Origin: Streptomyces sp. WP-1 | GTDB lineage: Bacteria; Actinomycetota; Actinomycetes; Streptomycetales; Streptomycetaceae | Reading direction: 5' to 3' | Assembly (NCBI RefSeq): GCF_030450125.1 | Contig: NZ_CP123923.1 | Coordinates: 7,225,001-7,289,000 of the forward strand | Length of the DNA: 64,000 nt | Shown: positions 1 through 64,000 of the stretch, piece by piece | Position numbering within the stretch: the first letter of the stretch is position 1 | Layout of the letters: every line of letters begins with the position of its first letter | Notes under the pieces: model-generated | What the model was told of the DNA's origin: nothing | Databases searched by the model: none | The model's input: only the letters and a program-made list of their open reading frames with translations | Program-made: the position numbers and the translations under genes

Positions 1-38
1 TGACCGCACGGCACACGCGCGGCCAGGGAGAAGTGCAC

Positions 39-75
39 CGGCCCGGCCCCTCGCACAGGCGAGGGAACCGGGCCG
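39..75. terminator. Strong hairpin, likely bidirectional terminator
   Basis: Two stacked perfect stems are visible: positions 39-46 pair with 68-75, and 48-54 (CCCTCGC) pair with 59-65 (GCGAGGG) around the loop ACAG. It sits 36 bases beyond the stop of the leftward isochorismatase gene and would end that transcript. A rightward gene outside the window could use it as well. There is no U-tract, which is usual in Streptomyces. Confidence 0.7.
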
Positions 76-111
76 CCGCGCTGTCCGGCCCTCTGCGGCC
101 GGACACGGGCC

Positions 112-696
112 TCAGCCGTGCGTCTTCGCCAGCAGCTCCAGGATCTCCGCCGTCGTACCGGTCTCGCCCAGGCGCGGGAAGATCTTCTCGACGCTGTGCG
201 CGTGCGTCGCGGCGTCGCGGTCGGCCATCGCGTCGGTGGCCAGGGTGACGTGGTAACCCATGGCGTAGGCGTCACGCGCGGTGGACTCGACGCCGATGCT
301 GGTGGCGATGCCGGTCAGCACGATCTGGGTGACACCGCGGCGGCGCAGCTGCACGTCCAGGTCGGTGCCGAACAGGGCGCTCCAGTTGTGCTTGGTGACC
401 TGGATGTCGCCCGCGTGGCCGGTCAGTTCGTCGACGAGGACGTCCCAGCCCTCCGGGAACGCCGCGCCGCCGCCCTGCTGCTCGGTGCGGCCGGGCATGA
501 CGTCGCCGAAGTCGGCGGCGAAGGAGACCCGGACCAGGACGACGGGCAGGTTCCGGGCGCGGAACGCCTCGGCCAGCTCCACCGAGCGGGACAGCACGTC
601 GGCGCCCGAGTGCGGCTGGGTGGGGGATCCCACGATGCCGCGCTGGAGGTCGATCACGACGAGGGCGGTACGGGGGTCGAGCGTGGTGAGCGACAT
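112..696 (-). CDS. Isochorismatase-family cysteine-hydrolase-like protein
   Basis: A 194-aa cytosolic protein of the isochorismatase fold. VVIDLQRGI near residues 13-21 carries the catalytic Asp, VTKHNWSALFGT near 100-111 carries the Lys, and TGIATSIGVESTARDAYAMG is the nucleophile-loop region. That loop normally reads DVCVESTA in amidases of this family; here it reads SIGVESTA, so the Cys is absent, as in true isochorismatases. The substrate is unknown. It lies 124 bases downstream of a MarR gene on the same strand and is probably co-transcribed with it. A paralogue with the same loop sits at 43640-44260, also beside a MarR gene. Confidence 0.85.
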   Translation of the reverse strand: MSLTTLDPRTALVVIDLQRGIVGSPTQPHSGADVLSRSVELAEAFRARNLPVVLVRVSFAADFGDVMPGRTEQQGGGAAFPEGWDVLVDELTGHAGDIQVTKHNWSALFGTDLDVQLRRRGVTQIVLTGIATSIGVESTARDAYAMGYHVTLATDAMADRDAATHAHSVEKIFPRLGETGTTAEILELLAKTHG

Positions 697-820
697 GAGT
701 CGGTCAGGCCTTTCGGGGGTTGTTTCGGGGTTCGTTCAGGGCCGTGCGGGGTCGCGCACGGGCTCGAACGGGCGTGCGGGGGTGCGCACGTTCTTCCGGT
801 GGTCGCGGCCCTTGCGGTGA

Positions 821-1258
821 CTACGGCCGCGACAGCCGCTGCATCAGTTCCAGCGCCGTCAGGATCGTCTGCCGTTCCTCGTCGCTGTACCGCTCCTGGA
901 AGGCGCGTGCCAGCCACTCCTCGCGCACCTGCTTGTTGCCCTCGACGCGGGCCCGGCCGGCGTCGGTCAGGGTGACCAGCTGGCGGCGGCCGTCGTCCGG
1001 GTCGGGGGCGCGGCGGATCAGATCGTGCTGCTCCAGCCCGGCCAGCGTGGTGGCCATGGACTGCGGGCGCACCCCCTCGGCGGCGGCCAGCGCGCTCGCC
1101 GTCGCCGCGCCGTGCTTGCCGACCAGGGTCAGCGCCGACTCCTGGGACGGAGTCAGGTCCGCGTCCTGGGCGACCTCGCGGATACGGCGCCGCAGCCGGC
1201 TGAACGCCACCCGCAGCTCGCGCGCCGCCCGGACCGCCGCGTCGGAGATGTCTTCCAT
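821..1258 (-). CDS. MarR-family transcriptional regulator
   Basis: 145 aa, the usual MarR length. The winged helix is clear: DLTPSQESALTLVGKHG, then ALAAAEGVRPQSMATTLAGL (recognition helix), then the wing DPDDGRRQLVTLTDAGRA. The ATG at 1258 is chosen because the fold begins just after it; the open frame extends to 1438, but that part has no family similarity. The gene is upstream of the isochorismatase gene on the same strand. A palindrome and direct repeats at 1281-1310, right before the start, are probable self-operators. The ligand is unknown. Confidence 0.88.
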   Translation of the reverse strand: MEDISDAAVRAARELRVAFSRLRRRIREVAQDADLTPSQESALTLVGKHGAATASALAAAEGVRPQSMATTLAGLEQHDLIRRAPDPDDGRRQLVTLTDAGRARVEGNKQVREEWLARAFQERYSDEERQTILTALELMQRLSRP

Positions 1259-1280
1259 GCCGGTCACCCTAAGTCCGCCA

Positions 1281-1310
1281 GGACAGACTGTCCAGCCGAA
1301 ACTGTTCAGC
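1281..1310. promoter_or_regulatory. Probable MarR operator: palindrome plus direct repeats
   Basis: GGACAGACTGTCC at 1281-1293 is a perfect inverted repeat (arms GGACAG/CTGTCC). ACTGTCCAGC at 1287-1296 is repeated as ACTGTTCAGC at 1301-1310. The block lies 23-52 bases upstream of the MarR start at 1258, where MarR proteins commonly bind to autoregulate. Assignment to this MarR is inferred from position only. Confidence 0.5.
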
Positions 1311-1403
1311 TTTGCCTGAAGAACGCTCGGGTACTCGTCGCACGGCCCGAGAGCCCCCGGAAGGCGGCCGGAGAAGACGGCCCGGCGGGAGCGAGGAGCG
1401 CGG

Positions 1404-2535
1404 ATGACCCCAGGGGACATGAGCGACACCGGCGGCACGAGCGACCTGGCCGCACTGGCCGCGGCCCTGCGCGCCGAGGTGGACGGCGAGATCCGCTTCG
1501 ACGCGGGCAGCCGCGGCGCCTACGCCACCGACGGCTCCAACTACCGGCAGGTGCCCCTCGGCGTCGTCGCCCCCCGCACGGTCGAGGACGGCGCCCGCGC
1601 GGTCTCGGCGTGCGCGCGCTCCGGCGCCCCCGTCCTGTCCCGGGGCGGCGGCACCAGCCTGGCCGGGCAGTGCGCCAACACCGCCGTGGTGATCGACCGG
1701 AGCAAGTACGGCACCGGACTGATCACCGTGGACCCCGAGCGGCGCACCTGCGTGGTGGAACCCGGCATCGTCCTCGACGACCTCGACGCGCAACTCGCCC
1801 GATATCAGCTCCGGTTCGGGCCCAAACCGTCCACCCACAGCCACTGCGCGCTCGGCGGCATGATCGGCAACAACTCCTGCGGCGCCTCCGCCCAGGCCTG
1901 CGGCAAGACCGTCGACGACGTCCGGCGCCTGGAGATCCTCACCTGCGACGGGCAGCACGCCTGGGTCGGCCCCACCCCGCCCGCCGAACGCGCCCGGATC
2001 ATCGCCGCCGGCGGCCGGCTCGCCGACCTCTGCACCGGCCTCGACCGCATCGTCACCGACCACCTGGCCGACATCCGCCACGGCTACCCGAAGATCCCGC
2101 GCCGCGTCTCCGGCTACAACCCCGACCTGGTGCCCGTCCCGCCGTACCAGTCGCTCCTCGTCCTCGGCTACGACGACATCTGCGCCGCCGCCGACGGCGT
2201 CCCCCGCCTCCTGGAGCACTCCTCGCCCACCCAGCTGGAGGCCCTGGACGGGCGCATGGCCCAGCTGATGCGCGAGGAGGGCGCCTACCTCGACCCCCTC
2301 GACGTTCTTCCCGAAGGCGACAGTTGGCTGATGGCGCAGTACAGCGGCCACAGCCAGGAGGGACGTCGACGGACAGGCGCACGCCCTGCTGCGCGCCGTC
2401 GGCCGCGACGAGAACAGCCCCTCCGTCGCCTTCTCCGACGACCCCGGGCGCGAGCAGAAGATGCTCAGGGCCCGCGAGGCCGGACTCGGCTCACCGACAG
2501 TGAAACCCACCGACAGTGAAACCCACCGACAGTGA
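1404..2535 (+). pseudogene. FAD-binding / Fe-S oxidase, frameshifted and truncated
   Basis: The N-terminal half of a large FAD/FMN-containing dehydrogenase (GlcD/D-lactate dehydrogenase type, normally about 950-1000 aa with a C-terminal Fe-S domain). The FAD-binding PCMH fold is clear: LSRGGGTSLAGQ, then KPSTHSHCALGGMIGNNSCG, then PRRVSGYNPD. Near 2361 the frame breaks. Shifting one base restores family-like sequence (DVDGQAHALLRAVGRDENSP, later FSDDPGREQKMLRAREAG), which then ends at 2535. Everything after about residue 375, including the Fe-S domain, is missing. The start has a good ribosome site (GAGGAG at 1394-1399). The lesion is one frameshift plus a large 3' deletion ending in short tandem repeats. 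Confidence 0.85.
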
Positions 2536-2554
2536 AACTCACCCACAACGAAAG
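2491..2554. repeat. 16-bp tandem repeat, 3 copies plus a degenerate fourth
   Basis: The unit CCACCGACAGTGAAAC occurs at 2491-2506 (first base T), 2507-2522 and 2523-2538, with a decayed copy at 2539-2554. It lies exactly where the truncated oxidase ends and just before the SDR start at 2568. It may mark the deletion junction or act as repeated sites upstream of the SDR gene. Confidence 0.8.
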
Positions 2555-2567
2555 GGAGTCGAGCGCC

Positions 2568-3575
2568 ATGCCTACGACCGTCGTCATCACCGGTGCGAGC
2601 GCCGGGATCGGCCGCGCCACCGCGCGCCGCTACGGCCGGCGCGGAGCCGATGTCGTGCTGGTCGCGCGGGGCGCGAGCGGCCTCGAAGCGGTCGCCGACG
2701 AGGTCGCGGCGCTCGGCGGGCGCCCCCTCGTACAGCCCGCCGACATGGCCGACCCGGCACAGGCGGAAGCCGTCGCGGCCGCCGCCGAGCGGGAGTTCGG
2801 CCCGATCGACGTCTGGATCAACTGCGCCTTCGCCTCCGTGTTCGCGCCTTTCGACCGCATCACCCCGGACGAGTACAAGCGCGTCACCGACGTGACCTAC
2901 CTGGGCTTCGTCAACGGCACTCGCGCCGCCCTCGCCCGGATGCTGCCGCGCGACCGGGGCACCATCGTGCAGGTCGGCTCCGCGCTCGGCGAACGCTCGA
3001 TCCCCCTGCAATCCGCGTACTGCGGCGCCAAACACGCCATCAACGGCTTCACCTCCTCGCTGCGCACCGAACTCCTGCACCGCGGCAGCCGGGTGCGCAT
3101 CACCGTCGCCCAGATGCCCGCCGTCAACACCCCGCAGTTCGGCTGGGTCCGCAACCGCCTGGACCACCACCCCATGCCGGTCCCGCCGATCTACCAGCCG
3201 GAGGTCGCCGCCCGGGGCGTGATGTACGCGGCCGACCACCCGCGCCGCAAGCAGTACTACATCGGGGCCTCCACCGTCGCCACCCTCTGGGCGAACCGGC
3301 TCTTCCCCGCCCTCCTCGACCGCTACCTGGCCCGCACCGGCTACGACGCCCAGCAGACGACCGATGTCCCGCCCACCGGCGAGGACAACCTCTTCACCCC
3401 GGTCGACCGGGACCCCGGAGGGGACCGGGGCGCCCATGGCGCGTTCGACGACAGCGCGCATGCCCATTCCTGGCAGGAGGCCGTGCTACGGCATCCCGCC
3501 ACCACGGCCGTCGGCGCGGGAGCGGCCGCCCTGGCCGCCGCCGCGGGTGTACGACGCCTGAGGCGGTCGGCGTAG
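2568..3575 (+). CDS. SDR-family NAD(P)-dependent oxidoreductase
   Basis: 335 aa, a short-chain dehydrogenase with an extended C-terminus. The Rossmann motif TGASAGIG is at residues 8-15, the structural Asn is in WINCAFASV, and the catalytic Ser-Tyr-Lys set appears as GSALGE and AYCGAKH. The last 80 or so residues are an added tail rich in Ala and Arg, with a possible hydrophobic helix (TTAVGAGAAALAAAAGV). The start at 2568 has AAAGGGAG 9 bases upstream. The enzyme should act on an alcohol or ketone; the substrate is not evident. It follows the broken oxidase and 16-bp repeats. Confidence 0.88.
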   Translation: MPTTVVITGASAGIGRATARRYGRRGADVVLVARGASGLEAVADEVAALGGRPLVQPADMADPAQAEAVAAAAEREFGPIDVWINCAFASVFAPFDRITPDEYKRVTDVTYLGFVNGTRAALARMLPRDRGTIVQVGSALGERSIPLQSAYCGAKHAINGFTSSLRTELLHRGSRVRITVAQMPAVNTPQFGWVRNRLDHHPMPVPPIYQPEVAARGVMYAADHPRRKQYYIGASTVATLWANRLFPALLDRYLARTGYDAQQTTDVPPTGEDNLFTPVDRDPGGDRGAHGAFDDSAHAHSWQEAVLRHPATTAVGAGAAALAAAAGVRRLRRSA

Positions 3576-3669
3576 GGGGCGCGGACGTACCCCACCCCCC
3601 AGGCGGGGAACCGCACCCGGCCCGGGGACACGCCGCACGCCCCGGCCACCCGGCCGGACGGCACCCGCC

Positions 3670-3675
3670 TAGGCT
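3670..3675 (+). promoter_or_regulatory. Predicted -10 box of a leaderless promoter
   Basis: TAGGCT sits 12 bases before the GTG at 3682 with no ribosome-binding sequence between them, so transcription would start at the start codon. No clear -35 box is seen. Confidence 0.45.
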
Positions 3676-3681
3676 GGAGCC

Positions 3682-4182
3682 GTGCGACTCCTGCTCATGT
3701 CCGACACGCATCTGCCCCGGCGCGCCAAGCGGCTCCCGGAGGAGTTGCTGGACGAACTCCCGCGCGCGGACGTCGTGTTCCACGCCGGGGACTGGGTGGA
3801 CACCGCCACGCTCGATCTGCTGGAGCAGCGCAGCCGCCGGCTGATCGGGGTGTACGGCAACAACGACGGCCCCGGACTGCGCGCCCGGCTGCCCGAGGTG
3901 GCGTACGCCGAACTCGACGGCCTGCGCTTCGGGGCGGTGCACGAGACCGGGTCCGCGCAGGGCCGGGAGGCCCGTTGCGCCGCCCGCTTCCCCGACCTCG
4001 ACGTGCTGGTGTTCGGGCACAGCCACATCCCCTGGGACAGCACCGCCCCCGGCGGGCTCCGGCTCCTCAACCCCGGGTCGCCGACCGACCGCCGCCGCCA
4101 GCCGTACTGCACCTATATGACGGCCGAGACCGAGGGCGGGACCCTCACCGAGGTGACCCTGCGCCGGCTGCCCCGGCGGTAG
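3682..4182 (+). CDS. Metallophosphoesterase, YfcE/MJ0936 type
   Basis: 166 aa, a full-length small calcineurin-like phosphoesterase. Metal ligands follow family order: MSDTHLP (D-x-H) at the N-terminus, HAGDWVD (GD), YGNNDGP (GNxD) and VFGHSHIPW (GHTH-type) near residues 112-120. Such enzymes hydrolyse phosphodiesters with two divalent metals in the cytosol; the substrate cannot be read from sequence. The start is a GTG with a -10-like box right before it, suggesting a leaderless mRNA. A GNAT gene follows 22 bases later. Confidence 0.88.
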   Translation: MRLLLMSDTHLPRRAKRLPEELLDELPRADVVFHAGDWVDTATLDLLEQRSRRLIGVYGNNDGPGLRARLPEVAYAELDGLRFGAVHETGSAQGREARCAARFPDLDVLVFGHSHIPWDSTAPGGLRLLNPGSPTDRRRQPYCTYMTAETEGGTLTEVTLRRLPRR

Positions 4183-4204
4183 CACGGCGTGCGATCATCA
4201 CCGG

Positions 4205-4795
4205 ATGATCACCGGTGCGGGCATACCCGACGTCGTACCCGCGGGCCGCATGGCCGACGGCGCGCAACCCGTTCTCGGCCTCGCGCGGGGCATGGAGCAG
4301 CCGCACTGGAGCGCGGACGACGCCGACGCGCTGCTGACCGCCGCGCGGGACCCGGCGATCAGGCGCTGGAACCTGTTCACCGCGGCCGACCACGCCGACG
4401 CCCGGCGCCGGATCGAGCGGATGCACGAGCGGTGGCGGGGCGAGACCGGCGCCGTCTGGGCCGTCGCCCGGACCGGTGGCACCGCGATCGGACTGATCGG
4501 GCTCAACGACATCGACCTCGCGGGCGGCGCCGCCGAACTCGTCTACTGGCTGCTGCCCGAGGCCCGCGGCACCGGCCTCGCCGTCACCGCGACCCGGCGC
4601 CTGGCCCACTGGTCCCTCGACGACCTGGGCCTGCACCGCCTGCGGCTGTGCCACTCCACCGCCAACCCCGCCTCCTGCCGGGTCGCCGAGAAGGCCGGCT
4701 TCACCTACGAGGGCACGATGCGCGGCGCCCTGCTGCACGCCGACGGCTGGCACGACCAGCATCTGCACGCACGGCTGGCGGGCGACCCGGGGTAG
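4205..4795 (+). CDS. GNAT-family N-acetyltransferase
   Basis: 196 aa, RimJ/RimL-like. The acetyl-CoA loop region reads LLPEARGTGLAVTATRRLAHW, and the C-terminal strand-helix ANPASCRVAEKAGFTYEGTM is diagnostic of this group. The acceptor is unknown; relatives acetylate protein N-termini or small amines. No ribosome site precedes the ATG, but GATCAT lies at 4193-4198, so a leaderless start is possible. MEQPHW further in could be an alternative start. It may share a transcript with the phosphoesterase just upstream. Confidence 0.85.
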   Translation: MITGAGIPDVVPAGRMADGAQPVLGLARGMEQPHWSADDADALLTAARDPAIRRWNLFTAADHADARRRIERMHERWRGETGAVWAVARTGGTAIGLIGLNDIDLAGGAAELVYWLLPEARGTGLAVTATRRLAHWSLDDLGLHRLRLCHSTANPASCRVAEKAGFTYEGTMRGALLHADGWHDQHLHARLAGDPG

Positions 4796-5054
4796 CGGGG
4801 GACGGGATCAGGGGACCGGCAATCGACGCTCGGCCCCGCGCCCGACACCGCGCCGTTCCGCGCCCCGCGCACCACCGCCGCGAGCCGTTCCAGCGCGGCG
4901 ATGTCGCGGTGCCGCAGCAGCTCCGTGGAGCTGGCGAGCGTCGCCGTGGGCGGGCCCAGTGGATCGCGTTCGCCGGGGCCACGGCTGCCGCTTGCCGCGT
5001 CCCGCGCGCGCAGCCTCGGCCGGGGTGGGGGAGGGGTGCGGGCCGCCGCCAGGG

Positions 5055-5336
5055 GAGGGACCGGCCACGCGCAGGGCAGCGAGCCGAGCCCCTCGGCGAG
5101 GTCCGCGCCGCTGAACGCGGCGAGGACACCGGGGCGTTCGAGCGCGGGGCGACATCGACGCGGGTGGGGCGGGCGTGCGCCATCGGGCTGCGCAGGACGG
5201 CCAGGTGCGGCAGCCCGGCGACCTGGATGTTGTCGGTCCAGGTGGTCTGGCCGGTGATCAGCCGGGCGTCCTCCTTGCGCAGCCGGGACCGGCCGACCTC
5301 CCGCCCGACCTCGTCCGCCACGCTCTGCCCGGTCAT
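5055..5336 (-). pseudogene. Xanthine dehydrogenase/CoxL large subunit, N-terminal remnant
   Basis: The start overlaps the stop of the 2Fe-2S subunit gene (ATGA), as in intact operons. The protein begins with family-typical sequence (SRLRKEDARLITGQTTWTDN, then VLRSPMAHAR). Around 5145 one G is missing (GCCCCGCGCTCG where GCCCCGGCGCTCG is expected). In the shifted frame similarity continues as ALERPGVLAAFSGADLAEG and LPCAWPV, ending near 5060. About 650-700 residues, including the molybdopterin site, are absent. The 4796-5054 stretch has an unassigned reading frame (it includes STELLRHRDIAALERLAAVV) that I do not recognise. The enzyme cannot be made from this locus. Confidence 0.8.
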
Positions 5337-5863
5337 GCCCGCACCTCCTCGGTAACCTGCGCCCCGGAGGCGTCCGCCGCAGGGTCGCCGGGCCCGGGGC
5401 CGTCCTGCCGCCCGGCGGCGGCGAGCACCGCGTGGACGATGCTCTGGTAGCCGGTGCAGCGGCAGAGGTTGCCCTCCAGGGCGCCGCGCACCTCCTCGGA
5501 GGTGGGGTGCGGGTTCTCCCGCAGGAGATCGCGCGCCGCCATGATCATGCCGGGGGTGCAGCAGCCGCACTGGAGGGCGTGCCGCTCGTGGAACGCGCGC
5601 TGGAGCGGCGTCCACGCGCCGTACTCCGGCAGGCCCTGCACGGTCGTCACCGCGCATCCGTCCGCCTGGACGGCCGGCACCGAGCAGCTCTTGGCGGTCG
5701 CGCCGTCCAGGTCGACCGTGCACGCCCCGCAGGTGGAGGTGTCGCAGCCGATCGGGGTGCCGGTCAGACCGAGGCGGTCCCGCAGGTAGTGGGCGAGGAG
5801 CAGCCGCGGCTCCACGTCGTCCTCGTAGACCGTGCCGTCCACGGTCACCTCGATGTGCGTCAT
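5333..5863 (-). CDS. (2Fe-2S)-binding small subunit of a molybdenum hydroxylase (CoxS-like)
   Basis: 176 aa, the usual length of CoxS/XdhC-type iron-sulfur subunits. The plant-ferredoxin cluster motif is GCDTSTCGACTVDLDG near residues 39-54. The second helical cluster is LQCGCCTPGMIMAARDLL and GNLCRCTGYQ. It would pass electrons from the Mo cofactor to FAD. Its partner, the large subunit, is a truncated frameshifted remnant directly downstream, and no FAD (CoxM) subunit is visible. It may therefore be an orphan, or serve an enzyme encoded elsewhere. Confidence 0.9.
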   Translation of the reverse strand: MTHIEVTVDGTVYEDDVEPRLLLAHYLRDRLGLTGTPIGCDTSTCGACTVDLDGATAKSCSVPAVQADGCAVTTVQGLPEYGAWTPLQRAFHERHALQCGCCTPGMIMAARDLLRENPHPTSEEVRGALEGNLCRCTGYQSIVHAVLAAAGRQDGPGPGDPAADASGAQVTEEVRA

Positions 5864-5975
5864 GCACCCTCCGGACCGTGCGGGCAGGAGTCGAGATCAG
5901 CCGGTCCGGCGTGGTGTACGTCACTCTATGACCGGGGTGGGGGGCCCGGCGATCGCTCAGCCCTCTGACCTGTTG

Positions 5976-5992
5976 AGCATTGATCCAATGCT
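5976..5992. promoter_or_regulatory. Inverted repeat AGCATTG-N3-CAATGCT
   Basis: Perfect 7-base arms with a 3-base spacer, inside the non-coding stretch 5864-6468 and 113 bases upstream of the 2Fe-2S gene start. It looks like a dimeric regulator site. The rest of the 600-base stretch shows no convincing gene; a short coding-like piece (ELEQRLPGLTRGE) at about 6138-6176 is not recognised. Confidence 0.5.
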
Positions 5993-6468
5993 GAGGAGGG
6001 AGACTTTCGCGCACTGAACGTGACCGACCGATACCGAACGGCTGCCGCATTCCGCCGGGGTGATCAGGTGCTCGGCAGCGCCGACGGCACCCCGGGGAAC
6101 GCACCGGCCGACACCCTGCGCGCCGCCCGCATCCATGAGCTGGAGCAACGGCTGCCGGGGCTGACCCGGGGCGAGGGCGAGAACTGGAGACCGCCTCCGA
6201 CCACTACACACCCCTCACCCACGGCCCGGTCCCCGAGCGCCGCGCCGACCACAACCCGCTGAACAGGAGGAATACCTGCTGAACGAGATCCGCGGGGCGG
6301 GGGACCGAGCGGCCGGGCCCGGCGGCAGCCGTTCGGCGCGCGCGATCGCGCCGGAACTGGTCTGCTGGTCAGGGGCGGCCCGTCGTACCGGCCCGTCCGG
6401 GAGAGCGGCGGCCGGCACCCCGGTCGGCTGCCCCGCCCACGCTCGTACCCCCTTCCCCGGAGAGATCC

Positions 6469-7494
6469 ATGAGCAGCTATCGAGTCGCCCAAGTGACCGC
6501 CGCGAACGGGACGTTCGAGGTCGTCGAGCGCGAGGTGCCACGGCCGGGGCCCGGCCACGCGCGGATCGCCGTCGAGGCGTGCGGCGTCTGCCACAGCGAC
6601 GCGCTGTTCGTCGGCGCGGCGCTGCCCGGCATCACCTTCCCCGAGGTGCCAGGGCACGAGATCGCCGGGCGGATCGCGGAGCTGGGCGAGGGCGTGGGGG
6701 AGCGCGGATGGCAGGTCGGCGACCGGGTGGCCGTGGGCTGGTTCGGCGGCAGCTGCGGCCACTGCCGGGCCTGCCGCGAGGGCGACTTCATCGTGTGCGA
6801 GAGCCTCAAGGTGCCGGGCTGGACCTACGACGGCGGCTTCGGCGAGCAGATGATCGCACCCGCCGACGCCCTGGCCCGGATCCCCGACGCGCTCTCCGCG
6901 AGCGACGCCGGACCGCTGGCCTGCGCGGGCGTGACCACGTTCAACGGGCTGCGGCGCAGCGCGGGCCGCCCCGGCGACCTGGTCGCGGTGCTCGGCCTCG
7001 GCGGCCTCGGACACCTGGGTGTGCAGTACGCGGTCGCGATGGGCTTCGAGACGGTCGCGATCGCCCGGGGCCCCCAGAAGGCGGACTTCGCCCGGCAGCT
7101 CGGCGCCCACCACTACGTCGACAGCACCGCCGCCACCCCGGTCGCCGAGGCGCTGCAGTCCCTCGGCGGTGCCAAGGTCGTCCTCGCCACCGCCGGCAAC
7201 TCCGAGGCCATCTCCGCCACGGTGGACGGCCTGACCCACCGCGGCGAACTGGTCGTCATCGGCGCGGACATCGCCCCCCTCGGCATCAACCCCAACCAAC
7301 TCCTCATGGCCGCCCGCGTGGTCCGGGGCCACCCCTCCGGAACCTCGCGGGAGGTCGAGGACACCATGGCGTTCAGCGTCCTGCACGGCATCCGCCCGAT
7401 GACGGAGAAGGTCCCGCTGACGGAGGCGGACGCGGCGTACCGGAAGATGCTCGCGGGGAACGCGCGGTTCAGGATGGTCCTGACGGAGGGGTGA
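6469..7494 (+). CDS. Zinc-dependent alcohol dehydrogenase (medium-chain, AdhP-like)
   Basis: 341 aa, full length. Catalytic zinc ligands are in CGVCHSD (residues 38-44) and GHEIAG. The structural zinc loop is CGHCRACREGDFIVCE. The Rossmann motif is GLGGLGHLG. These features define an NAD(P)-dependent alcohol/aldehyde oxidoreductase. Start 6469 has GGAGAG 7-8 bases upstream. It is monocistronic: the next gene, folD, runs convergently. Substrate range cannot be predicted. Confidence 0.9.
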   Translation: MSSYRVAQVTAANGTFEVVEREVPRPGPGHARIAVEACGVCHSDALFVGAALPGITFPEVPGHEIAGRIAELGEGVGERGWQVGDRVAVGWFGGSCGHCRACREGDFIVCESLKVPGWTYDGGFGEQMIAPADALARIPDALSASDAGPLACAGVTTFNGLRRSAGRPGDLVAVLGLGGLGHLGVQYAVAMGFETVAIARGPQKADFARQLGAHHYVDSTAATPVAEALQSLGGAKVVLATAGNSEAISATVDGLTHRGELVVIGADIAPLGINPNQLLMAARVVRGHPSGTSREVEDTMAFSVLHGIRPMTEKVPLTEADAAYRKMLAGNARFRMVLTEG

Positions 7495-7623
7495 GCCGGG
7501 GGCCGCGATTCCGGCGCCCCCTCGGCCGACTCCCGCCGCGCGCGACCGAGTCCGACCGGTGCGGCCGGGGACGAGTACGCGGCCGGTACCGCCGGATACG
7601 CCCGCCCCGCCCCCTTCCCGCCG

Positions 7624-8484
7624 TCAGGCCGCCCCCAGCCCCCCTGCCGCGGTCTCCGCCGCCGTCACCGTCTGCTCCAGCAGCGTGGCGATCGTCATCG
7701 GGCCGACGCCGCCCGGGACCGGGGTGATCAGGGAGGCCCGTTCGACGGCCGAGTCGAAGTCGACGTCGCCCACGTTCCCGGCGTTGTAACCGGCGTCGAC
7801 CACCACCGCGCCGGGCTTGATGTCCTGGCCCCGCAGCAGCCGCGGCCGGCCGACCGCGGCGACGACGATGTCCGCCTCGCGGACCGCCGCCGGCAGATCA
7901 GCGGTGCGCGAGTGGCAGTACGTCACCGTCGCGTCCCTGGCCAGCAGCAGCATGCCCACCGGCTTGCCGAGGATCGCGCTGCGGCCCACCACCACGGCCC
8001 GCTTCCCGGCCGGGTCGACACCGTACTCGTCCAGCAGCCGCAGGATGCCGCCCGGCGTGCAGGACACGAAGCCCGGCAGGCCGAAGCTCATCGTGGCGAA
8101 GGAGGCGAAGGTGACCCCGTCGACGTCCTTCTCGGGCGCGATCGCCTCGAACGCGGCCCGCTCGTCGACGTGGTCGCCCACCGGGTGCTGGAGCAGGATC
8201 CCGTGCACCGCCGGGTCGGCCGACAACTCCCGCAACGTGCCCACCAGTTCGGCGGTGGACGTGCTCGCGGGCAGCGCCACGTGCCGGGAGGTGATGCCGG
8301 CCTTGCGGCAGCGGTTCTGCTTCATCCGGACGTACGTCACGGACGCCGGGTCCTCGCCGACCAGCACGGTCGCGAGACAGGGCACCACACCGGTGCGCGC
8401 GGTGAGTTCCGCCGCCCTGCGCGCGGTGTCCTCGACGATGCGACGGGCGAGGGCGGTTCCGTCCATGAGACGGGCCTGGGTCAT
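7624..8484 (-). CDS. folD: Methylenetetrahydrofolate dehydrogenase / cyclohydrolase
   Basis: 286 aa. The bifunctional enzyme interconverts 5,10-methylene-, methenyl- and 10-formyl-tetrahydrofolate. Visible signatures are the active-site YVRMKQNRCRKAG (Tyr-x3-Lys), LLQHPVGDHVDE, the dinucleotide-binding GRSAILGKPVGMLL and the C-terminal TPVPGGVGPMTIATLL. Start 8484 is set by family alignment and AGGAG upstream. A ZTP riboswitch lies directly before it, so expression should rise when 10-formyl-THF is short and AICAR phosphates build up. Confidence 0.95.
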   Translation of the reverse strand: MTQARLMDGTALARRIVEDTARRAAELTARTGVVPCLATVLVGEDPASVTYVRMKQNRCRKAGITSRHVALPASTSTAELVGTLRELSADPAVHGILLQHPVGDHVDERAAFEAIAPEKDVDGVTFASFATMSFGLPGFVSCTPGGILRLLDEYGVDPAGKRAVVVGRSAILGKPVGMLLLARDATVTYCHSRTADLPAAVREADIVVAAVGRPRLLRGQDIKPGAVVVDAGYNAGNVGDVDFDSAVERASLITPVPGGVGPMTIATLLEQTVTAAETAAGGLGAA

Positions 8485-8507
8485 GCGGCACACTCCTGAG
8501 CTGGATC

Positions 8508-8600
8508 GATGTCTCTCGCCCAGGCGCGCGGCAACCATACGGACCGCTCCCCGGTGGTACTCCACCCAAGCGCCAGTCACGGCCCGGGTACAGCGTAACC
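8508..8600 (-). promoter_or_regulatory. ZTP (pfl) riboswitch controlling folD
   Basis: Read on the minus strand, the leader carries the conserved pfl blocks in order: GTGACTGGCG (8571-8580), GTGGAGTACCACCGGGGAGCG split as a hairpin GTGGAGTACCAC plus CCGGGGAGCG (8545-8565), and CGCGCGCCTGGGC (8518-8530), which forms the pseudoknot. These match the ZTP/ZMP-sensing class known upstream of folD, glyA and purH. The blocks end about 30 bases before the folD start, leaving room for a ribosome-site switch. The exact ends are approximate. Confidence 0.9.
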
Positions 8601-8928
8601 GAGGCGCGTACGGGGCCGAGGAGCGGGCGCCACGACCCCCATGGCTCCGCCGCTACGGCACGCATGCCCTCGCCCCAAGTCCCTTGAAACCAGCCCCTAT
8701 TGACAGCTCACCGCCGGGGGTCGTCGGGGAGCCTCACCGCATCCGTCCACGCCGGACCCGCGGCACCCGCACCACCCGCGACGCGCGCGGCACCGCGACC
8801 GGCGGACGCCCGCGCACCGCCCTGAGCACGGACCGCAGCACCGCCCTCGTCACCGGCACACCCGCGACGGAGACCGGCCCGTGCCGTCGGGGCCGCGCCC
8901 GGCCCACCACGGCGCGGGCCGAGAAGGT

Positions 8929-8953
8929 CCAGGTCAGCCGGGAGCTGACCTGG
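8929..8953. terminator. Perfect 10-bp hairpin, terminator of the SnoaL-like gene
   Basis: CCAGGTCAGC at 8929-8938 pairs with GCTGACCTGG at 8944-8953 around CGGGA. It begins 20 bases past the stop of the leftward gene ending at 8973. The rest of 8601-8928 shows no gene I can support. Confidence 0.7.
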
Positions 8954-8972
8954 ATACGGGCGGACCTCCTGC

Positions 8973-9338
8973 CTACTCGTCCCATGCCTGGATCAGAATC
9001 TGCTCGGCGATCTTGCCGTCCCGCAGCGTGATCATCGACTCGGCGAGGACGCGGGTGCCGTCGCCGTACTGGCAGGACTCGGTGAACGCGGCGTGGTCGC
9101 CTTGCACCACGCAGCGGTCCAACTTGTGGATCATGTCGCGGCGGTAGACGTCGTCGAGCATCTCGGCGATCTCGCCGCGGCCGTGCAGGATCCTGGGACG
9201 GCTGGGCTGGGTGTCGCGGTCGACGATGCGGATCTCCGCGTCGTCCGCGTACAGGGACAGCAGGGTGTTCCCGGTGTTCCCCTCGATGCCCCGGCGCAGT
9301 GTCCCGACGTCGAAGGCGGAGCCTGTCGCGGTGCCCAT
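8973..9338 (-). CDS. SnoaL-like / NTF2-fold nuclear-transport-type protein
   Basis: 121 aa. The pattern LLSLYADDAEIRIVDRD, then LHGRGEIAEMLDDVY, then a strand-rich half with ESMITLRDGKIAEQILIQAW is the cone-shaped NTF2/SnoaL fold. Members include ester cyclases and ketosteroid-isomerase-like enzymes, but many are binding proteins. Start 9338 follows AAGGAGG exactly 7 bases away. A hairpin terminator follows. It is a single gene facing the small secreted-protein gene. Confidence 0.8.
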   Translation of the reverse strand: MGTATGSAFDVGTLRRGIEGNTGNTLLSLYADDAEIRIVDRDTQPSRPRILHGRGEIAEMLDDVYRRDMIHKLDRCVVQGDHAAFTESCQYGDGTRVLAESMITLRDGKIAEQILIQAWDE

Positions 9339-9509
9339 GGTGACCTCCTTCAGGCGCTCGCGGCCCGGCGCGCGGCGGACCGTACGGGCCCCGTCTTCGA
9401 GCGTCCCCCGGCCCGGCGGCCTCGGCAAGCGCACGGGGCGCGCTCCGCCTCACGAGTGAGCGCGGGCCGCCGCCCGTGTCCGGACGGGGCCTCGGGCGTT
9501 GCTGAGGGC

Positions 9510-9806
9510 ATGATCTCAACACGCCGTATCGTCGCCGTCCTCGGTCTCGCCGCCGGGGTCACGGGCCTGGCCGCACCCCTCGCCACCGCGGCCGACGCGA
9601 GCGCCTCGCACACCGGGCAGATCAACCCGATGACCGTGCTCGACTCGCTCACCACCGGCAACATCCCCGCCGAGCAGCGGGCGCAGATGCCCACGGCCTC
9701 CCAGCAGCTCAAGGCCCTGAACCAGGTCAGCCAGCTGAACCAGCTCAGCGAACTCCACCAGGTCACCGACATCGTGGCACCGGTGACCGGCCTGCTGCCG
9801 CTGTAG
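9510..9806 (+). CDS. Small secreted protein of unknown function
   Basis: 98 aa. It has an Arg-Arg N-terminus, a hydrophobic core (IVAVLGLAAGVTGLAA) and a likely cleavage after ATA near residue 27, so it is exported. The mature part is about 70 residues, rich in Gln, Leu and Ser (LKALNQVSQLNQLSELHQV), and should form an amphipathic helix. There is no Cys. Similar small secreted helical proteins are common in streptomycetes, without known function. Confidence 0.75.
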   Translation: MISTRRIVAVLGLAAGVTGLAAPLATAADASASHTGQINPMTVLDSLTTGNIPAEQRAQMPTASQQLKALNQVSQLNQLSELHQVTDIVAPVTGLLPL

Positions 9807-9838
9807 GGACCCGAGCCGACGCCCCGCGCCGAGAGCAC

Positions 9839-9895
9839 GGTGCCTCACACCGAGGCCCCGTGTCCCACATCGAGGCCCGGTGCCTCACGCGGAGG
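9839..9895. repeat. Short imperfect tandem repeat, about 20 bp x 3
   Basis: Units begin GGTGCCTCACACCGAGGCCC, GTGTCCCACATCGAGGCCC and GGTGCCTCACGCGGAGGC. The last unit overlaps the 3' end of the acyltransferase-like gene. It fills the gap between two convergent genes. Each unit carries a small CCTC/GAGG inverted pair, so together they may help end transcription. Confidence 0.55.
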
Positions 9896-10667
9896 CGCCG
9901 CGCAGTGCCGCACCGCCGCCCGCTTTCAGCACCGCCCAGTCCCGGGCCACGGCGTACGCCGAGCCGGGGGCCGGGGCGGTGCCCGGCGGCAGGCTCTCGG
10001 CCAGCGCCCGGACCAGGGTGTCCGCCGGGCCCAGCTCCAGCCAGGTCCGCACCCCCTCCCGGTGCAGCAGCCCGGCCACGTCCGCGAGCCGCCGGGTCCC
10101 CGGGCCCGGCAGCCAGAACCCCGGCTCGGCGGTCTCCGCGCCGACCGGGCGGGCGGTGACGTCGGAGACGAGGGGGAGCCGCGGCGGGCAGGGGTGCAGC
10201 GTGGCGAGGGTACGGCCGTACGCGGTGAGCAGCGCCTGCGGGGCCGCCTCGCCCAGGGCACCGTCCAGCAGCCGGGCCAGCGTGCCGACCGCGTGGCAGC
10301 CGTCCGCGAGCGAGAAGACCCCGGCGGCGTACGCGGCGGCCATCCGCCCCGCCCCGTGCCCGAACAGCACATCAGGGCGGGCGCCCCAGCTCCGCAGCAG
10401 CCGGTACTGCGCCACCTGGAGCGCGAAGAGCGCCGGCCCGGCGTACGACGCCCGGCCCAGCAGCGCCGCCGTCCGGGTGCCGGGCTCCGCGAACATCACG
10501 CTTTTCAAAGGCAGTTCGAGATAGGGGTCCAGACGGGCGCACAGCTCGTCCAGCGTCTTCGCGAACAGCGGGAAAGCCGCCGCGAGTTCACGTTCCGTCC
10601 CCGGGCGCGGCGAGGCGCCGGCCGAGAACAGGAATGCGGTACGTCCCTTACGGCCATCAGCGAGCAT
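9885..10667 (-). CDS. Degenerate polyketide-type acyltransferase (AT) domain, catalytically dead
   Basis: 260 aa as a stand-alone protein. FLFSAGASPRPGTERELAAA, then GPALFALQVAQYRLLRSWG, then AAAYAAGVFSLADGCHAVG and HPPR-like LHPCPPRLPLVSDVTARPVG align in order with malonyl-transferase domains of type I polyketide synthases. The nucleophile motif GHSxG is replaced by GHGAG, so the Ser is gone. The segment that normally holds the catalytic His (about 60-70 residues between RLLDGALG and LLTAYG) is deleted. Typical AT domains are about 300 aa. The reading frame is intact and ends in family-like LELGPADTLVRALAES, so it may be a scaffold, a regulator or a recent relic. Start 10667 is tentative. 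Confidence 0.75.
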   Translation of the reverse strand: MLADGRKGRTAFLFSAGASPRPGTERELAAAFPLFAKTLDELCARLDPYLELPLKSVMFAEPGTRTAALLGRASYAGPALFALQVAQYRLLRSWGARPDVLFGHGAGRMAAAYAAGVFSLADGCHAVGTLARLLDGALGEAAPQALLTAYGRTLATLHPCPPRLPLVSDVTARPVGAETAEPGFWLPGPGTRRLADVAGLLHREGVRTWLELGPADTLVRALAESLPPGTAPAPGSAYAVARDWAVLKAGGGAALRGASA

Positions 10668-10862
10668 GCCCCCATGAAGACACGGCCGGGTAAGCACCCG
10701 GACCGGTCGGCTCCCCGCACCGCGCAAAGGAATCGCCATCACCGAACGTCGTCATTCGATCCGATTCTTGTGCAATTCATAAGCGATCCCCGGCTCGGGT
10801 GCCCCCCGGGGGAAAGATCCACGATCACCGCCGTGGCCCGTCCCGCCCCCCGACGCACGCGC

Positions 10863-10868
10863 GTAGGG
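10863..10868 (+). promoter_or_regulatory. Predicted -10 box for the formaldehyde dehydrogenase gene
   Basis: TAGGGT at 10863-10868 would place the transcript start near 10875, giving a short leader of about 30 bases that contains GGAAGGA before the ATG at 10905. No regulator site is evident in 10668-10862, which is relatively AT-rich at 10740-10790. Confidence 0.4.
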
Positions 10869-10904
10869 TCTGCACCGTAAGCACTCGATGGAAGGAACCA
10901 GAGC

Positions 10905-11993
10905 ATGGCGCAGGAAGTACGCGGCGTGATCGCACCGGGCAAGAACGAGCCCGTACGAGTCGAGACGATCGTGGTGCCGGATCCCGGGCCGGGCGAGGCC
11001 GTCGTACGCGTCCAGGCCTGCGGTGTCTGCCACACCGATCTGCACTACAAGCAGGGTGGCATCTCCGACGACTTCCCCTTCCTCCTCGGCCATGAGGCCG
11101 CCGGTGTGGTGGAGTCCGTCGGCGACGGCGTCACCGAGGTCGCGCCCGGTGACTTCGTCATCCTCAACTGGCGTGCGGTGTGCGGCACTTGCCGGGCCTG
11201 TCTGCGCGGCCGCCCCTGGTACTGCTTCAACACCCACAACGCGAAGCAGAAGATGACTCTCGCCGCCACCGGCCAGGAACTCTCCCCGGCCCTCGGCATC
11301 GGCGCGTTCGCCGAGAAGACCCTCGTCGCCGCCGGCCAGTGCACCAAGGTCGATCCCGCCGTCTCCCCGGCGGTCGCGGGCCTCCTCGGCTGCGGTGTGA
11401 TGGCCGGCATCGGCGCCGCCATCAACACCGGCAACGTCGGCCGGGGCGACTCGGTCGCCGTCATCGGCTGCGGCGGCGTCGGCGACGCGGCCATCGCCGG
11501 GGCCGGCCTGGCCGGCGCGGCGAAGATCATCGCCGTGGACATCGACGACCGCAAGCTGGAGAAGGCCCGCGCCCTCGGCGCCACCCACACCGTCAACTCC
11601 AAGCAGCAGGACCCCGTCGAGGCCGTCCGCGAGCTGACCGGCGGTTTCGGCGCCGACGTCGTCATCGAGGCGGTCGGCCGCCCGGAGACGTACCAGCAGG
11701 CCTTCTACGCCCGCGACCTCGCCGGCACCGTCGTCCTCGTCGGCGTCCCCACCCCGGAGATGAAGCTCGAACTGCCCCTGCTGGACGTCTTCGGCCGCGG
11801 CGGCGCCCTCAGGTCCAGCTGGTACGGCGACTGCCTGCCCTCCCGTGACTTCCCGATGCTCATCGACCTGCACCTGCAAGGCAGGCTGCCGCTCGACGCG
11901 TTCGTCTCCGAGACCGTCCAACTGGACGAGGTGGAGAAGGCGTTCGACCGGATGCACCAGGGCGACGTGCTGCGCTCGGTGGTGGTCCTCTGA
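10905..11993 (+). CDS. mscR: S-(hydroxymethyl)mycothiol dehydrogenase
   Basis: 362 aa. A class III-type zinc alcohol dehydrogenase that oxidises the formaldehyde-mycothiol adduct with NAD and also acts on S-nitrosomycothiol in relatives. Visible motifs are the catalytic zinc [14 protein letters not shown] and GHEAAG, the structural zinc [15 protein letters not shown] and the Rossmann [25 protein letters not shown] is typical of the mycothiol subgroup. GGAAGGA precedes the start. The stop overlaps the next gene's ATG (TGATG), so the two are translationally coupled. It acts in cytosolic formaldehyde detoxification. Confidence 0.9.
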
Positions 11994-12622
11994 TGACCGC
12001 ACGTATCGAACGGCTCGTCACCTCGGGGCAGTTCACCCTCGACGGCGGCACCTGGGACGTCGACAACAACGTCTGGATCGTCGGCGACGACCACGAGGCG
12101 ATCGTCATCGACGCCGCCCATGACGCCGACGCCATCGCCCGCGCCGTCGGCGACCGCCGGCTCACCGCCATCGTGTGCACCCACGCCCACAACGACCACA
12201 TCGACGCGGCGCCCGCCCTGGCCGACCGCACCGGCGCGGTCATCTGGCTGCACCCCGACGACCTGCCGCTGTGGCGGATGACCCACCCCGACCGCGACCC
12301 CGACCGGCTCCTCGTGGACGACCAGGTCATCGAGGCCGCCGGCGCCGACCTCACCGTGCTGCACACCCCCGGGCACGCGCCCGGCGCGGTCTGCCTCTAC
12401 GACCCCGGACTCGGCGCCGTCTTCACCGGCGACACCCTCTTCCAGGGCGGCCCCGGCGCCACCGGCCGCTCCTTCTCCCACTTCCCGACGATCATCGACT
12501 CCATCCGCGGCAAGCTGCTCACCCTCCCGCCAGAGACCAAGGTCCTCACCGGCCACGGCGACTCCACCACCATCGGCGCCGAGGCCCCCCACCTGGAGGA
12601 ATGGATTAACCGCGGGCACTGA
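11993..12622 (+). CDS. MBL-fold hydrolase paired with mscR
   Basis: 209 aa. Metallo-beta-lactamase fold with CTHAHNDHIDAAP (HxHxDH), HTPGHAPGAVC, FTGDTLFQGGPGATGRSF and LTGHGDST, so a two-metal glyoxalase II-like site is complete. In actinobacteria this gene regularly follows the mycothiol-dependent formaldehyde dehydrogenase. By analogy with glutathione systems it probably hydrolyses S-formylmycothiol to formate and mycothiol; that role is inferred from context. The ATG overlaps the upstream stop. Confidence 0.88.
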   Translation: MTARIERLVTSGQFTLDGGTWDVDNNVWIVGDDHEAIVIDAAHDADAIARAVGDRRLTAIVCTHAHNDHIDAAPALADRTGAVIWLHPDDLPLWRMTHPDRDPDRLLVDDQVIEAAGADLTVLHTPGHAPGAVCLYDPGLGAVFTGDTLFQGGPGATGRSFSHFPTIIDSIRGKLLTLPPETKVLTGHGDSTTIGAEAPHLEEWINRGH

Positions 12623-12637
12623 ACCGCACCGTGCGCA

Positions 12638-12643
12638 TAGGGT
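12638..12643 (+). promoter_or_regulatory. Predicted -10 box of a leaderless promoter
   Basis: TAGGGT begins 13 bases before the ATG at 12651 and there is no ribosome site, so a leaderless transcript is likely. Confidence 0.45.
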
Positions 12644-12650
12644 CACGATC

Positions 12651-13019
12651 ATGACCACGAACACGCTCGTGACCCTGCACGGCGTCCGCGTCCTGCGCTG
12701 CGCCCCCGACGGCCCGCCCCTGGACGGCGAGCGCGCGGCACTGGACCTCATAGGCGACGCCTTCGGGCAGGACGCCCAGCTGGTCGAGGTGCCCGTGGCA
12801 CGGATCGCACGGGAGTTCTTCCGGCTGCGGTCCGGTGTCGCGGGCGCCGTCGTCCAGAAATTCGTGAACTACCGGGTGCGGCTCGCCGTCGTCGGCGACA
12901 TCTCGGCCCATGTCGAGGAGAGCGACGCCCTGCGCGACTTCGTGCACGAGTCCGACCAGGGCGACCAGCTGTGGTTCCTGCCGGACACCGACGCCGTCGC
13001 CGAGCGGCTCGCCCGGTAG
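12651..13019 (+). CDS. DUF4180 domain protein
   Basis: 122 aa, a full-length DUF4180 protein. The family ends with a conserved LWFLPD motif (QLWFLPDTDAVAERL here), and the middle has VPVARIAREFFRLRSGVAGA and KFVNYRVRLAVVGDIS. Its role is unknown. It is a single cytosolic domain with no signal or membrane segment. Its own leaderless-type promoter separates it from the mscR/MBL pair despite a gap of only 28 bases. Confidence 0.75.
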   Translation: MTTNTLVTLHGVRVLRCAPDGPPLDGERAALDLIGDAFGQDAQLVEVPVARIAREFFRLRSGVAGAVVQKFVNYRVRLAVVGDISAHVEESDALRDFVHESDQGDQLWFLPDTDAVAERLAR

Positions 13020-13075
13020 TACGGAGTCGCACGGGAACCCCCGCACAGGACGGTGAAAGACCGCGGGTACGGCCG

Positions 13076-13081
13076 TACCGT
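13076..13081 (+). promoter_or_regulatory. Predicted -10 box of a leaderless promoter
   Basis: TACCGT begins 12 bases before the ATG at 13088 and no ribosome site is present. Confidence 0.4.
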
Positions 13082-13087
13082 CGCCCC

Positions 13088-13882
13088 ATGAGCGATCACA
13101 CCCGTTTCGCGGGACACGGAGTTCTCGTCACCGCGGCGGCCCGCGGCATCGGTGCCGCCGTCGCCCGGCGGCTCGCCGAGGAGGGCGGCCGGATCCTGGT
13201 CACCGACCGGGACCCGGCCGAGGCCGAGCAGACCGCCGCCGCGCTGCGCCAACAGGGCCTGACCGCCGAGGCGTTCGCCTGCGACGTCGCAGACCGCGCC
13301 GCCGTGGAGGCGGCCGTGGCCCGTGCCGTCGACGCCTTCGGCTCCCTGGACGTCCTGGTCAACTGCGCCGCCCACTGCACCCCGGACGCCCCGCGCTTCG
13401 AGGACGGCACGGACGAGACCTGGGCCCGCGACCTCGACATCACCCTGACCGGCGTCCACCGCTGCTGCCGCGCCGCCCTGCCCCATCTGGCCGCCTCCGG
13501 GCGCGGCGCGATCGTGAGCATCGGTTCCGTCAACGGCCTCCAGGACTTCGGCAACCACGCCTACAGCGCCGCCAAGGCCGGCCTCGGCTCCCTGACCCGC
13601 ACCCTCGCCGGGCACGCGGCCGCCCGGGGCGTGCGGGTGAACCTCGTGGCACCGGGCACGGTGCGCACCACGGCGTGGGAGGGCCGCGACGACGAACTCG
13701 ACGCCGTCCGCGCGCTGTACCCGCTGGGCAGGATCGGCGAACCCGAGGACATCGCCGCCGCCGTCGCCTTCCTCGCCTCCCGGGACGCCGCCTGGATCAC
13801 CGGCACCACACTCGTGGTCGACGGCGGCCTCACCTCGGTGCACACCGGTTTCCACACCGCCCTGCACGAGCGGCACAACTGA
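13088..13882 (+). CDS. SDR-family oxidoreductase (classical)
   Basis: 264 aa, the size of classical SDRs. The cofactor motif is TAAARGIGAAVARRL (first Gly of TGxxxGIG replaced by Ala, an accepted variant), followed by DVADRAAVEAAV, the structural NCAAH, catalytic Ser in SIGSVNG and HAYSAAKAGL (Tyr-x3-Lys). It ends with VDGGLTSVHTGFHTAL. It should be an NAD(P)H-dependent ketoreductase or alcohol dehydrogenase of unknown substrate. The degraded LysR gene lies convergently downstream. Confidence 0.9.
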   Translation: MSDHTRFAGHGVLVTAAARGIGAAVARRLAEEGGRILVTDRDPAEAEQTAAALRQQGLTAEAFACDVADRAAVEAAVARAVDAFGSLDVLVNCAAHCTPDAPRFEDGTDETWARDLDITLTGVHRCCRAALPHLAASGRGAIVSIGSVNGLQDFGNHAYSAAKAGLGSLTRTLAGHAAARGVRVNLVAPGTVRTTAWEGRDDELDAVRALYPLGRIGEPEDIAAAVAFLASRDAAWITGTTLVVDGGLTSVHTGFHTALHERHN

Positions 13883-13911
13883 CCCTCGTATCAGGGCGGT
13901 TGCGGTCGCTT

Positions 13912-14640
13912 TCAGGTCTCCGCGCGCGCCTCCCGCCGCAGCCGGCCCAGCAGCTCCCGCGCCGCCGGACTCAGCGGACCCTGGGCCCGCCGGACGAGGG
14001 CCACGCGGCCGCGGGCGCGCGGATCGGCGAGCGGGAGGCGCGCAGGCCGGGCGGGTATCCGGGCCGGGGCGGGGTTCCGGGCCGGGCAGCACGGCGACGC
14101 CGAGGCCGCGCGCGGCGAGACGGGCGAGCGCGTCCGGCGTCGCGGCCTCGAACACCACCTCCGGCCGGAACCCCGCCCCGGCGCACAGCCGTTCCAAGCA
14201 CCGTCCGCATCCCGGTCCCGCGCGGCAGACCGCTCAGCCGGTGTCCCGCCGGGGCGGCCGCCTCGACGGACTCCCCGTCCCGGTGCGCGCCCGTCAGCGG
14301 ATGCCCCGGTACGGTCGCCACGACCAGCGGCACATCGACGAACACCTCCCGGGCGAGGCCCGCCGGCGAAGCCTGGTCCGCCACCCCGGCCACCGCGAGG
14401 TCCAGCGCACCGGCGCGCAGCGCGGACAGCATCCCGTGCGCAGCAGGCCCGTGTACTCCCGCACGGTCTGCCGCACCGTACGCCCCGACCGGTCCAGCAG
14501 TGGCTGCCCGGGTGAAACCGGCCTCCTCCACCACCACGCCGCCGAACGCCGCGAATCGGCCAATCTCTGCGAGGAGTTGTCGCCCACGCGGTGGCAAGCA
14601 CCCAGTCTCCGCGCCGACTGGCGGGTACGGAAGGTCGCGG
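13912..14640 (-). pseudogene. LysR-family regulator, multiple frameshifts
   Basis: Family-like pieces occur in order but in different frames on the minus strand. The HTH region is EIGRFAAFGGVVVEEAGFTR, then LLDRSGRTVRQT in another frame, then the sensor domain SALRAGALDLAVAGVADQ and REVFVDVPLVVATVPGHPLT. VVFEAATPDALARLAARGLG follows in a third frame, and the C-terminus RRAQGPLSPAARELLGRLRR in a fourth segment ends at 13912. At least three indels are needed. Reassembled, it would be a normal LysR of about 290 aa. No functional product is expected. Confidence 0.75.
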
Positions 14641-14948
14641 CGCACAGGTCGAGGGGGTCCCGGTACCCGACCGCGAAGGTGCTGCCGGAGCCGGCCGAGG
14701 CGCGCGGGAGCCTGCACCGGATGACCGACCGGCTCGCCCGCCGGGACGCGGCCGCCCTGGGCCCGGACCGGCGCGTCCGCACCGACCTCACCGGAGTGAG
14801 GATGCTCACCGTTTCGTCACGAGGTGACCGGAAAGGCAACCCCGGAACGTCCGATCGGGTCTACTTGTCCGAGATCGTGGGAAACGCGCATGAAGACACC
14901 CGGGGGAGGCCCTGGGAAAAACCGGTGAGAAGAAGGAGAAAAGCCCTC

Positions 14949-15647
14949 ATGGGGGACATACGTAGACGAGGTGTCGTAGCGCTCGGACTCACGGGTCTGG
15001 TGGCGCCGCTCACACTTGCCCTCGGCACGGCCCCTGCCCAGGCCGCCGGCTCCTGCACCACATCGGCGGGGCCGTACCAGAAGCAGGCCGAGAAGTTCCT
15101 CGGCCGCCCGGTCGACGGCCGCCAGTCCACCGCCGACTGCCAGGCGATCCGCTCCTTCCAGACGAAGAACGGCATCACGCCCGCCGTCGGCTACGCGGGG
15201 CCCGTCACCTGGAGTGTGATGGACCTCATCAACCAGCAGAAGGCCATCGGGAAGAACCCGAACAAGAGCGGCAAGTGCCCGGTGAACAAGGGCCGGATCG
15301 CCTGTGTGGACCTCACGCACCAGCTCAGCTGGATCCAGGACGGCAAGAAGCTCGTCTACGGCCCGGTGCCCGTGCGCACCGGCCGCAAGGGCTTCGTCAC
15401 CCGCACCGGCCTGACGAAGGTCTACTGGCGTGACCTCCACCACGTCTCGACGCTCTACGACGTGTCGATGCCGTACAGCCAGTTCTTCAACGGCGGGGAG
15501 GCGTTCCACTCCGTGGGCCTGAGCATGTGGAACCCGCCCGGCTCGCACGGCTGCGTGAACATGACCCCGAAGGACGCCAAGAAGTACTGGTCGCTGCTGC
15601 GCACGGGCGACGACGTCTTCGTGTACGGCCGCAAGCCCGGCACCTGA
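14949..15647 (+). CDS. Secreted L,D-transpeptidase with peptidoglycan-binding domain
   Basis: 232 aa. An N-terminal signal (RRRGVVALGLTGLVAPLT, cleavage likely after AQA near residue 32) is followed by a PG_binding_1 domain (YQKQAEKFLGRPVDGRQSTA, then AIRSFQTKNGITP). A YkuD domain follows, with its His in EAFHSVGL and the catalytic motif SHGCVNMTPKDA (nucleophile Cys). It should make or exchange 3-3 cross-links in peptidoglycan outside the membrane. GAAGGAG lies 8 bases before the ATG. An ECF-like promoter (GGAAC at 14844, GTCC at 14867) is possible but weak. Confidence 0.92.
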   Translation: MGDIRRRGVVALGLTGLVAPLTLALGTAPAQAAGSCTTSAGPYQKQAEKFLGRPVDGRQSTADCQAIRSFQTKNGITPAVGYAGPVTWSVMDLINQQKAIGKNPNKSGKCPVNKGRIACVDLTHQLSWIQDGKKLVYGPVPVRTGRKGFVTRTGLTKVYWRDLHHVSTLYDVSMPYSQFFNGGEAFHSVGLSMWNPPGSHGCVNMTPKDAKKYWSLLRTGDDVFVYGRKPGT

Positions 15648-15736
15648 GCGACCCACCGGCCGACCGATCGACCGGCCGATCACCTGATCGTCCCGGTCGT
15701 TTCGGACGTTTCGGTCGGGTGGTGTGCCGTTCCTCA

Positions 15737-15775
15737 CCCTCGTCCGGCGGTCCCGACGCGACCGCCGGGTGAGGG
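15737..15775. terminator. Large hairpin after the L,D-transpeptidase
   Basis: CCGGCGGTC at 15744-15752 pairs with GACCGCCGG at 15760-15768, extended by CCCTC/GAGGG at 15737-15741 and 15771-15775. It lies 90 bases past the stop. A second GC-rich fold lies at about 15655-15680. Confidence 0.65.
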
Positions 15776-15884
15776 CCGGGTGTGAACTCCCGTACGGGGC
15801 TTGACACATCGACGTGATGAGCAACACGGTCCGAAATGTCCGTATCGAGGGTACTTACTCACAGCGCCTTCACCTCGATCGGCA

Positions 15885-15890
15885 TATGCT
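15885..15890 (+). promoter_or_regulatory. Predicted -10 box of a leaderless promoter
   Basis: TATGCT begins 13 bases before the ATG at 15898. A TTGACA at 15801-15806 is too far away to pair with it. Confidence 0.45.
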
Positions 15891-15897
15891 TCACAGC

Positions 15898-16071
15898 ATG
15901 TCCACCACTCTTGAAGCCGCCTCCGAGCGATCGGCCGCGGAGGTCAACGAGGAGATCCGGGCCCTGTGGCGCCGATCGGGCGGGACGCTGACCACCGAGC
16001 AGCGCAAGCAGTACCAGCGCCTCGTGATGGAGTGGGCCGCCGCGGCTCCCCGGCCGTACCGGTCCCTCTGA
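15898..16071 (+). CDS. Small helical protein of unknown function
   Basis: 57 aa. MSTTLEAASERSAAEVNEEI and then GTLTTEQRKQYQRLVMEWAA suggest two helices and a short basic tail. There is no signal or Cys. Codon use is normal for this GC content, and the predicted -10 box fits a leaderless start. A strong hairpin follows. I do not recognise the family, though small proteins of this type are widely kept in streptomycetes. Confidence 0.6.
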   Translation: MSTTLEAASERSAAEVNEEIRALWRRSGGTLTTEQRKQYQRLVMEWAAAAPRPYRSL

Positions 16072-16082
16072 CCTCACGGCGC

Positions 16083-16115
16083 GAACCCGCGACCCCGACC
16101 GGGAGTCGCGGGTTC
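16083..16115. terminator. Perfect 11-bp hairpin between convergent genes
   Basis: GAACCCGCGAC (16083-16093) pairs perfectly with GTCGCGGGTTC (16105-16115), with CCC/GGG extending the stem. It lies between the 57-aa gene and the leftward methyltransferase gene and can serve both. Confidence 0.8.
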
Positions 16116-16126
16116 CCAGTTCCTCC

Positions 16127-16957
16127 TCAGCCCTTGCGGGCCACCCCGCCGAACATGGCGACCTCCTCCGGCTCGGCCCCGTTGTCGTGCTCCGGGCGCC
16201 AGCGCGAGCAGGAGACCACACCCGGCTCCAGCAGCTGAAGACCGTCGAAGAACCGCGCGACGTCCGCCGGCGCGCGCTGGGTCAGCTTCGGCGTGCCGTG
16301 CTCGTTCCAGAACTTCACCGCCTCGTCCACGTCCGGCATCGAGGGATGCGTGACCGTGTGCGACAGCACGAGATGGCTGCCCGCGGGAAGCCGGTCCATG
16401 AACGCCCGCACCAGCTCGTACGCCTCGTCGTCCGCGCCGATGAAGATGACCACTCCGAGCAGTATCAGCGCGACCGGCTCACTGAAGTCCAGCGTCTTCG
16501 ACGCGTGTTCGAGGATCGCGTCCACATTGCGCAGATCCTCGTCCAGATAGTCGGTACGACCCTCCGGCGTGCTCGTCAGCAGGGCCCGCGCGTGCGCCAG
16601 CACCAGCGGGTCGTTGTCGACGTACACGATCCGCGACTCCGGCGCGATGCGCTGGGCGACCTCGTGCGTGTTGTCGGCGGTGGGCAGCCCGGTGCCGACG
16701 TCCAGGAACTGGCGGATGCCCGCCTCCTCGACCAGATGCCGCACGGCCCGGCCCAGGAACAGCCGGTCCGCGCGCGCGTACTCCCCGATGCCCGGGTGCA
16801 GTTGGCGGATCTGGTCACCGGCCGCCCGGTCGACCTCGTAGTTGTCCTTGCCGCCGAGCCAGTAGTTCCAGATCCGCGCCGTGTGCGGCTGGCTGGTGTT
16901 GATACGGGCGCGCAGCGACACCGCCACGTCGTTGGTGGCTGCGGGGTTGTCGGTCAC
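16127..16957 (-). CDS. SAM-dependent methyltransferase, DUF574 family
   Basis: 276 aa. IWNYWLGGKDNYEVDRAAGD is the hallmark of the actinobacterial DUF574 group. The SAM site follows in QFLDVGTGLPTADNTHEVA and VYVDNDPLVLAHARALL. The end reads EEVAMFGGVARK as in other members. Streptomycetes carry many copies; substrates are mostly unknown. The GTG at 16957 is preferred over the upstream ATG because GGAG lies 7-9 bases before it. It is not in an operon. Confidence 0.88.
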   Translation of the reverse strand: MTDNPAATNDVAVSLRARINTSQPHTARIWNYWLGGKDNYEVDRAAGDQIRQLHPGIGEYARADRLFLGRAVRHLVEEAGIRQFLDVGTGLPTADNTHEVAQRIAPESRIVYVDNDPLVLAHARALLTSTPEGRTDYLDEDLRNVDAILEHASKTLDFSEPVALILLGVVIFIGADDEAYELVRAFMDRLPAGSHLVLSHTVTHPSMPDVDEAVKFWNEHGTPKLTQRAPADVARFFDGLQLLEPGVVSCSRWRPEHDNGAEPEEVAMFGGVARKG

Positions 16958-17061
16958 GTGCGTAGCTCCTGGATGCCGGGAGAAGTGGTTCAACCTTCAA
17001 GGCGCAATCTAATCCCCCGAGTTGCCCAGCGCCGCCGGTGCGTCCGATTCCGCTCCCGGAC

Positions 17062-17280
17062 CTACGAGGACCAGTCGCCGAGGTACGCGCGCAGGGCCCC
17101 GAACAGGAACGTGTCGCCGGTTCCGGCCAGTTGGTCGGAGGCGATCCGGCGGGCGATACCGGCGAGGAAGCCGGCGATCTGCACCCGGGCAGCGACACGG
17201 GGGCCGACCAGCCGCGGACCGTCGAGCGCGATCCCGTCACGACGGGTGCCCGCACGACCGCCGCGCTCCGGGGACCGGCG
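17062..17280 (-). pseudogene. Possible C-terminal remnant of an unidentified gene
   Basis: In one minus-strand frame ending at a TAG at 17062, the sequence reads like real protein: [20 protein letters not shown], then [20 protein letters not shown] and [12 protein letters not shown]. Upstream the frame turns into low-complexity Arg/Gly sequence with no start. The 16958-17630 stretch therefore seems to be a decayed gene. I do not recognise the family. Confidence 0.35.
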
Positions 17281-17630
17281 TCAGCGCGTTCCGCTGATCG
17301 TGGACCGGCGTCACCGGCGCCCCACCCGCGCCCTGCCGGGCGGCCGTGCGCCGGATCGCCGGGCAGAGCGGGTTCAGCACCGGGAACAGGGGAGAGGCGG
17401 CCGGGACACGCGCCCGGCAGGCGTCCGCGCGCGCCCATGGACCGGACCCGTCTCGTCCAGGAGCCGCTCCGGCGCAGCCCGGTGCTTCTCCCGCAGCAGG
17501 CGGTCCGCCTTGTACTCCTGGGCGCGGGGTACCCCTCGGCGCGCGAGCGGAGCCGGTGCCGGATCACCCGGACGCGCTCCGCCGCCACGCCCGCCTCGGC
17601 CGCCCCGTTCCGGCTGGCCGAGCGGCCCCC

Positions 17631-17636
17631 TATCTT
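17631..17636 (+). promoter_or_regulatory. Predicted -10 box of a leaderless promoter
   Basis: TATCTT begins 13 bases before the ATG at 17644, with no ribosome site. Confidence 0.45.
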
Positions 17637-17643
17637 GTGCCTC

Positions 17644-18825
17644 ATGACCAGCTTCCCGCACGACACCGCCGGTGAGCCGGATCCGTTGCGCGCCCTCGAC
17701 CTGGAGCGGCTGCGTCGTCGTACGAGCATGAAGTGGCGCACCTACCCCGAGGACGTCCTCCCGCTGTGGGTGGCCGAGATGGACGTACCCCTCGCCCCGC
17801 CCGTCGTCCGCGCCGTCACCGACGCCCTGGCCCTGGGCGACACCGGGTACCCGGCCGGCACCGCCTACGCCGAGGCCCTCGCCGCTTTCGCGGCCGACCG
17901 CTGGCACTGGGACGGGATCGCGGCGGACCGCACGGCGATCGTCCCGGACGTCATGCTCGGAGTGGTCGAAATGATCAGGCTGGTGACCGGAGCGGGCGAT
18001 CCGGTGATCGTCAATCCGCCGGTGTACCCGCCGTTCTTCCTGTTCATCACCCACATGGACCGCCACGTGCTGGAAGCCCCGCTCGGCGCGGATCTGCGCC
18101 TCGACCCGGCGGCCCTGGAGGGCGCCTTCCGGCGCGCCACGGCGGGCGGCGGGCGCGCCGCCTACCTGCTGTGCAGCCCGCACAACCCCACCGGCACGGT
18201 GCACACCGCCGCCGAGCTGACGGCCGTCGCGGAACTGGCCGAACGCCATGGCGTGCGGGTCGTCGCGGACGAGATCCACGCCCCGCTCACCGCACCCGGC
18301 ACCCCCTTCGTGCCCTACCTCAGCCTGCCCGCCGCCGCCCGCGGCTTCTCGCTCATGTCGGCGTCCAAGGGCTGGAACCTGCCGGGTCTCAAGGCCGCCC
18401 TCGCCCTCGCGGGCCCGGAGGCCGCCGCCGATCTCGCCCGGATGCCCGAGGAGGTCGGCCACGGCGCCAGCCACGTCGGGGTCCTCGCGCACACCGCCGC
18501 CCTGCGGGAGGCCACCGGCTGGCTCGACGCCCTGCGCACCGGGATCCGGGACAACCGGCTTCTACTGGCCGACCTGCTCGCCGAGCATCTGCCCGCGGTC
18601 CGCGTCCACCCCGGAGAGGCCACCTATCTCGCCTGGCTCGACTGCCGCGCCCTCGGCCTCGGCGACGACCCCGCCCAGGTCTTCCTGGACCGCGGCCGCG
18701 TCGCCCTGTCCGCCGGTCCCCCGTTCGGCACCGGCGGCGCGGGCCACGCCCGCCTCAACCTCGGGACGTCTCCGGAGATCCTCACCGAGGCCGTGCACCG
18801 CATGGCCGCCGCTCTGAAGTCCTGA
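17644..18825 (+). CDS. MalY/PatB-type PLP enzyme (cystathionine beta-lyase-like aminotransferase)
   Basis: 393 aa, class I/II aminotransferase fold. [20 protein letters not shown] is typical of MalY/Pat[15 protein letters not shown] binds the cofactor, [11 protein letters not shown] holds the PLP-ring Asp, and [15 protein letters not shown] carries the Schiff-base Lys. The C-terminus has the substrate Arg in [11 protein letters not shown]. Relatives cleave cystathionine or other C-S bonds and some repress regulators. It is a single gene with a likely leaderless promoter. Confidence 0.9.
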
Positions 18826-18858
18826 AGCGAGGAGGCCGCCTTGGCGTGAGGAGGCGCC

Positions 18859-18864
18859 TAGACT
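18859..18864 (+). promoter_or_regulatory. Predicted -10 box of a leaderless promoter
   Basis: TAGACT begins 13 bases before the ATG at 18872. This pattern (TAGNCT followed by 7 bases and ATG) recurs in the window. Confidence 0.5.
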
Positions 18865-18871
18865 TCCCGTC

Positions 18872-19261
18872 ATGGACGACGACTCGCGCCTGGCCCGGCT
18901 CGCCGCCGGAAAGTACCTGCTGCTCACCAGCTTCCGCAGGAACGGCACCCCCGTGGCCACCCCGGTCTGGGTGGTCCGGGACGGCGCGAGCCTCGGCGTC
19001 TGGACGGCCGCCGGCAGCTTCAAGGTCACCCGGATCCGCAACCGCGCCGACATCCTCGCCGGACCCTGCGACGTGCGCGGCAACCCCACCGGCGACCAAC
19101 TCCCCGCCACCGCCGAGATCACCGACGCGGCCACCACCGCCCGCTATCGCGCCCTGATCGCCCGCAAGTACGGCATCCTCGGCCGCCTCACCCTGCTGGG
19201 CAGCCGGCTGCGGCGCGGCACGGACGGCACCGTGGGCATCCGGGTGACCCTCGGCGACTGA
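18872..19261 (+). CDS. PPOX-class F420-dependent oxidoreductase-like protein
   Basis: 129 aa, split-barrel flavin/F420-binding fold. The pattern GKYLLLTSFRRNGTPVATPV, then VVRDGASLGVWTAAGSFKVT, then IRNRADILAGPCDVRGNPTG is diagnostic of the FDOR-B/PPOX group in actinobacteria. These use F420H2, FMN or haem-related ligands; which one cannot be told. It overlaps no neighbour and has its own leaderless-type promoter. Confidence 0.85.
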   Translation: MDDDSRLARLAAGKYLLLTSFRRNGTPVATPVWVVRDGASLGVWTAAGSFKVTRIRNRADILAGPCDVRGNPTGDQLPATAEITDAATTARYRALIARKYGILGRLTLLGSRLRRGTDGTVGIRVTLGD

Positions 19262-19292
19262 CCGCCGAGAGCCACCCGGAACCACCGCCGGA

Positions 19293-22112
19293 TCAGGACG
19301 CGTTCAGCACCGAGCCCTCCAACACCAGCCCGTCCTTGCGGGGTCGGCCCGTCATGTCGTCGAGCTGCTGGAACCGGACCGACTCCACCGGCTCGGCGAC
19401 CTTGTCCTTGACCGTGGGCACCGTGATGTCCGCACTGGTCCGGTGCGCGGGGATGTCGACCCAGACGGTGAGCCCGTTCACCTTGGACAACGGGCGCTCC
19501 GGGTCCGGGGATTCACCGGAGGCGTCGTGCAGCCACGCGGCGGAGACGTCCTTGGTGGACAGCTCCTTGCCCTCGGCCGGCGGGGTGACGCCGAACATCG
19601 CGCTCATGTCCACGTCGACCGGCTCCGACAGCGAGACGCGCCAGGTGAGGGATTGGCCCTCCGTGACCCGGTCCGCGACCGGGGTGACGGTCATGGTGGG
19701 CGCCGGATCGTCGTCGTGCACGGTGACACCGCCCCCGTACGATCCGACGACGGCGCCGTGCACCGCCTTGACCAGCACGTCGTACGTCACGTCCGAGCCG
19801 TAGCGGGTGTTGCCCACGACCTTGATCGGCACGTCGATGTCCCGGCCGCCCGGGTGCACCGTGACCAACCGGTCGGTCGCGTGCCCGGTGTTCGGGTCCA
19901 GGACGTAGACGCGGACCTGGCCGCTGCCGTGACCCGACACGCGGGCCGGGACATGGTAGGTGCGGGTGCCCGAGTCGCCCTCGGCCACCGTCAGCCGTCC
20001 GAGGTCCACCCTCGGCAGCGCCGCGGCGCGCACCGCGGGCGTCCCCGGACGCCAGCCCCACGCGTCGACGAGCCAGGCCCGCCCGGACGCCGAACGCGCC
20101 GTCAGCTCCATGGACTTGACGGAGCGCAGATCGACATGGGCACGGCCGGCGGCCGTCAGCGGGACGCGGAACTCGCGGGCCCAGTAGGAGGCGGTCCGCT
20201 CACTGCCGGGCAACCCGTCGGCATGGATCCGGCCCAGCGTGGCACGGTGGCCACGGGTGTCGGTGAGGGTCACATCGAACTGCGCCCCACGGGAGTTGGG
20301 CGGCACGAACAGCCGCAGCGACAGATCCTTGGCCCCGGGCAGGGACAGCGGCCGCTGCGCGGTCACCCGGGTCCGGGCACCGGTGTGCGTCCAGCGCAGC
20401 GCGATCGCGTGCCGGCCGGCCTCCTGGTCGGTCCCCCACTGCGCGAAGTGCGGCGAGGAGCCGCTCGCGTCGTCGCCGAGGCAGCGCTTGGCCGGGCTGG
20501 GATCCACGACGGCGCACAGCCTGCCGCCGCTCACCGAGACCCCGCCGTCCGGCAGGAACCCGCCGTCGCGGCCCGCCCCCACCGCATGGCTGAGGACCCG
20601 TGCCGGATCCGCCGACGGCGCCCGCTTCCCGGAGCCGTCCAGCAGCGGCCGCACCCGGTCGTCGCCCGCCACGAACAGCCGCGCCGCCGCGGCGATGTAC
20701 ACCGAACCGGCGCGGTGCTGCCGGTCGGCGGTGAGCCGGGTCGCGGAGTGCTTGCCGCACACCGGGTCCGGCCGGTCCGGGTCGTCGAAGAAGTCGTCCT
20801 CGGCGGGAGCCGCCGAAGTGCCGGGTGTCCACTCGGAGTTGAAGAAGTTGTGGTCGGCGCCGACGACGTACACGGCACTGTGCAGCGCGCTGCCCGTGCT
20901 GACCGCGCGCGTCCCGTCGACGTACAACTCGCCTTCCAGGTCGGAGACGTCGCCGTCGCAGCCCGGCAGGACCGACACGGACGGCACGTCGGGCACCGGG
21001 TTCTGGCCGAAGACGGTCGGGCCGATCAGTACCATGCCGCGCACGGTCCAGCGCACCGCGCCGTGATAGCCGTCCTGGTCGGCGGGCGGCGGGTACAGGC
21101 TGTCCAGGGCCGCCCGGTTGACGCCCTCGCCGCCCCGGGAGTGCCCGACGAGCAGCACCCGGCCGAGGTCGGCGGGGGGCGCGGAACGGACGATCGCCGG
21201 CGCGGACTTGGGGTCCCGCGCCCAGTCGGCCCAGTGGTCCAGGTGGAGCCGGATCAGGGAGGAGCGGGCCTGGGCGCCGCCGTCCTCCGAATCGTTGTCC
21301 TGGCCGTTGATGCCGTTGGCCGCGATCGACACCGTCATGTACCCCTGCGATGCCAGGAGTTGCTGGTCGCGCAGATAGCCCCGGTAGCTCGGCACCGACC
21401 GGTAGCCGGTCTTGCAGGGCCAGTCGATGCTGATCTCTTCGCCCCGGTAGCAGGTGTAGTGGCGGCCGTGCAGGAACAGCGCGAGCGGCCGCTTGCCGGG
21501 GGCGCCGACGGGGGCGACGACCACCGCGCGCATCTCCACCGGCTGCGCGTAGCCCGGCAGCCGCACCGACTCCAGGGTGTACTCACCGGTCCTGGTGCGG
21601 TAGTTGCCCGGCTTGCCCGGGTCGACGCCGTTCGCGGGGAGCTGGGGCGGAAGAGCCGGCTCGGCGGGGGAGACGGGGGCCACGGGTGAGGCGGGCGCCG
21701 CGTCATTCGTACGGCCGTCCAGCCGACGGCCACCGGACCAGACCTGGAGCCCTTCGGGCCTGCCGATTCCGGTGAGCCCGTGCGCGCCGCTCGACTGCTT
21801 CCCGTCGAGCGGGAGACGGAACGTACGGCCGTCCGCGTCCGGCTTCGGCACCCCCAACAGGCGCCCACCGGAACGGAATTCGACCCGCGCGTCCCCCATC
21901 GGGACCGGCCGGTCGGAGCGCCACTCCAGCCGGGGCGCCGAAGCCCCGCCGGTCAGCCGCCAGCCCGGCGGCAGCGCGCCCCGGCCGTCCGATGACATCA
22001 ACTTCGCTGCCGCTGACGGTGGTTGCCCCTGGGCGACCGCCACCCCTGGAGACACTCCCGCCACCGCGCATAACGCGGCGGCGGTGACCCATATGCGCCG
22101 GGCACGGACCAC
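19293..22112 (-). CDS. Large secreted alpha/beta hydrolase with C-terminal Calx-beta-like domains
   Basis: 939 aa from the GTG at 22112 (GGAGGA lies 6 bases before it). A signal peptide (RARRIWVTAAALCAVAGV) leads into a beta-rich region. An alpha/beta-hydrolase core follows: LALFLHGRHYTCYRG as the oxyanion strand and LLVGHSRGGEGVNRAALDSL with the nucleophile Ser. After about residue 700 come two Calx-beta-like domains (LTVAEGDSGTRTYHVPARVS and DDDPAPTMTVTPVADRVTEG). It is probably an extracellular esterase or peptidase-type hydrolase; the substrate is unknown. Calx-beta domains may bind calcium or surfaces. Confidence 0.8.
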   Translation of the reverse strand: MVRARRIWVTAAALCAVAGVSPGVAVAQGQPPSAAAKLMSSDGRGALPPGWRLTGGASAPRLEWRSDRPVPMGDARVEFRSGGRLLGVPKPDADGRTFRLPLDGKQSSGAHGLTGIGRPEGLQVWSGGRRLDGRTNDAAPASPVAPVSPAEPALPPQLPANGVDPGKPGNYRTRTGEYTLESVRLPGYAQPVEMRAVVVAPVGAPGKRPLALFLHGRHYTCYRGEEISIDWPCKTGYRSVPSYRGYLRDQQLLASQGYMTVSIAANGINGQDNDSEDGGAQARSSLIRLHLDHWADWARDPKSAPAIVRSAPPADLGRVLLVGHSRGGEGVNRAALDSLYPPPADQDGYHGAVRWTVRGMVLIGPTVFGQNPVPDVPSVSVLPGCDGDVSDLEGELYVDGTRAVSTGSALHSAVYVVGADHNFFNSEWTPGTSAAPAEDDFFDDPDRPDPVCGKHSATRLTADRQHRAGSVYIAAAARLFVAGDDRVRPLLDGSGKRAPSADPARVLSHAVGAGRDGGFLPDGGVSVSGGRLCAVVDPSPAKRCLGDDASGSSPHFAQWGTDQEAGRHAIALRWTHTGARTRVTAQRPLSLPGAKDLSLRLFVPPNSRGAQFDVTLTDTRGHRATLGRIHADGLPGSERTASYWAREFRVPLTAAGRAHVDLRSVKSMELTARSASGRAWLVDAWGWRPGTPAVRAAALPRVDLGRLTVAEGDSGTRTYHVPARVSGHGSGQVRVYVLDPNTGHATDRLVTVHPGGRDIDVPIKVVGNTRYGSDVTYDVLVKAVHGAVVGSYGGGVTVHDDDPAPTMTVTPVADRVTEGQSLTWRVSLSEPVDVDMSAMFGVTPPAEGKELSTKDVSAAWLHDASGESPDPERPLSKVNGLTVWVDIPAHRTSADITVPTVKDKVAEPVESVRFQQLDDMTGRPRKDGLVLEGSVLNAS

Positions 22113-22284
22113 TGTTCCTCCTCGACCCCCGTACCTCGGGCGCCCCGGCCGTCCCGGAGCCCCTCGCTCCCGGAGGACGGAACACGGAGTCTGTGGGTTG
22201 CCTGTGGAGGAGAAGTGATGGATCACATGTACGGGGATCAGGTGTACGAGAGTGGGGTGTGCGGGGATCCGGCGTGCGGGAGGG

Positions 22285-22701
22285 TCAGGTCCAGGCCCGG
22301 TACGGCTCGTCCACCAGCTGGAAGACCGGCTCGCCGCGCACCGGGTCCTTCGTGGTCGACAGCCGCACCCGGTCACCGCTGTGGACGCCGACCGGCGGGC
22401 CCATCACCCGGCCGCGTACGACGAAGCCCTCGGCCATCTCGATCAGCGAGACATTGCGCGCCGCCGGGGTGTTGCGGTGCACCACCGTGGAGTGGCGGAC
22501 GGTACCGATCCCCTCGCTGCGCTCGGTGCACAGTTCACTGCCCTGGCACACCGGACACAGCAGCCGGTGGTACATCGCGGTGCCGCACCACGTGCAGCGC
22601 TGGAAGTGGATGGCGTCCTTGGAATCGGCGGGGGCGGGATCGAGCAGACCCGTGGCGGAACCGGCCGCCGCATGCGGGGCGCTCGCTGAGTGGTGGTACA
22701 T
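22285..22701 (-). CDS. Zn-ribbon / OB-fold protein (DUF35, ChsH2-like)
   Basis: 138 aa. Four Cys in FQRCTWCGTAMYHRLLCPVC form the rubredoxin-like zinc ribbon. The OB-fold follows (GIGTVRHSTVVHRN, then LIEMAEGFVVRGRVMG). Such proteins partner thiolases or acyl-CoA hydratases and may bind acyl-CoA. No thiolase lies next to it here. The ATG at 22701 is chosen because the fold starts after it. A 15-bp operator at 22798-22812 lies upstream and matches one at the TetR gene. Confidence 0.82.
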   Translation of the reverse strand: MYHHSASAPHAAAGSATGLLDPAPADSKDAIHFQRCTWCGTAMYHRLLCPVCQGSELCTERSEGIGTVRHSTVVHRNTPAARNVSLIEMAEGFVVRGRVMGPPVGVHSGDRVRLSTTKDPVRGEPVFQLVDEPYRAWT

Positions 22702-22797
22702 CCTGGTCAACTCCCTGCACTCGGCCGGAATCCCGCGTGCGCGTCCCGTGCACGCGTGCGCCCGGCGGCCTGGCCACCGCGCATGACCGTCAGGGTA

Positions 22798-22812
22798 TGG
22801 CACTCAGTGTCA
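22798..22812. promoter_or_regulatory. TetR-type operator upstream of the OB-fold gene
   Basis: TGGCACTCAGTGTCA is a near-perfect palindrome (TGRCACT-C-AGTGYCA). A half-site GGCACTCGGTAC lies at 22821-22832. The same core occurs before the TetR gene start at 23696, so one regulator probably binds both. Confidence 0.65.
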
Positions 22813-22902
22813 CCCGTAAAGGCACTCGGTACCCCTAAATTGATTCCGGGGCCACCCGCGCGCCCGAGGTGCCGCCCCCGCTCAGGCGCGGCGCCGCCCC
22901 GC

Positions 22903-23664
22903 TCAGACGCGGTGCAGGGCCGTCTCCAGCTCCCGCACCACCCGCCACAGCGGGGCGTCCCGGCGCGTGACGAGGACCAGCACGTCGTCGGGCCGCGGCG
23001 CTTCGTCATCGTCCGGCGCCGACCCGGGCCACACCGGAGTACGGCCGCCCGGTGCGGGCGCCGTCTCCTCCGGGCGACCGAACTCCCGCTGCACGTACCC
23101 GAGCGCGTGGTCAAGCGCCGCGACCGCGTCGCCCTGTCCGTCCGAACGCAGCCAGGAGCGCAGCGCGTTGTTGTGCGCGGCGACCACCGCGGCCGCGATC
23201 ACATCGGCCCGCAGCGTCCCGTCGGGGCGCCCGGCGAACCGGCCGCGCAGATATCCGGCCATCGCCCGCTCGTACCGCCACACCACCGACAGCTCGGACG
23301 CCCGCAGGCCCGGCACCTTCCGGGTGAGGCGGTAGCGCTGCACGGAGAACGCCGGGTTCTCCGCGTACATGTGCAGCACCATCCGGGCCGAGTCGCACAC
23401 CCGCCGCACCGGCTCGCACCCCTCGCCGCCCGCCGCGAGGAAGGCCGTCATGTCGGCGAGGCAGCGCTCGTGGTCCGGGAAGACCACGTCCTCCTTGGCG
23501 GGGAAGTAGCGGAAGAAGGAACGCCGGCCGACTCCGGCCAGCGCCACGATGTCGTCCACCGTGGTCTGCTCGTAGCCGTGTTCCGAGAAGAGCCGGAAGG
23601 CCGCCGCGACCAGGGCGTCCCGCATCGGCGGTTTCGCGGCCGGCGCCGCACTGCTGGAGCTCAT
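22903..23664 (-). CDS. TetR-family transcriptional regulator
   Basis: 253 aa. A typical TetR HTH lies near the N-terminus: RDALVAAAFRLFSEHGYEQT, then TVDDIVALAGVGRRSFFRYF, then PAKEDVVFPDHER. The ligand domain is helical, and the C-terminal 50 or so residues are an acidic/Pro-rich extension. The start at 23664 is set by the domain boundary. CACTCAGTG-type palindromes precede both this gene and the OB-fold gene downstream, so it likely represses itself and that gene. The ligand may be an acyl-CoA by context; this is inference. Confidence 0.88.
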   Translation of the reverse strand: MSSSSAAPAAKPPMRDALVAAAFRLFSEHGYEQTTVDDIVALAGVGRRSFFRYFPAKEDVVFPDHERCLADMTAFLAAGGEGCEPVRRVCDSARMVLHMYAENPAFSVQRYRLTRKVPGLRASELSVVWRYERAMAGYLRGRFAGRPDGTLRADVIAAAVVAAHNNALRSWLRSDGQGDAVAALDHALGYVQREFGRPEETAPAPGGRTPVWPGSAPDDDEAPRPDDVLVLVTRRDAPLWRVVRELETALHRV

Positions 23665-23695
23665 GGACGGGAACGTAGCACCCGGATCGGCGATG

Positions 23696-23709
23696 TGACA
23701 CTCAGTGCA
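23696..23709. promoter_or_regulatory. TetR-type operator before its own gene
   Basis: TGACACTCAGTGCA begins 32 bases upstream of the TetR start and shares the CACTCAGTG core with 22798-22812. A further half-site ACTGAGTGC lies at 23732-23740. Confidence 0.6.
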
Positions 23710-23874
23710 GCGACGGTGGGGACGCGAGGGAACTGAGTGCTGCACGCGATGTGCGTTCGAACACCGGAGCGATCGTATTGATGGGAAACGGTCGATACGG
23801 CCGCGGGGCGTAGAGTGAGCGGCCCGAAATCAGGCTCGGGATCAGGCCCGGGATCACTGTCCAGGGGGAGCCCC

Positions 23875-24993
23875 ATGCGACTGCACGTCGACCAGCGCCA
23901 CGAGCGGGTGCTCGAACTCGTCCGCGAGCGGGGCAGCCTCCGCGTGGCCGAACTGGCGGCCGAACTCGGCGTCTCCGCCGTCACCTTGCGCCGCGACGTC
24001 GAGACCCTCGCCACCCGCGGCATGCTGCGCCGGATGCACGGCGCCGTGGTCTGGCCCGGCGACCACGCCGAGGGCGCAGACCGGCAGACCCGCGCCGACC
24101 GGTCGTACGACACCCCCGAAGGGGCGGTGATCGGCATGATCGTGCCGACCACCATGTCCATCTTCACCGACATCGTGAACGGCGCGCGCGAAACGGTCGG
24201 CGCCCGTGGCGGCCGGCTCGTCCTCGGCGTCTCCGGCTACGTCGACACCGAGGACTCCGTCCAGGCGGACCACCTGATCGCGGGCGGCGCACAGGGCCTG
24301 CTGGTGTCGCCCAGCTGGTTCGGCGGCGTCCCCGCCGACGGTCAGGAGGAGTGACTCACCCGCTGCGAGGTCCCCGTCGTCCTGGTCGAACGCTCCGCAC
24401 CGCCCGGCAACCCCGCCGCCGACCTCGACCGGGTACGCACCGACCGCGCCCACGGCGCCGCCGTCGCCGTCGGCCACTTCGCCGCCCTCGGCCACCGCCG
24501 GGTCACCGCCGTCCTCCAGGAGGGCCCCCACGCGACACCGATCGGCGACGGCTTCCGGACCGCCGCCCGCGCCCGCGGCCTGGAGATCCATCAAGGCGCC
24601 CCGAGCGTACGCGAGTACGGCGACTACGAGGCGTCCGTCGACTACCTGACCGACGCCGTCCGCACCCACGCGGTCACCGCCGCCCTGGTGCACAGCGACG
24701 AGGACGCCATCGTGCTCGTACCCCGCCTCCAGGCACGCGGCGTACGGGTGCCCGAGGACCTCGCGCTCATCGCCTACGACGACCAGGTCGCCACGCTCGC
24801 CGACGTCCCCCTCACCGCCGTCGCCCCGCCCAAGCGCTCGGTCGGCGAACTCGCCACCGGCATCCTGCTGCGCCGCATCGCCGAACGCACCGGCCGGCTC
24901 ACCCCCGGCCCCCGCCAACACCTCGACCTGCTCCCGGAGTTGCGCATCCGCGCCTCCTGCGGTGCCCGGTCCTTGGCCGCCGCCGCACACTGA
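23875..24993 (+). pseudogene. DeoR/LacI-type sugar regulator interrupted by one in-frame TGA
   Basis: One continuous frame of 372 residues is broken only by the TGA at 24352-24354. Part one holds a DeoR-like HTH (LRVAELAAELGVSAVTLRRD, then MLRRMHGAVV) and the start of a periplasmic-binding-protein-like domain (VIGMIVPTTMSIFTDIVNGA). Part two continues the same domain (TRCEVPVVLVERSAPPGNPA, then LALIAYDDQVATLADVPLTA and VGELATGILLRRI). The stop falls at EE*LTRCEVPVVLVER, where relatives have Trp, so TGG to TGA is the likely change. The 5' fragment could still make a 159-aa DNA-binding protein. TAGAGT at 23810 may be its -10 box. Confidence 0.85.
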
Positions 24994-24998
24994 CCCGG

Positions 24999-25018
24999 CG
25001 GGAGTGTCCGAACTCCCG
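24999..25018. terminator. Hairpin between convergent genes
   Basis: CGGGAGT (24999-25005) pairs with ACTCCCG (25012-25018) around GTCCGA. It separates the broken regulator from the leftward CoA-transferase gene. Confidence 0.6.
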
Positions 25019-25028
25019 GACGGCCCGG

Positions 25029-26186
25029 TCAGGAGTCCAGCCAGTCCGCGATCTCGCCGGTGTGCTCGCCGAGGCGGGGCGGGCGGCGGTCGTAGCGGGG
25101 CGGGGTGCGGGACAGCGAGATCGGGTTGGCGACGAGGTCCAGGGCCGTCCCGTCGTCCCCCTCCAGCGTGGCCCGGGGCGCGAGACCCAGCCGGTCGGCG
25201 AGGTCGAAGGCCTGGCCGAGGTCGTTGACCGGGCCGCAGGGGACGCCGAGGGGCGTGAGGTGCTCGAACCACTCGGCGGCGGTACGGGTCGCGAGCAACT
25301 CGCCCAGTTCCGCAGCCAGTTCGTCGACATGGGCCACCCGGTCGGCGTTGGTGCGGAAGCGTGCGTCGGTGGCCAGTTCGGGAGCGCCGACGCCCTGGCA
25401 GAGCGCCGCGAACTGGCGGTCGTTGCCGACGGCGATCACCAGCGGCCGGTCCTTGGCCCGGTACACCTCGTACGGCGCGATCGACGGGTGCCGGTTGCCC
25501 ATGATGCCCGGCACCCGGCCGGCCAGGGTGTATCCCGCGGACTGGTTGACCAGGCTCGACAGCAAGGTCGTCAGCAGATCGACCTCGATGAGCTGCCCCT
25601 CGCCGGTCGCGTCCCGGTGCCGCAGCGCGGCCAGCACCCCGACCGCGGCGTGCAGCCCGGTGAGCACGTCCACCAGCGCCGCCCCGGTCTTCACCGGCTC
25701 CCCGGGCCCGGACCCGGTGACACTCATCAGCCCGCCCACGGCCTGGATCAACAGATCGTACCCGGGCAGCGCGGCCCCGGGCCCGGACCCGAAACCGGTG
25801 ATCGAGCAGTACACGACGCCCGGGTTTTGGGCGCGCACCTCGTCGTAGCCGAGCCCGTACTTGCGCAGCGTCCCCGGCCGGAAGTTCTCGAACAACACAT
25901 CGGCCCGGCGCGCCAGTTCCGCGGCCCGGCGCCGGTCGGCCGCCTCGCGCAGATCGAGGGTGACCGAACGCTTGTTGCGGTTCACGGACAGGAAATAGGT
26001 CGCCTCGCCGTGCGCGTGCGGCGGGCCCCACGCGCGGGTGTCGTCACCACCCGCCGGATGCTCGACCTTGATCACATCGGCGCCCAGATCGGCGAGGAGC
26101 ATCGTCGCGTACGGCGCCGCGAGCACCCGCCCGAAATCGGCGACGAGAACACCGCTGAGCGGCAGCGGTCCGACGGCCCCGCTCAT
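25029..26186 (-). CDS. CaiB/BaiF (class III) CoA transferase
   Basis: 385 aa, full length. The N-terminus has LVADFGRVLAAPYATMLLAD and VIKVEHPAGGD. LFENFRPGTLRKYGLGYDEV and PGYDLLIQAVGGLMSVTG follow; the Asp in GYD is the likely catalytic nucleophile. Near the end is LGVPCGPVNDLGQAFD. It moves CoA between carboxylic acids; the acids cannot be predicted. Start 26186 is chosen by alignment. It is not part of an obvious operon. The 385 bases upstream hold no gene I can support. Confidence 0.9.
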   Translation of the reverse strand: MSGAVGPLPLSGVLVADFGRVLAAPYATMLLADLGADVIKVEHPAGGDDTRAWGPPHAHGEATYFLSVNRNKRSVTLDLREAADRRRAAELARRADVLFENFRPGTLRKYGLGYDEVRAQNPGVVYCSITGFGSGPGAALPGYDLLIQAVGGLMSVTGSGPGEPVKTGAALVDVLTGLHAAVGVLAALRHRDATGEGQLIEVDLLTTLLSSLVNQSAGYTLAGRVPGIMGNRHPSIAPYEVYRAKDRPLVIAVGNDRQFAALCQGVGAPELATDARFRTNADRVAHVDELAAELGELLATRTAAEWFEHLTPLGVPCGPVNDLGQAFDLADRLGLAPRATLEGDDGTALDLVANPISLSRTPPRYDRRPPRLGEHTGEIADWLDS

Positions 26187-26571
26187 GACGCCGTACCTCC
26201 GCGGCCGTGCGGACACCCGGTGACCCGGGGCCGCCGGGCCACGGCTGTCCGCCCCTCCCCGCCGCCTGCGATGGACCGCAAATCGCCACTCCTTTCGGCA
26301 CGCCGCCGCACACCGGGCTGCCCCGGGGCGCGATGGCCCGGCTGAGGCGGCCATTGTGGGGGCGGCCGGCGCTTCGACGCACTGGACGAAATGGCCTGCT
26401 CCCGGGGGCCGGGATACGCCGATCTGTCGATGACACCGCCCGCCCTGCCGGGCCCTTGCCCCTCTCGAAAGCGCGTGACCAGCCAGGCGTAACCTTTCTG
26501 CGCCCGCCCGGCCACCCGCTCGCCCAACCCACCCCCCCACCCACGGACCCCAGCCGCCCAAGGAGAACCGC

Positions 26572-27414
26572 ATGCCCGCCGCCCGCCCCCGCGTCCTCTA
26601 CGTCACCGACCTGGCGTACCAGGCCCGCGGGCGCCGCTACTGCGACGAGGACATCTTCCTCACCTCCCGGCTGCGCGCCCATTTCGACCTCGCCCTGTGC
26701 CATCCGCTGGACGCGGCGGCCCTGATGGACGGCCACGACGCCGTCGTCGTCCGCAACAGCGGCCCCGTCCTCGGCTACCAGCAGGCCTACGACGCCTTCC
26801 GCACACGGGCCCTGGAACGCGGCAGCCGCGTCTACAACCCGCTCACCGGCAAGGCGGACATGGCCGGCAAGCAGTACCTCCTCGACCTGACCGCCGCCGG
26901 GTACCCGGTGATCCCGACCGTCGACAGCCTGGCCGACCTGCACCTGCTGCCGCCCGCGCACCGCTATGTGGTCAAGCCCCGGCTCGGCGCGGACTCCCTC
27001 GGCCTGCGCATCGTCCCCGCCACCCGCCTCGACACGCACGCCGCGGACGACGTCCTGATCCAGCCCAACATCGACTTCGCCCACGAGATCTCCTTCTACT
27101 TCGTGGACGACGACTTCCAGTACGCCCTCTACGCCCCCGACCCGCGCCGCCGCTGGGAGCTGAAGCCGTACGCCGCGACCGCCGCCGACCTGGAGTTCGC
27201 CCGGCGCTTCATCGACTGGAACGACCTCGGCCACGGCATCCAGCGCGTCGACGCCTGCCGCGCCCCCGACGACAGCCTCCTGCTGGTCGAGCTGGAGGAC
27301 CTCAACCCCTATCTGTCGCTGGAGGCCCTGCCGGAGGGGGACAGGGACGCCTTCGTGGGCGCGTTCACGGCGTCCCTGAGCCGGTTCGTACGGGGGGCGG
27401 TCAGCGCAGCCTGA
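26572..27414 (+). CDS. ATP-grasp domain protein
   Basis: 280 aa, without signal or membrane segments. VLYVTDLAYQARGRRYCDED starts the pre-ATP-grasp region. MAGKQYLLDLTAAGYPVIPT and HRYVVKPRLGADSLGLRIVP match the ATP-binding lobes, and LLVELEDLNPYLSLEALPEG holds acidic metal ligands. ATP-grasp enzymes ligate a carboxylate to an amine, thiol or similar group; no partner gene hints at the substrate. AAGGAG lies 7 bases before the ATG. Its 3' end overlaps the convergent lyase gene by 14 bases. Confidence 0.8.
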   Translation: MPAARPRVLYVTDLAYQARGRRYCDEDIFLTSRLRAHFDLALCHPLDAAALMDGHDAVVVRNSGPVLGYQQAYDAFRTRALERGSRVYNPLTGKADMAGKQYLLDLTAAGYPVIPTVDSLADLHLLPPAHRYVVKPRLGADSLGLRIVPATRLDTHAADDVLIQPNIDFAHEISFYFVDDDFQYALYAPDPRRRWELKPYAATAADLEFARRFIDWNDLGHGIQRVDACRAPDDSLLLVELEDLNPYLSLEALPEGDRDAFVGAFTASLSRFVRGAVSAA

Positions 27415-29824
27415 CGGTGATCAGCTGGGTGACTCCGGCCGTGCCGGTGAGGTCACCGAAGGTCAGTGCGAGCGATTCGCCCGTCCGGGCCGAAGTGAGC
27501 GTGGCCGGGGCTGAAATGACCGACGCGACCGGGCGCCGCCAGGTCAGGGTCAGGCCCGTGCGCATCAGCATCGGATCGCTCACGGCGATCACCGCGGTGC
27601 CGTCCTCCTTCTCGCTGATCATCACGGAGCACGGATCGCTCGCCGTGAGCGATCCGACCGTCCCGCCGAACCAGAAGTTCACTCCGGTGAAGCCGAGCGA
27701 ACGGACCGAAACGCCCTGCTGATCGTTCGTGTTGGCCGATACGGTCAGCCAGTGCAGATCCGCCGATCGTGCGCGCGTTCGCGCGGCGCTCGCGCCCGGC
27801 ATGAGCAGATAGGCGTACGAGGCGTTCACCGGATCGGTGCCGTGATCGACGTACATCGTCAGGTACTTCCTGTTCAACACGGTCGTCGACCCGCCCGTGT
27901 TGATCGAACTCCACCTGCCCTCGCGCGCCTCGCGCACCGCCCGTACCGTCGCACCCCCGGGAAAGACATATCCGCCGTGCCCGCCGAGGTGCGCCCAGCC
28001 GGTGCCGTCGAGTGTCCGCGACCACGGATACCCGGCCGGTTCCGCCCTGCCGTCCACCGTGAACGCCGCGCCGCCGGCCGCGCCGAGGTTGCGGTTCTCG
28101 ATCGTCGTCTCCACGGCCGTGCCGTCGGCGCAGGAGATGCCGGCGCCGAGGCAGACCACCGTGTCGTCCAGGAAGAACCAGGACTTCTTCGCGACCAGGG
28201 TCGACTGGAGGCCCTTGAGGTACTGCCCGACCGCGGCCCGGCTGCCGTCCGTCGCGCCGCCCACCCAGTTCACCTCCGGCTTGGCCGCGCCCCAGTCGCC
28301 GCCCGCGCCGTCGGCCAGCACCTTGCGTGAGACCGTCGTACCGGGGAGCCGGTAGGGGTCGACGGTGGGCCAGAAGGCGTCGCTGTACTGGTCGTTGGCG
28401 AAGGTGTCGCCCCACCAGTACAGCATTCCGGAGCCGGTGTGCCAGCCACGCGGGTTCTCGCCGTTGCCGGACTCGTAGTACGCGATCCGCTTGTCCGCCA
28501 TGCTCAGCGAGGCCGCCCAGCCGGGCCGGCGGTGCGTGGCCCGCGCCATGGCCGGGAACAGCCGGTGCCCGGTCGGCTCCGGGAGCGCCCGCACCGTCGT
28601 ATCGTCCTCGACTCCCTTGAGCCGGGCCAGGTTCGGCAGGCTGAGCACCGGGTCCGCGAGCGGCGGACGGTACTTATCGCGCCGCATCCAGCCCTTCACC
28701 AGGGCACGCCAGCGCGCGTTCTCCGCCGCGCTCGCGCCCTGCCCGAGCAGCACGATGGAGGCCAGGATGGGGTGACCGCGCAGATGGTCGTCCTGCTGGA
28801 CGTTCGACGGGTCGCCGGCGGACAGGCCCCGGCTGATCGCCCGGCCCGCGACACCGTCCATGACCAGGCCGTTGTACAGGAACGGCGCCCACGCCCTCTC
28901 GACCGCGTCGAACACGATCGTCCGGTGCGCGTCCGTCACCTCCCAGACCGACCCGGCCAGCAGCGCGAACAGCATGCCGAGACCGCCGAGGAACACCGAA
29001 CCGTACGAGCCGGTGTACGGCACCCAGGTGTGCTGGACGAACGAACCGTCGGTGTGCAGACCGTCGCCCGAGGAGACGTAGGGGAAGACGGGGGACAGGG
29101 CGTCCCGGGCCAGTGCCACCTTCGCCGCGTCCGCCCCGACGATCCCGCGCAGCGCCAGCACCCGGCACAGGTCGACCCGGTTGGCGCCGGTGCTCGTCCC
29201 GCTGTAGCCCGACACCGCCGAGTCGGGTACGAACTGGTCCACCGCCGCGAGATACCCGGCGAGTCGCTCGGCCGTCAGCGCGTCGTACATCAGCACGCAG
29301 GCGTCCAGCAGCGCCTGCGGGGCGCCGATCTGCCAGCTCCACCAGTTGCCGTACCGGGCCTGGCCGGCGTTGTACACGTCGTCGTGGAGGTGGTCGAGAC
29401 CGGCGAGGACGGCGTCGCGCAGCCGCGCGTCACCGGTGAGACCGGTGCCCGGCTGGGCGTACGCCTGCGCGAGGGTGCTCAGCCGGGTGTAACTGGTGCT
29501 CATGTTGCCCGAGTAGACGTACGACTCCGGGTCCGTGTCCGGATCCGGGTCGGCGTACGGAAGGTCGGGCCACAGCGCTCCGGCCGTCGGGGACATCGAG
29601 GCGAGGTACTGCCGTGCGGTGCCGCCCAGGGCGGCCAGGCGGGAGGCGAAGGGTTCGGCGGTGGGCTCGAAGCCCTCGCCGAGGATCAGGGTGCGCCATT
29701 TCGCGCGCAGGGCGCCGAACTCGTCCGGTCCGGCGGAGGCGGGGGAGGGGGTGCCCAGTCCCAGGGCGGCGGCGGTGCCGGAACAGACGGCCAGGAATCC
29801 ACGGCGTGACCAAGGAGTCGTCAT
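27401..29824 (-). CDS. Secreted polysaccharide lyase family 8 (hyaluronate/chondroitin/xanthan lyase type)
   Basis: 807 aa. The N-terminus WSRRGFLAVCSGTAAALGLG is a Tat-type signal. The alpha/alpha toroid follows with an aromatic patch (YGNWWSWQIGAPQALLDAC). Catalytic residues appear as Asn in STGANRVDLC and His plus Tyr in SFVQHTWVPYTGSYGSV, the PL8 arrangement. The C-terminal beta-sandwich domains are present (GWHTGSGMLYWWGDTFANDQ). It cleaves uronic-acid polysaccharides by beta-elimination outside the cell; the exact polymer is uncertain. Repeated TTTGATC/TTGAGC motifs lie upstream of the start. Confidence 0.92.
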   Translation of the reverse strand: MTTPWSRRGFLAVCSGTAAALGLGTPSPASAGPDEFGALRAKWRTLILGEGFEPTAEPFASRLAALGGTARQYLASMSPTAGALWPDLPYADPDPDTDPESYVYSGNMSTSYTRLSTLAQAYAQPGTGLTGDARLRDAVLAGLDHLHDDVYNAGQARYGNWWSWQIGAPQALLDACVLMYDALTAERLAGYLAAVDQFVPDSAVSGYSGTSTGANRVDLCRVLALRGIVGADAAKVALARDALSPVFPYVSSGDGLHTDGSFVQHTWVPYTGSYGSVFLGGLGMLFALLAGSVWEVTDAHRTIVFDAVERAWAPFLYNGLVMDGVAGRAISRGLSAGDPSNVQQDDHLRGHPILASIVLLGQGASAAENARWRALVKGWMRRDKYRPPLADPVLSLPNLARLKGVEDDTTVRALPEPTGHRLFPAMARATHRRPGWAASLSMADKRIAYYESGNGENPRGWHTGSGMLYWWGDTFANDQYSDAFWPTVDPYRLPGTTVSRKVLADGAGGDWGAAKPEVNWVGGATDGSRAAVGQYLKGLQSTLVAKKSWFFLDDTVVCLGAGISCADGTAVETTIENRNLGAAGGAAFTVDGRAEPAGYPWSRTLDGTGWAHLGGHGGYVFPGGATVRAVREAREGRWSSINTGGSTTVLNRKYLTMYVDHGTDPVNASYAYLLMPGASAARTRARSADLHWLTVSANTNDQQGVSVRSLGFTGVNFWFGGTVGSLTASDPCSVMISEKEDGTAVIAVSDPMLMRTGLTLTWRRPVASVISAPATLTSARTGESLALTFGDLTGTAGVTQLITVRLR

Positions 29825-29848
29825 GACGGCGCTTTCTAGCACGCGCTT

Positions 29849-29898
29849 GCTCAAACGCTCAATAGACGCGTTCCGGGTGATCATTTGATCGTTTGGTC
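29849..29898. promoter_or_regulatory. Repeated operator-like motifs upstream of the lyase gene
   Basis: GCTCAAACGCTCAA (29849-29862) is a direct repeat of GCTCAA. GATCATTTGATC (29879-29890) is a palindrome with arms GATCA/TGATC, followed by GTTTGGTC. These lie 25-75 bases before the lyase start, in the 29825-30050 divergent region, and suggest control by a sugar-responsive regulator. Confidence 0.5.
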
Positions 29899-30050
29899 GC
29901 ACGGGGTGGGTGAATTGGGCCGGTGGGACGATTCGACGGCGGCACGCGGGGAACGCCGGATCACGGACGATGAGTGCGCGAAACGACCGGTACGCGGGCG
30001 CAGCACTCAGAAGCGGAAAAGCGACGGCGGCGGCGGACGGAGTGGAGCAC

Positions 30051-30536
30051 ATGGCGCGGGCTGAGGACGGTTTCCTGGGGCGGCTCGACCCCGACATGTG
30101 CGTGGTCACGGCCGCGGCCGGCGGCGAGCGGGCGGGCTGCCTGGTCGGCTTCGCCTCACAGTGTTCCATCGAGCCACCCCGGTTCACCGTATGGCTGTCC
30201 AGGGCCAACCACACCTGTCGCGTCGCCCGCGCCGCGCACTGCCTCGCCGTCCACCTCCTCACCCGCGACCAGCACGCCCTCGCGGAACGCTTCGGCGGGG
30301 AGACCGGCGACGACACCGACAAGTTCACCGGCCTCGACTGGACACCGGGTCCCGGCGGCGCGGTCGTCCTCACCGACGCGGCGGCCTGGTTCGTGGGCGA
30401 CATCCTGCACCGCGTCGACGGCGGCGACCACATCGGCTTCGTCCTCGACCCCCTGAAGTGGGGCGGCGACCGGCCGGGCCCCCTGCTCCGGCTGTCCGAC
30501 GCGACCGACATCGAGGCCGGACATCCCGTGGACTGA
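30051..30536 (+). CDS. Flavin reductase-like (FMN-binding split-barrel) protein
   Basis: 161 aa. FLGRLDPDMCVVTAAAGGER starts the flavin-reductase fold. GCLVGFASQCSIEPPRFTVW and VARAAHCLAVHLLTRDQHAL complete the FMN/NAD(P)H site, and HIGFVLDPL lies near the end. It probably supplies reduced FMN or is a small FMN oxidoreductase. The ATG at 30051 is chosen because GGAG lies 6-9 bases before it. Earlier in-frame starts (29910, 29970) add no conserved sequence. Confidence 0.82.
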   Translation: MARAEDGFLGRLDPDMCVVTAAAGGERAGCLVGFASQCSIEPPRFTVWLSRANHTCRVARAAHCLAVHLLTRDQHALAERFGGETGDDTDKFTGLDWTPGPGGAVVLTDAAAWFVGDILHRVDGGDHIGFVLDPLKWGGDRPGPLLRLSDATDIEAGHPVD

Positions 30537-30563
30537 CTCCTGCTCGACCGGCCCGCCCCCCCC

Positions 30564-30595
30564 GGTGCCGGGCGCCCCTACACGCCCCCGGCACC
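30564..30595. terminator. Hairpin between convergent genes
   Basis: GGTGCCGGG (30564-30572) pairs with CCCGGCACC (30587-30595). It lies past the flavin-reductase stop and overlaps the last codons of the leftward phosphatase gene. Confidence 0.6.
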
Positions 30596-32992
30596 CGTTC
30601 CTCGGCCCTCCGCCCGCCCCGGCACCCGGATGTCCACCACGCACACGTCGTCCCGCCACTCGTCCACCAGCATGGCCGCGAGCAGGGCCTCCAGGGAGCC
30701 GGATTCGTCGTCGCCGTGGGCGCGGGCCGCCCGGGTGAGGCGGGCGAGGCCCGTGTCCAGGGGCTCGCCGGGGCGTTCGACGAGGCCGTCGGTGTAGAGC
30801 AGCAGCCGGTCGCCGGGTTCCAGGTGCAGCTCGGCGGATCCGTAGTACGGGTCGGCGCTGGCGCCGAGCAACAGGCCGCCGGGGCGGTCGAGATAGCGCA
30901 CCTCGTCGCCGCGGACCAGCAGGGGCGGCGGATGACCGGCCTGGGCCCAGGCGAGGAGACGGTGGTCGGGGTCGTAGCGAGCCATGATCATGGTGGCCGT
31001 CATCCGGCTGTCCCGGGAGTGCAGCAGCAGATGGTTCAGCCGGGCCAGGGCGACGGTGAGCGAGGTGCCGGTGCTGACCATTCCCTTGGCGGTGAACCGG
31101 AGCTGGGCCATGGTGGCCACCGCGTCGATGCCGTGGCCGGCCACGTCGCCGACGACGAACAGCGCGTCGTAGTCGGGCAGTTCGACGGCGCTGAACCAGT
31201 CGCCGCCGACATGGATCCCGGCCTGCGCCGGCAGATAGGCGACCTCGACACGCAGCCCGGCCAGCTGTACCGGCTTGCTGGGCAGGGGCAGCAGGGCGTG
31301 CTGGAGCCGGGCGGCGAGGGCGCGTTCGGCCTGAAGGACGCCGCGTTGCACCGACATGGTGCGCTCGCTCTTGACCAGGGCCAGTTCCGCGCTGCGCTGC
31401 GCGGTGAGGTCCTGCACGAAGCCGTGCACCTCGGCCGGGGTGCCGTCCGGCTCGCTGACGGCCTCGGCGACCATCCGCAGATGCCGTACACCCTCGGGCG
31501 TCTCGACCCGGAACGGCACGTCGAACGGCCGCCCCCGGTGGATCAGCCCGGCGATCGCGGCGGTCAGCGGATCCGCGTCCTGCGCCAGCGCCAGCCGCGG
31601 CAGCTTCTCCAGTTCCAGCGGCCCCTGCTCGGGATCGCGCCCCAGGACGGCGTACGCCTGCTCGGACCAGGAGATCTCCTGGGTGAGCAGATTCCAGTTC
31701 GCCCAGCCGAGGTTGCCGAGCCGCTGCACATCGGACAGCCGCTGCTCCTGCCGGTCCAGGGAGTCGTGCCGCATCCAGGACACCAGCAGGCCCCCGTCCA
31801 GCGGAGCGGCCCGCACCGAGAACGTGCCGGTCAGGGCCATCCCGTCGGCCGTGTCCTGGTAGGCGAACGGCTCGCTCTCGAACGGCACCCCGGACTCCAG
31901 GGTCTCCAGATAGCCCCGCCACAGCGGTTCGCCCGCCATGGACGGGTAGCTCTCCAGGATGAGCCGGCCGACCATGTCCAGGCCCGTGCGGCCGGCCACG
32001 TCGACCGCCTGCGGGGTGGCGGCGTCGATCCGGTAGTCCGTCACCTCACCCGCGGCGGTGCGCAACGGCGTCAGCAGGACCGCGGCACCCGGCAGCGCGT
32101 CGAACACCGCCTGCACGGCCTCCGTGACGGCCGGATCCCTCGGCGCCACCCGCGCGGTGTCGAAGACGCGCAGCCGCCCCGCGCACAACCGGGCCGCGGC
32201 GACGAGCAGCCGCCGTTCACGCGGCTCGAACGGCCCGCCGCAGCGGCGCAGCACCCCCAGGGCGAACCGGGCGTCTCCCCCGGCGGGCACCGGCAGCCAC
32301 ACCCGGCTCGGCCACCGCTCCGGCGGGTCCCCGACCAGCACATGGCGGACGCGGTCGGCGGCCAGGTCCTCCAGCCACAGCGGCTCGCCCGCCGCCAGGG
32401 CCTCGAACACGGGCACCCCGGCCAGCGGGGGCACATGCCGCCACCGGGTGGCGAACCGTACGTCGATCCCGGCGTGCCCGGCCAGTTCCAGACCGCCCTC
32501 GGCCTGCCGCTCGTAGAGGAGTACGGCGGCGGCGCGCACCTGCGGCGCCAGGTGCTCCAGAAGGCGCCCGGCCAGCTCGTGCGCGGAACGGACCCGGAAC
32601 AGGTCCCGCCCCATCTCCGCGAGCACCTGCGCCGTCTCCGCCATCTCCGAGGCGTCGGCGGGCGGAGCCGCGGGCGTCGTGGGGGGAGCGGGCGGCGCGG
32701 GGACCGGCCGTTCCTGGGGCGACGGGAGGGAGTCCAGCGTGAGCCGGCACTGTGCGAGCAGGGTGCGCCCGCCGGCCTCGGCGCGCCTGCGCAGCTCCTG
32801 GTCGGCGGCGTCCGGGGCGCATCCGGTGACCGCCATCAGGGCGCCCTTGGCCCGTTCGAGGACCGCCGACGTCGCGGTGAGCTCGCGCAGCCGCTCCAGC
32901 TCGGCACGCTGCCGGGCCACGACCTGGGCCCACGTGGCGCTGTCGGCGCCGGTCCCGGGGTCGTCCATCGGGGGCACGGACTCGCTCGTCAC
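30578..32992 (-). CDS. ANTAR-GAF-PAS-PP2C (SpoIIE-type) serine phosphatase
   Basis: 804 aa. Residues 30-80 form an ANTAR-like RNA-binding helix bundle (ATSAVLERAKGALMAVTGCA, then DAADQELRRRAEAGGRTLLA). A GAF-like domain follows (about 120-260), then PAS-type domains (VLLTPLRTAAGEVTDYRIDA; LGNLGWANWNLLTQEISWSE). The C-terminal PP2C has GGDWFSAVELPDYDALFVVG, DVAGHGIDAVATMAQLR, LLLYTDGLVERPG and WRDDVCVVDIRV, so its metal-binding Asp residues are present. It likely dephosphorylates an anti-anti-sigma factor. The GTG at 32992 is tentative; ATGs lie at 33028, 33010 and 32932. Confidence 0.85.
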   Translation of the reverse strand: MTSESVPPMDDPGTGADSATWAQVVARQRAELERLRELTATSAVLERAKGALMAVTGCAPDAADQELRRRAEAGGRTLLAQCRLTLDSLPSPQERPVPAPPAPPTTPAAPPADASEMAETAQVLAEMGRDLFRVRSAHELAGRLLEHLAPQVRAAAVLLYERQAEGGLELAGHAGIDVRFATRWRHVPPLAGVPVFEALAAGEPLWLEDLAADRVRHVLVGDPPERWPSRVWLPVPAGGDARFALGVLRRCGGPFEPRERRLLVAAARLCAGRLRVFDTARVAPRDPAVTEAVQAVFDALPGAAVLLTPLRTAAGEVTDYRIDAATPQAVDVAGRTGLDMVGRLILESYPSMAGEPLWRGYLETLESGVPFESEPFAYQDTADGMALTGTFSVRAAPLDGGLLVSWMRHDSLDRQEQRLSDVQRLGNLGWANWNLLTQEISWSEQAYAVLGRDPEQGPLELEKLPRLALAQDADPLTAAIAGLIHRGRPFDVPFRVETPEGVRHLRMVAEAVSEPDGTPAEVHGFVQDLTAQRSAELALVKSERTMSVQRGVLQAERALAARLQHALLPLPSKPVQLAGLRVEVAYLPAQAGIHVGGDWFSAVELPDYDALFVVGDVAGHGIDAVATMAQLRFTAKGMVSTGTSLTVALARLNHLLLHSRDSRMTATMIMARYDPDHRLLAWAQAGHPPPLLVRGDEVRYLDRPGGLLLGASADPYYGSAELHLEPGDRLLLYTDGLVERPGEPLDTGLARLTRAARAHGDDESGSLEALLAAMLVDEWRDDVCVVDIRVPGRAEGRGTGAGGV

Positions 32993-33110
32993 GCGATGAG
33001 CATCGCACATTCGGGCACGTTCGATCACTTGTCCACAGGGGGTGAAGTGCCACGGCCCACCGCCCGCCCTTCCCGGGCGCGCGACCGGTCCGACGTGGGG
33101 CGGGACGGGG

Positions 33111-33485
33111 TCAGCGCCGGCCCAGGGCCGTACTGACCGCGCGGACGCTGCGGGCGATGTGCTGGAGTTGCAGCACCTCGGCGGCGTACATCTTGATCGT
33201 ATGTTCGATGACGGCCTCGGGCAGCCCGAGCGTCGGCAACTCGGCCCGCGCCGTCTGGAGCGCGGTACGGGCCACCCGGATCTCCTGCTCGACCTGGATC
33301 TGCGCGTGCCGGGCGAGCAGCACGGGGTGCCGGATCAGGGCCGGATAGCTGGCGTAGCGCGCCGGGATCAGTTCGCGCAGCCACTTGGCGGCCGAGCGCT
33401 CCCAGTCGTACGAGCCCGGGGTCTTGACCTGGCAGGGCCAGTCGGGGCTGATGCGCGTGCTGGTCAGGGGCATGGTCACGGGCAT
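33111..33485 (-). CDS. Conserved helical protein of unknown function
   Basis: 124 aa. SYDWERSAAKWLRELIPARY and LIRHPVLLARHAQIQVEQEI are followed by VARTALQTARAELPTLGLPE and a helical tail with YAAEVLQLQHIARSVRAV. It is probably an all-helical cytosolic protein with coiled-coil tendency. GGAAGTGACC precedes the ATG at 33485. Upstream is a 380-base leader with a striking AT-rich segment. I do not recognise a family name. Confidence 0.7.
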   Translation of the reverse strand: MPVTMPLTSTRISPDWPCQVKTPGSYDWERSAAKWLRELIPARYASYPALIRHPVLLARHAQIQVEQEIRVARTALQTARAELPTLGLPEAVIEHTIKMYAAEVLQLQHIARSVRAVSTALGRR

Positions 33486-33664
33486 GGTCACTTCCGGTCT
33501 GCGGCGTCGTGAGGGTGATCCGACGAGGTGCGGGCGGCCCCGGCCTAGGGGATGACCGGGGCCGCCCCCGGTGCGGCACAGGGGCGCCGCACCACCGGAC
33601 ACCCCGGGCGCCGTCCGGGTAGGTGACGGCGGTCCGGGATCTCCGCGCGGGCGATCCGCGAGCC

Positions 33665-33720
33665 GAGTATTTATATATACCGAGCAGTTTGCAAGACGTA
33701 TGAAAACATTCATGCTCGAA
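33665..33720. promoter_or_regulatory. AT-rich promoter-like segment with palindrome
   Basis: TATTTATATATACC at 33668-33681 is exceptional for this GC content and gives a TATATA -10-like box on either strand. ATGAA-AACA-TTCAT at 33700-33713 is a perfect inverted repeat. It lies in the 33486-33865 gap, upstream of the 124-aa protein and just past the RpiR gene. Confidence 0.45.
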
Positions 33721-33865
33721 ATGAGGTGAAAGATCCGCCTACGGTCGACCGGTGACCGCAAGATCTTCACCGGTGTGAGGGCCGCGCCGCAGGACCGACG
33801 GCGCACGGCCACACGAAATCCGGTACGAAGAATCAGCCCCGTAAGGGGACGTAAGGGGGAGAGGA

Positions 33866-34783
33866 TCAGTCCCGTACGAAGAACTGGTGCTGGTCGGACA
33901 CCTGCTCGTACTTCTCCAGCCGCGCCTGCGTCCGCTCCGGGTCGGCGTCGGTCATCGCCTGGAGCAGCGCCGCGGCCATCACGTTGGGTGCCGCGTAGGA
34001 GTCGAAGACCAGCCGGGAGCCGGTGCCGGTGGCGAAGGTGACGTCGGCCTCGTCGGCCAGCGGGCCGAGCGCGAGGTCGGTGATCAGGGCGACCTTCAGA
34101 CCGACGCGGTGCGCGACCCGGACCGCCTGGAGGGTCTCGTGCGAGTGCCGGGGCATGGCGAACGCCAGCACCCAGCTGCCGCCGGCCTCGCGGGACTGGA
34201 GCAGCGCGTCGTAGGCCACGCTGCCGCCCCGGGTGACCAGCCGTACATCGGGGTGGATACGACGCGCCGCGTACCCGAAGTACTCGGCCAGGGACTCCGC
34301 GATGCGCAGGCCCAGCACGGTCAGCGGGGTGGAGCGGGACAGCTCGCGGCCGATGTGGATCACCCGGTCCGGGTCGGCGAAGTCGCGGCGCAGGTTCTCC
34401 AGGTTCGCGATCTCGGCGTCCACGGCCGCCTGGAGCTCATTGGCGCGGTCCGGCTCGCCGGGGCCGCCGGCCAGGGCCTTCAGCGCGATGGACTGGAGCC
34501 GTTCGCGCAGGGCGGGGTAGCCGCTGAAGCCGACGGCACCGGCGAAGCGGGTCACGGACGGCTGGCTGACCCCGACCCGGTCGGCCAGTTCGGTGATGGA
34601 CAGGAACGCGGCCTCGGTGATGTGTTCGATCAGGTACTGGGCGATCCGCCGCTGCCCCGGTGACAGACGGGGGCCGTCGAACAACTCCCTGAGCTGGGAG
34701 GTCGGGGCGGCCTCGACCTCCGGCGCGGTCTTGCCCGAGGTGATCGCTGAGGCCTGTGCGCGGGCCTGCTGCGGCGAGGGCAC
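33866..34783 (-). CDS. MurR/RpiR-family transcriptional regulator with SIS domain
   Basis: 305 aa from the GTG at 34783, chosen because AAAGGAG lies 8 bases upstream. The N-terminal HTH_6 domain reads LSPGQRRIAQYLIEHITEAA and ITELADRVGVSQPSVTRFAG. The SIS sugar-phosphate domain follows (VIHIGRELSRSTPLTVLGLR, then AFAMPRHSHETLQAVRVAHR). Such proteins respond to sugar phosphates. A P-loop kinase gene lies upstream on the same strand and a sugar-phosphorylase operon beyond it, so the ligand may be a sugar phosphate made by these. Confidence 0.9.
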   Translation of the reverse strand: MPSPQQARAQASAITSGKTAPEVEAAPTSQLRELFDGPRLSPGQRRIAQYLIEHITEAAFLSITELADRVGVSQPSVTRFAGAVGFSGYPALRERLQSIALKALAGGPGEPDRANELQAAVDAEIANLENLRRDFADPDRVIHIGRELSRSTPLTVLGLRIAESLAEYFGYAARRIHPDVRLVTRGGSVAYDALLQSREAGGSWVLAFAMPRHSHETLQAVRVAHRVGLKVALITDLALGPLADEADVTFATGTGSRLVFDSYAAPNVMAAALLQAMTDADPERTQARLEKYEQVSDQHQFFVRD

Positions 34784-34917
34784 CGGTCCGTCTCCTTTGT
34801 CTCCCACGAGCACTCAACATAGCTCACCCAGGGCCGTGACCAGCGGGTTGACCAGCAATCGAGCGAATTGGCCAGCACCCGGCGCGGCCAAGGGAATCGG
34901 CCCCGCCGACCGGGGCC

Positions 34918-35009
34918 GACCGCTCCGGCCGACCGGGGCCGACCGCTCCGGCCGACCGGGACCGACCGCTCCGGCCGACCGGAGCTGACCGGTTCCGCCG
35001 ATCGGGGGA
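34918..35009. repeat. 23-bp tandem repeat, 3 good copies plus one decayed
   Basis: Units start GACCGCTCCGGCCGACCGG at 34918, 34941 and 34964; a degenerate copy fills 34987-35009. It is in the 308-base gap upstream of the RpiR gene and past the kinase stop. The units are rich in CCGGCCGACCGG self-complementary sequence and could form alternate hairpins. Confidence 0.8.
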
Positions 35010-35091
35010 TGGGCAAGCCCGCCGACCAGGGGTCGACCGGTCCCGCTGAGACCGACCTCCCGAGGGCGACGGCGGCGGCCCCCCGCAGATG

Positions 35092-35763
35092 TCACCAAGG
35101 CGACGGCAGCGCGCCCTCCGGGACCACCAGATCCGCCCGCCCCCGCGTCGTCGCCACCAGCTCGGCATTGCGCTGGTCCGTGCCCGACACCCACGCGCGC
35201 GCCGCCGCGGGCTCCTTGCCGAACTCCACGTGCCGGGCCACCAGCCGGCGGATCCGCTCCTCCTCGGGGATCTCGCAGTACCAGACCTCGTCCAGAGCCG
35301 GCCGCACCCGCGCCCACGAACCCTCCCTCAGAAGAAGGTAGTTGCCCTCGGTCACCACGAGCCGCGCGGTCGGCGGCACCGGGACCGCACCGGCGAGCGG
35401 CTGCTCCAGGACCCGCTCGAACCCGGGCGCGTACACGACCTCCTCCCTCTCCTCCCGCAGCCGCCGCAGCAGCGCCGCGTACCCGGCCGCGTCGAAGGTG
35501 TCCGGCGCGCCCTTGCGGTCCCGGCGCCCCAGCCGGTCGAGTTCGGCGTCGGCCAGATGGAAGCCGTCCATGGGCACATGGGCGGCCCACGGGGGCCCGT
35601 CGGCGTTCAGGGCGCGCACCAGACACGCGGCCAGCGTGGACTTGCCCGCGCCGGGGCCGCCCGCGATGCCGAGCAGGGCGCGCCGGCCGTCCCGGGGGAG
35701 TGCGCGGGCGCGCGCGAGGAGGTCGTCGAAGGTCGGGGGCACACGGTCGGAGGTCAACGGCAC
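35092..35763 (-). CDS. P-loop kinase of the nucleoside/pantothenate-kinase-like family
   Basis: 223 aa. Walker A is GIAGGPGAGKSTLAACLV. VPMDGFHLADAELDRLGRRD is a substrate/Walker B-like motif shared by uridine and fructose/panto-type kinases, and LVVTEGNYLLLREGSW and IRRLVARHVEFGK complete the lid region. It should phosphorylate a small alcohol, possibly a sugar or nucleoside. The GTG at 35763 is the longest start; a TTG at 35757 has better spacing from GAAAGG. It diverges from the phosphoglucomutase operon. Confidence 0.85.
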   Translation of the reverse strand: MPLTSDRVPPTFDDLLARARALPRDGRRALLGIAGGPGAGKSTLAACLVRALNADGPPWAAHVPMDGFHLADAELDRLGRRDRKGAPDTFDAAGYAALLRRLREEREEVVYAPGFERVLEQPLAGAVPVPPTARLVVTEGNYLLLREGSWARVRPALDEVWYCEIPEEERIRRLVARHVEFGKEPAAARAWVSGTDQRNAELVATTRGRADLVVPEGALPSPW

Positions 35764-35848
35764 ACCTTTCAGTGTGTCACCCCGAAACCGGGAAAATTGT
35801 GGCGCGGGACACTCGATGGAGAGCCGCTCATGGGGAACAGTCCTCGGT

Positions 35849-36589
35849 ATGAATCAGCTCGGACTCCCCGACGACATCCAGGCCTGCCTCTTCGACCTCG
35901 ACGGGGTCGTCACCAAGACGGCCGTGGTGCACGCGGCCGCCTGGAAGGAGACGTTCGACGCCTTCCTGCGCTCCCACGAGGGCGCACAGGCACGGCCGTT
36001 CGACGCGGTCGCCGACTACGACGAGTACGTCGACGGCCGCCCCCGCGCCGACGGGGTGCGCGCCTTCCTGGAGTCACGCGACATCCATCTGCCGGAGGGC
36101 ACGCCGGACGACCCACCGGAGGCCCTGACCGTGAACGGCCTCGGCAACCAGAAGAACGAGCTGCTCCTGGAGCGGATCCGCACCGGCGGCGTCGAGGCGT
36201 ACGAGGGCACCCTGCGCTACCTGGAGGCGGTCCGCGCCGAGGGGCTGCGCACCGCGATCGTCTCCTCCAGCGCCAACTGCCGTGACGTGCTGCGGGCCGT
36301 GGACGCCGAGCACTTCTTCGACGTACGTGTCGACGGCGTGGTGGCCGCCGAGCGCAAGCTGCCGGGCAAGCCGCACCCCGACACCTTCCTCGCCGCCGCC
36401 CACGACCTGGGCGTCGAACCGTCCCGGGCGGCCGTCTTCGAGGACGCGCAGGCCGGGATGGACGCGGGCCGCGCGGGCGGCTTCGGGTACGTCGTCGGCC
36501 TCGACCGGGTCGGCCAGCGCGAGGCGCTGTACGCGCACGGCGCGAGCGTCGTCGTGGCGGACCTCGCCGAGCTGGGAGGCAAGCGGTGA
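35849..36589 (+). CDS. Beta-phosphoglucomutase-family HAD hydrolase
   Basis: 246 aa. ACLFDLDGVVTKTAVVHAAA carries the nucleophile Asp and the general-acid Asp two residues later. The cap domain follows, then TAIVSSSANCRDVL, KLPGKPHPDTFLAAA and AAVFEDAQAGMDAGRAGGFG. It converts beta-glucose-1-phosphate to glucose-6-phosphate. It overlaps the next gene (GTGA), a GH65 phosphorylase that would make beta-glucose-1-phosphate, so the assignment is firm. The start at 35849 is chosen by alignment. Confidence 0.9.
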   Translation: MNQLGLPDDIQACLFDLDGVVTKTAVVHAAAWKETFDAFLRSHEGAQARPFDAVADYDEYVDGRPRADGVRAFLESRDIHLPEGTPDDPPEALTVNGLGNQKNELLLERIRTGGVEAYEGTLRYLEAVRAEGLRTAIVSSSANCRDVLRAVDAEHFFDVRVDGVVAAERKLPGKPHPDTFLAAAHDLGVEPSRAAVFEDAQAGMDAGRAGGFGYVVGLDRVGQREALYAHGASVVVADLAELGGKR

Positions 36590-38943
36590 TCACCCAGGGG
36601 TCGTACGCCGTCGAGCCGTGGGCGGTCCGCGAGACCACCCTCGACCTCGATCTGCTCGCCCAGAGCGAGTCCGTGTTCGCGCTGTCCAACGGCCATGTCG
36701 GCTGGCGCGGCAACCTCGACGAGGGCGAACCGCACGGGCTGCCCGGCAGCTACTTGAACGGCGTGCACGAGGTGCACCCGCTGCCGTACGCGGAGGCCGG
36801 GTACGGCTATCCGGAGTCGGGCCAGACCGTCATCAACGTCACCAACGGCAAGGTGCTGCGGCTGCTCGTGGACGACGAGCCGTTCGATCTGCGCTACGGC
36901 CGCCTCACCGCCCACGAACGGGTCCTGGACCTGCGCCGCGGGGTGCTGGAGCGGACCTGCGAGTGGACCTCGCCGGCCGGTTCCACGGTCCGGGTGCGTT
37001 CGACCCGGCTGGTCTCGCTCACCCAGCGCGCGGTGGCCGCCGTGGCGTACGAGGTGGAGGCCGTCGGCTCCCGCAGCCGGGTGGTGATCCAGTCCGAGCT
37101 GGTCGCCAACGAGAGCCTGCCCGGCTCCGACGGCGACCCGCGCGCGGCCGTGGCGCTCAAGTCGCCCCTGGAGCAGGAGGACGATTTCGCCACGGGCAAC
37201 CGGCTGCGCCTGGTGCACCGGACCCGGCGCAGCGGTCTGCGGGTCGCGGTCGCCGCCGACCACGTCGTCAGCGGGCCCGAGCGCACCACCACCCGCAGCG
37301 AGAGCGGCACGGACCTGGCCCGGCTGACCGTCACCTCGGTCCTGGAGCCCGGGCAGAGCCTGCGGGTGGAGAAGCTGGTCGCCCACGGCTGGTCCGCGAC
37401 CCGCTCGCTGCCCGCGATGGCCGACCAGGTCGACGCCGCGCTCGCGGCCGCCGCCCACGACGGCTGGCCCGGGCTGCTCGCCGACCAGCGGGCCTGCCTG
37501 GACGACTTCTGGGCACGTGCCGACGTCGAGGTCAGCGGCGACGAGGAGATCCAGCAGGCCGTACGGTTCGCCCTGTTCCACGTCCTGCAGGCGGGGGCCC
37601 GCGCGGAGCAGCGCGCGATACCCGCGAAGGGTCTGACCGGTTCCGGCTACGACGGGCACGCGTTCTGGGACACCGAGATGTTCGTGCTGCCGGTGCTCAC
37701 CCACACCGCGCCCGCGGCCGTCGCCGAGGCGCTGCGCTGGCGGCACAGCACCCTGGACGAGGCCCGCGAGCGTGCGGCCCAACTGGGGCTCGCCGGGGCC
37801 GCGTTCCCCTGGCGGACCATCGCGGGGCCGGAGGGCTCGGCGTACTGGCCGGCCGGCACCGCCGCCTTCCATGTGAACGCCGGTATCGCCGACGCCGTGG
37901 TCCGCTACGTCGAGGCCACCGGCGACACCGCCTTCGAACGCGAGGCCGGGGTCGAACTCCTGGTGGAGACGGCCCGGTTGTGGCGCTCGCTCGGCCACCA
38001 CGACGCCCACGGCGTCTTCCACCTCGACGGCGTCACCGGACCCGACGAGTACAGCGCGGTCGCCGACGACAACACCTACACCAACCTGATGGCGAGTCAG
38101 AACCTGCTGGCCGCAGCCGACATCGTCGAACGCCATCCGCGCGAGGCCGCCCGGCTCGGGGTGGACGAGGAGGAGAGCGCGGCGTGGCGGGACGCGGCCG
38201 CGGCGATGCACGTGCCGTACAACGCCGAACTCCGCGTCCACGAACAGCACTCCGGGTTCACCCGCTACCAGCGCTGGGACTTCGACGGCACCCGCTCCGA
38301 CCAGTACCCGCTGCTGCTGCACTTCCCGTACTTCGACCTCTACCGCAAACAGGTCGTGAAACAGGCCGACTTGGTGCTGGCGCTGTACACGTGCGACAGC
38401 TGGTTCGCCGAGCGGTACGACGAGGAGCAGATCGCCCGGAACTTCGCCTACTACGAGCCGCTGACCGTCCGCGACTCCTCCCTGTCCGCCTGCTGCCAGG
38501 CCGTCGTCGCCGCCCGGACCGGCCATCTCGACCTCGCCTACGACTACACGGCCGAGGCGGCTTTGATGGACCTGCACGACCTGGAGCACAACACCCGCGA
38601 CGGGCTGCACATCGCCTCGCTCGCCGGTACCTGGATGGCGCTGGTCGCGGGCTTCGGCGGGATGCGCCGCGACGGCGAACGGCTGCGCTTCGCCCCCCGG
38701 CTGCCCGAGCGGCTCTCCAGGCTCGCCTTCCATGTGCAGTTCCGGGGGCGCAGGCTGCGGGTGGAGATCGACGCGGACAAGACGACGTACGAGCTGCTCG
38801 ACGGCCCGCCGCTGGAGCTGCGGCACCACGGTGACGCCATCACGGTGACCACGAGCGAGCCGGCCGTCCGCGCGGTACCCCCGACCATCCGCCGCCCGCT
38901 GCCGCAGCAGCCCCGCCACCGGGTACCGAACGAGACCTCCTGA
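36586..38943 (+). CDS. Glycoside hydrolase family 65 disaccharide phosphorylase
   Basis: 785 aa. GH65 members phosphorolyse maltose, trehalose, kojibiose or similar alpha-glucosides to beta-glucose-1-phosphate. The N-terminal beta-sandwich starts SVFALSNGHVGWRGNLDEGE. The catalytic barrel has GHAFWDTEMFVLPVLTH and the general-acid Glu in HLDGVTGPDEYSAVADDNTY. The phosphate loop region is near RDSSLSACCQAVVAARTGHL, and the toroid ends with NTRDGLHIASLAGTWMALVA. The GTG start overlaps the beta-phosphoglucomutase stop. Linkage specificity cannot be told. Confidence 0.92.
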   Translation: MITQGSYAVEPWAVRETTLDLDLLAQSESVFALSNGHVGWRGNLDEGEPHGLPGSYLNGVHEVHPLPYAEAGYGYPESGQTVINVTNGKVLRLLVDDEPFDLRYGRLTAHERVLDLRRGVLERTCEWTSPAGSTVRVRSTRLVSLTQRAVAAVAYEVEAVGSRSRVVIQSELVANESLPGSDGDPRAAVALKSPLEQEDDFATGNRLRLVHRTRRSGLRVAVAADHVVSGPERTTTRSESGTDLARLTVTSVLEPGQSLRVEKLVAHGWSATRSLPAMADQVDAALAAAAHDGWPGLLADQRACLDDFWARADVEVSGDEEIQQAVRFALFHVLQAGARAEQRAIPAKGLTGSGYDGHAFWDTEMFVLPVLTHTAPAAVAEALRWRHSTLDEARERAAQLGLAGAAFPWRTIAGPEGSAYWPAGTAAFHVNAGIADAVVRYVEATGDTAFEREAGVELLVETARLWRSLGHHDAHGVFHLDGVTGPDEYSAVADDNTYTNLMASQNLLAAADIVERHPREAARLGVDEEESAAWRDAAAAMHVPYNAELRVHEQHSGFTRYQRWDFDGTRSDQYPLLLHFPYFDLYRKQVVKQADLVLALYTCDSWFAERYDEEQIARNFAYYEPLTVRDSSLSACCQAVVAARTGHLDLAYDYTAEAALMDLHDLEHNTRDGLHIASLAGTWMALVAGFGGMRRDGERLRFAPRLPERLSRLAFHVQFRGRRLRVEIDADKTTYELLDGPPLELRHHGDAITVTTSEPAVRAVPPTIRRPLPQQPRHRVPNETS

Positions 38944-38963
38944 GACCCGGATCTCCAGGTCTC
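38942..38963 (+). terminator. Possible hairpin after the GH65 gene
   Basis: GAGACC (38942-38947) pairs with GGTCTC (38958-38963), and GAGACCCGGG then repeats just after. A short stem; modest support. Confidence 0.35.
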
Positions 38964-38995
38964 TTGAGACCCGGGCAGCGGGCCCGGTCCGCTCA

Positions 38996-39703
38996 GCGCG
39001 GCGGCGCTCCCAGGCCGGGCTGCGGGGCGGCTTGGAGGGCGGCGATACGACGGGTGACGGCGCGGTCGGCGAGGTGCGGCGCGCAGACCGCGTCGCCCCG
39101 CCGCGCTGTGAGCGCGGCCCGCGCCGGTGCGTGGGCGGTGGTACGACGGCCGCAGTGCGCTTGTCGGCCCACCGCTCCACCAGGTGGCTCGCGGTCGAAC
39201 GCACCGACCACAGGAGCGGGTCGGCCGCCGTCACCAGGACGCCTGTGCCGGTGGGCGCGATGGACCCGCTCGTGCGCGAGGGGCCCCCGCCGCTCGGCGG
39301 ACCGGAGCGCGCAGCAGCGCCGATGTGACCAGCACAGCCGACGCGGGCCACGATCCGCCCGGTGTCCGTCGGCTGCCCCGCGCACAGCCGCCGCAGCGCC
39401 CGGCCGGTGCGCCGCCCGGCCGGTACGGCACAGCGCAGCCGCACGCCGACGACCACCAGTGCCGGACACGCGGCAGGACCGATCACCACCGGCACCGGAG
39501 GCCGCCGCCTGCCCGCCCCTCCCCGCCCGACCGCGCGCCACCGGCGGCACGTCCCCGAGCAGCGTGGCGTCGAGCAGCGCCAGCGTCCAGGCGGTGGCCC
39601 CGGCGGTCACCACGGCGGCCGCGGCCGGCACCCGCGCCACGTACCGGCCGGTCAGCGGGTCCGCCAGGGGGAGCGGCAGCGACAGCGCCAGCGGGCCGTA
39701 CAC
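38996..39703 (-). pseudogene. M56-family (BlaR1-like) membrane peptidase, frameshifted
   Basis: The partner usually encoded after BlaI. The GTG at 39703 has AGGAG before it, and the N-terminal membrane segment survives (YGPLALSLPLPLADPLTGRY, then VVTAGATAWTLALLDATLLG). LAHERVHRAHRHRR is the HExxH-type zinc site, still in the same frame. The next conserved part (VLVTAADPLLWSVRSTASHL, VERWADKRTAA) is in another frame, and the end RRIAALQAAPQPGL returns to the first. At least two to three indels are needed in about 235 residues, so no active sensor peptidase is expected. Confidence 0.75.
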
Positions 39704-39840
39704 ATCGGATCTCCTGCGCGAGATCTTTTGCGGGAGACCTCCTGCCGTGGACGTCGTGCGCGCAGCCCCGTGTCCCGGACCCTGTGCGAAGCCCTCGTAC
39801 CCGGGCGTCGTACGGGGGCCTGGTGCGAGGACCCGTCGGC

Positions 39841-40224
39841 TCAGGTGTCGCCCTCGGTGAGCAGTTCGCGCAGTGCCCGCTCCTCCTCGTGGCTCAAACC
39901 GGTCACGAACTGCTGGAGCGCGGCGATCGGGTCCGGGCCCCGGTCCAGGGCCTGGCGCATGGCCTCGGCGGTCAGTTCGGCCGCGTTCTTCGCCGGACGG
40001 TACGCGCCGCGCCGCCCGTCCGCGTCCCGCAGCACCAGCCCCTTGTCGTACAGGCGTTTGAGGATGGTGTGCACCGTGTTGTACGCGAGACCGCCGCCGA
40101 TCTCGGCCTGGATCTCCGCCGGGGTGAGCGGCCGGTCGGTGGCCCAGAGGGCGGCCAGCACCTCGCTCTCCAGCTCCCCGGCGCTGCGCCGTTCCGCCCT
40201 GCCCCGGGACCCTGTACCAGCCAT
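39841..40224 (-). CDS. BlaI/MecI/CopY-family repressor
   Basis: 127 aa, standard size. The winged helix is clear: ELESEVLAALWATDRPLTPA, then YNTVHTILKRLYDKGLVLRD (recognition helix), then ADGRRGAYRPAKNA. The C-terminal dimerisation part ends EEERALRELLTEGD. It normally represses its own operon until an M56 peptidase cleaves it. Here the M56 gene just downstream is broken, so the repressor may be unresponsive or respond differently. A partial dyad (TTACAGCGCGTAGT at 40234-40247) lies just before the start. Confidence 0.9.
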   Translation of the reverse strand: MAGTGSRGRAERRSAGELESEVLAALWATDRPLTPAEIQAEIGGGLAYNTVHTILKRLYDKGLVLRDADGRRGAYRPAKNAAELTAEAMRQALDRGPDPIAALQQFVTGLSHEEERALRELLTEGDT

Positions 40225-40377
40225 GTTCCAACCTTACAGCGCGTAGTGGCGGTGCTCGCGGGCCGTACCGCCTTCCCGGACAGCGGGGTGAACGGCGGGT
40301 TCGCCCGAGATCTCCGGTCACTCTGTGATGGGGTGGACCTTTCCGGTTCCGCCCCCTTCGGGGCGAAGGGGAGGATG

Positions 40378-41898
40378 ATGACCGGCAGCGCCGACGCCGT
40401 ACTCACCGGGACGCGATCCGCCCGCTCCCGGCCCCCGTCCGAGGCCGCCCGAAGCCGCCGGGCCGCCCTCCCGCTCGCGGCCGTCGCCGCCGCCTTCACC
40501 CTCGTCCAACTGCTCCTGGTCCGCCCCGGCATGGGCCTCGGCTGGGACGAGGCGGTGTACGTCAGCCAGTTCGGCGTCCGCGCCCCCGCCGCCTACTTCA
40601 GCGCGCCCCGGGCCCGCGGCATCTCTTTGCTCGTCGCGCCGGTCGCCGCGTGGTCGTCCTCCACGGTCCTGCTGCGCTGCTACCTCGCCGCCCTCTCCGG
40701 CCTCGCCCTGTACCTGGCCCTGCGGACCTGGCGCGGCCTCTTCCCGCCCCGCGCCCTCACCCTCGCCGCCGCCCTCCTCGCCTCCCTGTGGGTGACCCTC
40801 TTCTACGGCCTCCAGGCGATGCCCAACTACTGGGTCGCGGTGGGGGCCCTGGTGACGGTCGGCTCCTACCTGCGCGCGGGCGTGCCCCCGTCCGGCCGGG
40901 CCGCGCTCGGGGGCCTGGCCGCGGGCGCCGCGCTGATGGGCTGGATGCGGCCCATGGACGCGGTGTGGGCCGTCCTGCCGCTGCTCGCCGTCGGTCTGCG
41001 GCACCGGCACTGGCGGCGGCTGTCCGTGCTGCTCGCCGGGCTCGCGGCCGGGGTCGCCGAGTGGGTGGTCGAGGCGTACGCGCGCTACGGCGGCCTGCTG
41101 CACCGGCTGTCCGAAGGCTCGGCGATCCAGGGCGGCCTCGGCTGGCATCTCGCCGTCGTCGACCAGCTGCGCAGCCTCGGCGGCCGCACCCTGTGCCGTC
41201 CCTGCGCCGGCGCGCTGCCCGGCCCGCTCGTCACCTTCTGGTGGTGCGCGCTGCCCCTGCTCGCCGCGCTCGCCCTGCTGTACGCGGTCCGCGCCGGACG
41301 GACGGCGGCCACGGCACTGCCGGTGGCGTGCGCGGCGTCGGCGGCCTTCCCCTACCTGTTCCTGATCGGCTACGCGGCCCCCCGCTTCCTGCTCCCCGCC
41401 TATGCCCTCCTCGCCCTCCCCGTCGCCGCCGCCCTGCTCCACCTGGCGAGCGCCCCGCCCCGGCCCTGGCGTCCGGTGGTCGCGGGCGCGCTCTGCCTGG
41501 CGTTCGCCGTCCACCTCGGGGCCCAACTGACCGTGCTGGCGCGCACGGCGGGCGTCGCCGCCGACGGCCACCGCTCCTGGTCGCGCACCGCCGCCACCCT
41601 GCACCGCCTCGGCGTGCGCGCCCCCTGCCTGGTCACCGGCGAGGACGCCCTGCCCGTCGCCTTCTACGCCGGCTGCGCCTCGGCCGCGACGTCCGGCCCC
41701 AACGCCGACACCACGGCGGACGCCCTCGCGCGCACGGTCCGGCGCGTTCCGACGGCCACCCTCGTACCGGCGGGGGCGAAACCGCCCGGGTACGCCCGCG
41801 ACTGGCCGTGGGTCGCGGCCGAAAGCCGACGGTTGTACTACACGCCGGGGCGCGCGGAAGGGTTTCCGGTCAGGCCGCGTCAGGTAGGAGACGGGTGA
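40378..41898 (+). CDS. Polytopic membrane protein, GT39/ArnT-like glycosyltransferase
   Basis: 506 aa with about ten hydrophobic segments (for example LPLAAVAAAFTLVQLLLV and ALYLALRTW further on). MGLGWDEAVYVSQFGV early on, just after the first membrane helix, matches the first periplasmic loop of GT-C enzymes with its acidic pair. SYLRAGVPPSGRAALGGLAA resembles PMT-type proteins. A short soluble tail follows. It may transfer a sugar or arabinose from a lipid carrier. Start 40378 (or ATG 40375) follows GGGGAGG. The proteasome gene starts 28 bases downstream. Confidence 0.7.
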   Translation: MTGSADAVLTGTRSARSRPPSEAARSRRAALPLAAVAAAFTLVQLLLVRPGMGLGWDEAVYVSQFGVRAPAAYFSAPRARGISLLVAPVAAWSSSTVLLRCYLAALSGLALYLALRTWRGLFPPRALTLAAALLASLWVTLFYGLQAMPNYWVAVGALVTVGSYLRAGVPPSGRAALGGLAAGAALMGWMRPMDAVWAVLPLLAVGLRHRHWRRLSVLLAGLAAGVAEWVVEAYARYGGLLHRLSEGSAIQGGLGWHLAVVDQLRSLGGRTLCRPCAGALPGPLVTFWWCALPLLAALALLYAVRAGRTAATALPVACAASAAFPYLFLIGYAAPRFLLPAYALLALPVAAALLHLASAPPRPWRPVVAGALCLAFAVHLGAQLTVLARTAGVAADGHRSWSRTAATLHRLGVRAPCLVTGEDALPVAFYAGCASAATSGPNADTTADALARTVRRVPTATLVPAGAKPPGYARDWPWVAAESRRLYYTPGRAEGFPVRPRQVGDG

Positions 41899-41925
41899 TA
41901 CCGCGTGTTTATGGAGGGGAAGCAG

Positions 41926-42780
41926 ATGACGGGGAACGACACCGCCGGGCTCATGGACGAGGCGTTCTTCACGCCGGGAAGCTCGTCCTTCGCCGAGTTC
42001 CTGGCCGCCCACCGCCCCCGGCTGCTGCCCACCGCCTCCCCGCTGCCGCCCGGCACGAGCGCGGCCGAGGGCAGTTTCCCGCACGGCACCACGGTGCTCG
42101 CGCTCACCTACGGCGAGGGTGTGCTGCTCGCCGGGGACCGCCGGGCCACCATGGGCAACCTGATCGCCCAGCGGGACCTGGAGAAGGTCCACCCGGCAGA
42201 CGACCACACGGCCGTCGCCTTCGCCGGCACCGTCGGGCTCGCCCTCGACATGGTGCGGCTCTACCAGGTCGAACTGGCCCACTTCGAGAAGATCGAGGGC
42301 ATTCCGATGACCCTGGGCGCGAAGGCGACCCGCCTCGCGACCATGATCCGGCAGAACCTCGCCCAGGCCATGCAGGGCCTCGCCGTCGTCCCCCTGCTCG
42401 CCGGGTACGACCTCGGCGCGCCCACCGGCGAGGGCGGCCGCATCTTCGCCTACGACGCGGTGGGCGGTCTGTACGAGAAGCGGGAGTTCCACGCCGAGGG
42501 CTCCGGCTCGCCGTACGCCCGGGGCGCGCTCAAGAAGCTCTACCGGCCCGGACTGACCCGCCGCGAGGCCGCCCTCGCCGCGCTGCACGCGCTGTACGAC
42601 GCCGCCGACGACGACTCGGCCACCGGCGGGCCCGATCTCAACCGCCGTATCTTCCCGATCCTGTCGTTCATCACCGAGGACGGCTACGAACGGCTGCCGG
42701 AGGCCGAGACCGAGGAGCTGAGCCGCGAGATGGTGCGCCAGCGCGACGGCCGCCCGGACGGCCCGCACGTCGCACCCTGA
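41926..42780 (+). CDS. prcB: Proteasome beta subunit (orphan paralogue)
   Basis: 284 aa. Residues 1-54 form the propeptide (SSSFAEFLAAHRPRLLP, as in PrcB), ending at FPHG before the active Thr55. Counting from that Thr, Asp17 and Lys33 are kept (AGDRRATMGN, QRDLEKVHP), and AMQGLAVVPLLAGYDLGAP and ALYDAADDDSATGGPDLNRR match actinobacterial PrcB. It should self-process and assemble into a 20S core. No prcA, pup, dop, mpa or pafA gene is nearby, unlike the usual locus. The ATG at 41926 is preferred (GGAGGGG upstream); it can also start at 41905. Confidence 0.9.
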   Translation: MTGNDTAGLMDEAFFTPGSSSFAEFLAAHRPRLLPTASPLPPGTSAAEGSFPHGTTVLALTYGEGVLLAGDRRATMGNLIAQRDLEKVHPADDHTAVAFAGTVGLALDMVRLYQVELAHFEKIEGIPMTLGAKATRLATMIRQNLAQAMQGLAVVPLLAGYDLGAPTGEGGRIFAYDAVGGLYEKREFHAEGSGSPYARGALKKLYRPGLTRREAALAALHALYDAADDDSATGGPDLNRRIFPILSFITEDGYERLPEAETEELSREMVRQRDGRPDGPHVAP

Positions 42781-42844
42781 ACCCTGACGCGGAGTCACCC
42801 GAGCGGCGACGAGGAAGACCGCGACCCGCACATCGTCGTCGGAC

Positions 42845-43075
42845 ATGTCGTCGACCGGTGTGCGGGAGCCGTCCGTCACCGCCGCCACGCTCGTGGCGGC
42901 GACGGTGGCGGTGGCGGGCGCGTCGGCGGCGAAGGCCGGGGCGGTGAGCGGAGCGGCATGGCCGGTACCAGCGCCGCGCGGCGGCCGAGAAGGCCCTGGA
43001 CGACGGCACGCCCGAGGCGCTGCGCGCCTTCCTGGAGCACGGGCGGTACGAGGTCGGCGCCCGAGGTGTCCGACG
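42845..43075 (+). pseudogene. ALF-repeat exported protein remnant
   Basis: A signal-like stretch (TAATLVAATVAVAGASAAKA) is followed, after a frame change near 42960, by AAEKALDDGTPEALRAFLEH and GRYEV, which is one ALF repeat (actinobacterial exported-protein repeat). The frame then runs into the convergent PEBP gene. Intact ALF proteins have several such repeats, so this is a fragment. Confidence 0.55.
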
Positions 43076-43082
43076 GGCCGGG

Positions 43083-43643
43083 TCAGCGCTCGTAGACGCC
43101 GGTCAGGCGGCCGCGGGCGAGGACCGGCCCGGTGACGGCGGGCAGCAAGGCACGGGGGCGGGCCCGTTCCGGGCGCGGGAGATCCACGGGGGTGGCCAGG
43201 GCGAACAGCTGGAACGTGTAGCGGTGGGGGCCATGGCCCTTGACCGGGGCCGGACCGTGGTAGCCGCGGCCGATGGTGGAGCGCAGCAGCCGTACGCCGG
43301 GCGCCGGTCGCCGTGCCCCGAGGGCGCCTTGGTCGAGGTGCCCGGCCGCCGGGTCGATCAGGGCGAGGCAGTGCACGGCGGGCTTGGCCATCGGCACGTC
43401 GATGTCCTCGACCACCAGCAGGAGCTGGGCGGTACCGGCCGGCGGCGCCGTCCAGGCCAGGTGGGGCGAGAGGTCGGCACCCCCGATGGTCTTCGCGCAC
43501 TGCTCCAGCGGCATGACCTCACCGTCGCCGAAGTCCCGGCTGGTGAGGGTCAGCGGCCCGGGACCCTGGAGGTGGGGCATGTTCCACGCCGCATGGGTCT
43601 CGCCCGCCCTGCGGTTCCTCAGAAGCCGGCCCAGGAGGCTCAT
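43083..43643 (-). CDS. YbhB/YbcL-type Raf-kinase-inhibitor-like (PEBP) protein
   Basis: 186 aa. The PEBP ligand pocket is shown by LTSRDFGDGEVMP, GGADLSPHLAWTAPP, VVEDIDVPMAKPAVHC and GYHGPAPVKGHGPHRYTFQL. Its cellular role in bacteria is unclear. The ATG overlaps the stop of the upstream isochorismatase gene (ATGA), so it is the last gene of the MarR-MFS-isochorismatase operon. No signal peptide is seen; the N-terminus is basic. Confidence 0.88.
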   Translation of the reverse strand: MSLLGRLLRNRRAGETHAAWNMPHLQGPGPLTLTSRDFGDGEVMPLEQCAKTIGGADLSPHLAWTAPPAGTAQLLLVVEDIDVPMAKPAVHCLALIDPAAGHLDQGALGARRPAPGVRLLRSTIGRGYHGPAPVKGHGPHRYTFQLFALATPVDLPRPERARPRALLPAVTGPVLARGRLTGVYER

Positions 43644-44260
43644 CGCGTCGCCTCCAGCATGGTGACGACCTCGGCCGTGGTGGCGGTCTCGCCGAGCTTG
43701 GGGAAGACGCGTTCGACGCTGTGCCGGTGCGCCTCGGCGTCCGGGTCGGCCATGGCGTCGGTGGCCAGGACCACGTGGTAGCCGTGGTCGGAGGCCGAGC
43801 GGGCCGTCGACTCCACGCCCGAACTGGTCGAGATGCCGGTGAGCACGACCTGGGTGACGCCCAGGTCCCGCAGCAGGGTGTCGAGCCCGGTGTCGTGGAA
43901 CGCGCTGCGCCGCCGCTTGGTGATCAGATGATCGCCCGGTCGGACGCCGAGCTCGGCCACGAGTTCGGCCCAGTCGGACGGCCGCCCGGCCCCGCCCCCG
44001 GCCCGCGCGCCGCCCCCGGCCCGCGCCTCGCCCCCGGCCCGCGCGCCGTCCCGGGACCGTACGGTGTCCGTACGACCCGGCGCGCGTCCGGTGACGTTGA
44101 CGAGGACCACCGGCAGGCCGTGCCGCCGGAACTCGCTCGCCAGACGCGCCGATCGCTCGACGGCGGCGGTCACCGGAGCCTCGGTGCGGGCGGAGACGAT
44201 GCCCTTCTGGAGATCGATCACGACGAGGGCGCACATCGCGTCGATCGTGGTCAGTGCCAT
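43640..44260 (-). CDS. Isochorismatase-family protein, second copy, with internal repeat
   Basis: 206 aa. Catalytic Asp in LVVIDLQKGIV, Lys in LITKRRRSAFHDTGL, and the loop TGISTSSGVESTARSASDHG in which the usual nucleophile Cys is absent. It is about 45% alike by eye to the protein at 112-696. Between the first and second blocks lies a Gly/Ala/Arg insert (GARAGGEARAGGGARAGG) made by three 18-bp repeats. It is third in the MarR-MFS operon and overlaps the PEBP gene. The substrate is unknown; a link to export of an aryl compound is inferred. Confidence 0.85.
   Translation of the reverse strand: MALTTIDAMCALVVIDLQKGIVSARTEAPVTAAVERSARLASEFRRHGLPVVLVNVTGRAPGRTDTVRSRDGARAGGEARAGGGARAGGGAGRPSDWAELVAELGVRPGDHLITKRRRSAFHDTGLDTLLRDLGVTQVVLTGISTSSGVESTARSASDHGYHVVLATDAMADPDAEAHRHSVERVFPKLGETATTAEVVTMLEATR
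43995..44048. repeat. 18-bp in-frame minisatellite, 3 copies
   Basis: CCCCCGGCCCGCGCGCCG at 43995-44012 and 44031-44048, with the variant CCCCCGGCCCGCGCCTCG at 44013-44030. Being 18 bp, it adds six residues per copy (GARAGG) to the isochorismatase protein without breaking frame. Confidence 0.85.
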
Positions 44261-44337
44261 GGTGGTTGCTTCTCCTGTGGATGTCCGTGGGGCGGGGCCG
44301 GGCCCTGGAGCGAAGGTGCCCGGGCCGGTTCGGTGTC

Positions 44338-46092
44338 TCAGGCATTGGTGTGCCGGTCCGGACGGGTGGCCGTGTCACCCGCCTCGCGCGGTTTCGGCGC
44401 CCCGGCCGGGGTGTTGGCGCCGCGCAGCAGGGAGGCGATCGCGGCGAGGAAGGCGAGGGCCGCGCCGAAGGCGAACACGACCACCAGCCCGGAGTGGAAG
44501 GGCCCGGAGATCAGGTTCGGGAAGAACTCCCGCCCGGTCAGAGCCTGTTGTCGCGCCGGGGTCAGCCGGGCCAGGGCGCCGCTGGGCTCCAGCAGATGCC
44601 GGATCGGATTCACGCCCAGCTGGGCGGCGAACAGCGAGGAGACCGGGGGCAGATCGCCGACCTGGGCGGCGACATGGGCGGGCACGCCCTGCTGCCGCAG
44701 GCCCGCGGTGAGGGTGTGCGGCAGGCGGCTCGCCAGACCGGCGATCATCAGCGAGAAGAACACGCCGATCGACACCGCCGTACCGGAGTTCTGGAAGGTG
44801 GCGCGCATACCCGAGGCGACGCCGCGCAGCTCGGAGGGCACACTGCCCATGATCGCCGAGGAGTTGGGGGAGGCGAACATGCCGCTGGCGATCCCGTTGA
44901 CCGCGATCAGCACCGCGAACGCCCCGTAGCCGAAGTCGATCGGCAGCAGCATCAGACCGAGGAAACTCGCACCGAACAGCACCGCGCCGCCGGTGGCCAG
45001 GCCCCGGGAGCCGAGCCGGTCGGACAGATACCCCGACACCGGCCCCGCCGCGAGGAAGCCGGCCGTCAGCGGCAGCATGAAGATGCCCGCCCACAGGGGC
45101 GTGTCGCCGTAGTCGTAGCCGTGCAGCGGCAGCCAGATGCCCTGGAGCCAGATGATCAGCACGAACTGCATCCCACCGCGCCCGATCGAGATGGCCAGGC
45201 CCGCCAGATTGCCGAAGGTGAAGGCCCGGCGGCGGAACAGGCTCAGCTGGATCATCGGCGCGGCGGTGCGGCACTCGATCACGACGAACGCGGCCAGCAG
45301 CGCGAGGCCGCCGGCTATCAGCGCCTCGACGAGGGGGTTCGTCCAGCCCATGGTGTGCCCGCCGTAGGGCTGGAGACCGAAGGTGACCGCGATCAGGACC
45401 GCGCTGAGGCCCACCGCGAAGGTGATGTTGCCCCACCAGTCGACCCGGCCGCCGCCCCGCCCGCCGGTCTCGCGCAGGGTGCGGTAGGCCCACAGCGTGA
45501 AGAACACGCCGACGGGCACGTTCACCCAGAAGACCGCCCGCCAGTCCCACGCCGACAGCAGACCGCCCGCGACCAGGCCGATGAACATTCCGGCCAGCGC
45601 CGCGACCTGGTTGATGCCCAGGGCGAAACCGCGCTGCTCCTTCGGAAAGGCGTCGGTCAGGATCGCCGCCGAGTTCGCGGTCAGCATCGACCCGCCCACG
45701 GCCTGCACCACCCGCCAGGCGATCAGCCACATCGCCCCGTGGCCGCCGTCGAAGGGATCGAAGGACAGCAGGACCGAGGCGAAGGTGAACACCGCGAAGC
45801 CGCAGTTGTAGATCCGGACCCGGCCGTACATGTCCCCCAGCCGGCCCACCGTGACCACCAGGACGGCCTGGACCAGCCGGTACCCCATGATCATCCAGAG
45901 CAGGTAGGCGATGTTGCCCGGGGCCAGCGGGTCCAGGTGCACACCGCGGAAGATCGCCGGGAGGGCGATCAGCACGATGGAGCCGTCCAGCGCGGACATG
46001 AAGACCGCGGCGGTCGTGTTCGTCAGCGCCGTCCACTTGTACCGGTCACCGGATGAGCGGTACGGGGCGTGCGGCTGGGGAGGGTCCGTCAT
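44338..46092 (-). CDS. MFS transporter, DHA2/EmrB-like drug exporter
   Basis: 584 aa with about fourteen membrane helices. The N-terminal half has MSALDGSIVLIALPAI, then motif A-like VGRLGDMYGRVRIYN, and the antiporter motif LIAWRVVQAVGGSMLTANS. ALGINQVAALAGMFIGLVAG and WRAVFWVNVPVGVFFTLWAY follow. The loop before the last helix is long (residues about 470-530). It should export a drug or metabolite by proton antiport. It sits between MarR and the isochorismatase gene in one operon, a common layout for inducible efflux. Confidence 0.9.
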   Translation of the reverse strand: MTDPPQPHAPYRSSGDRYKWTALTNTTAAVFMSALDGSIVLIALPAIFRGVHLDPLAPGNIAYLLWMIMGYRLVQAVLVVTVGRLGDMYGRVRIYNCGFAVFTFASVLLSFDPFDGGHGAMWLIAWRVVQAVGGSMLTANSAAILTDAFPKEQRGFALGINQVAALAGMFIGLVAGGLLSAWDWRAVFWVNVPVGVFFTLWAYRTLRETGGRGGGRVDWWGNITFAVGLSAVLIAVTFGLQPYGGHTMGWTNPLVEALIAGGLALLAAFVVIECRTAAPMIQLSLFRRRAFTFGNLAGLAISIGRGGMQFVLIIWLQGIWLPLHGYDYGDTPLWAGIFMLPLTAGFLAAGPVSGYLSDRLGSRGLATGGAVLFGASFLGLMLLPIDFGYGAFAVLIAVNGIASGMFASPNSSAIMGSVPSELRGVASGMRATFQNSGTAVSIGVFFSLMIAGLASRLPHTLTAGLRQQGVPAHVAAQVGDLPPVSSLFAAQLGVNPIRHLLEPSGALARLTPARQQALTGREFFPNLISGPFHSGLVVVFAFGAALAFLAAIASLLRGANTPAGAPKPREAGDTATRPDRHTNA

Positions 46093-46138
46093 CGGCCTGC
46101 TTCCTCGAAGGGTCGTCGGCGCGAAAGGCGCGTCGGCG

Positions 46139-46579
46139 TCAGATGCTCTGGGCCAGCCGTCGCAGCAGCGGGGCGGCCTCGGCGAGCCGCTCCAGCTCCG
46201 CGGGCGTGAACGCGCCGCCGGTCAGGGCGCCCGCGATGAGCTCGGCCCGCGCGTTGCGCTTGTCCCGCAGCGCCTGCCGTCCGGCGTCGGTCACCGTCAG
46301 CACCACGCGCCTGCCGTCGTCCGGATCCCGGCGCCGCTCGACCAGCCCCCGGGCCTGGAGCGCGCCCAGCGTCGCCCCCATGGACTGCGCGGTGATCTGC
46401 GCCTCCCGGGCCAGCGCGGAGGAGGTGGTGGGGCCCGAGCGGTCCAGCTGCGCCAGCGCGCCGCGCTCCGGGATCGTCAGCCCGCCCTCGACCGGCACCT
46501 GGCGTACGCGGCGCACCAGCACGCCGATGCCCGCGAGCAGGTCCGAGGCGACCGCCTCGGGGTCCAGATCATCACTCAT
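46139..46579 (-). CDS. MarR-family regulator of the MFS operon
   Basis: 146 aa. LTIPERGALAQLDRSGPTTS, then ALAREAQITAQSMGATLGAL (recognition helix), then DPDDGRRVVLTVTDAGRQAL form the winged helix. It is clearly related to the MarR at 821-1258. It is the first gene of the four-gene operon. A 7-bp inverted repeat spaced by 14 bases lies at 46583-46610, immediately before the start, and is the likely operator. Confidence 0.9.
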   Translation of the reverse strand: MSDDLDPEAVASDLLAGIGVLVRRVRQVPVEGGLTIPERGALAQLDRSGPTTSSALAREAQITAQSMGATLGALQARGLVERRRDPDDGRRVVLTVTDAGRQALRDKRNARAELIAGALTGGAFTPAELERLAEAAPLLRRLAQSI

Positions 46580-46582
46580 ATG

Positions 46583-46610
46583 CTAAGGCTAGCTTATAAA
46601 GTTGCCTTAG
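46583..46610. promoter_or_regulatory. Probable MarR operator CTAAGGC-N14-GCCTTAG
   Basis: Perfect arms CTAAGGC (46583-46589) and GCCTTAG (46604-46610) flank a strikingly AT-rich centre (AGCTTATAAAGTT). It sits 4 bases from the MarR start codon and overlaps the stop codon of the PAP2 gene. Confidence 0.65.
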
Positions 46611-47371
46611 TATCTCCGCCGGGTTTCTTCCGTCGGGGCGAGCGGGGCGGAATCGGGGTCCGGAGCGCCGGGCCTGAGGCCGGCGGGCAGCCACCGGGCC
46701 GCCGCCGTGAGCAGCAGGGCGAGCCAGCCCGCCGCGAACAGCCAGCCGCCCAGCACATCGGTGGACCAGTGCACCCCGAGAAAGATCCGGGTCAGCCCGA
46801 CCCCCGCGCCCCAGCAGGCGGCCAGCGACATCAGCGGGCCCCGGCCGTGCGGGGCCCGCAGCCACAGCGCCGTGATCAGCAGCCCGGCCGCCAGGGCCGA
46901 GGTGGTGGTGTGCCCGGAGGGGTACGACCAGCCGGAGGGGAGCGCCTTCCAGTACCCGTACGGGGGCCGGGCCCGGCCGACCAGGTCCATCACGCCGTAC
47001 CGCACCGCCTGCCCCAGCGCGAGGCAGAGCAGGCCCGTGAGGACGGCGGCGTACCGCTGCCGGGGCGTCCGGCCGGCGATCAGTCCGGCCGTGACCACCA
47101 CGGCGTACGGCACCGCCCCCGTGCCGGTGTCCGTCAGTCCGCGCGCCGCGGCGACCGCCGTCGGCGGCCGGTGCCCGAGGGCCCAGGCGAGCAGGGCGCG
47201 GTCCGGGGGGAGCGGGGCGCCGTGCCGGGAGACCACGACCAGGGTCAGCGCCGCGAACGCCGACCAGGCGCAGACGCCGAGACCGACGACGGCCGCGGCC
47301 CTGCGGCGGCTCACGACGCCGACGGCGGCCACGCCCGGTACGCCCCCGCCGCCCGCAGCGCAGGCCCGCAC
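46607..47371 (-). CDS. PAP2-family membrane phosphatase
   Basis: 254 aa, five to six membrane helices. The acid-phosphatase signature is complete: VMDLVGRARPPYGYWKALP, then WSYPSGHTTTSALAAG, then RIFLGVHWSTDVLGGWLF. It likely dephosphorylates a lipid phosphate or undecaprenyl pyrophosphate at the outer face. It follows the DedA gene by 13 bases, so they form an operon. The start is uncertain: the GTG at 47371 gives an odd Gly-rich lead, and a GTG at 47314 before SRRRAAAVVGLG is as likely. Confidence 0.85.
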   Translation of the reverse strand: MRACAAGGGGVPGVAAVGVVSRRRAAAVVGLGVCAWSAFAALTLVVVSRHGAPLPPDRALLAWALGHRPPTAVAAARGLTDTGTGAVPYAVVVTAGLIAGRTPRQRYAAVLTGLLCLALGQAVRYGVMDLVGRARPPYGYWKALPSGWSYPSGHTTTSALAAGLLITALWLRAPHGRGPLMSLAACWGAGVGLTRIFLGVHWSTDVLGGWLFAAGWLALLLTAAARWLPAGLRPGAPDPDSAPLAPTEETRRRY

Positions 47372-47384
47372 GTCACCGGGCCCG

Positions 47385-48053
47385 TCACGGCGTCTCCTTC
47401 GCCGCCCGGCGCGAACGCAGCACCTCCGCCGCGAGCGGGATCAGCGAGACCAGGACGATCAGCGCGATCACCGGCAGCAGGTACTTGTCGACATTCGGGA
47501 TCGAGGACCCCAGCGCGTACCCGCCCAGCGTGAGGCCGAGGCTCCAGGCCAGGCCGCCGATCACCTGCCACAGGGCGAAGGTGCGGGCCGGCACGCCGAG
47601 CGCGCCCGCCATCGGGTTCAGCACCGTACGCACCACCGGCACGAAGCGGGCCAGCACGATCGCCTTCGCGTGGCCGTACCGGTCCAGCAGCTCCTCCGCG
47701 CGGTGCGCGCCCTCGCGCAGCTTCGCCGAGCGGGTGCGGGCCAGCAGCGCGCCGCCCGCCCTGCGGCCGATCAGGAACCCGCACTGGGCACCCGCCAGCG
47801 CGCCGAGCGCCGCCGCGGCCAGCAGCGGACCGAGCGAGAGGCGCAGCCCGCGGTCGGCCGTGCCGGTGCACAGCAGGCCCGCCGTGAACAGCAGCGAGTC
47901 GCCGGGCAGGAAGAACCCGATCAGCAGGCCGGTCTCCGCGAAGAGCACCACGCCGACGCCGAGCACCCCGAAGGCGGCCAGCAGCGAGTGGGCGTCGAGC
48001 ACGTTGACCGCGAGTCGCGACGCCAGATGTGCCAGATGTGGGGGAGTGGCCAC
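47385..48053 (-). CDS. DedA-family (SNARE-associated/VTT) membrane protein
   Basis: 222 aa. FAETGLLIGFFLPGDSLLFT, then LAGAQCGFLIGRRAGGALLA and VLARFVPVVRTVLNPMAGAL are DedA hallmarks (re-entrant loop acidic residue and FxRxxPxxR). Five membrane segments are visible. DedA proteins flip or recycle phospholipids and undecaprenyl phosphate. Paired here with a PAP2 phosphatase, which suggests carrier-lipid recycling. The GTG at 48053 has GGAAAGGG about 10 bases before it. A dyad at 48096-48109 lies upstream. Confidence 0.9.
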   Translation of the reverse strand: MATPPHLAHLASRLAVNVLDAHSLLAAFGVLGVGVVLFAETGLLIGFFLPGDSLLFTAGLLCTGTADRGLRLSLGPLLAAAALGALAGAQCGFLIGRRAGGALLARTRSAKLREGAHRAEELLDRYGHAKAIVLARFVPVVRTVLNPMAGALGVPARTFALWQVIGGLAWSLGLTLGGYALGSSIPNVDKYLLPVIALIVLVSLIPLAAEVLRSRRAAKETP

Positions 48054-48095
48054 GGCCGCACACCCTTTCCTTCGACGTGCTTCGACAACATGTGA

Positions 48096-48109
48096 CTACA
48101 CATTTGTAG
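48096..48109. promoter_or_regulatory. Dyad CTACA-CATT-TGTAG before the DedA/PAP2 operon
   Basis: A perfect 5-bp inverted repeat 43 bases upstream of the DedA start, in an AT-richer segment. CTACA/TGTAG half-sites resemble those bound by BlaI/MecI/CopY repressors, one of which is encoded at 39841. The spacing differs from the classic site, so this is a suggestion only. Confidence 0.45.
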
Positions 48110-48342
48110 ACGTTCCCCGGGCGACCGGCGGACATGGACAGGCACCCTTCCCGGACTTTGCCCGGGGATTACCGGTTCATGACCGGTTGCGCATGGATGC
48201 GCCGCGGCCGGTGCGTCCCCGGACCCGCCGGCCGGCCGCGCCGCCGAGTACGGCCTCTTTGCCGCTCCGCCCGCCCGGGGGAGCGGCCTTTTCCTGTTCA
48301 TGGTCTTTTCCTGACCATGGGAAAGGCCTGCCGCCGCCTTTA

Positions 48343-48359
48343 CTGCACACCAGTTGCAG
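48343..48359 (+). promoter_or_regulatory. Nur-like box upstream of the nickel/cobalt permease
   Basis: CTGCAC-ACCAG-TTGCAG fits the Streptomyces Nur box (tTGCaa-N5-ttGCAA) with the correct 5-base spacer and only outer-base deviations. It is 57 bases before the permease start. The first arm (CTGCACACCA, 48343-48352) can also pair with TGGTGTGCAG at 48384-48393. The rest of 48110-48415 has no gene. Confidence 0.6.
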
Positions 48360-48415
48360 GTACGGGATGATGGCACAAGGCTGTGGTGTGCAGCCGTACT
48401 CGTACGACGTTAGGA

Positions 48416-49579
48416 ATGACCCTCCCGATGACGGCCGCCCCTGGTTCCGCTCCGTCCCTCCCCGCACAGGCCGGCGCCAAGCCGTCGGCCTGGCAACGCG
48501 TCCGCCGCTCCATGACGCGCCAGGAGTGGATCAGGGTCGGCTCGATGGCCGCCTTCGTGCTGGCCCTGCACGTCATCGGCTGGGGCACCCTGGTCGGCAT
48601 CATCGCCCCCCAGCACTTCAGCGTCGGCACCCAGTCCTTCGGTATCGGCATCGGCGTGACCGCGTACACCCTCGGCATGCGGCACGCCTTCGACGCGGAC
48701 CACATCGCGGCCATCGACAACACCACCCGCAAGCTGATGGGCTCCGGGCAGCGCCCGCTGTCCGTCGGCTTCTGGTTCTCCCTCGGCCACTCCACCATCG
48801 TCTTCGGCCTCGCCCTGCTGCTCTCCCTGGGCATGAAGTCCCTGGCCGGGCCGGTCCAGAACGACAACTCGCACCTGCACGAGGTCACCGGCCTCATCGG
48901 TACGACCGTCTCCGGCGCCTTCCTCTACCTCATCGCCGTGATCAACCTCGTCATCCTGGCCGGCATCTGGAAGGTCTTCCGCAAGATGCGCACCGGCCAC
49001 TTCGACGAGGCGGCCCTGGAGACCCAGCTCAACAACCGGGGCTTCATGAACCGCCTGCTCGGCCGCGTCACCCATTCGATCAGCAAGCCCTGGCAGATGT
49101 ACCCGCTGGGTCTGCTGTTCGGCCTCGGCTTCGACACCGCCACCGAGATCGCCCTGCTGGTCCTCGCCGGCTCCGGCGCCGCCTCCGGACTGCCCTGGTA
49201 CGCGATCCTCACCCTGCCGGTGCTGTTCGCGGCCGGGATGTCGCTGCTGGACACCATCGACGGCTCGTTCATGAACTTCGCCTACGGCTGGGCGTTCTCC
49301 AAGCCGGTCCGCAAGGTCTACTACAACCTCACCATCACCGGCCTGTCCGTCGCCGTCGCCCTGATCATCGGCTCCGTCGAACTCCTCGGGCTCCTCGCCG
49401 ACAAGATGGACCTGCACGGCTTCTTCTGGGACTGGGTCGCCGGGCTCGACCTCAACACGGTCGGCTTCGTGATCGTCGGCCTGTTCTTCGTCACCTGGGC
49501 GCTCGCGCTGCTGGTGTGGAAGGCGGGCCGCATCGAGGAGAAGTGGACCTCGGGCCTGGCGGAGCAGTCCGCCGACTGA
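48416..49579 (+). CDS. HoxN/HupN/NixA-family nickel/cobalt permease
   Basis: 387 aa, eight membrane helices expected. The signature GMRHAFDADHIAAIDNTTRK (helix II, HX4DH) binds the metal. GFWFSLGHSTIVFGLALLL and LGLLFGLGFDTATEIALLVL are the other conserved segments, with LLDTIDGSFMNFAYGWAF later. It imports Ni2+ and/or Co2+ across the cell membrane. The upstream Nur-like box argues for nickel. The start is uncertain: the ATG at 48416 lies very close to AGGA; the ATG at 48428 is an option. Confidence 0.9.
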   Translation: MTLPMTAAPGSAPSLPAQAGAKPSAWQRVRRSMTRQEWIRVGSMAAFVLALHVIGWGTLVGIIAPQHFSVGTQSFGIGIGVTAYTLGMRHAFDADHIAAIDNTTRKLMGSGQRPLSVGFWFSLGHSTIVFGLALLLSLGMKSLAGPVQNDNSHLHEVTGLIGTTVSGAFLYLIAVINLVILAGIWKVFRKMRTGHFDEAALETQLNNRGFMNRLLGRVTHSISKPWQMYPLGLLFGLGFDTATEIALLVLAGSGAASGLPWYAILTLPVLFAAGMSLLDTIDGSFMNFAYGWAFSKPVRKVYYNLTITGLSVAVALIIGSVELLGLLADKMDLHGFFWDWVAGLDLNTVGFVIVGLFFVTWALALLVWKAGRIEEKWTSGLAEQSAD

Positions 49580-49674
49580 ACCCGGTCGCGCCGAATCCGG
49601 TATTCGCGGGGTTGACGTCCCGGCTGCGGGAAACGCGGACCGGGACCGCCGCGCGAGCACGGAAGGAGCCGACG

Positions 49675-50136
49675 ATGAGCGAAGCGCAGGCCCCCATGGG
49701 CGACGACGCCTACCAGCCCACCGGAACGAACGAGGAGCAGGAGGACGCCGCGCCCCTGGACCCGCAGGACGCGATCGGCGGACGCTCCTACGACGACATG
49801 CTCGACGAGGGCTACTCCCCGCCCGAGCGCCCCCTCGGCGTCACCAAGTACGGCACCACCGCCGCCGAGCAGCGCGCGGGCGAGAGCCTGGACCAGCGGC
49901 TGCGGCAGGAGGTCCCCGACCAGGACGAGCCGGCCGGCGACGGCATCGGCGACCTGCCCGGCGGCGCGGGCGAACCCGTCGACCCCGAGGCGGGCGACGT
50001 CCGCGCGGGCCGCCTGTCGGCGCGGGACCCGGAAGCGGACACCTTCGCCGAGGACGTGGGCATCGACGGGGGCGCGGCGGGCGCGGAGGAGGCCGCGGTG
50101 CATGTCGTACCGGACGAGCAGGACCGGGCGGAGTGA
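49675..50136 (+). CDS. DUF5709 domain protein
   Basis: 153 aa, very acidic and probably disordered. The family motif is SYDDMLDEGYSPPERPLGVT, then KYGTTAAEQRAGESLDQRL. The rest is Asp/Glu/Gly-rich up to a short tail AAVHVVPDEQDRAE. It is common in actinobacteria, sometimes linked to stress, with unknown function. GGAAGGAG lies 7-10 bases before the ATG. It follows the permease gene by 95 bases. Confidence 0.85.
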   Translation: MSEAQAPMGDDAYQPTGTNEEQEDAAPLDPQDAIGGRSYDDMLDEGYSPPERPLGVTKYGTTAAEQRAGESLDQRLRQEVPDQDEPAGDGIGDLPGGAGEPVDPEAGDVRAGRLSARDPEADTFAEDVGIDGGAAGAEEAAVHVVPDEQDRAE

Positions 50137-50274
50137 GGGGCGCGGTCCGGGCGGAGTAAGGGGCGCGGAGTGACGGGCGCGCTCCGGCCGGCGCCGGGCC
50201 CGCCGCTCCAGGGGTGCGGGGGACCGCGCGATCGACCGCCGGCCACCCGTACCTGGCCGACCACCCGCACCTGA

Positions 50275-50362
50275 CCCCGTAGGGACTTGCCCCGTACGGA
50301 CTTGAACCCGTACGGACTTGAACCCGTACGGGTTCGCCCCCATACGGGCCTGACCCGTACGG
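50275..50362. repeat. 16-bp tandem repeat with CCGTACGG core, six copies
   Basis: Palindromic CCGTACGG (or one-base variants CCGTAGGG, CCATACGG) recurs at about 50277, 50292, 50308, 50324, 50340 and 50355, with GACTTGAAC between several copies. It fills most of the 298-base gap between the DUF5709 gene and the leftward 68-aa gene, which are convergent. Confidence 0.85.
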
Positions 50363-50434
50363 ACCCGCCCATGAACCGAGCCAGGGCGGGCGGCGCCCAT
50401 CCGCGCCGCCCGCCCTGGCTCCCCGTCGCCCCCG

Positions 50435-50641
50435 TCAGGGCAGCAGCTTCTCGATCGCCGACGGACCCTCCGTCTCCAGCTTGCGGCGCGCCCAGTCGAG
50501 CGTCTTCGGGGTGATGTCCCTGCCGGCCGCCATCACCAGGTCCTCCGGGGTGACGTCCTGCTGGGGAGCCGAGTGGAGCAGGGAGTCCGGGGTGCAGTGG
50601 TCGTCGGGCGACCGGGACCCTCCAGTTGCGGATGTCGACAT
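50435..50641 (-). CDS. Small conserved protein of unknown function
   Basis: 68 aa. The C-terminal half (DVTPEDLVMAAGRDITPKTL, then DWARRKLETEGPSAIEKLLP) looks like a small helical domain; the N-terminal 25 residues are Ser/Pro-rich. GAGGAGG lies 6-8 bases before the ATG at 50641, a strong ribosome site. It diverges from the GH15 gene. The family is not recognised. Confidence 0.7.
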   Translation of the reverse strand: MSTSATGGSRSPDDHCTPDSLLHSAPQQDVTPEDLVMAAGRDITPKTLDWARRKLETEGPSAIEKLLP

Positions 50642-50852
50642 GTGTTGCCTCCTCCTCGGTCCGGATGACCGCATCCGTGCCGGTGCCGCCGAACGGGGCA
50701 CACTCTCACCATTGCCCGCCGCGGCGCACCCTGCATCCGGAGGAGACGCCGGTGACGGGTGCGGAGCGCCTGCCCACTCCACGCCGCCTCACTCGCTCCT
50801 AAGCTGGAGACACAGCGGGACGAGTTCGCGCACCCGCACCGGGAGGCCGCCG

Positions 50853-52700
50853 ATGAGCCAGACGCCGCCGTTCGCCGCGGACACCTCCGCGAGCCCCCGC
50901 TACCTGCCCATCGCCGAGCACGGCCTGATCGGCGACCTGCGCACGGTCGCCCTGGTCGGCAGCAACGGCACCATCGACTGGTACTGCTCGCCGTCCTTCG
51001 ACTCGCCCAGCGTCTTCGCGGCCGTCCTGGACGCCGAGCGTGGCGGCTGCTTCGAGCTGGCCGCCGCCGTCCCGGCCCGCACCAAGCAGTTCTACTTCCC
51101 CGACACCAATGTGCTGATCACGCGCTTCTTCACCGAGGAGGGCGTCGGCGAGGTACAGGACTTCATGCCGGTCTCCGCCGACGCCGGAGAGCCCTGCGAC
51201 ACCGGGCGGCACCGGCTGATCCGGCGGGTGGTGTGCGTACGCGGCCGTGTGCCCTTCCGCGCCCTCATCGCCCCGCGCTTCGACTACGGCGCCGCCCAGC
51301 ACACCGTCCGCGACACGGACGGCACGCTGCTGTTCGAGTCGCCCGACCTGGCCCTCGCGCTCACCGCGACCGTGGCCATGGAGTGCGACGGCCGCGACGC
51401 GTGCGCCGAGTTCAAGCTCGGCGAGGGCGAGACGGCGGTGTTCGCGCTCGACCAGGCCGACAGCGCCCTCGCCCCGCGCGGCTGCGCCCACGCCGAGGCC
51501 GAGCACGAGTTCAACGCGACCGTCACCTACTGGCGGCGCTGGCTCCAGCAGTCCCGCTACCGGGGCCGCTGGCGCGAGATGGTGCACCGCTCCGCGCTCA
51601 CCCTCAAGCTGCTCACCTACGCCCCCACCGGGGCCATCGTCGCCGCCCCCACCACCAGCCTGCCCGAGCAGCTCGGCGGCGAGCGCAACTGGGACTACCG
51701 GTACGTCTGGGTGCGCGACGCCGCCTTCGCCGTGTACGCGCTGCTGCGGCTCGGCTTCAGCGGCGAGGCCGAGGCGTTCATGCGCTTCCTCACCACCCAC
51801 ATCAGCCCCGGCGACGGCGCCGCCTCCGGCCCGCTCCAGATCATGTACGGCATCGACGGCCGCACCGACCTGCCCGAACGCGAGCTGCCCCATCTGGAGG
51901 GCCACCAGGGCTCGGCCCCGGTCCGGGTCGGCAACGCCGCCGCCGACCAGCTCCAGCTCGACATCTACGGCGCCCTGATCGACTCCGTCTACCTGTTCGA
52001 CAAATGGGCCCAGCCCATCTCCAGCGCGCAGTGGGACGACGTGACCCAGCTGGTCGAATGGGTCTGCGAGCACTGGGACCAGCCCGACGAGGGCGTGTGG
52101 GAGACCCGGGGCGGCCGCAAGAACTTCCTGTACTCGCGGCTGATGTGCTGGGTCGCGGTGGAACGCGCCATCCGGCTCGCCAACCGGCGCGGGCTGCCCG
52201 CCGAACTGCTGCGCTGGCGGCAGACCCGGGACGCCATCTACCGGCGGATCATGGACCGGGGCTGGTCGGAGCACCGGCACGCCTTCGTGCAGCACGAGGA
52301 CGGCGACGTACTGGACGCCTCCGTGCTGATGATGCCGCTCGCCAAGTTCATCGCCCCCACCGACCCCAAGTGGCTGTCCACGCTGGACGCCCTCACCGAG
52401 GACCTGGTGTCCGACTCGCTGGTCTACCGCTACGACCCGCTGGTCAGCCCCGACGGGCTGCGCGGCGACGAGGGCACCTTCTCCATCTGCTCCTTCTGGT
52501 ACGTCGAGGCGCTGGTGCGGGCCGGCCGGGTGGACGAGGCCCGCCTCGCCTTCGAGAAAATGCTCACCTACGCCAACCATCTCGGCCTGTACGCCGAGGA
52601 GATCGGCCGCACCGGCGAGCAACAGGGCAACTTCCCGCAGGCGTTCACCCATCTCTCGCTGATCAGCGCCGCCTTCAACCTCGACCGCGCCCTCGGCTGA
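50853..52700 (+). CDS. Glycoside hydrolase family 15 (glucoamylase/trehalase-type)
   Basis: 615 aa, cytosolic by lack of a signal. YLPIAEHGLIGDLRTVALVG and NGTIDWYCSPSFDSPSVFAA begin the N-terminal domain. The (alpha/alpha)6 barrel has GGERNWDYRYVWVRDAAFAV, EGVWETRGGRKNFLYSRLMC (general-acid Glu region) and LGLYAEEIGRTGEQQGNFPQ with the second Glu, then the end HLSLISAAFNLDRALG. Actinobacterial relatives include trehalases and glucan hydrolases; the substrate is not settled. GGGAGG precedes the ATG. The gene is followed convergently by cynR. Confidence 0.9.
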   Translation: MSQTPPFAADTSASPRYLPIAEHGLIGDLRTVALVGSNGTIDWYCSPSFDSPSVFAAVLDAERGGCFELAAAVPARTKQFYFPDTNVLITRFFTEEGVGEVQDFMPVSADAGEPCDTGRHRLIRRVVCVRGRVPFRALIAPRFDYGAAQHTVRDTDGTLLFESPDLALALTATVAMECDGRDACAEFKLGEGETAVFALDQADSALAPRGCAHAEAEHEFNATVTYWRRWLQQSRYRGRWREMVHRSALTLKLLTYAPTGAIVAAPTTSLPEQLGGERNWDYRYVWVRDAAFAVYALLRLGFSGEAEAFMRFLTTHISPGDGAASGPLQIMYGIDGRTDLPERELPHLEGHQGSAPVRVGNAAADQLQLDIYGALIDSVYLFDKWAQPISSAQWDDVTQLVEWVCEHWDQPDEGVWETRGGRKNFLYSRLMCWVAVERAIRLANRRGLPAELLRWRQTRDAIYRRIMDRGWSEHRHAFVQHEDGDVLDASVLMMPLAKFIAPTDPKWLSTLDALTEDLVSDSLVYRYDPLVSPDGLRGDEGTFSICSFWYVEALVRAGRVDEARLAFEKMLTYANHLGLYAEEIGRTGEQQGNFPQAFTHLSLISAAFNLDRALG

Positions 52701-52714
52701 CCCGGGGGTTCGGC

Positions 52715-53623
52715 TCAGGAGGCCGCCGTGTACCCGCGGTCGCGCACCAGCTCATGGGTGAGACGGGTGAAGGCGAGGGTCGCGGCGCTGCGGTAGGCGT
52801 CGGCGCGGCCGAGGAGGGTGACCGTGCGGGTCGGCAGGGCGGGGTCGAGCGGCACGGGGACGAGGCGGGGGTGGTCGTGGGTGATCGCGTCCGGCAGGAC
52901 GGTGGCCAGGGAGGTGCGCTGCACGACCTCGGTCAGGGCCTGGATGGAGTTCGCCTCCACCGCGATGCGCGGGCTGACGCCGTGGCCCTCCAGATAGGCG
53001 TCGATATGGCCGCGGGTGGCGAAGTCGCCGCTGAGCAGCGCGAGTTGGCGGTCGGCGAGTTCCCGTACCGGCAGCGCGTCCGAACGTCCCCCGGTGGCAG
53101 TGGAGTTGCCGGTGACCAGGGTGAGCGTCTCGGTGAACAGGGCGGTCGCGGTGATGCCCGGCAGATGGGTGCCCCGGAAGGCGATGCCGAGGTCGAACTC
53201 GTCGGCCAGCAGCCCCGTCTCGATCCGGTCCTGGGTGGTCTCCCGCACGGTCAGGGTGATGCCGGGATGCCTGCTGTGCAGCTCGGCGGTGAGCGGTCCG
53301 ACGAGATAGGCCGTGAACGTGGGGGTGACCGCCAGTCGCAGCCGCCCGCGGCTCAGGTCCCGCACATCGTGGACGGCGCGCTCGGCGGCGGCCAGCCGGT
53401 GCAGCGCGCCCCGGGCGTGATGGGCGTACGCCTCGCCCGCGTCGGTGAGGCGCACCGTCCGCCCGGTGCGGTCGAGCAGCTGGACACCGAGGGTCCGTTC
53501 GAGCTGCTTGATCTGCTGGGACAGCGTGGGCTGCGAGATGTGCAGATCCTCGGCGGCACGGGTGAAGCCGCCGTGGTCGGCCACGGCGAGCAGATAGCGC
53601 AGATGACGCAGTTCCAGGGCCAT
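52715..53623 (-). CDS. cynR: LysR-family regulator of the cyanate operon
   Basis: 302 aa. The HTH is MALELRHLRYLLAVADHGGF, then AEDLHISQPTLSQQIKQLER, as in CynR. The ligand domain follows (LRLAVTPTFTAYLVGPLTAE and ALFTETLTLVTGNSTATGGR). It is divergent from cynT with 127 bases between; in E. coli CynR activates cynTSX in response to cyanate and represses itself. The ATG at 53623 is chosen because the HTH starts there. An inverted repeat at 53632-53650 overlaps the promoter. Confidence 0.9.
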   Translation of the reverse strand: MALELRHLRYLLAVADHGGFTRAAEDLHISQPTLSQQIKQLERTLGVQLLDRTGRTVRLTDAGEAYAHHARGALHRLAAAERAVHDVRDLSRGRLRLAVTPTFTAYLVGPLTAELHSRHPGITLTVRETTQDRIETGLLADEFDLGIAFRGTHLPGITATALFTETLTLVTGNSTATGGRSDALPVRELADRQLALLSGDFATRGHIDAYLEGHGVSPRIAVEANSIQALTEVVQRTSLATVLPDAITHDHPRLVPVPLDPALPTRTVTLLGRADAYRSAATLAFTRLTHELVRDRGYTAAS

Positions 53624-53631
53624 GGACAACA

Positions 53632-53650
53632 CTATAGATGGCATCAATAG
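53632..53650. promoter_or_regulatory. Probable CynR site CTAT-A-GATG-G-CATC-A-ATAG
   Basis: A 19-bp interrupted palindrome with arms CTAT.GATG and CATC.ATAG, one base mismatched on each side and an unpaired centre. It lies 9 bases from the cynR start in the cynR-cynT gap. Another CTATAG is at 53678-53683. This fits the LysR pattern of a recognition and an activation site. Confidence 0.65.
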
Positions 53651-53750
53651 CTTTCATGTCCAGCACGTCTTGGACTCTATAGCCCGAGGTCATGCATGGT
53701 GGATCTCGCCGGGCCCCACGGGCCGGGCCGCCACGAAAGGGAGTGACCCC

Positions 53751-54335
53751 ATGCAAGACCTCGCCCAGGGCGTCGCGCGCTTCCAGCAGGACGTCTTCCC
53801 CGCCAAGCGGGAGCTGTTCAGCCACCTGGCCGCGCACCACACGCCGCACACGCTGTTCATCGGCTGCTCCGACGCCCGCGTCGTGCCCGAGCTGATCACC
53901 GGCTGCGAGCCCGGCGAGCTGTTCGTCATCCGCACCGCCGGCAATCTCGTCCCCGCCCGCACCCCCGGCGCCGACGGGGTCGCGGCGAGCATCGAGTACG
54001 CCGTCGGCACGCTCGGCGTCAAGGACATCGTCGTCTGCGGGCACTCCGCGTGCGGCGCGATGACCGCCCTCGCCCACGGTCACGACCTCAGCGGCGCCCC
54101 CGCGGTCGCCGACTGGCTGCGGCTCGCCGACGCCTCGGTGGCCCGCACCCCGGGCGCCGCGGACGTGCCCGCCCTGGTACGGCAGAACGTGCTGGCCCAG
54201 CTGGCGAACCTGGCCACCCACCCCAGCGTCGCCCGCGCCCTCGCGCGAGGCCAGGTCACGGTGCGCGGCTGGGTCTTCGACATCGCCACCGGCCATGTCG
54301 AGGACCTCACCGCCGGCGCCCCGCTCGCGGCCTGA
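53751..54335 (+). CDS. cynT: Beta-class carbonic anhydrase
   Basis: 194 aa. Zinc ligands are Cys39 in FIGCSDARVVPE (with the Asp-Arg dyad), and His98 and Cys101 in CGHSACGAM. The core IRTAGNLVPARTPGADGVAA is typical. It hydrates CO2 so that bicarbonate, a substrate of cyanase, is not lost. The start at 53751 follows GAAAGGGA. It is the first gene of the cyn operon with cynS 96 bases on. Confidence 0.92.
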   Translation: MQDLAQGVARFQQDVFPAKRELFSHLAAHHTPHTLFIGCSDARVVPELITGCEPGELFVIRTAGNLVPARTPGADGVAASIEYAVGTLGVKDIVVCGHSACGAMTALAHGHDLSGAPAVADWLRLADASVARTPGAADVPALVRQNVLAQLANLATHPSVARALARGQVTVRGWVFDIATGHVEDLTAGAPLAA

Positions 54336-54431
54336 GCCCCGCCCCGCTCGCGGCCCGACACCCCGATCTCCGGACCGGCCCCGCCGGAGCCGACCGGCAC
54401 CCATCCCCATCGCACAGTGAGGAACCCTCCC

Positions 54432-54902
54432 ATGATCCACGCCCAGTTCGACCCCACCGCCCGCCAGGACCTGGCCGTCGCCGCCGTCGAGGCCAAGACC
54501 CGCAAGGACCTCTCCTGGCAGCAGATCGCCGACGCCTCCGGCCTGTCGGTCGCCTTCACCACCGCCGCCGTGCTCGGCCAGCACGCCCTGCCCGAGGACG
54601 CCGCGAAGGCCGTCGCCGAACTGCTCGGTCTCGACGCGGACGCCGCGCTGCTGCTGACCACCGTCCCCACCCGCGGCTCGATCCCCGGCGCGGTCCCCAC
54701 CGACCCGACGATCTACCGCTTCTACGAGATGCTCCAGGTCTACGGCACCACCCTCAAGGCCCTGGTCCACGAGGAGTTCGGCGACGGCATCATCTCCGCG
54801 ATCAACTTCAGGCTCGACGTCAAGAAGGTCGCCGACCCCGAGGGCGGCGAGCGCGCCGTCATCACCCTGGACGGCAAGTACCTGCCGACCAAGCCCTTCT
54901 GA
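54432..54902 (+). CDS. cynS: Cyanate hydratase (cyanase)
   Basis: 156 aa, the same length as E. coli CynS. The N-terminal HTH-like domain is present, and the catalytic residues are at identical positions: Arg96 and Glu99 in [18 protein letters not shown], and Ser122 in [20 protein letters not shown]. The C-terminus [17 protein letters not shown] is nearly invariant. It converts cyanate and bicarbonate to CO2 and carbamate, which yields ammonia. GAGGA lies 8 bases before the ATG. Forms decamers in the family. Confidence 0.97.
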
Positions 54903-54943
54903 CCCGCGCCTTTCTGATCCGCCCGTCTTTTCTGGAGGACCGC

Positions 54944-55444
54944 ATGGACTTCGTCCAGCGCACCATCGACCTCGCCCGCCGCAATGTCGCCGAGGGCGGC
55001 CGCCCCTTCGCCACCGTCATCGTCAAGGACGGCGAGATCCTCGCCGAGAGCCCCAACCGGGTCGCGCAGACGAACGACCCGACCGCGCACGCGGAGATCC
55101 TCGCCGTCCGTGAGGCCTGCGTGAAGCTGGGCACCGAGCACCTCACCGGCACGACCGTCTACGTCCTCGCCCACCCCTGCCCGATGTGCCTGGGCTCGCT
55201 GTACTACTGCTCCCCGGACGAGGTCGTCTTCCTCACCACCCGCGACGCCTACGAGCCGCACTACGTCGACGACCGCAAGTACTTCGAACTGGACACCTTC
55301 TACGAGGAGTTCGGCAAGAACTGGGACGAGCGCCGGCTGCCGATGCGGTACGAGCCGCGCGAGGACGCGGTGGAGGTCTACCGGATGTGGCAGCGTCACA
55401 ACGGCGGCGAACGCCGCGTCGCCGGCGCCCCCACCGCGGGCTGA
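54944..55444 (+). CDS. Guanine-deaminase-like nucleobase deaminase in the cyn operon
   Basis: 166 aa, CDA-fold zinc enzyme. NDPTAHAEILAVREACVKLG carries the His49/Glu51 pair, and LAHPCPMCLGSLYYCSPDEV the Cys79/Cys82 pair, so the zinc site is complete. NDPTAHAE and PMCLG are like GuaD of Bacillus. The C-terminus (EDAVEVYRMWQRHNGG) resembles the GuaD tail that closes the active site. TCTGGAGG precedes the ATG, 41 bases after cynS. In E. coli the third gene is cynX, so a deaminase here is unusual. The substrate may be a purine or an s-triazine; this is inference. Confidence 0.88.
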   Translation: MDFVQRTIDLARRNVAEGGRPFATVIVKDGEILAESPNRVAQTNDPTAHAEILAVREACVKLGTEHLTGTTVYVLAHPCPMCLGSLYYCSPDEVVFLTTRDAYEPHYVDDRKYFELDTFYEEFGKNWDERRLPMRYEPREDAVEVYRMWQRHNGGERRVAGAPTAG

Positions 55445-55480
55445 CAGGCACCCCCACCACCGGCTGACAGCCACCCCCGC

Positions 55481-55520
55481 CGTCGGTCGACCGACGCCCC
55501 CCACCGCCGGTCGACCGGCG
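55481..55520. terminator. Twin perfect 16-bp palindromes after the cyn operon
   Basis: CGTCGGTCGACCGACG (55481-55496) and CGCCGGTCGACCGGCG (55505-55520) are each perfect palindromes with a GTCGAC centre. They lie between the cyn operon and the convergent phosphatase gene. Before them, GGCTGACAG(G/C)CACCCCC is repeated at about 55438 and 55462. They probably act as a bidirectional terminator. Confidence 0.6.
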
Positions 55521-55553
55521 CGCCGGACGGCAGGGTCCGGGCGGAGCGAGCCC

Positions 55554-58289
55554 CTACGGCAGCGGCTGCTCCGCCCAGATGATCTTGCCGTTCGGCGTGT
55601 AGCGGGTGCCCCAGCGGTCGGCGACCTGGGCCACCAGGAACAGGCCCCGGCCGCCCTCGTCGGTGCTCGCCGCGTAGCGCAGGTGCGGGGAGGTCGTGCT
55701 GCGGTCGGAGACCTCGCAGATCAGGGTGCGGTCGCGCAGCAGCCGTACCCCGATCGGGGGCCGCCCGTAGCGGATGGCGTTGGTGACCAGCTCGCTGAGG
55801 ATCAGCTCGGTCGTGAACGCCAGCTCCTCAAGGCCCCACGCGTCCAGCGCCCGGGTGACCGAGGAGCGCACCTCGGAGACGGCCGCCGGATCGGACGGCA
55901 CCTCCCACTCGGCCACCTGGTCCGGACCCAGCACCCGGGTGCGGGCCACGATCAGCGCCACATCGTCGCTCGGCCGGGCCGGCATCCGCTCCAGCACGGT
56001 ACGGCAGGTCGTCTCCGGAGAGCCGTCCGGCGACGAGCGCAGGGCGTCGCCCAGCAGCTCCAGGCCGACGTCGATGTCCCGCTCCCGGTCCTCCACCAGG
56101 CCGTCCGTGTACAGCACCAGCCTGCTGCCCTCGCCCAGCTCCAGATCGACCGTCTCGAACGGCAGTCCGCCGAGGCCCAGCGGCGGCCCGGCCGGCATCT
56201 CCGGGAACTCCACCCGCCCGTCCGGACGCACCAGCGCGGGCGGCGGATGCCCCGCGCGGGCCATGGTGCACCGCCGCGACACCGGGTCGTACACCGCGTA
56301 CAGACAGGTCGCCCCGGTCACCGCGGCGCCCTCGTCCGGGTTCTCGTCCTGGTCGATCCGGCCCACCAGTTCGTCCAGCAGACCGAGCAGTTCATCGGGG
56401 GGCAGGTCCAGCGCGGAGAAGTTGTGCACGGCCGTGCGCAGCCGCCCCATGGTCGCCGCCGCGTGCAGCCCGTGCCCCACCACGTCCCCCACCACGAGCG
56501 CCACCCGCGCCCCGGACAGCGGCAGCACGTCGAACCAGTCGCCGCCCACCCCGGACTGCGCCGGCAGATACCGGTACGCGATCTCCAGCGCGCCCTGCTC
56601 GGGCAGCGTCCGCGGCAGCAGGCTGCGCTGGAGCGTGACCGCCATGCTGTGCTCGCGCGTGTACCGGCGGGCGTTGTCGATGGACACCGCGGCCCGCGCC
56701 ACCAGCTCCTCGGCGAGCGCCAGCTCCTCGGTGTCGAACGGCTGCGGCTTCTCCGAACGCCAGAAGTTCGCCACGCCCAGCACCAGGCTGCCCGCCCGCA
56801 GCGGCACGGTGATCAGCGAGTGGATGCCGTACTCCACCACCTTGTCGGTGCGCTCCGGCTCCTGCGCCCGCCAGCCCGGCGCGTCGCGCAGCCGCGGCTC
56901 CACCACCGACTGCCCGGTCGTCAGGCTGTGCGCCTGCGGCGAGGTCGCCACGAACCGGATCCGGTGCTCCACCGGGTACAGCGGGGAGTCCTCGCGGATG
57001 CCCGCGCAGGCCACCCGGCGCAGATCGCTCCCGGGCCGGGGCTCCTCCCCGTTCAGCACCGGTTCGAACAGGTCCACGGTCGCGAAGTCCGCGAACCGGG
57101 GCACCGCCAGCTCCGCCAGTTCCCCGGCGGTGCGGGTCACGTCCAGGCTGGTGCCGATGCCCACCCCGGCGTCGTACAGCATGTTCAGCCGCTCCCGGGC
57201 CACCTCGGCCCGCCCGGAGACCGCCCGCAGCTCGGTGGAGTCGCGCAGCGTGGTGACGCTGCCGGCCGGGCCGCCGCGCAGTTCGGTGGGCCGCTGGTTG
57301 ATCGCCAGCAGGCGGTCCTTGACCAGGTGCACCTCGTCCGTGGCCACCCGCCCCGAGGCCAGCAGCCGCGCCGTGTCGTCGTCCAGGCCCAGCTCCAGGA
57401 CGTGTCGGCGCTCGGCGTTCCTCGGCAGATCGAGCAGGCGCTGCGCCTCGTCGTTGGCGAGCAGCAGCCGGCCGTCGCGGCCGACGATCAGCACGCCCTC
57501 GCGGACCGCGTGCAGCACCGCGTCATGGTGCTCGTACATCCGGGTCATCTCGTACGGCCCGAGGCCATGGGTCTGGCGCAGCAGCCGTCTGCTGACCAGC
57601 GCGGTGCCCGCGGTGGCCAGCGCGAGGGCCGCGGCGGCCGCGGCGAGCAGGAGGGGCAGCTGCTGGTCGGCGGCTCCGCCCACATGCGCGGTGGTGATGC
57701 CGGCCGACACCAGCCCCACCACGGTGCCGTTCGCGTCCTTGACCGGGACCACGCTCTGCACCAGCGGGCCGAGCGTGCCGTTGACCTTCTCCACGACCGT
57801 GCCGCCGGCCACGGCCGGGCCGATGGTGCCGACGAACTTCTTGCCTATGCGGTCGGGACGGGGGTGCGTGTAGCGGATGCCCTGGGTGTTCATCACGACG
57901 ATGAAGTCCACGCCGGTCGCCTTGCGGGCGGCCTCGGCCTTCGGCTGGAGGATCGCCGTCGGGTCCGGTGAGCGCAGCGCGGCGGCCGTGCCCGGCGCGT
58001 TGGCGAACGTCTGCGCCACCGCCAGGGAGCGGTTGCGGGCCTCGGTCTCGCTGTCGTGGCGCACCTGGAGGACCTGGGCCACCACGGCCGAGACCACCAG
58101 CAGCAGCACGATCACGACCTGGAGCACGAACACCTGGCCGGCGACGCTGCGCCCGGTCACCGCCGCCCACAGCATGCCCGGCCGGTCGCCGTTCGCACCG
58201 GGGCCGTCCGGCGGCGGGGCCAGTGGTGCGCGCGGGTGCCCGAAAGGTCGGGGCGGCCGGGTCACTGGCCGGCCGGGCAGTCGCACCAT
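55554..58289 (-). CDS. Membrane sensor PP2C phosphatase with C-terminal RsbW-type kinase domain
   Basis: 911 aa. Membrane helix VFVLQVVIVLLLVVSAVVAQ, then a Cache-type outer sensor (RNRSLAVAQTFANAPGTAAA to GLVSAGITTAHVGG, as in DcuS/CitA), then a second helix LLLAAAAAALALATAG. PAS (VREGVLIVGRDGRLLLANDE) and GAF follow. The PP2C domain has SGVGGDWFDVLPLSGARVAL, VVGDVVGHGLHAAATMGRLR, YTDGLVED and SDDVALIVA. It ends in a HATPase_c domain (ELILSELVTNAIRYGRPPIG, then EGGRGLFLVAQVADRWG). It may regulate a sigma factor through anti-anti-sigma dephosphorylation. The ATG at 58289 is chosen. Confidence 0.88.
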   Translation of the reverse strand: MVRLPGRPVTRPPRPFGHPRAPLAPPPDGPGANGDRPGMLWAAVTGRSVAGQVFVLQVVIVLLLVVSAVVAQVLQVRHDSETEARNRSLAVAQTFANAPGTAAALRSPDPTAILQPKAEAARKATGVDFIVVMNTQGIRYTHPRPDRIGKKFVGTIGPAVAGGTVVEKVNGTLGPLVQSVVPVKDANGTVVGLVSAGITTAHVGGAADQQLPLLLAAAAAALALATAGTALVSRRLLRQTHGLGPYEMTRMYEHHDAVLHAVREGVLIVGRDGRLLLANDEAQRLLDLPRNAERRHVLELGLDDDTARLLASGRVATDEVHLVKDRLLAINQRPTELRGGPAGSVTTLRDSTELRAVSGRAEVARERLNMLYDAGVGIGTSLDVTRTAGELAELAVPRFADFATVDLFEPVLNGEEPRPGSDLRRVACAGIREDSPLYPVEHRIRFVATSPQAHSLTTGQSVVEPRLRDAPGWRAQEPERTDKVVEYGIHSLITVPLRAGSLVLGVANFWRSEKPQPFDTEELALAEELVARAAVSIDNARRYTREHSMAVTLQRSLLPRTLPEQGALEIAYRYLPAQSGVGGDWFDVLPLSGARVALVVGDVVGHGLHAAATMGRLRTAVHNFSALDLPPDELLGLLDELVGRIDQDENPDEGAAVTGATCLYAVYDPVSRRCTMARAGHPPPALVRPDGRVEFPEMPAGPPLGLGGLPFETVDLELGEGSRLVLYTDGLVEDRERDIDVGLELLGDALRSSPDGSPETTCRTVLERMPARPSDDVALIVARTRVLGPDQVAEWEVPSDPAAVSEVRSSVTRALDAWGLEELAFTTELILSELVTNAIRYGRPPIGVRLLRDRTLICEVSDRSTTSPHLRYAASTDEGGRGLFLVAQVADRWGTRYTPNGKIIWAEQPLP

Positions 58290-58461
58290 GTGCCCATGTC
58301 TACACTGCCCGACGCCTTCAGGCGAGACCGTCACCCCGGGAAGTGGGTGCCGGGTGAGGCGGACGGGGCGCGCCGGGGGAAGGAGCGCGCGGAAGGGGCG
58401 CAGGCGTTCGACGCGCCACCTCCGCCCGGCCGCCGGGAACCACCGCGAGCGGACCGGGCGG

Positions 58462-60981
58462 CTACCCATGGCGAAGCCTCCTCGCCAGGAGCAGGGCCAC
58501 GTCGTCGGGGCGGGCGTCGGCGTGCCGGGCGGCGGCGGTGAGGCGGTCGGCGACCCCGGACAGGGTGAGGCCGTCGCGCCGCCCGGCGGCCGCGCCCGCC
58601 CGGTCCAGGGCCCGGCGCAGCTCGGCGATCCCGTCGTCGATGTCGGCGCCCGCCCGCTCCACCAGCCCGTCCGTGTACAGCGCGAGGATCGCGTCCGGTT
58701 CGAGGACCAGCTCGGTCACCGGGTAGCGCGCCTCCGGGTCCACCCCGAGGACGACACCGCCGGGGATGTCCAGCACCCGGGCCCGGTCGCCGGGGGAGAG
58801 CAGCAGCGGCGGCGGATGGCCGGCGCGGGCGATCCGGGTGCGCCCGGTGGCCGGGTCCAGGCGCAGACAGCAGCAGCTGGCGAACTGGCCCGGGTCGAGG
58901 CCGATGAGCAGATGGTTGGTGCCGCTGAGCACCTCGTCGGGCGGCCGGTCGCCCAGCGCGAACGCCCGCACCGCGCTGCGCAGCTGGCCCATGGTCGCCG
59001 CCGCCTGCACCCCGTGCCCCTGCACGTCCCCGATGACCAGCGCGAGACCGTCCCCGGACTCCACCACGTCGTACCAGTCGCCGCCCACGTCCAGGCCCTC
59101 GGTGCCCGGCAGATAGCGGCCCGCCGTCTCCACCCGGGGATGCGCCGACAGCCGGCTCGGCAGCAGGGCCTGCTGGAGGCCCCGGGCGAGGGCCGCCTCG
59201 CTGTCGTAGCGCCGGGCCCGCTCCATCGCGTGCGCGATCAGCCCGGCGAGCGCGGTGAGCGCCGTACGTTCCTCCGCGCTGAAGCCGCGCGGGCGGTCGA
59301 AGCCGAGGACGCAGGAGCCGACCGGCCGCCCGGACGCGATCAGCGGCAGGAACGCCCGGGCCCCCTCCTCGGCGTCCAGGGGCAGCCCCGGGTACGTCTG
59401 CGCCAGCTGCCGCATCGACTCGAAGAACAGCGGGCGCCCGGTGGCCAGGGTCTCCACGGCCGGGATCCGCGCGTCGAGCGCCACCCCGTCGAACGGCTCC
59501 AGGAACCCCGGCGGGAAACCGGACTCCCACGCGAGATGGAGATGCCGTTCCTGGAGCAGGTGGATGGCGAGCCTGCGGCCGCCGAACGCGGGCAGCAGCT
59601 CCTGCGTCACCACGGCCGACACCTGCTGGGCCGTCACCGCGTCGGTCAGCGCGATGGCGAGCGCGATCGGCCGGTAGGCCGCCGCCATCGAGGGCCCGGC
59701 CGCCACCGCGTGCCCCGGCGGCGGGGGCCCGTCCGGCGCCTCCATCCGGCTGGCCGGGACGAGCGTGCAGGTCAGCAGGTCGTCGCCGGGATGCACCGAC
59801 ACCGCGAACCCGTCGTACCCGCCGTGCGCCCCGTCCGGCCGCCGCACATGGAAGTGCACCGGCTCCGGGGACAGCAGGGCGCCGCGCAGATGATCGTCGT
59901 ACGGCGGTCCGGTCAGCCAGGGCAGCGCGTCCCACAGTGTCCGCCCGAGCAGCGACTCCCGCGCCTGCCCGGCGAACCGTGCCGCGGCCGCGTTGGCGTA
60001 GACGACCACCCCCAGCCGGTCCAGGCAGAACACGCCCTGCGGCAGCTGGTCGGCGGCGCCGTCGGCGAGGGCGGCCCGGCCGGGGTCGAACACCACGCCG
60101 CCGACCCGTGCCGGCGCGCCGCCGTCCGCCTCCGCCTCCGCGTCCGCCCCGGACGGCAGCGCGCCGCCGTCCGGGGCGGACCACAGGTCCAGCAGCCGGG
60201 GCGCGCCGTCGGCCGCCCGCAGGCTCAGCGGCGCGCCCGGCGGTTTCCCGGCGGCGGTGTCGCGCAGCGCGGCCAGCACCCGGTACGCCTCCGTCGGGGC
60301 GAGCGCCTCGGCGAGCGCGGTGTCGGTCCCCGCGAAGTCGCCCGCCGCCAGGCCGAGCAGCGTGTGCAGCCGGTCGTCCGCGCGGACCGCGTGGGTGCCG
60401 GGGTCCCAGGTGAAGCGTCCGACGGCGGCCTGCGGGGGCCGGGCCGCGGGCGGCCGTACGCACTGCGGCTCCCCGTCCCAGACGAGGGCGTCCCGGTCCC
60501 CGTCGGCGAGCGCGAGCAGCTCGGTGCCCAGGCCCTCGGCGAGCCTGGCCAGCAGTTCCCGGTCCAGCGGCTCGCCGTCGTCGTCGCCGGCCGAGGGGCG
60601 CAGCACCGCGAGCACCCCGAGCGGCTCACCGCCGCCCGGCACCGGCATGTACACCGAGGCGAAGGGGAACGGCAGCCCCGCCGCGAACTGCGGGTACCGG
60701 CGCACGGCCTCCGTCGCGTTGGACAGCACCACGGGCAGGCCGCGCCGGTAGGCGTCGCAGACGGGGAAGGGACGGTCCACGTGCACCCGCCACCAGGTGC
60801 GGAAGAGGGGGCCGGGGAGGCCGGTGAGCACGGCCAGGCGCAGAAAGCCGGGCGCGTCGGCGCGCAGATACACGCCCGCGACCCGGCCGCCCGCCGCGCG
60901 GAGCGCCGCGGTGGAGGCGTCCGCCAGCAGCGCGGTCAGCCGGGCCCGTGTACGGACCGCCCGCTCCCCGCTGCCCGCCAT
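58462..60981 (-). CDS. GAF/PAS sensor PP2C (SpoIIE-type) phosphatase
   Basis: 839 aa, without membrane helices. An N-terminal GAF-like domain (LTALLADASTAALRAAGGRV) is followed by PAS domains (FDPGRAALADGAADQLPQGV, then LDRLGVVVYANAAAARFAGQ) and a second GAF. The C-terminal PP2C has GLDVGGDWYDVVESGDGLAL, VIGDVQGHGVQAAATMGQLR, LALYTDGLVERAG and PDDVALLLARR. It lies 172 bases upstream of the membrane phosphatase gene on the same strand. It probably dephosphorylates an anti-anti-sigma factor. The start at 60981 is set by the GAF beginning. Confidence 0.87.
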   Translation of the reverse strand: MAGSGERAVRTRARLTALLADASTAALRAAGGRVAGVYLRADAPGFLRLAVLTGLPGPLFRTWWRVHVDRPFPVCDAYRRGLPVVLSNATEAVRRYPQFAAGLPFPFASVYMPVPGGGEPLGVLAVLRPSAGDDDGEPLDRELLARLAEGLGTELLALADGDRDALVWDGEPQCVRPPAARPPQAAVGRFTWDPGTHAVRADDRLHTLLGLAAGDFAGTDTALAEALAPTEAYRVLAALRDTAAGKPPGAPLSLRAADGAPRLLDLWSAPDGGALPSGADAEAEADGGAPARVGGVVFDPGRAALADGAADQLPQGVFCLDRLGVVVYANAAAARFAGQARESLLGRTLWDALPWLTGPPYDDHLRGALLSPEPVHFHVRRPDGAHGGYDGFAVSVHPGDDLLTCTLVPASRMEAPDGPPPPGHAVAAGPSMAAAYRPIALAIALTDAVTAQQVSAVVTQELLPAFGGRRLAIHLLQERHLHLAWESGFPPGFLEPFDGVALDARIPAVETLATGRPLFFESMRQLAQTYPGLPLDAEEGARAFLPLIASGRPVGSCVLGFDRPRGFSAEERTALTALAGLIAHAMERARRYDSEAALARGLQQALLPSRLSAHPRVETAGRYLPGTEGLDVGGDWYDVVESGDGLALVIGDVQGHGVQAAATMGQLRSAVRAFALGDRPPDEVLSGTNHLLIGLDPGQFASCCCLRLDPATGRTRIARAGHPPPLLLSPGDRARVLDIPGGVVLGVDPEARYPVTELVLEPDAILALYTDGLVERAGADIDDGIAELRRALDRAGAAAGRRDGLTLSGVADRLTAAARHADARPDDVALLLARRLRHG

Positions 60982-61201
60982 CGGCCCTACCTCGTCCTGT
61001 CCGCCTCCGGGTGGATCACACAGCAAGAATGCGCCAGGAGGAGCAGAGGGCGCACCCCGGCGGGGGAGGGGCGGCGGGCTCTCACACCAGTGCCGCACCC
61101 GGGTGGCGGCGCGGGGGAGCGGCTCCTAGTAATGGACTGCGTACTGCGCGTGCCGCGGTCGGGGGCGTCGGGTGCGGCCGCACTCCTGCACTGGAGCCGA
61201 G

Positions 61202-62437
61202 ATGACCAGCCGCTCTTCGTCCACCTGTTCCGACGACTCCCGCATACGGCCCGAGCCGGTCACGGCCGGTGTCCGCGTCCGGCCGGTCCGGGTCCTGACG
61301 CGGTCGGCGCCGCCGTCCGGGACCTGGGCGGAACGGCCGCCCGGGACCGCGTCCGGCGCCCCGCGCGAGGCCGCGTCCACGTTCGCGCACGAGGCGGTGC
61401 CCGAGGCCGCGCCCGGGTCCGGCTACGGGTACGGGTCCGAGTACGGGGAGGACGACCGGTACGACGATCCGCTGCTCGGCCTGGTCCGTACGGCCGTCGC
61501 CACCCGCCCGCTGGAGGACGTCGTCCGCCTCATCGCCCTGCTGGAGAGCTCCCCCGAGCACACCCGGACCCTGGCCGAGGCGGTGCGCTCGGCGGGAGTC
61601 GACCGCTCGGTCGCGGACGTCACCCGGCTGGCGGTCCTGCTCACCCGGCCACCGCGGACCCCCGCAGGCGCCGACGCCGTGCTCCGCGCCGCCGCCGGGC
61701 TGCGCCCCGTGGCCGAGGTCGGCCCGCTGCTGCGGCTGCTGCACCGCACCCCCCTGGAGCCGCGCTGCCGCCGGACCGCCGTCCAGGCCGCGGCCACCGG
61801 GCGGACCGTCGGGGAACTGACCGAGCTGATCGGCGAGTTGGCCGCGGACGCGGGCGCGGGCGCGGACCGGCCGGTACGGGAACTCGCGCCCGCGGCACCG
61901 GAGGGCGGCGCGCCGGTCGCCGAGGGCCCCTCACACGCACACCCGCCCGGGGCCTCACCGCGCCGGGCGCCACGGCTCAAGCTCCTGCGGCTCGACCCCG
62001 CCGTCCAGAAGCCCCCGCCGAAGAAGGCCGCTTTGCATGTCCCGGCCGGCACCGGCGTCCGCGTCGCCGCCCTGCTGGTGTTCCTCTGCGGAGCCGCCCA
62101 CGCGCCCCGCTACTGGGCCGGGCTCTCCCACGGGCTGCTCGGCGCCACGCTCGTCGCCTCCGCGCTGTGCATGCTCCTGGGCCTCGCCCTGCCCGCGCGG
62201 GCGGTGCACGCCCGGCTCGGCGCGGCGGCGGCCGCCCTCGCGGTCACGGCCGGGCTCGGCGCGGGACAGGTGCTCGGCGGACGGTTCGGACTGCCGGACC
62301 CGGCACGGCTGTGGGCGGCGACACTGGCCCCGCCCTGGCTCGCCGGTACGGCCGCCGCGGTGGCCGCGCTCGGGGCGCTCGCGGTGGTGCTGGCCGTCCT
62401 GCTCGGGGTCAACGTCCCCGGTCGTCGCGGGAGTTGA
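61202..62437 (+). CDS. Membrane protein of unknown function with repeat-like helical domain
   Basis: 411 aa. The N-terminal 90 residues are low-complexity. Residues 95-220 show three spaced helical units (TRPLEDVVRLIALLESSPEH; RSVADVTRLAVLLTRPP; LRPVAEVGPLLRLLHRTP), each V(x)2-L-x-LL, like a short tandem repeat. After a Pro/Lys linker the C-terminus has about four membrane helices (GVRVAALLVFLCGAAHAPRY onward). GGAG lies 6 bases before the ATG. The family is not recognised. Confidence 0.65.
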   Translation: MTSRSSSTCSDDSRIRPEPVTAGVRVRPVRVLTRSAPPSGTWAERPPGTASGAPREAASTFAHEAVPEAAPGSGYGYGSEYGEDDRYDDPLLGLVRTAVATRPLEDVVRLIALLESSPEHTRTLAEAVRSAGVDRSVADVTRLAVLLTRPPRTPAGADAVLRAAAGLRPVAEVGPLLRLLHRTPLEPRCRRTAVQAAATGRTVGELTELIGELAADAGAGADRPVRELAPAAPEGGAPVAEGPSHAHPPGASPRRAPRLKLLRLDPAVQKPPPKKAALHVPAGTGVRVAALLVFLCGAAHAPRYWAGLSHGLLGATLVASALCMLLGLALPARAVHARLGAAAAALAVTAGLGAGQVLGGRFGLPDPARLWAATLAPPWLAGTAAAVAALGALAVVLAVLLGVNVPGRRGS

Positions 62438-62470
62438 GCCGGAGGTCCGACTGATCGAGCGCCCGCAGCT

Positions 62471-62893
62471 CTAGGCGGGGGCCCGCTCCAGACAGGGCCC
62501 GGGATCGGCGTCGGGGGCGCCCACCCGGGCGGTGATGTACTCGGCGCGGGCCGGATCCTCCTCCGCCCGCCCGTCGTCCCCGGTGGCGACGAAGGTCACC
62601 GTGCGCGCCCCGGCCCGGCGCAGCACCTCGGCGGTCGCCCCGGCCGCCGAAGCTCGCGCACAGCACCAGCCGGCGTCCGCCACAGCCGGCGCCCCGACCG
62701 TGCCGGCGGTGGTCTTCTGCGCGATCGTACGGCCGCGCACATCGAGCGGGCGCAGCCGCGCGGGCGAGTCGGCGAGGTCGAAGCCCGCGACCGGCGCCCC
62801 GTCCTGGAAGGCGAGCCAGCCCGGGTCGCGGGCCTTCAGCGCCAGCGCCTCCCGCCGGGTGCCCGCGAACACGATCCGCTCGGCACCGCCGGT
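62471..62893 (-). pseudogene. 2-phosphosulfolactate phosphatase (ComB-like), N-terminally truncated
   Basis: The sequence after the YkvA stop reads as the middle of ComB: ERIVFAGTRREALALKARDP, then GWLAFQDGAPVAGFDLADSP, RGRTIAQKTTAGTVGAP and RTVTFVATGDDGRAEEDPAR. About 45 N-terminal residues, including the catalytic region, are missing. Around 62645-62680 two compensating indels garble LVLCASF-like sequence (read as GWCCARAS). In sulfolactate metabolism ComB removes phosphate from 2-phosphosulfolactate; this copy cannot do so. Confidence 0.75.
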
Positions 62894-63184
62894 TCAGGGC
62901 AGCCGGGGTGTCTCCGGAGTGTCCGGCCGGGCGGCGCGCAGGCTGCGCAGGGCGAGGAGCAGGACGCCGATGTCGTCCAGGTAGATGGGGTCGGGCAGCA
63001 GATCGGTCGGGAGCAGCAGATACGCCACCGCGCCCCAGAACACCCAGCGCGGCCCCGTGGGCAGCCCGGCCCGCAGCAGCGTACGCCGGGTGCGCACCAG
63101 GCGTACGAGCAGCGCGACGGCACCGGCGGCCAGGCCCGCGGCGACGACGGCGGCGATGATCAGCAGCAGGGTGGTGGTGTCCAT
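62894..63184 (-). CDS. YkvA/DUF1232-family small membrane protein
   Basis: 96 aa. An N-terminal membrane helix (LLLIIAAVVAAGLAAGAVAL) is followed by the DUF1232 core RWVFWGAVAYLLLPTDLLPD and PIYLDDIGVLLLALRSL. The family has unknown function. It is an early gene of a leftward cluster; its stop is immediately followed by the ComB remnant. AAGGAGC lies 6-9 bases before the ATG at 63184. Confidence 0.85.
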   Translation of the reverse strand: MDTTTLLLIIAAVVAAGLAAGAVALLVRLVRTRRTLLRAGLPTGPRWVFWGAVAYLLLPTDLLPDPIYLDDIGVLLLALRSLRAARPDTPETPRLP

Positions 63185-63211
63185 CGGGGCTCCTTGTCCG
63201 GCACGAGGGGC

Positions 63212-64000
63212 TTACGACGGCAGGTCGGAGGACGGCACGTCCGCGCCGTCGGCGGAGTCCTCGGGGGCCGCCTTCGCCCGGCCGGGAAGACCGGGGAACC
63301 GCAGCCGTTCGAACGTCCGGGTGAGCTGCTGGAGCGGTGCGGGCGCCTTGGCGGCGGGCCGCTGCTGCGGCAGGGCGGCCGACGGTACGTCACGGTAGGC
63401 GGCCAGCGCCTCCAGGGCCTCCTCGGCGGCCTGCTTGTACAGGTCCCGGGACTTCGTCATGGCCTCCAGCGCCTCGGCGTACATGGTGACGAGACGCCGT
63501 TCGCGCTCCAGCTCCTCCTGGTGGGTCATCAGGGTCCAGTTGTCCCTGAGGTCCGCCAGCGCCTCGGTGGCGTCCTGCGGCGCGGGGCGGGGCAGCGCGA
63601 CGAAGTGGCGCAGCGCGGCGAGGAGTTCCGGGGGCTCGGAGCCGTCCAGGAAGACGCTGCGCACCCGGTGCGGGTCGCCGTCGTAGTCCTCGGGGGCCGG
63701 GTCCGGCGGCAGGATCACGGCGCCGCCGCGCGGCACCTCGACGCCGAGGTCCTTCAGCGCCCAGTTGACGCCGCGCAGCTGGTGCGGGGCGGCGCGGTGC
63801 TCCACGACGCGGTGCCGCAGGGCGGGCGGGAGCAGCCGGGCGAGCGGCAGCCTGCCCTGCTCGTCGGGGGTCATGGCCTCGTGCACGACCAGGTTGACGC
63901 ACCAGGCCTCACGGGCGGCCTCCCGCAGCCGGCGGCGCATCTCCTTGTCGTCCGCGGGCAGCGCGTTGACCTGCCGGAAGCGCACGCCCGCGACCGTGGG
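63212..64000 (-). CDS. Partial gene, conserved protein of unknown function (5' end outside the window)
   Basis: At least 262 residues run in from the right edge without a start of certain identity (an ATG at 63985 is possible, but the frame continues to 64000). EAAREAWCVNLVVHEAMTPD, then HRVVEHRAAPHQLRGVNWAL, DLGVEVPRGGAVILPPDPAP, then a coiled-coil-like stretch (MTHQEELERERRLVTMYAEA) near the C-terminus. There is no signal or membrane helix. It lies 27 bases upstream of the YkvA gene, so they may be co-transcribed. I do not recognise the family. Confidence 0.6.
   Translation of the reverse strand, partial: PTVAGVRFRQVNALPADDKEMRRRLREAAREAWCVNLVVHEAMTPDEQGRLPLARLLPPALRHRVVEHRAAPHQLRGVNWALKDLGVEVPRGGAVILPPDPAPEDYDGDPHRVRSVFLDGSEPPELLAALRHFVALPRPAPQDATEALADLRDNWTLMTHQEELERERRLVTMYAEALEAMTKSRDLYKQAAEEALEALAAYRDVPSAALPQQRPAAKAPAPLQQLTRTFERLRFPGLPGRAKAAPEDSADGADVPSSDLPS

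Follow-up and report, generated by a model that had tools for sequence, protein, structure and literature searches.

The DNA analysed here, referred to as the window throughout, is a stretch of 64,000 nucleotides (C1:7225001-7289000) from a 7.62-Mb, single-contig Streptomyces genome, and it carries a gene for a proteasome beta subunit that stands by itself. A preliminary description read the active site of this orphan gene product as intact and proposed that it may be a second beta subunit that builds a hybrid core with a different cleavage preference, or else a specialised peptidase. The locus raises the question of whether the product is an additional component of the ordinary proteasome, a resistance protein, a drifting duplicate, or an enzyme with no tie to the proteasome. 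We use PrcB2, a label coined in the present analysis, for the product and its orthologues.

PrcB2 is a bacterial proteasome beta subunit with an intact active site

The gene and the parts of its product discussed in this section are as follows:

41926..42780, + strand: prcB2, second 20S proteasome beta subunit, 284 aa (TIGR03690, PF00227)
41913..41919, + strand: ribosome-binding site GGAGGGG, 6 bases 5' of the ATG (sequence; G-rich block kept in the alignment)
41926..42087, + strand: propeptide of 54 aa, with Gly as the last residue before Thr1 (alignment to precursor 2h6j/1q5r and mature 1q5q)
42088..42090, + strand: codon of the catalytic Thr1 (T55), kept in 120/120 listed relatives

A second in-frame ATG is present upstream, at 41911; we place the start at 41926 because GGAGGGG stands at 41913-41919. 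In profile searches, PrcB2 matches TIGR03690, the equivalog model of bacterial 20S beta subunits, with an E-value of 6.7e-106 and 353 bits (cut-off 191.9). The HslV model gives 29.9 bits, below its cut-off of 137, and no Anbu model is among the profile matches listed. Among solved structures, the best matches are chains annotated as proteasome beta subunits; in the alignment with mature 1q5q_H, a Rhodococcus chain, PrcB2 residue 55 falls on the first residue. Residues 15-54 align to the precursor chains 2h6j/1q5r, and cleavage of the propeptide before Thr1 is predicted.

A protein search with PrcB2 returned 430 proteins with an E-value of 1e-100 or better, of which 120 were listed. Those of the listed relatives that bear an organism name are all from Streptomyces and are annotated plainly as proteasome beta subunits; in a separate contig search, a named relative of the gene, from S. 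murinus, shows 98% identity. The active site was correctly described as intact: Thr1 (T55), Asp17 (D71), and Lys33 (K87) are present in the window protein and in 120/120 relatives among the matches listed (430 found). Within the same 120 of 430, GSG is found in all and DDDS in 117, the other 3 having E-for-D variants; we take GSG and D..S to be catalytic motifs of proteasome beta subunits.

The canonical proteasome locus lies elsewhere in the genome

A whole-genome search identified exactly three PF00227 genes, namely PrcB (C1:6312390), PrcA (C1:6313219), and PrcB2 (C1:7267082). Canonical PrcB and PrcA are surrounded by Mpa, Dop, Pup, and PafA, each scoring above its own NCBIfam cut-off, and this Mpa-Dop-Pup-PrcB-PrcA-PafA locus is 0.95 Mb distant from PrcB2. 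Because the genome has a canonical PrcB and a single PrcA elsewhere, PrcB2 is a second beta subunit alongside one alpha subunit, and the reading of it as such, which depended on a canonical prcB being found, stands. So does the statement that it has no proteasome partners beside it, as no prcA, pup, dop, or mpa was found in the 27 Pfam-scanned genes of the 59 that a gene finder placed in the window.

Second beta subunits recur across the genus

To judge from a sample of 199 genus genomes (own genome included), in which at most 12 candidates were scored per genome so that all counts are lower bounds, second beta subunits are found repeatedly in Streptomyces. At least 46/199 genomes show two PrcB matches; in one of these (G180) the two matches are a single gene split by frame, leaving at least 45/199 with a second beta gene, one copy of which looks degraded. 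PrcB2 orthologues (74-100% identity) are present in at least 34/199 genomes, and the other 11 second copies are made up of 8 genes from a second orphan lineage, 2 distant PrcB2 relatives (G059 and G103), and a single PrcB2 that looks degraded. The last of these, in G133, occupies the syntenic place (locus L152, about 9573-10382); its Asp17 is replaced by Gly, and its pocket stretch fails to align. Fewer than two PrcB matches were seen in 153/199 genomes, again with at most 12 candidates scored in each. All 34 PrcB2 genomes have exactly three PF00227 genes: PrcB, PrcB2, and one PrcA beside PrcB.

A wider sample took in 396 genomes from across the phylum, with no more than 6 candidates scored in each; at least 144 genomes outside the genus have a PrcB match, and one draft assembly among those 144 (G551; best E-value 2.5e-30) has two. 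A contig search gave at least 80 loci, among the matches listed 24 PrcB2 (75-98%) and 56 others (57-61%). Three orphan betas of the second lineage (L142, L144, and L146) lie near genes of methylmalonyl-CoA mutase type and other acyl-CoA genes, as judged by eye, a repeated context that suggests a conserved place.

PrcB2 forms its own clade and is mostly inherited vertically

The preliminary description called for a PrcB tree across streptomycetes. The one that we built by maximum likelihood has 88 rows, two candidates with stops having been excluded, and in it PrcB2 forms a well-supported clade of its own, apart from canonical PrcB. All 32 PrcB2 rows fall into this single clade (support 100/98), with L127/L129 as sister (100/97), while the canonical Streptomyces PrcB rows and Kitasatospora form a separate clade (99/95) that PrcB2 stands outside. 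A third clade (97/96) contains 8 second-lineage rows together with L060, which had been entered as canonical but has no PrcA in its locus. Support is weak (91/39) where PrcB2 joins the remaining Streptomycetaceae betas, and long outgroup branches meet, of which the program warned, so that the order of the oldest splits is tentative.

PrcB2 distances track canonical PrcB distances (Mantel r 0.64, with 0/2000 permutations as high; 30 of 34 genomes), and the gene appears to have been mostly inherited vertically, with losses, and often in synteny. The median dN/dS of PrcB2 is 0.27 (276/276 pairs, 24 loci), compared with 0.13 for canonical PrcB (1275/1275 pairs, 51 loci). By this measure PrcB2 is under purifying selection; at the same time prcB2 appears dispensable, because its dN/dS is double the canonical value and because G133 has a degraded-looking copy.

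The S1 pocket of PrcB2 is altered across the clade

We take the S1 pocket of a proteasome beta subunit to consist of positions 20, 31, 35, 45, 49, and 53. The pertinent codons are as follows:

42178..42234, + strand: S1-pocket stretch (from alignments; pocket numbering of the proteasome literature, with 45/49 named as well in excerpts of PMC5721123 and PMC4177604)
42178-42180, + strand: PrcB2 Leu31 (canonical Ile/Val)
42190-42192, + strand: PrcB2 His35 (canonical Phe)
42220-42222, + strand: PrcB2 Phe45 (canonical Ile)
42232-42234, + strand: PrcB2 Val49 (canonical Ala)

Among 50 distinct PrcB2 sequences, Val49 is found in 50/50 and Phe45 in 48/50, compared with Ala49 in 56/57 and Ile45 in 57/57 other betas, where the lone Val49 belongs to the orphan L060. 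The listed relatives (120 of 430) tell the same story, with Leu31 and Phe45 in 120 each and Val49 and His35 in 119 each; all 25 canonical rows (L060 having been moved out) have Ile or Val31, Phe35, Ile45, and Ala49. We compared the pocket, as so defined, with the remainder of the protein over those mature columns (1-210) whose conservation in canonical Streptomycetaceae is 90% or higher. Changes affect 4/5 pocket columns and 32/144 others in PrcB2 (Fisher p 0.012), 3/5 and 20/144 in the second orphan lineage (Fisher p 0.026), and, against all 45 canonical rows, 2/3 and 9/85 (p 0.040), all three p values being uncorrected and based on few, non-independent columns. Judged by these alignments, the S1 pocket of PrcB2 is altered in a conserved, clade-wide manner.

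The second-lineage pockets (9 rows including L060) are more varied: Val20/Phe31/Thr49 in four near-copies, Leu20/Val49 in two, and Phe20/Val49, Val20/Phe31, and Val20/Tyr31/Val49 in the others. This variety indicates that S1 has been remade repeatedly in orphan beta subunits. Val49 also occurs in the orphan betas L124, L125, L130, L060, L127, and L129. The four closely related second-lineage betas with Thr49 are L132, L134, L135, and L136; Ala49Thr is listed for bortezomib-resistant cell lines in an excerpt of PMC4177604.

A conserved promoter-like element precedes prcB2

Three features lie upstream of the gene:

40375..41898, + strand: upstream membrane-protein ORF (no Pfam match; family in 18/25 PrcB2 loci)
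41862..41867, + strand: putative -35 element GTTTCC (conservation of the two-part motif)
41882..41889, + strand: putative -10 element AGGTAGGA, read as AGGTAG, 14 bases past GTTTCC (motif conservation, SigB-family likeness)

An alignment of 53 PrcB2 upstream regions shows a conserved block here. Scored as GTTTCC-N15-GGTAGGA, the motif reaches 11-13 of 13 in 49/49 distinct PrcB2 upstream regions (of 54, identical and short ones being excluded), always at spacing 15, a count that measures conservation and not independent prediction, as the motif was derived from these same, mutually related sequences. It ends 31-59 bases 5' of the alignment-inferred start. Upstream regions of the canonical set (57/57, L060 and non-Streptomyces rows included) score only 7-9, and 8/980 shuffled regions reach 11, with none higher. 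The own genome contains one exact match, upstream of prcB2, and three matches with one mismatch.

As to the sigma factor, we scored the element on a SigB-family matrix built from 24 S. coelicolor promoters (table in PMC8346170, seen in excerpt), whose own scores run from 7.3 to 16.7. GTTTCC-N14-AGGTAG scores 9.51, a value equalled or exceeded by 2.2% of 3000 random 110-mers from the window. The element is the top site on this matrix in 48/54 PrcB2 upstream regions, another site being higher in 6/54, and the median best score is 9.51 for PrcB2 versus 5.52 for the 57 canonical-set regions. Compared with the SigB-family pattern (a GTTT-like -35, a GGG-A- -10, and 12-15 bases between them), the -35 and the spacing fit, but the first -10 base is A/T. 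Passages of PMC8346170 state that SigF, SigH, and SigN promoters hold GTTT more strictly and that the first three -10 bases are nearly always G. The departure from a near-invariant G makes the type of sigma factor doubtful, and it is with this doubt that we infer recognition of the prcB2 promoter by a SigB-family factor for stress or sporulation.

The presence of a promoter-like element in all 49 distinct upstream regions makes it likely that prcB2 is transcribed separately. From the end of the upstream ORF (41898) to the prcB2 ATG there are 27 bases, and that ORF runs into the putative promoter, so the short intergenic gap is no sign of a shared transcript. The earlier suggestion of a transcript shared with the upstream gene is accordingly disfavoured, as the element is kept at constant spacing even where the upstream gene differs; we rejected an operon as the main model on the same grounds, the upstream gene varying between loci while the element is constant. 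The label "GT39-like" for that gene finds no support in a Pfam scan of the ORF, which gave no family match.

Two other forms of control were considered and set aside. HAIR, ClgR, and PopR patterns (the latter two from an excerpt of PMC9775585) occur in 0/53 upstream regions, leading us to reject control of the Clp or heat-shock type. A SigB-type promoter common to PrcB2 and the canonical operon was likewise rejected, being seen at only 5/52 loci with no wider conservation in the alignment. We note in passing that GTTTCC-N14-GGGTAC, with a single mismatch to the motif, stands in the own genome 394 bases 5' of the Mpa gene, and that a SigB-type match stands 391-394 bases 5' of the Mpa/ARC gene in 5/52 loci (shuffles 5/2600); the entries concerned are L184 (motif at 1501), L114, L066, L102, L062, and L059.

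Most PrcB2 loci show no sign of an inhibitor cluster

Neighbourhoods were compared over 25 PrcB2 loci (the window and 24 others). A small NTPase-like family, with a MeaB match below its cut-off, is nearby in 20/25, a HAD phosphatase in 15/25, and a GH65 enzyme in 11/25; no PrcB2 locus searched has PrcA beside PrcB2. Within the window, the HAD phosphatase and GH65 genes (35849-38943) share a four-base overlap and resemble a sugar phosphorylase/phosphoglucomutase pair. The gene immediately 5' of PrcB2 in 13/25 loci, though not in the window, belongs to the lysylphosphatidylglycerol synthase transmembrane family (e.g., L038:8951-9931).

Neither the 27 Pfam-scanned of the 59 window genes nor a pattern scan of the window's middle part revealed PKS/NRPS families, so within that scope the window PrcB2 does not share the inhibitor-cluster location of SalI, the subunit by which the salinosporamide producer resists its own compound. 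A pattern scan of 435 proteins found neither KS nor AMP-binding motifs among the genes examined at 24/25 PrcB2 loci; for L034, L047, L048, and L049, one of the two flanks was short. The remaining locus, L045 (Streptomyces sp. NBRC 110611), has the sole PrcB2 of the 25 seen beside KS-AT and AMP-binding/ACP genes: PrcB2 is at 10001-10861 and a PKS gene at 5942-9496, 505 bases apart. The pocket of this PrcB2 additionally has Gln35 and Lys53. The L045 locus may mark a proteasome-inhibitor cluster, and its PKS genes imply that recruitment of PrcB2 as a resistance gene may also occur.

A probable exchangeable subunit, weighed against other explanations

We think it somewhat probable, from the sequence comparisons above, that PrcB2 can take the place of the ordinary beta subunit in the Pup-proteasome as an active catalytic subunit, expressed from its own promoter, and that the resulting core, alternative or mixed, would cleave differently and respond less to inhibitors. 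In this scheme prcB2 would be transcribed from its own promoter, probably by a SigB-family stress or development sigma factor; the product, with its PrcB-like propeptide, would cleave itself before Thr1 and join the single PrcA in an alternative or mixed 20S core, as vertebrate cells swap immunoproteasome subunits; and the Leu31/His35/Phe45/Val49 pocket would lead the core to cut after other residues and make it less sensitive to inhibitors that fill S1. The hybrid core of the preliminary description thus receives partial support, in that a second beta subunit, one PrcA, and a clade-wide S1 change all fit, while the assembly and its cleavage stay conditional. More tentatively, and with the balance against it, PrcB2 could be a Streptomyces counterpart of the immunoproteasome, in which a SigB-type stress or developmental signal swaps the constitutive beta subunit for an old one with a remodelled pocket, to give a second core that tolerates natural proteasome inhibitors and yields other peptides, the pockets of several lineages having arisen separately.

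A possible, though doubtful, alternative is that PrcB2 is chiefly a resistance determinant against a proteasome inhibitor of salinosporamide, lactacystin, or epoxyketone type, whether made by the cell itself or by a neighbour. The precedent would be SalI of Salinispora tropica, which is likewise an extra PrcB-type subunit in addition to the canonical one and likewise has S1 changes at 45/49: Val49 and Phe45, the PrcB2 residues, are those named for SalI in an excerpt of PMC5721123. Passages of PMC4177604 report effects of Ala49Val on inhibitor resistance, on specificity, and on cleavage of the prosequence, position 49 is changed to Val or Thr in other orphan lineages too, 9/17 epoxyketone-type clusters have a proteasome beta gene (PMC8988807, in excerpt), and the L045 PrcB2 is 505 bases from a PKS gene. 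However, the reviews disagree on SalI position 45, which PMC4177604 gives as Val with little role. SalI is also located inside the salinosporamide cluster, whereas PrcB2 forms, in our tree, its own Streptomyces lineage, and its nearly invariant pocket is unlike the outcome of an arms race. Because 24/25 loci lack cluster signs (KS or AMP-binding motifs in the examined genes), and because of the mostly vertical, often syntenic inheritance and the near-fixed pocket, we favour a physiological role over self-resistance; the pocket match to SalI nonetheless leads us to favour inhibitor tolerance as a property of PrcB2. The EpnC/TmcC-type betas of epoxyketone clusters are also extra beta subunits, with self-resistance proposed in passages of PMC8988807, but they are cluster-bound, a distinction from PrcB2 drawn from their description.

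That PrcB2 is a drifting duplicate which merely mixes into the core with no special role is unlikely. Its patchy presence (at least 34/199 genomes), a dN/dS above that of canonical PrcB, and the degraded-looking L152 copy would fit such drift, but the catalytic residues and pocket are almost invariant in the 120 listed relatives (430 found), and the upstream element is conserved. We regard as very improbable a stand-alone ring peptidase that works without PrcA in the manner of HslV or Anbu, and with it the specialised peptidase first suggested: although no PrcA adjoins PrcB2 in any locus searched, PrcB is by far the nearest family (353 bits versus 29.9 for HslV), the PrcB-like propeptide is kept, and each of the 34 genomes has PrcA.

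Relation to known proteasomes and significance

Canonical Streptomyces PrcB shares its family, propeptide, and catalytic residues with PrcB2 at about 57-62% identity (among the matches listed), and differs in pocket residues 31, 35, 45, and 49, in locus, in upstream element, and in clade. Two settings for extra betas are already on record: inhibitor clusters, where they serve as resistance genes, and Rhodococcus erythropolis, where a second alpha accompanies the extra beta. The latter has beta1 and beta2 subunits, and thus two betas in one actinobacterium as here, but its alpha is doubled as well, whereas PrcB2 genomes double the beta only. In an excerpt, a 2026 review (PMC13022661) presents R. 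erythropolis as the apparent sole exception to the one-alpha, one-beta arrangement, a statement that the PrcB2 genomes contradict; in the open-access literature that we searched, we met no account of a second Streptomyces PrcB outside a cluster. The vertebrate immunoproteasome and thymoproteasome likewise have exchangeable catalytic betas with differing S1 pockets (PMC12650242, in excerpt), a likeness to PrcB2 in working and not in descent.

PrcB2 is thus a member of a family found in many Streptomyces and not a one-off, and in genome mining a second beta gene on its own should not be taken to signal an inhibitor cluster. If PrcB2 joins PrcA, its near-fixed Phe45/Val49 pocket would offer a natural system for the trade-off between activity and inhibitor tolerance, and bacterial 20S cores would be non-uniform, with core composition a regulated variable.
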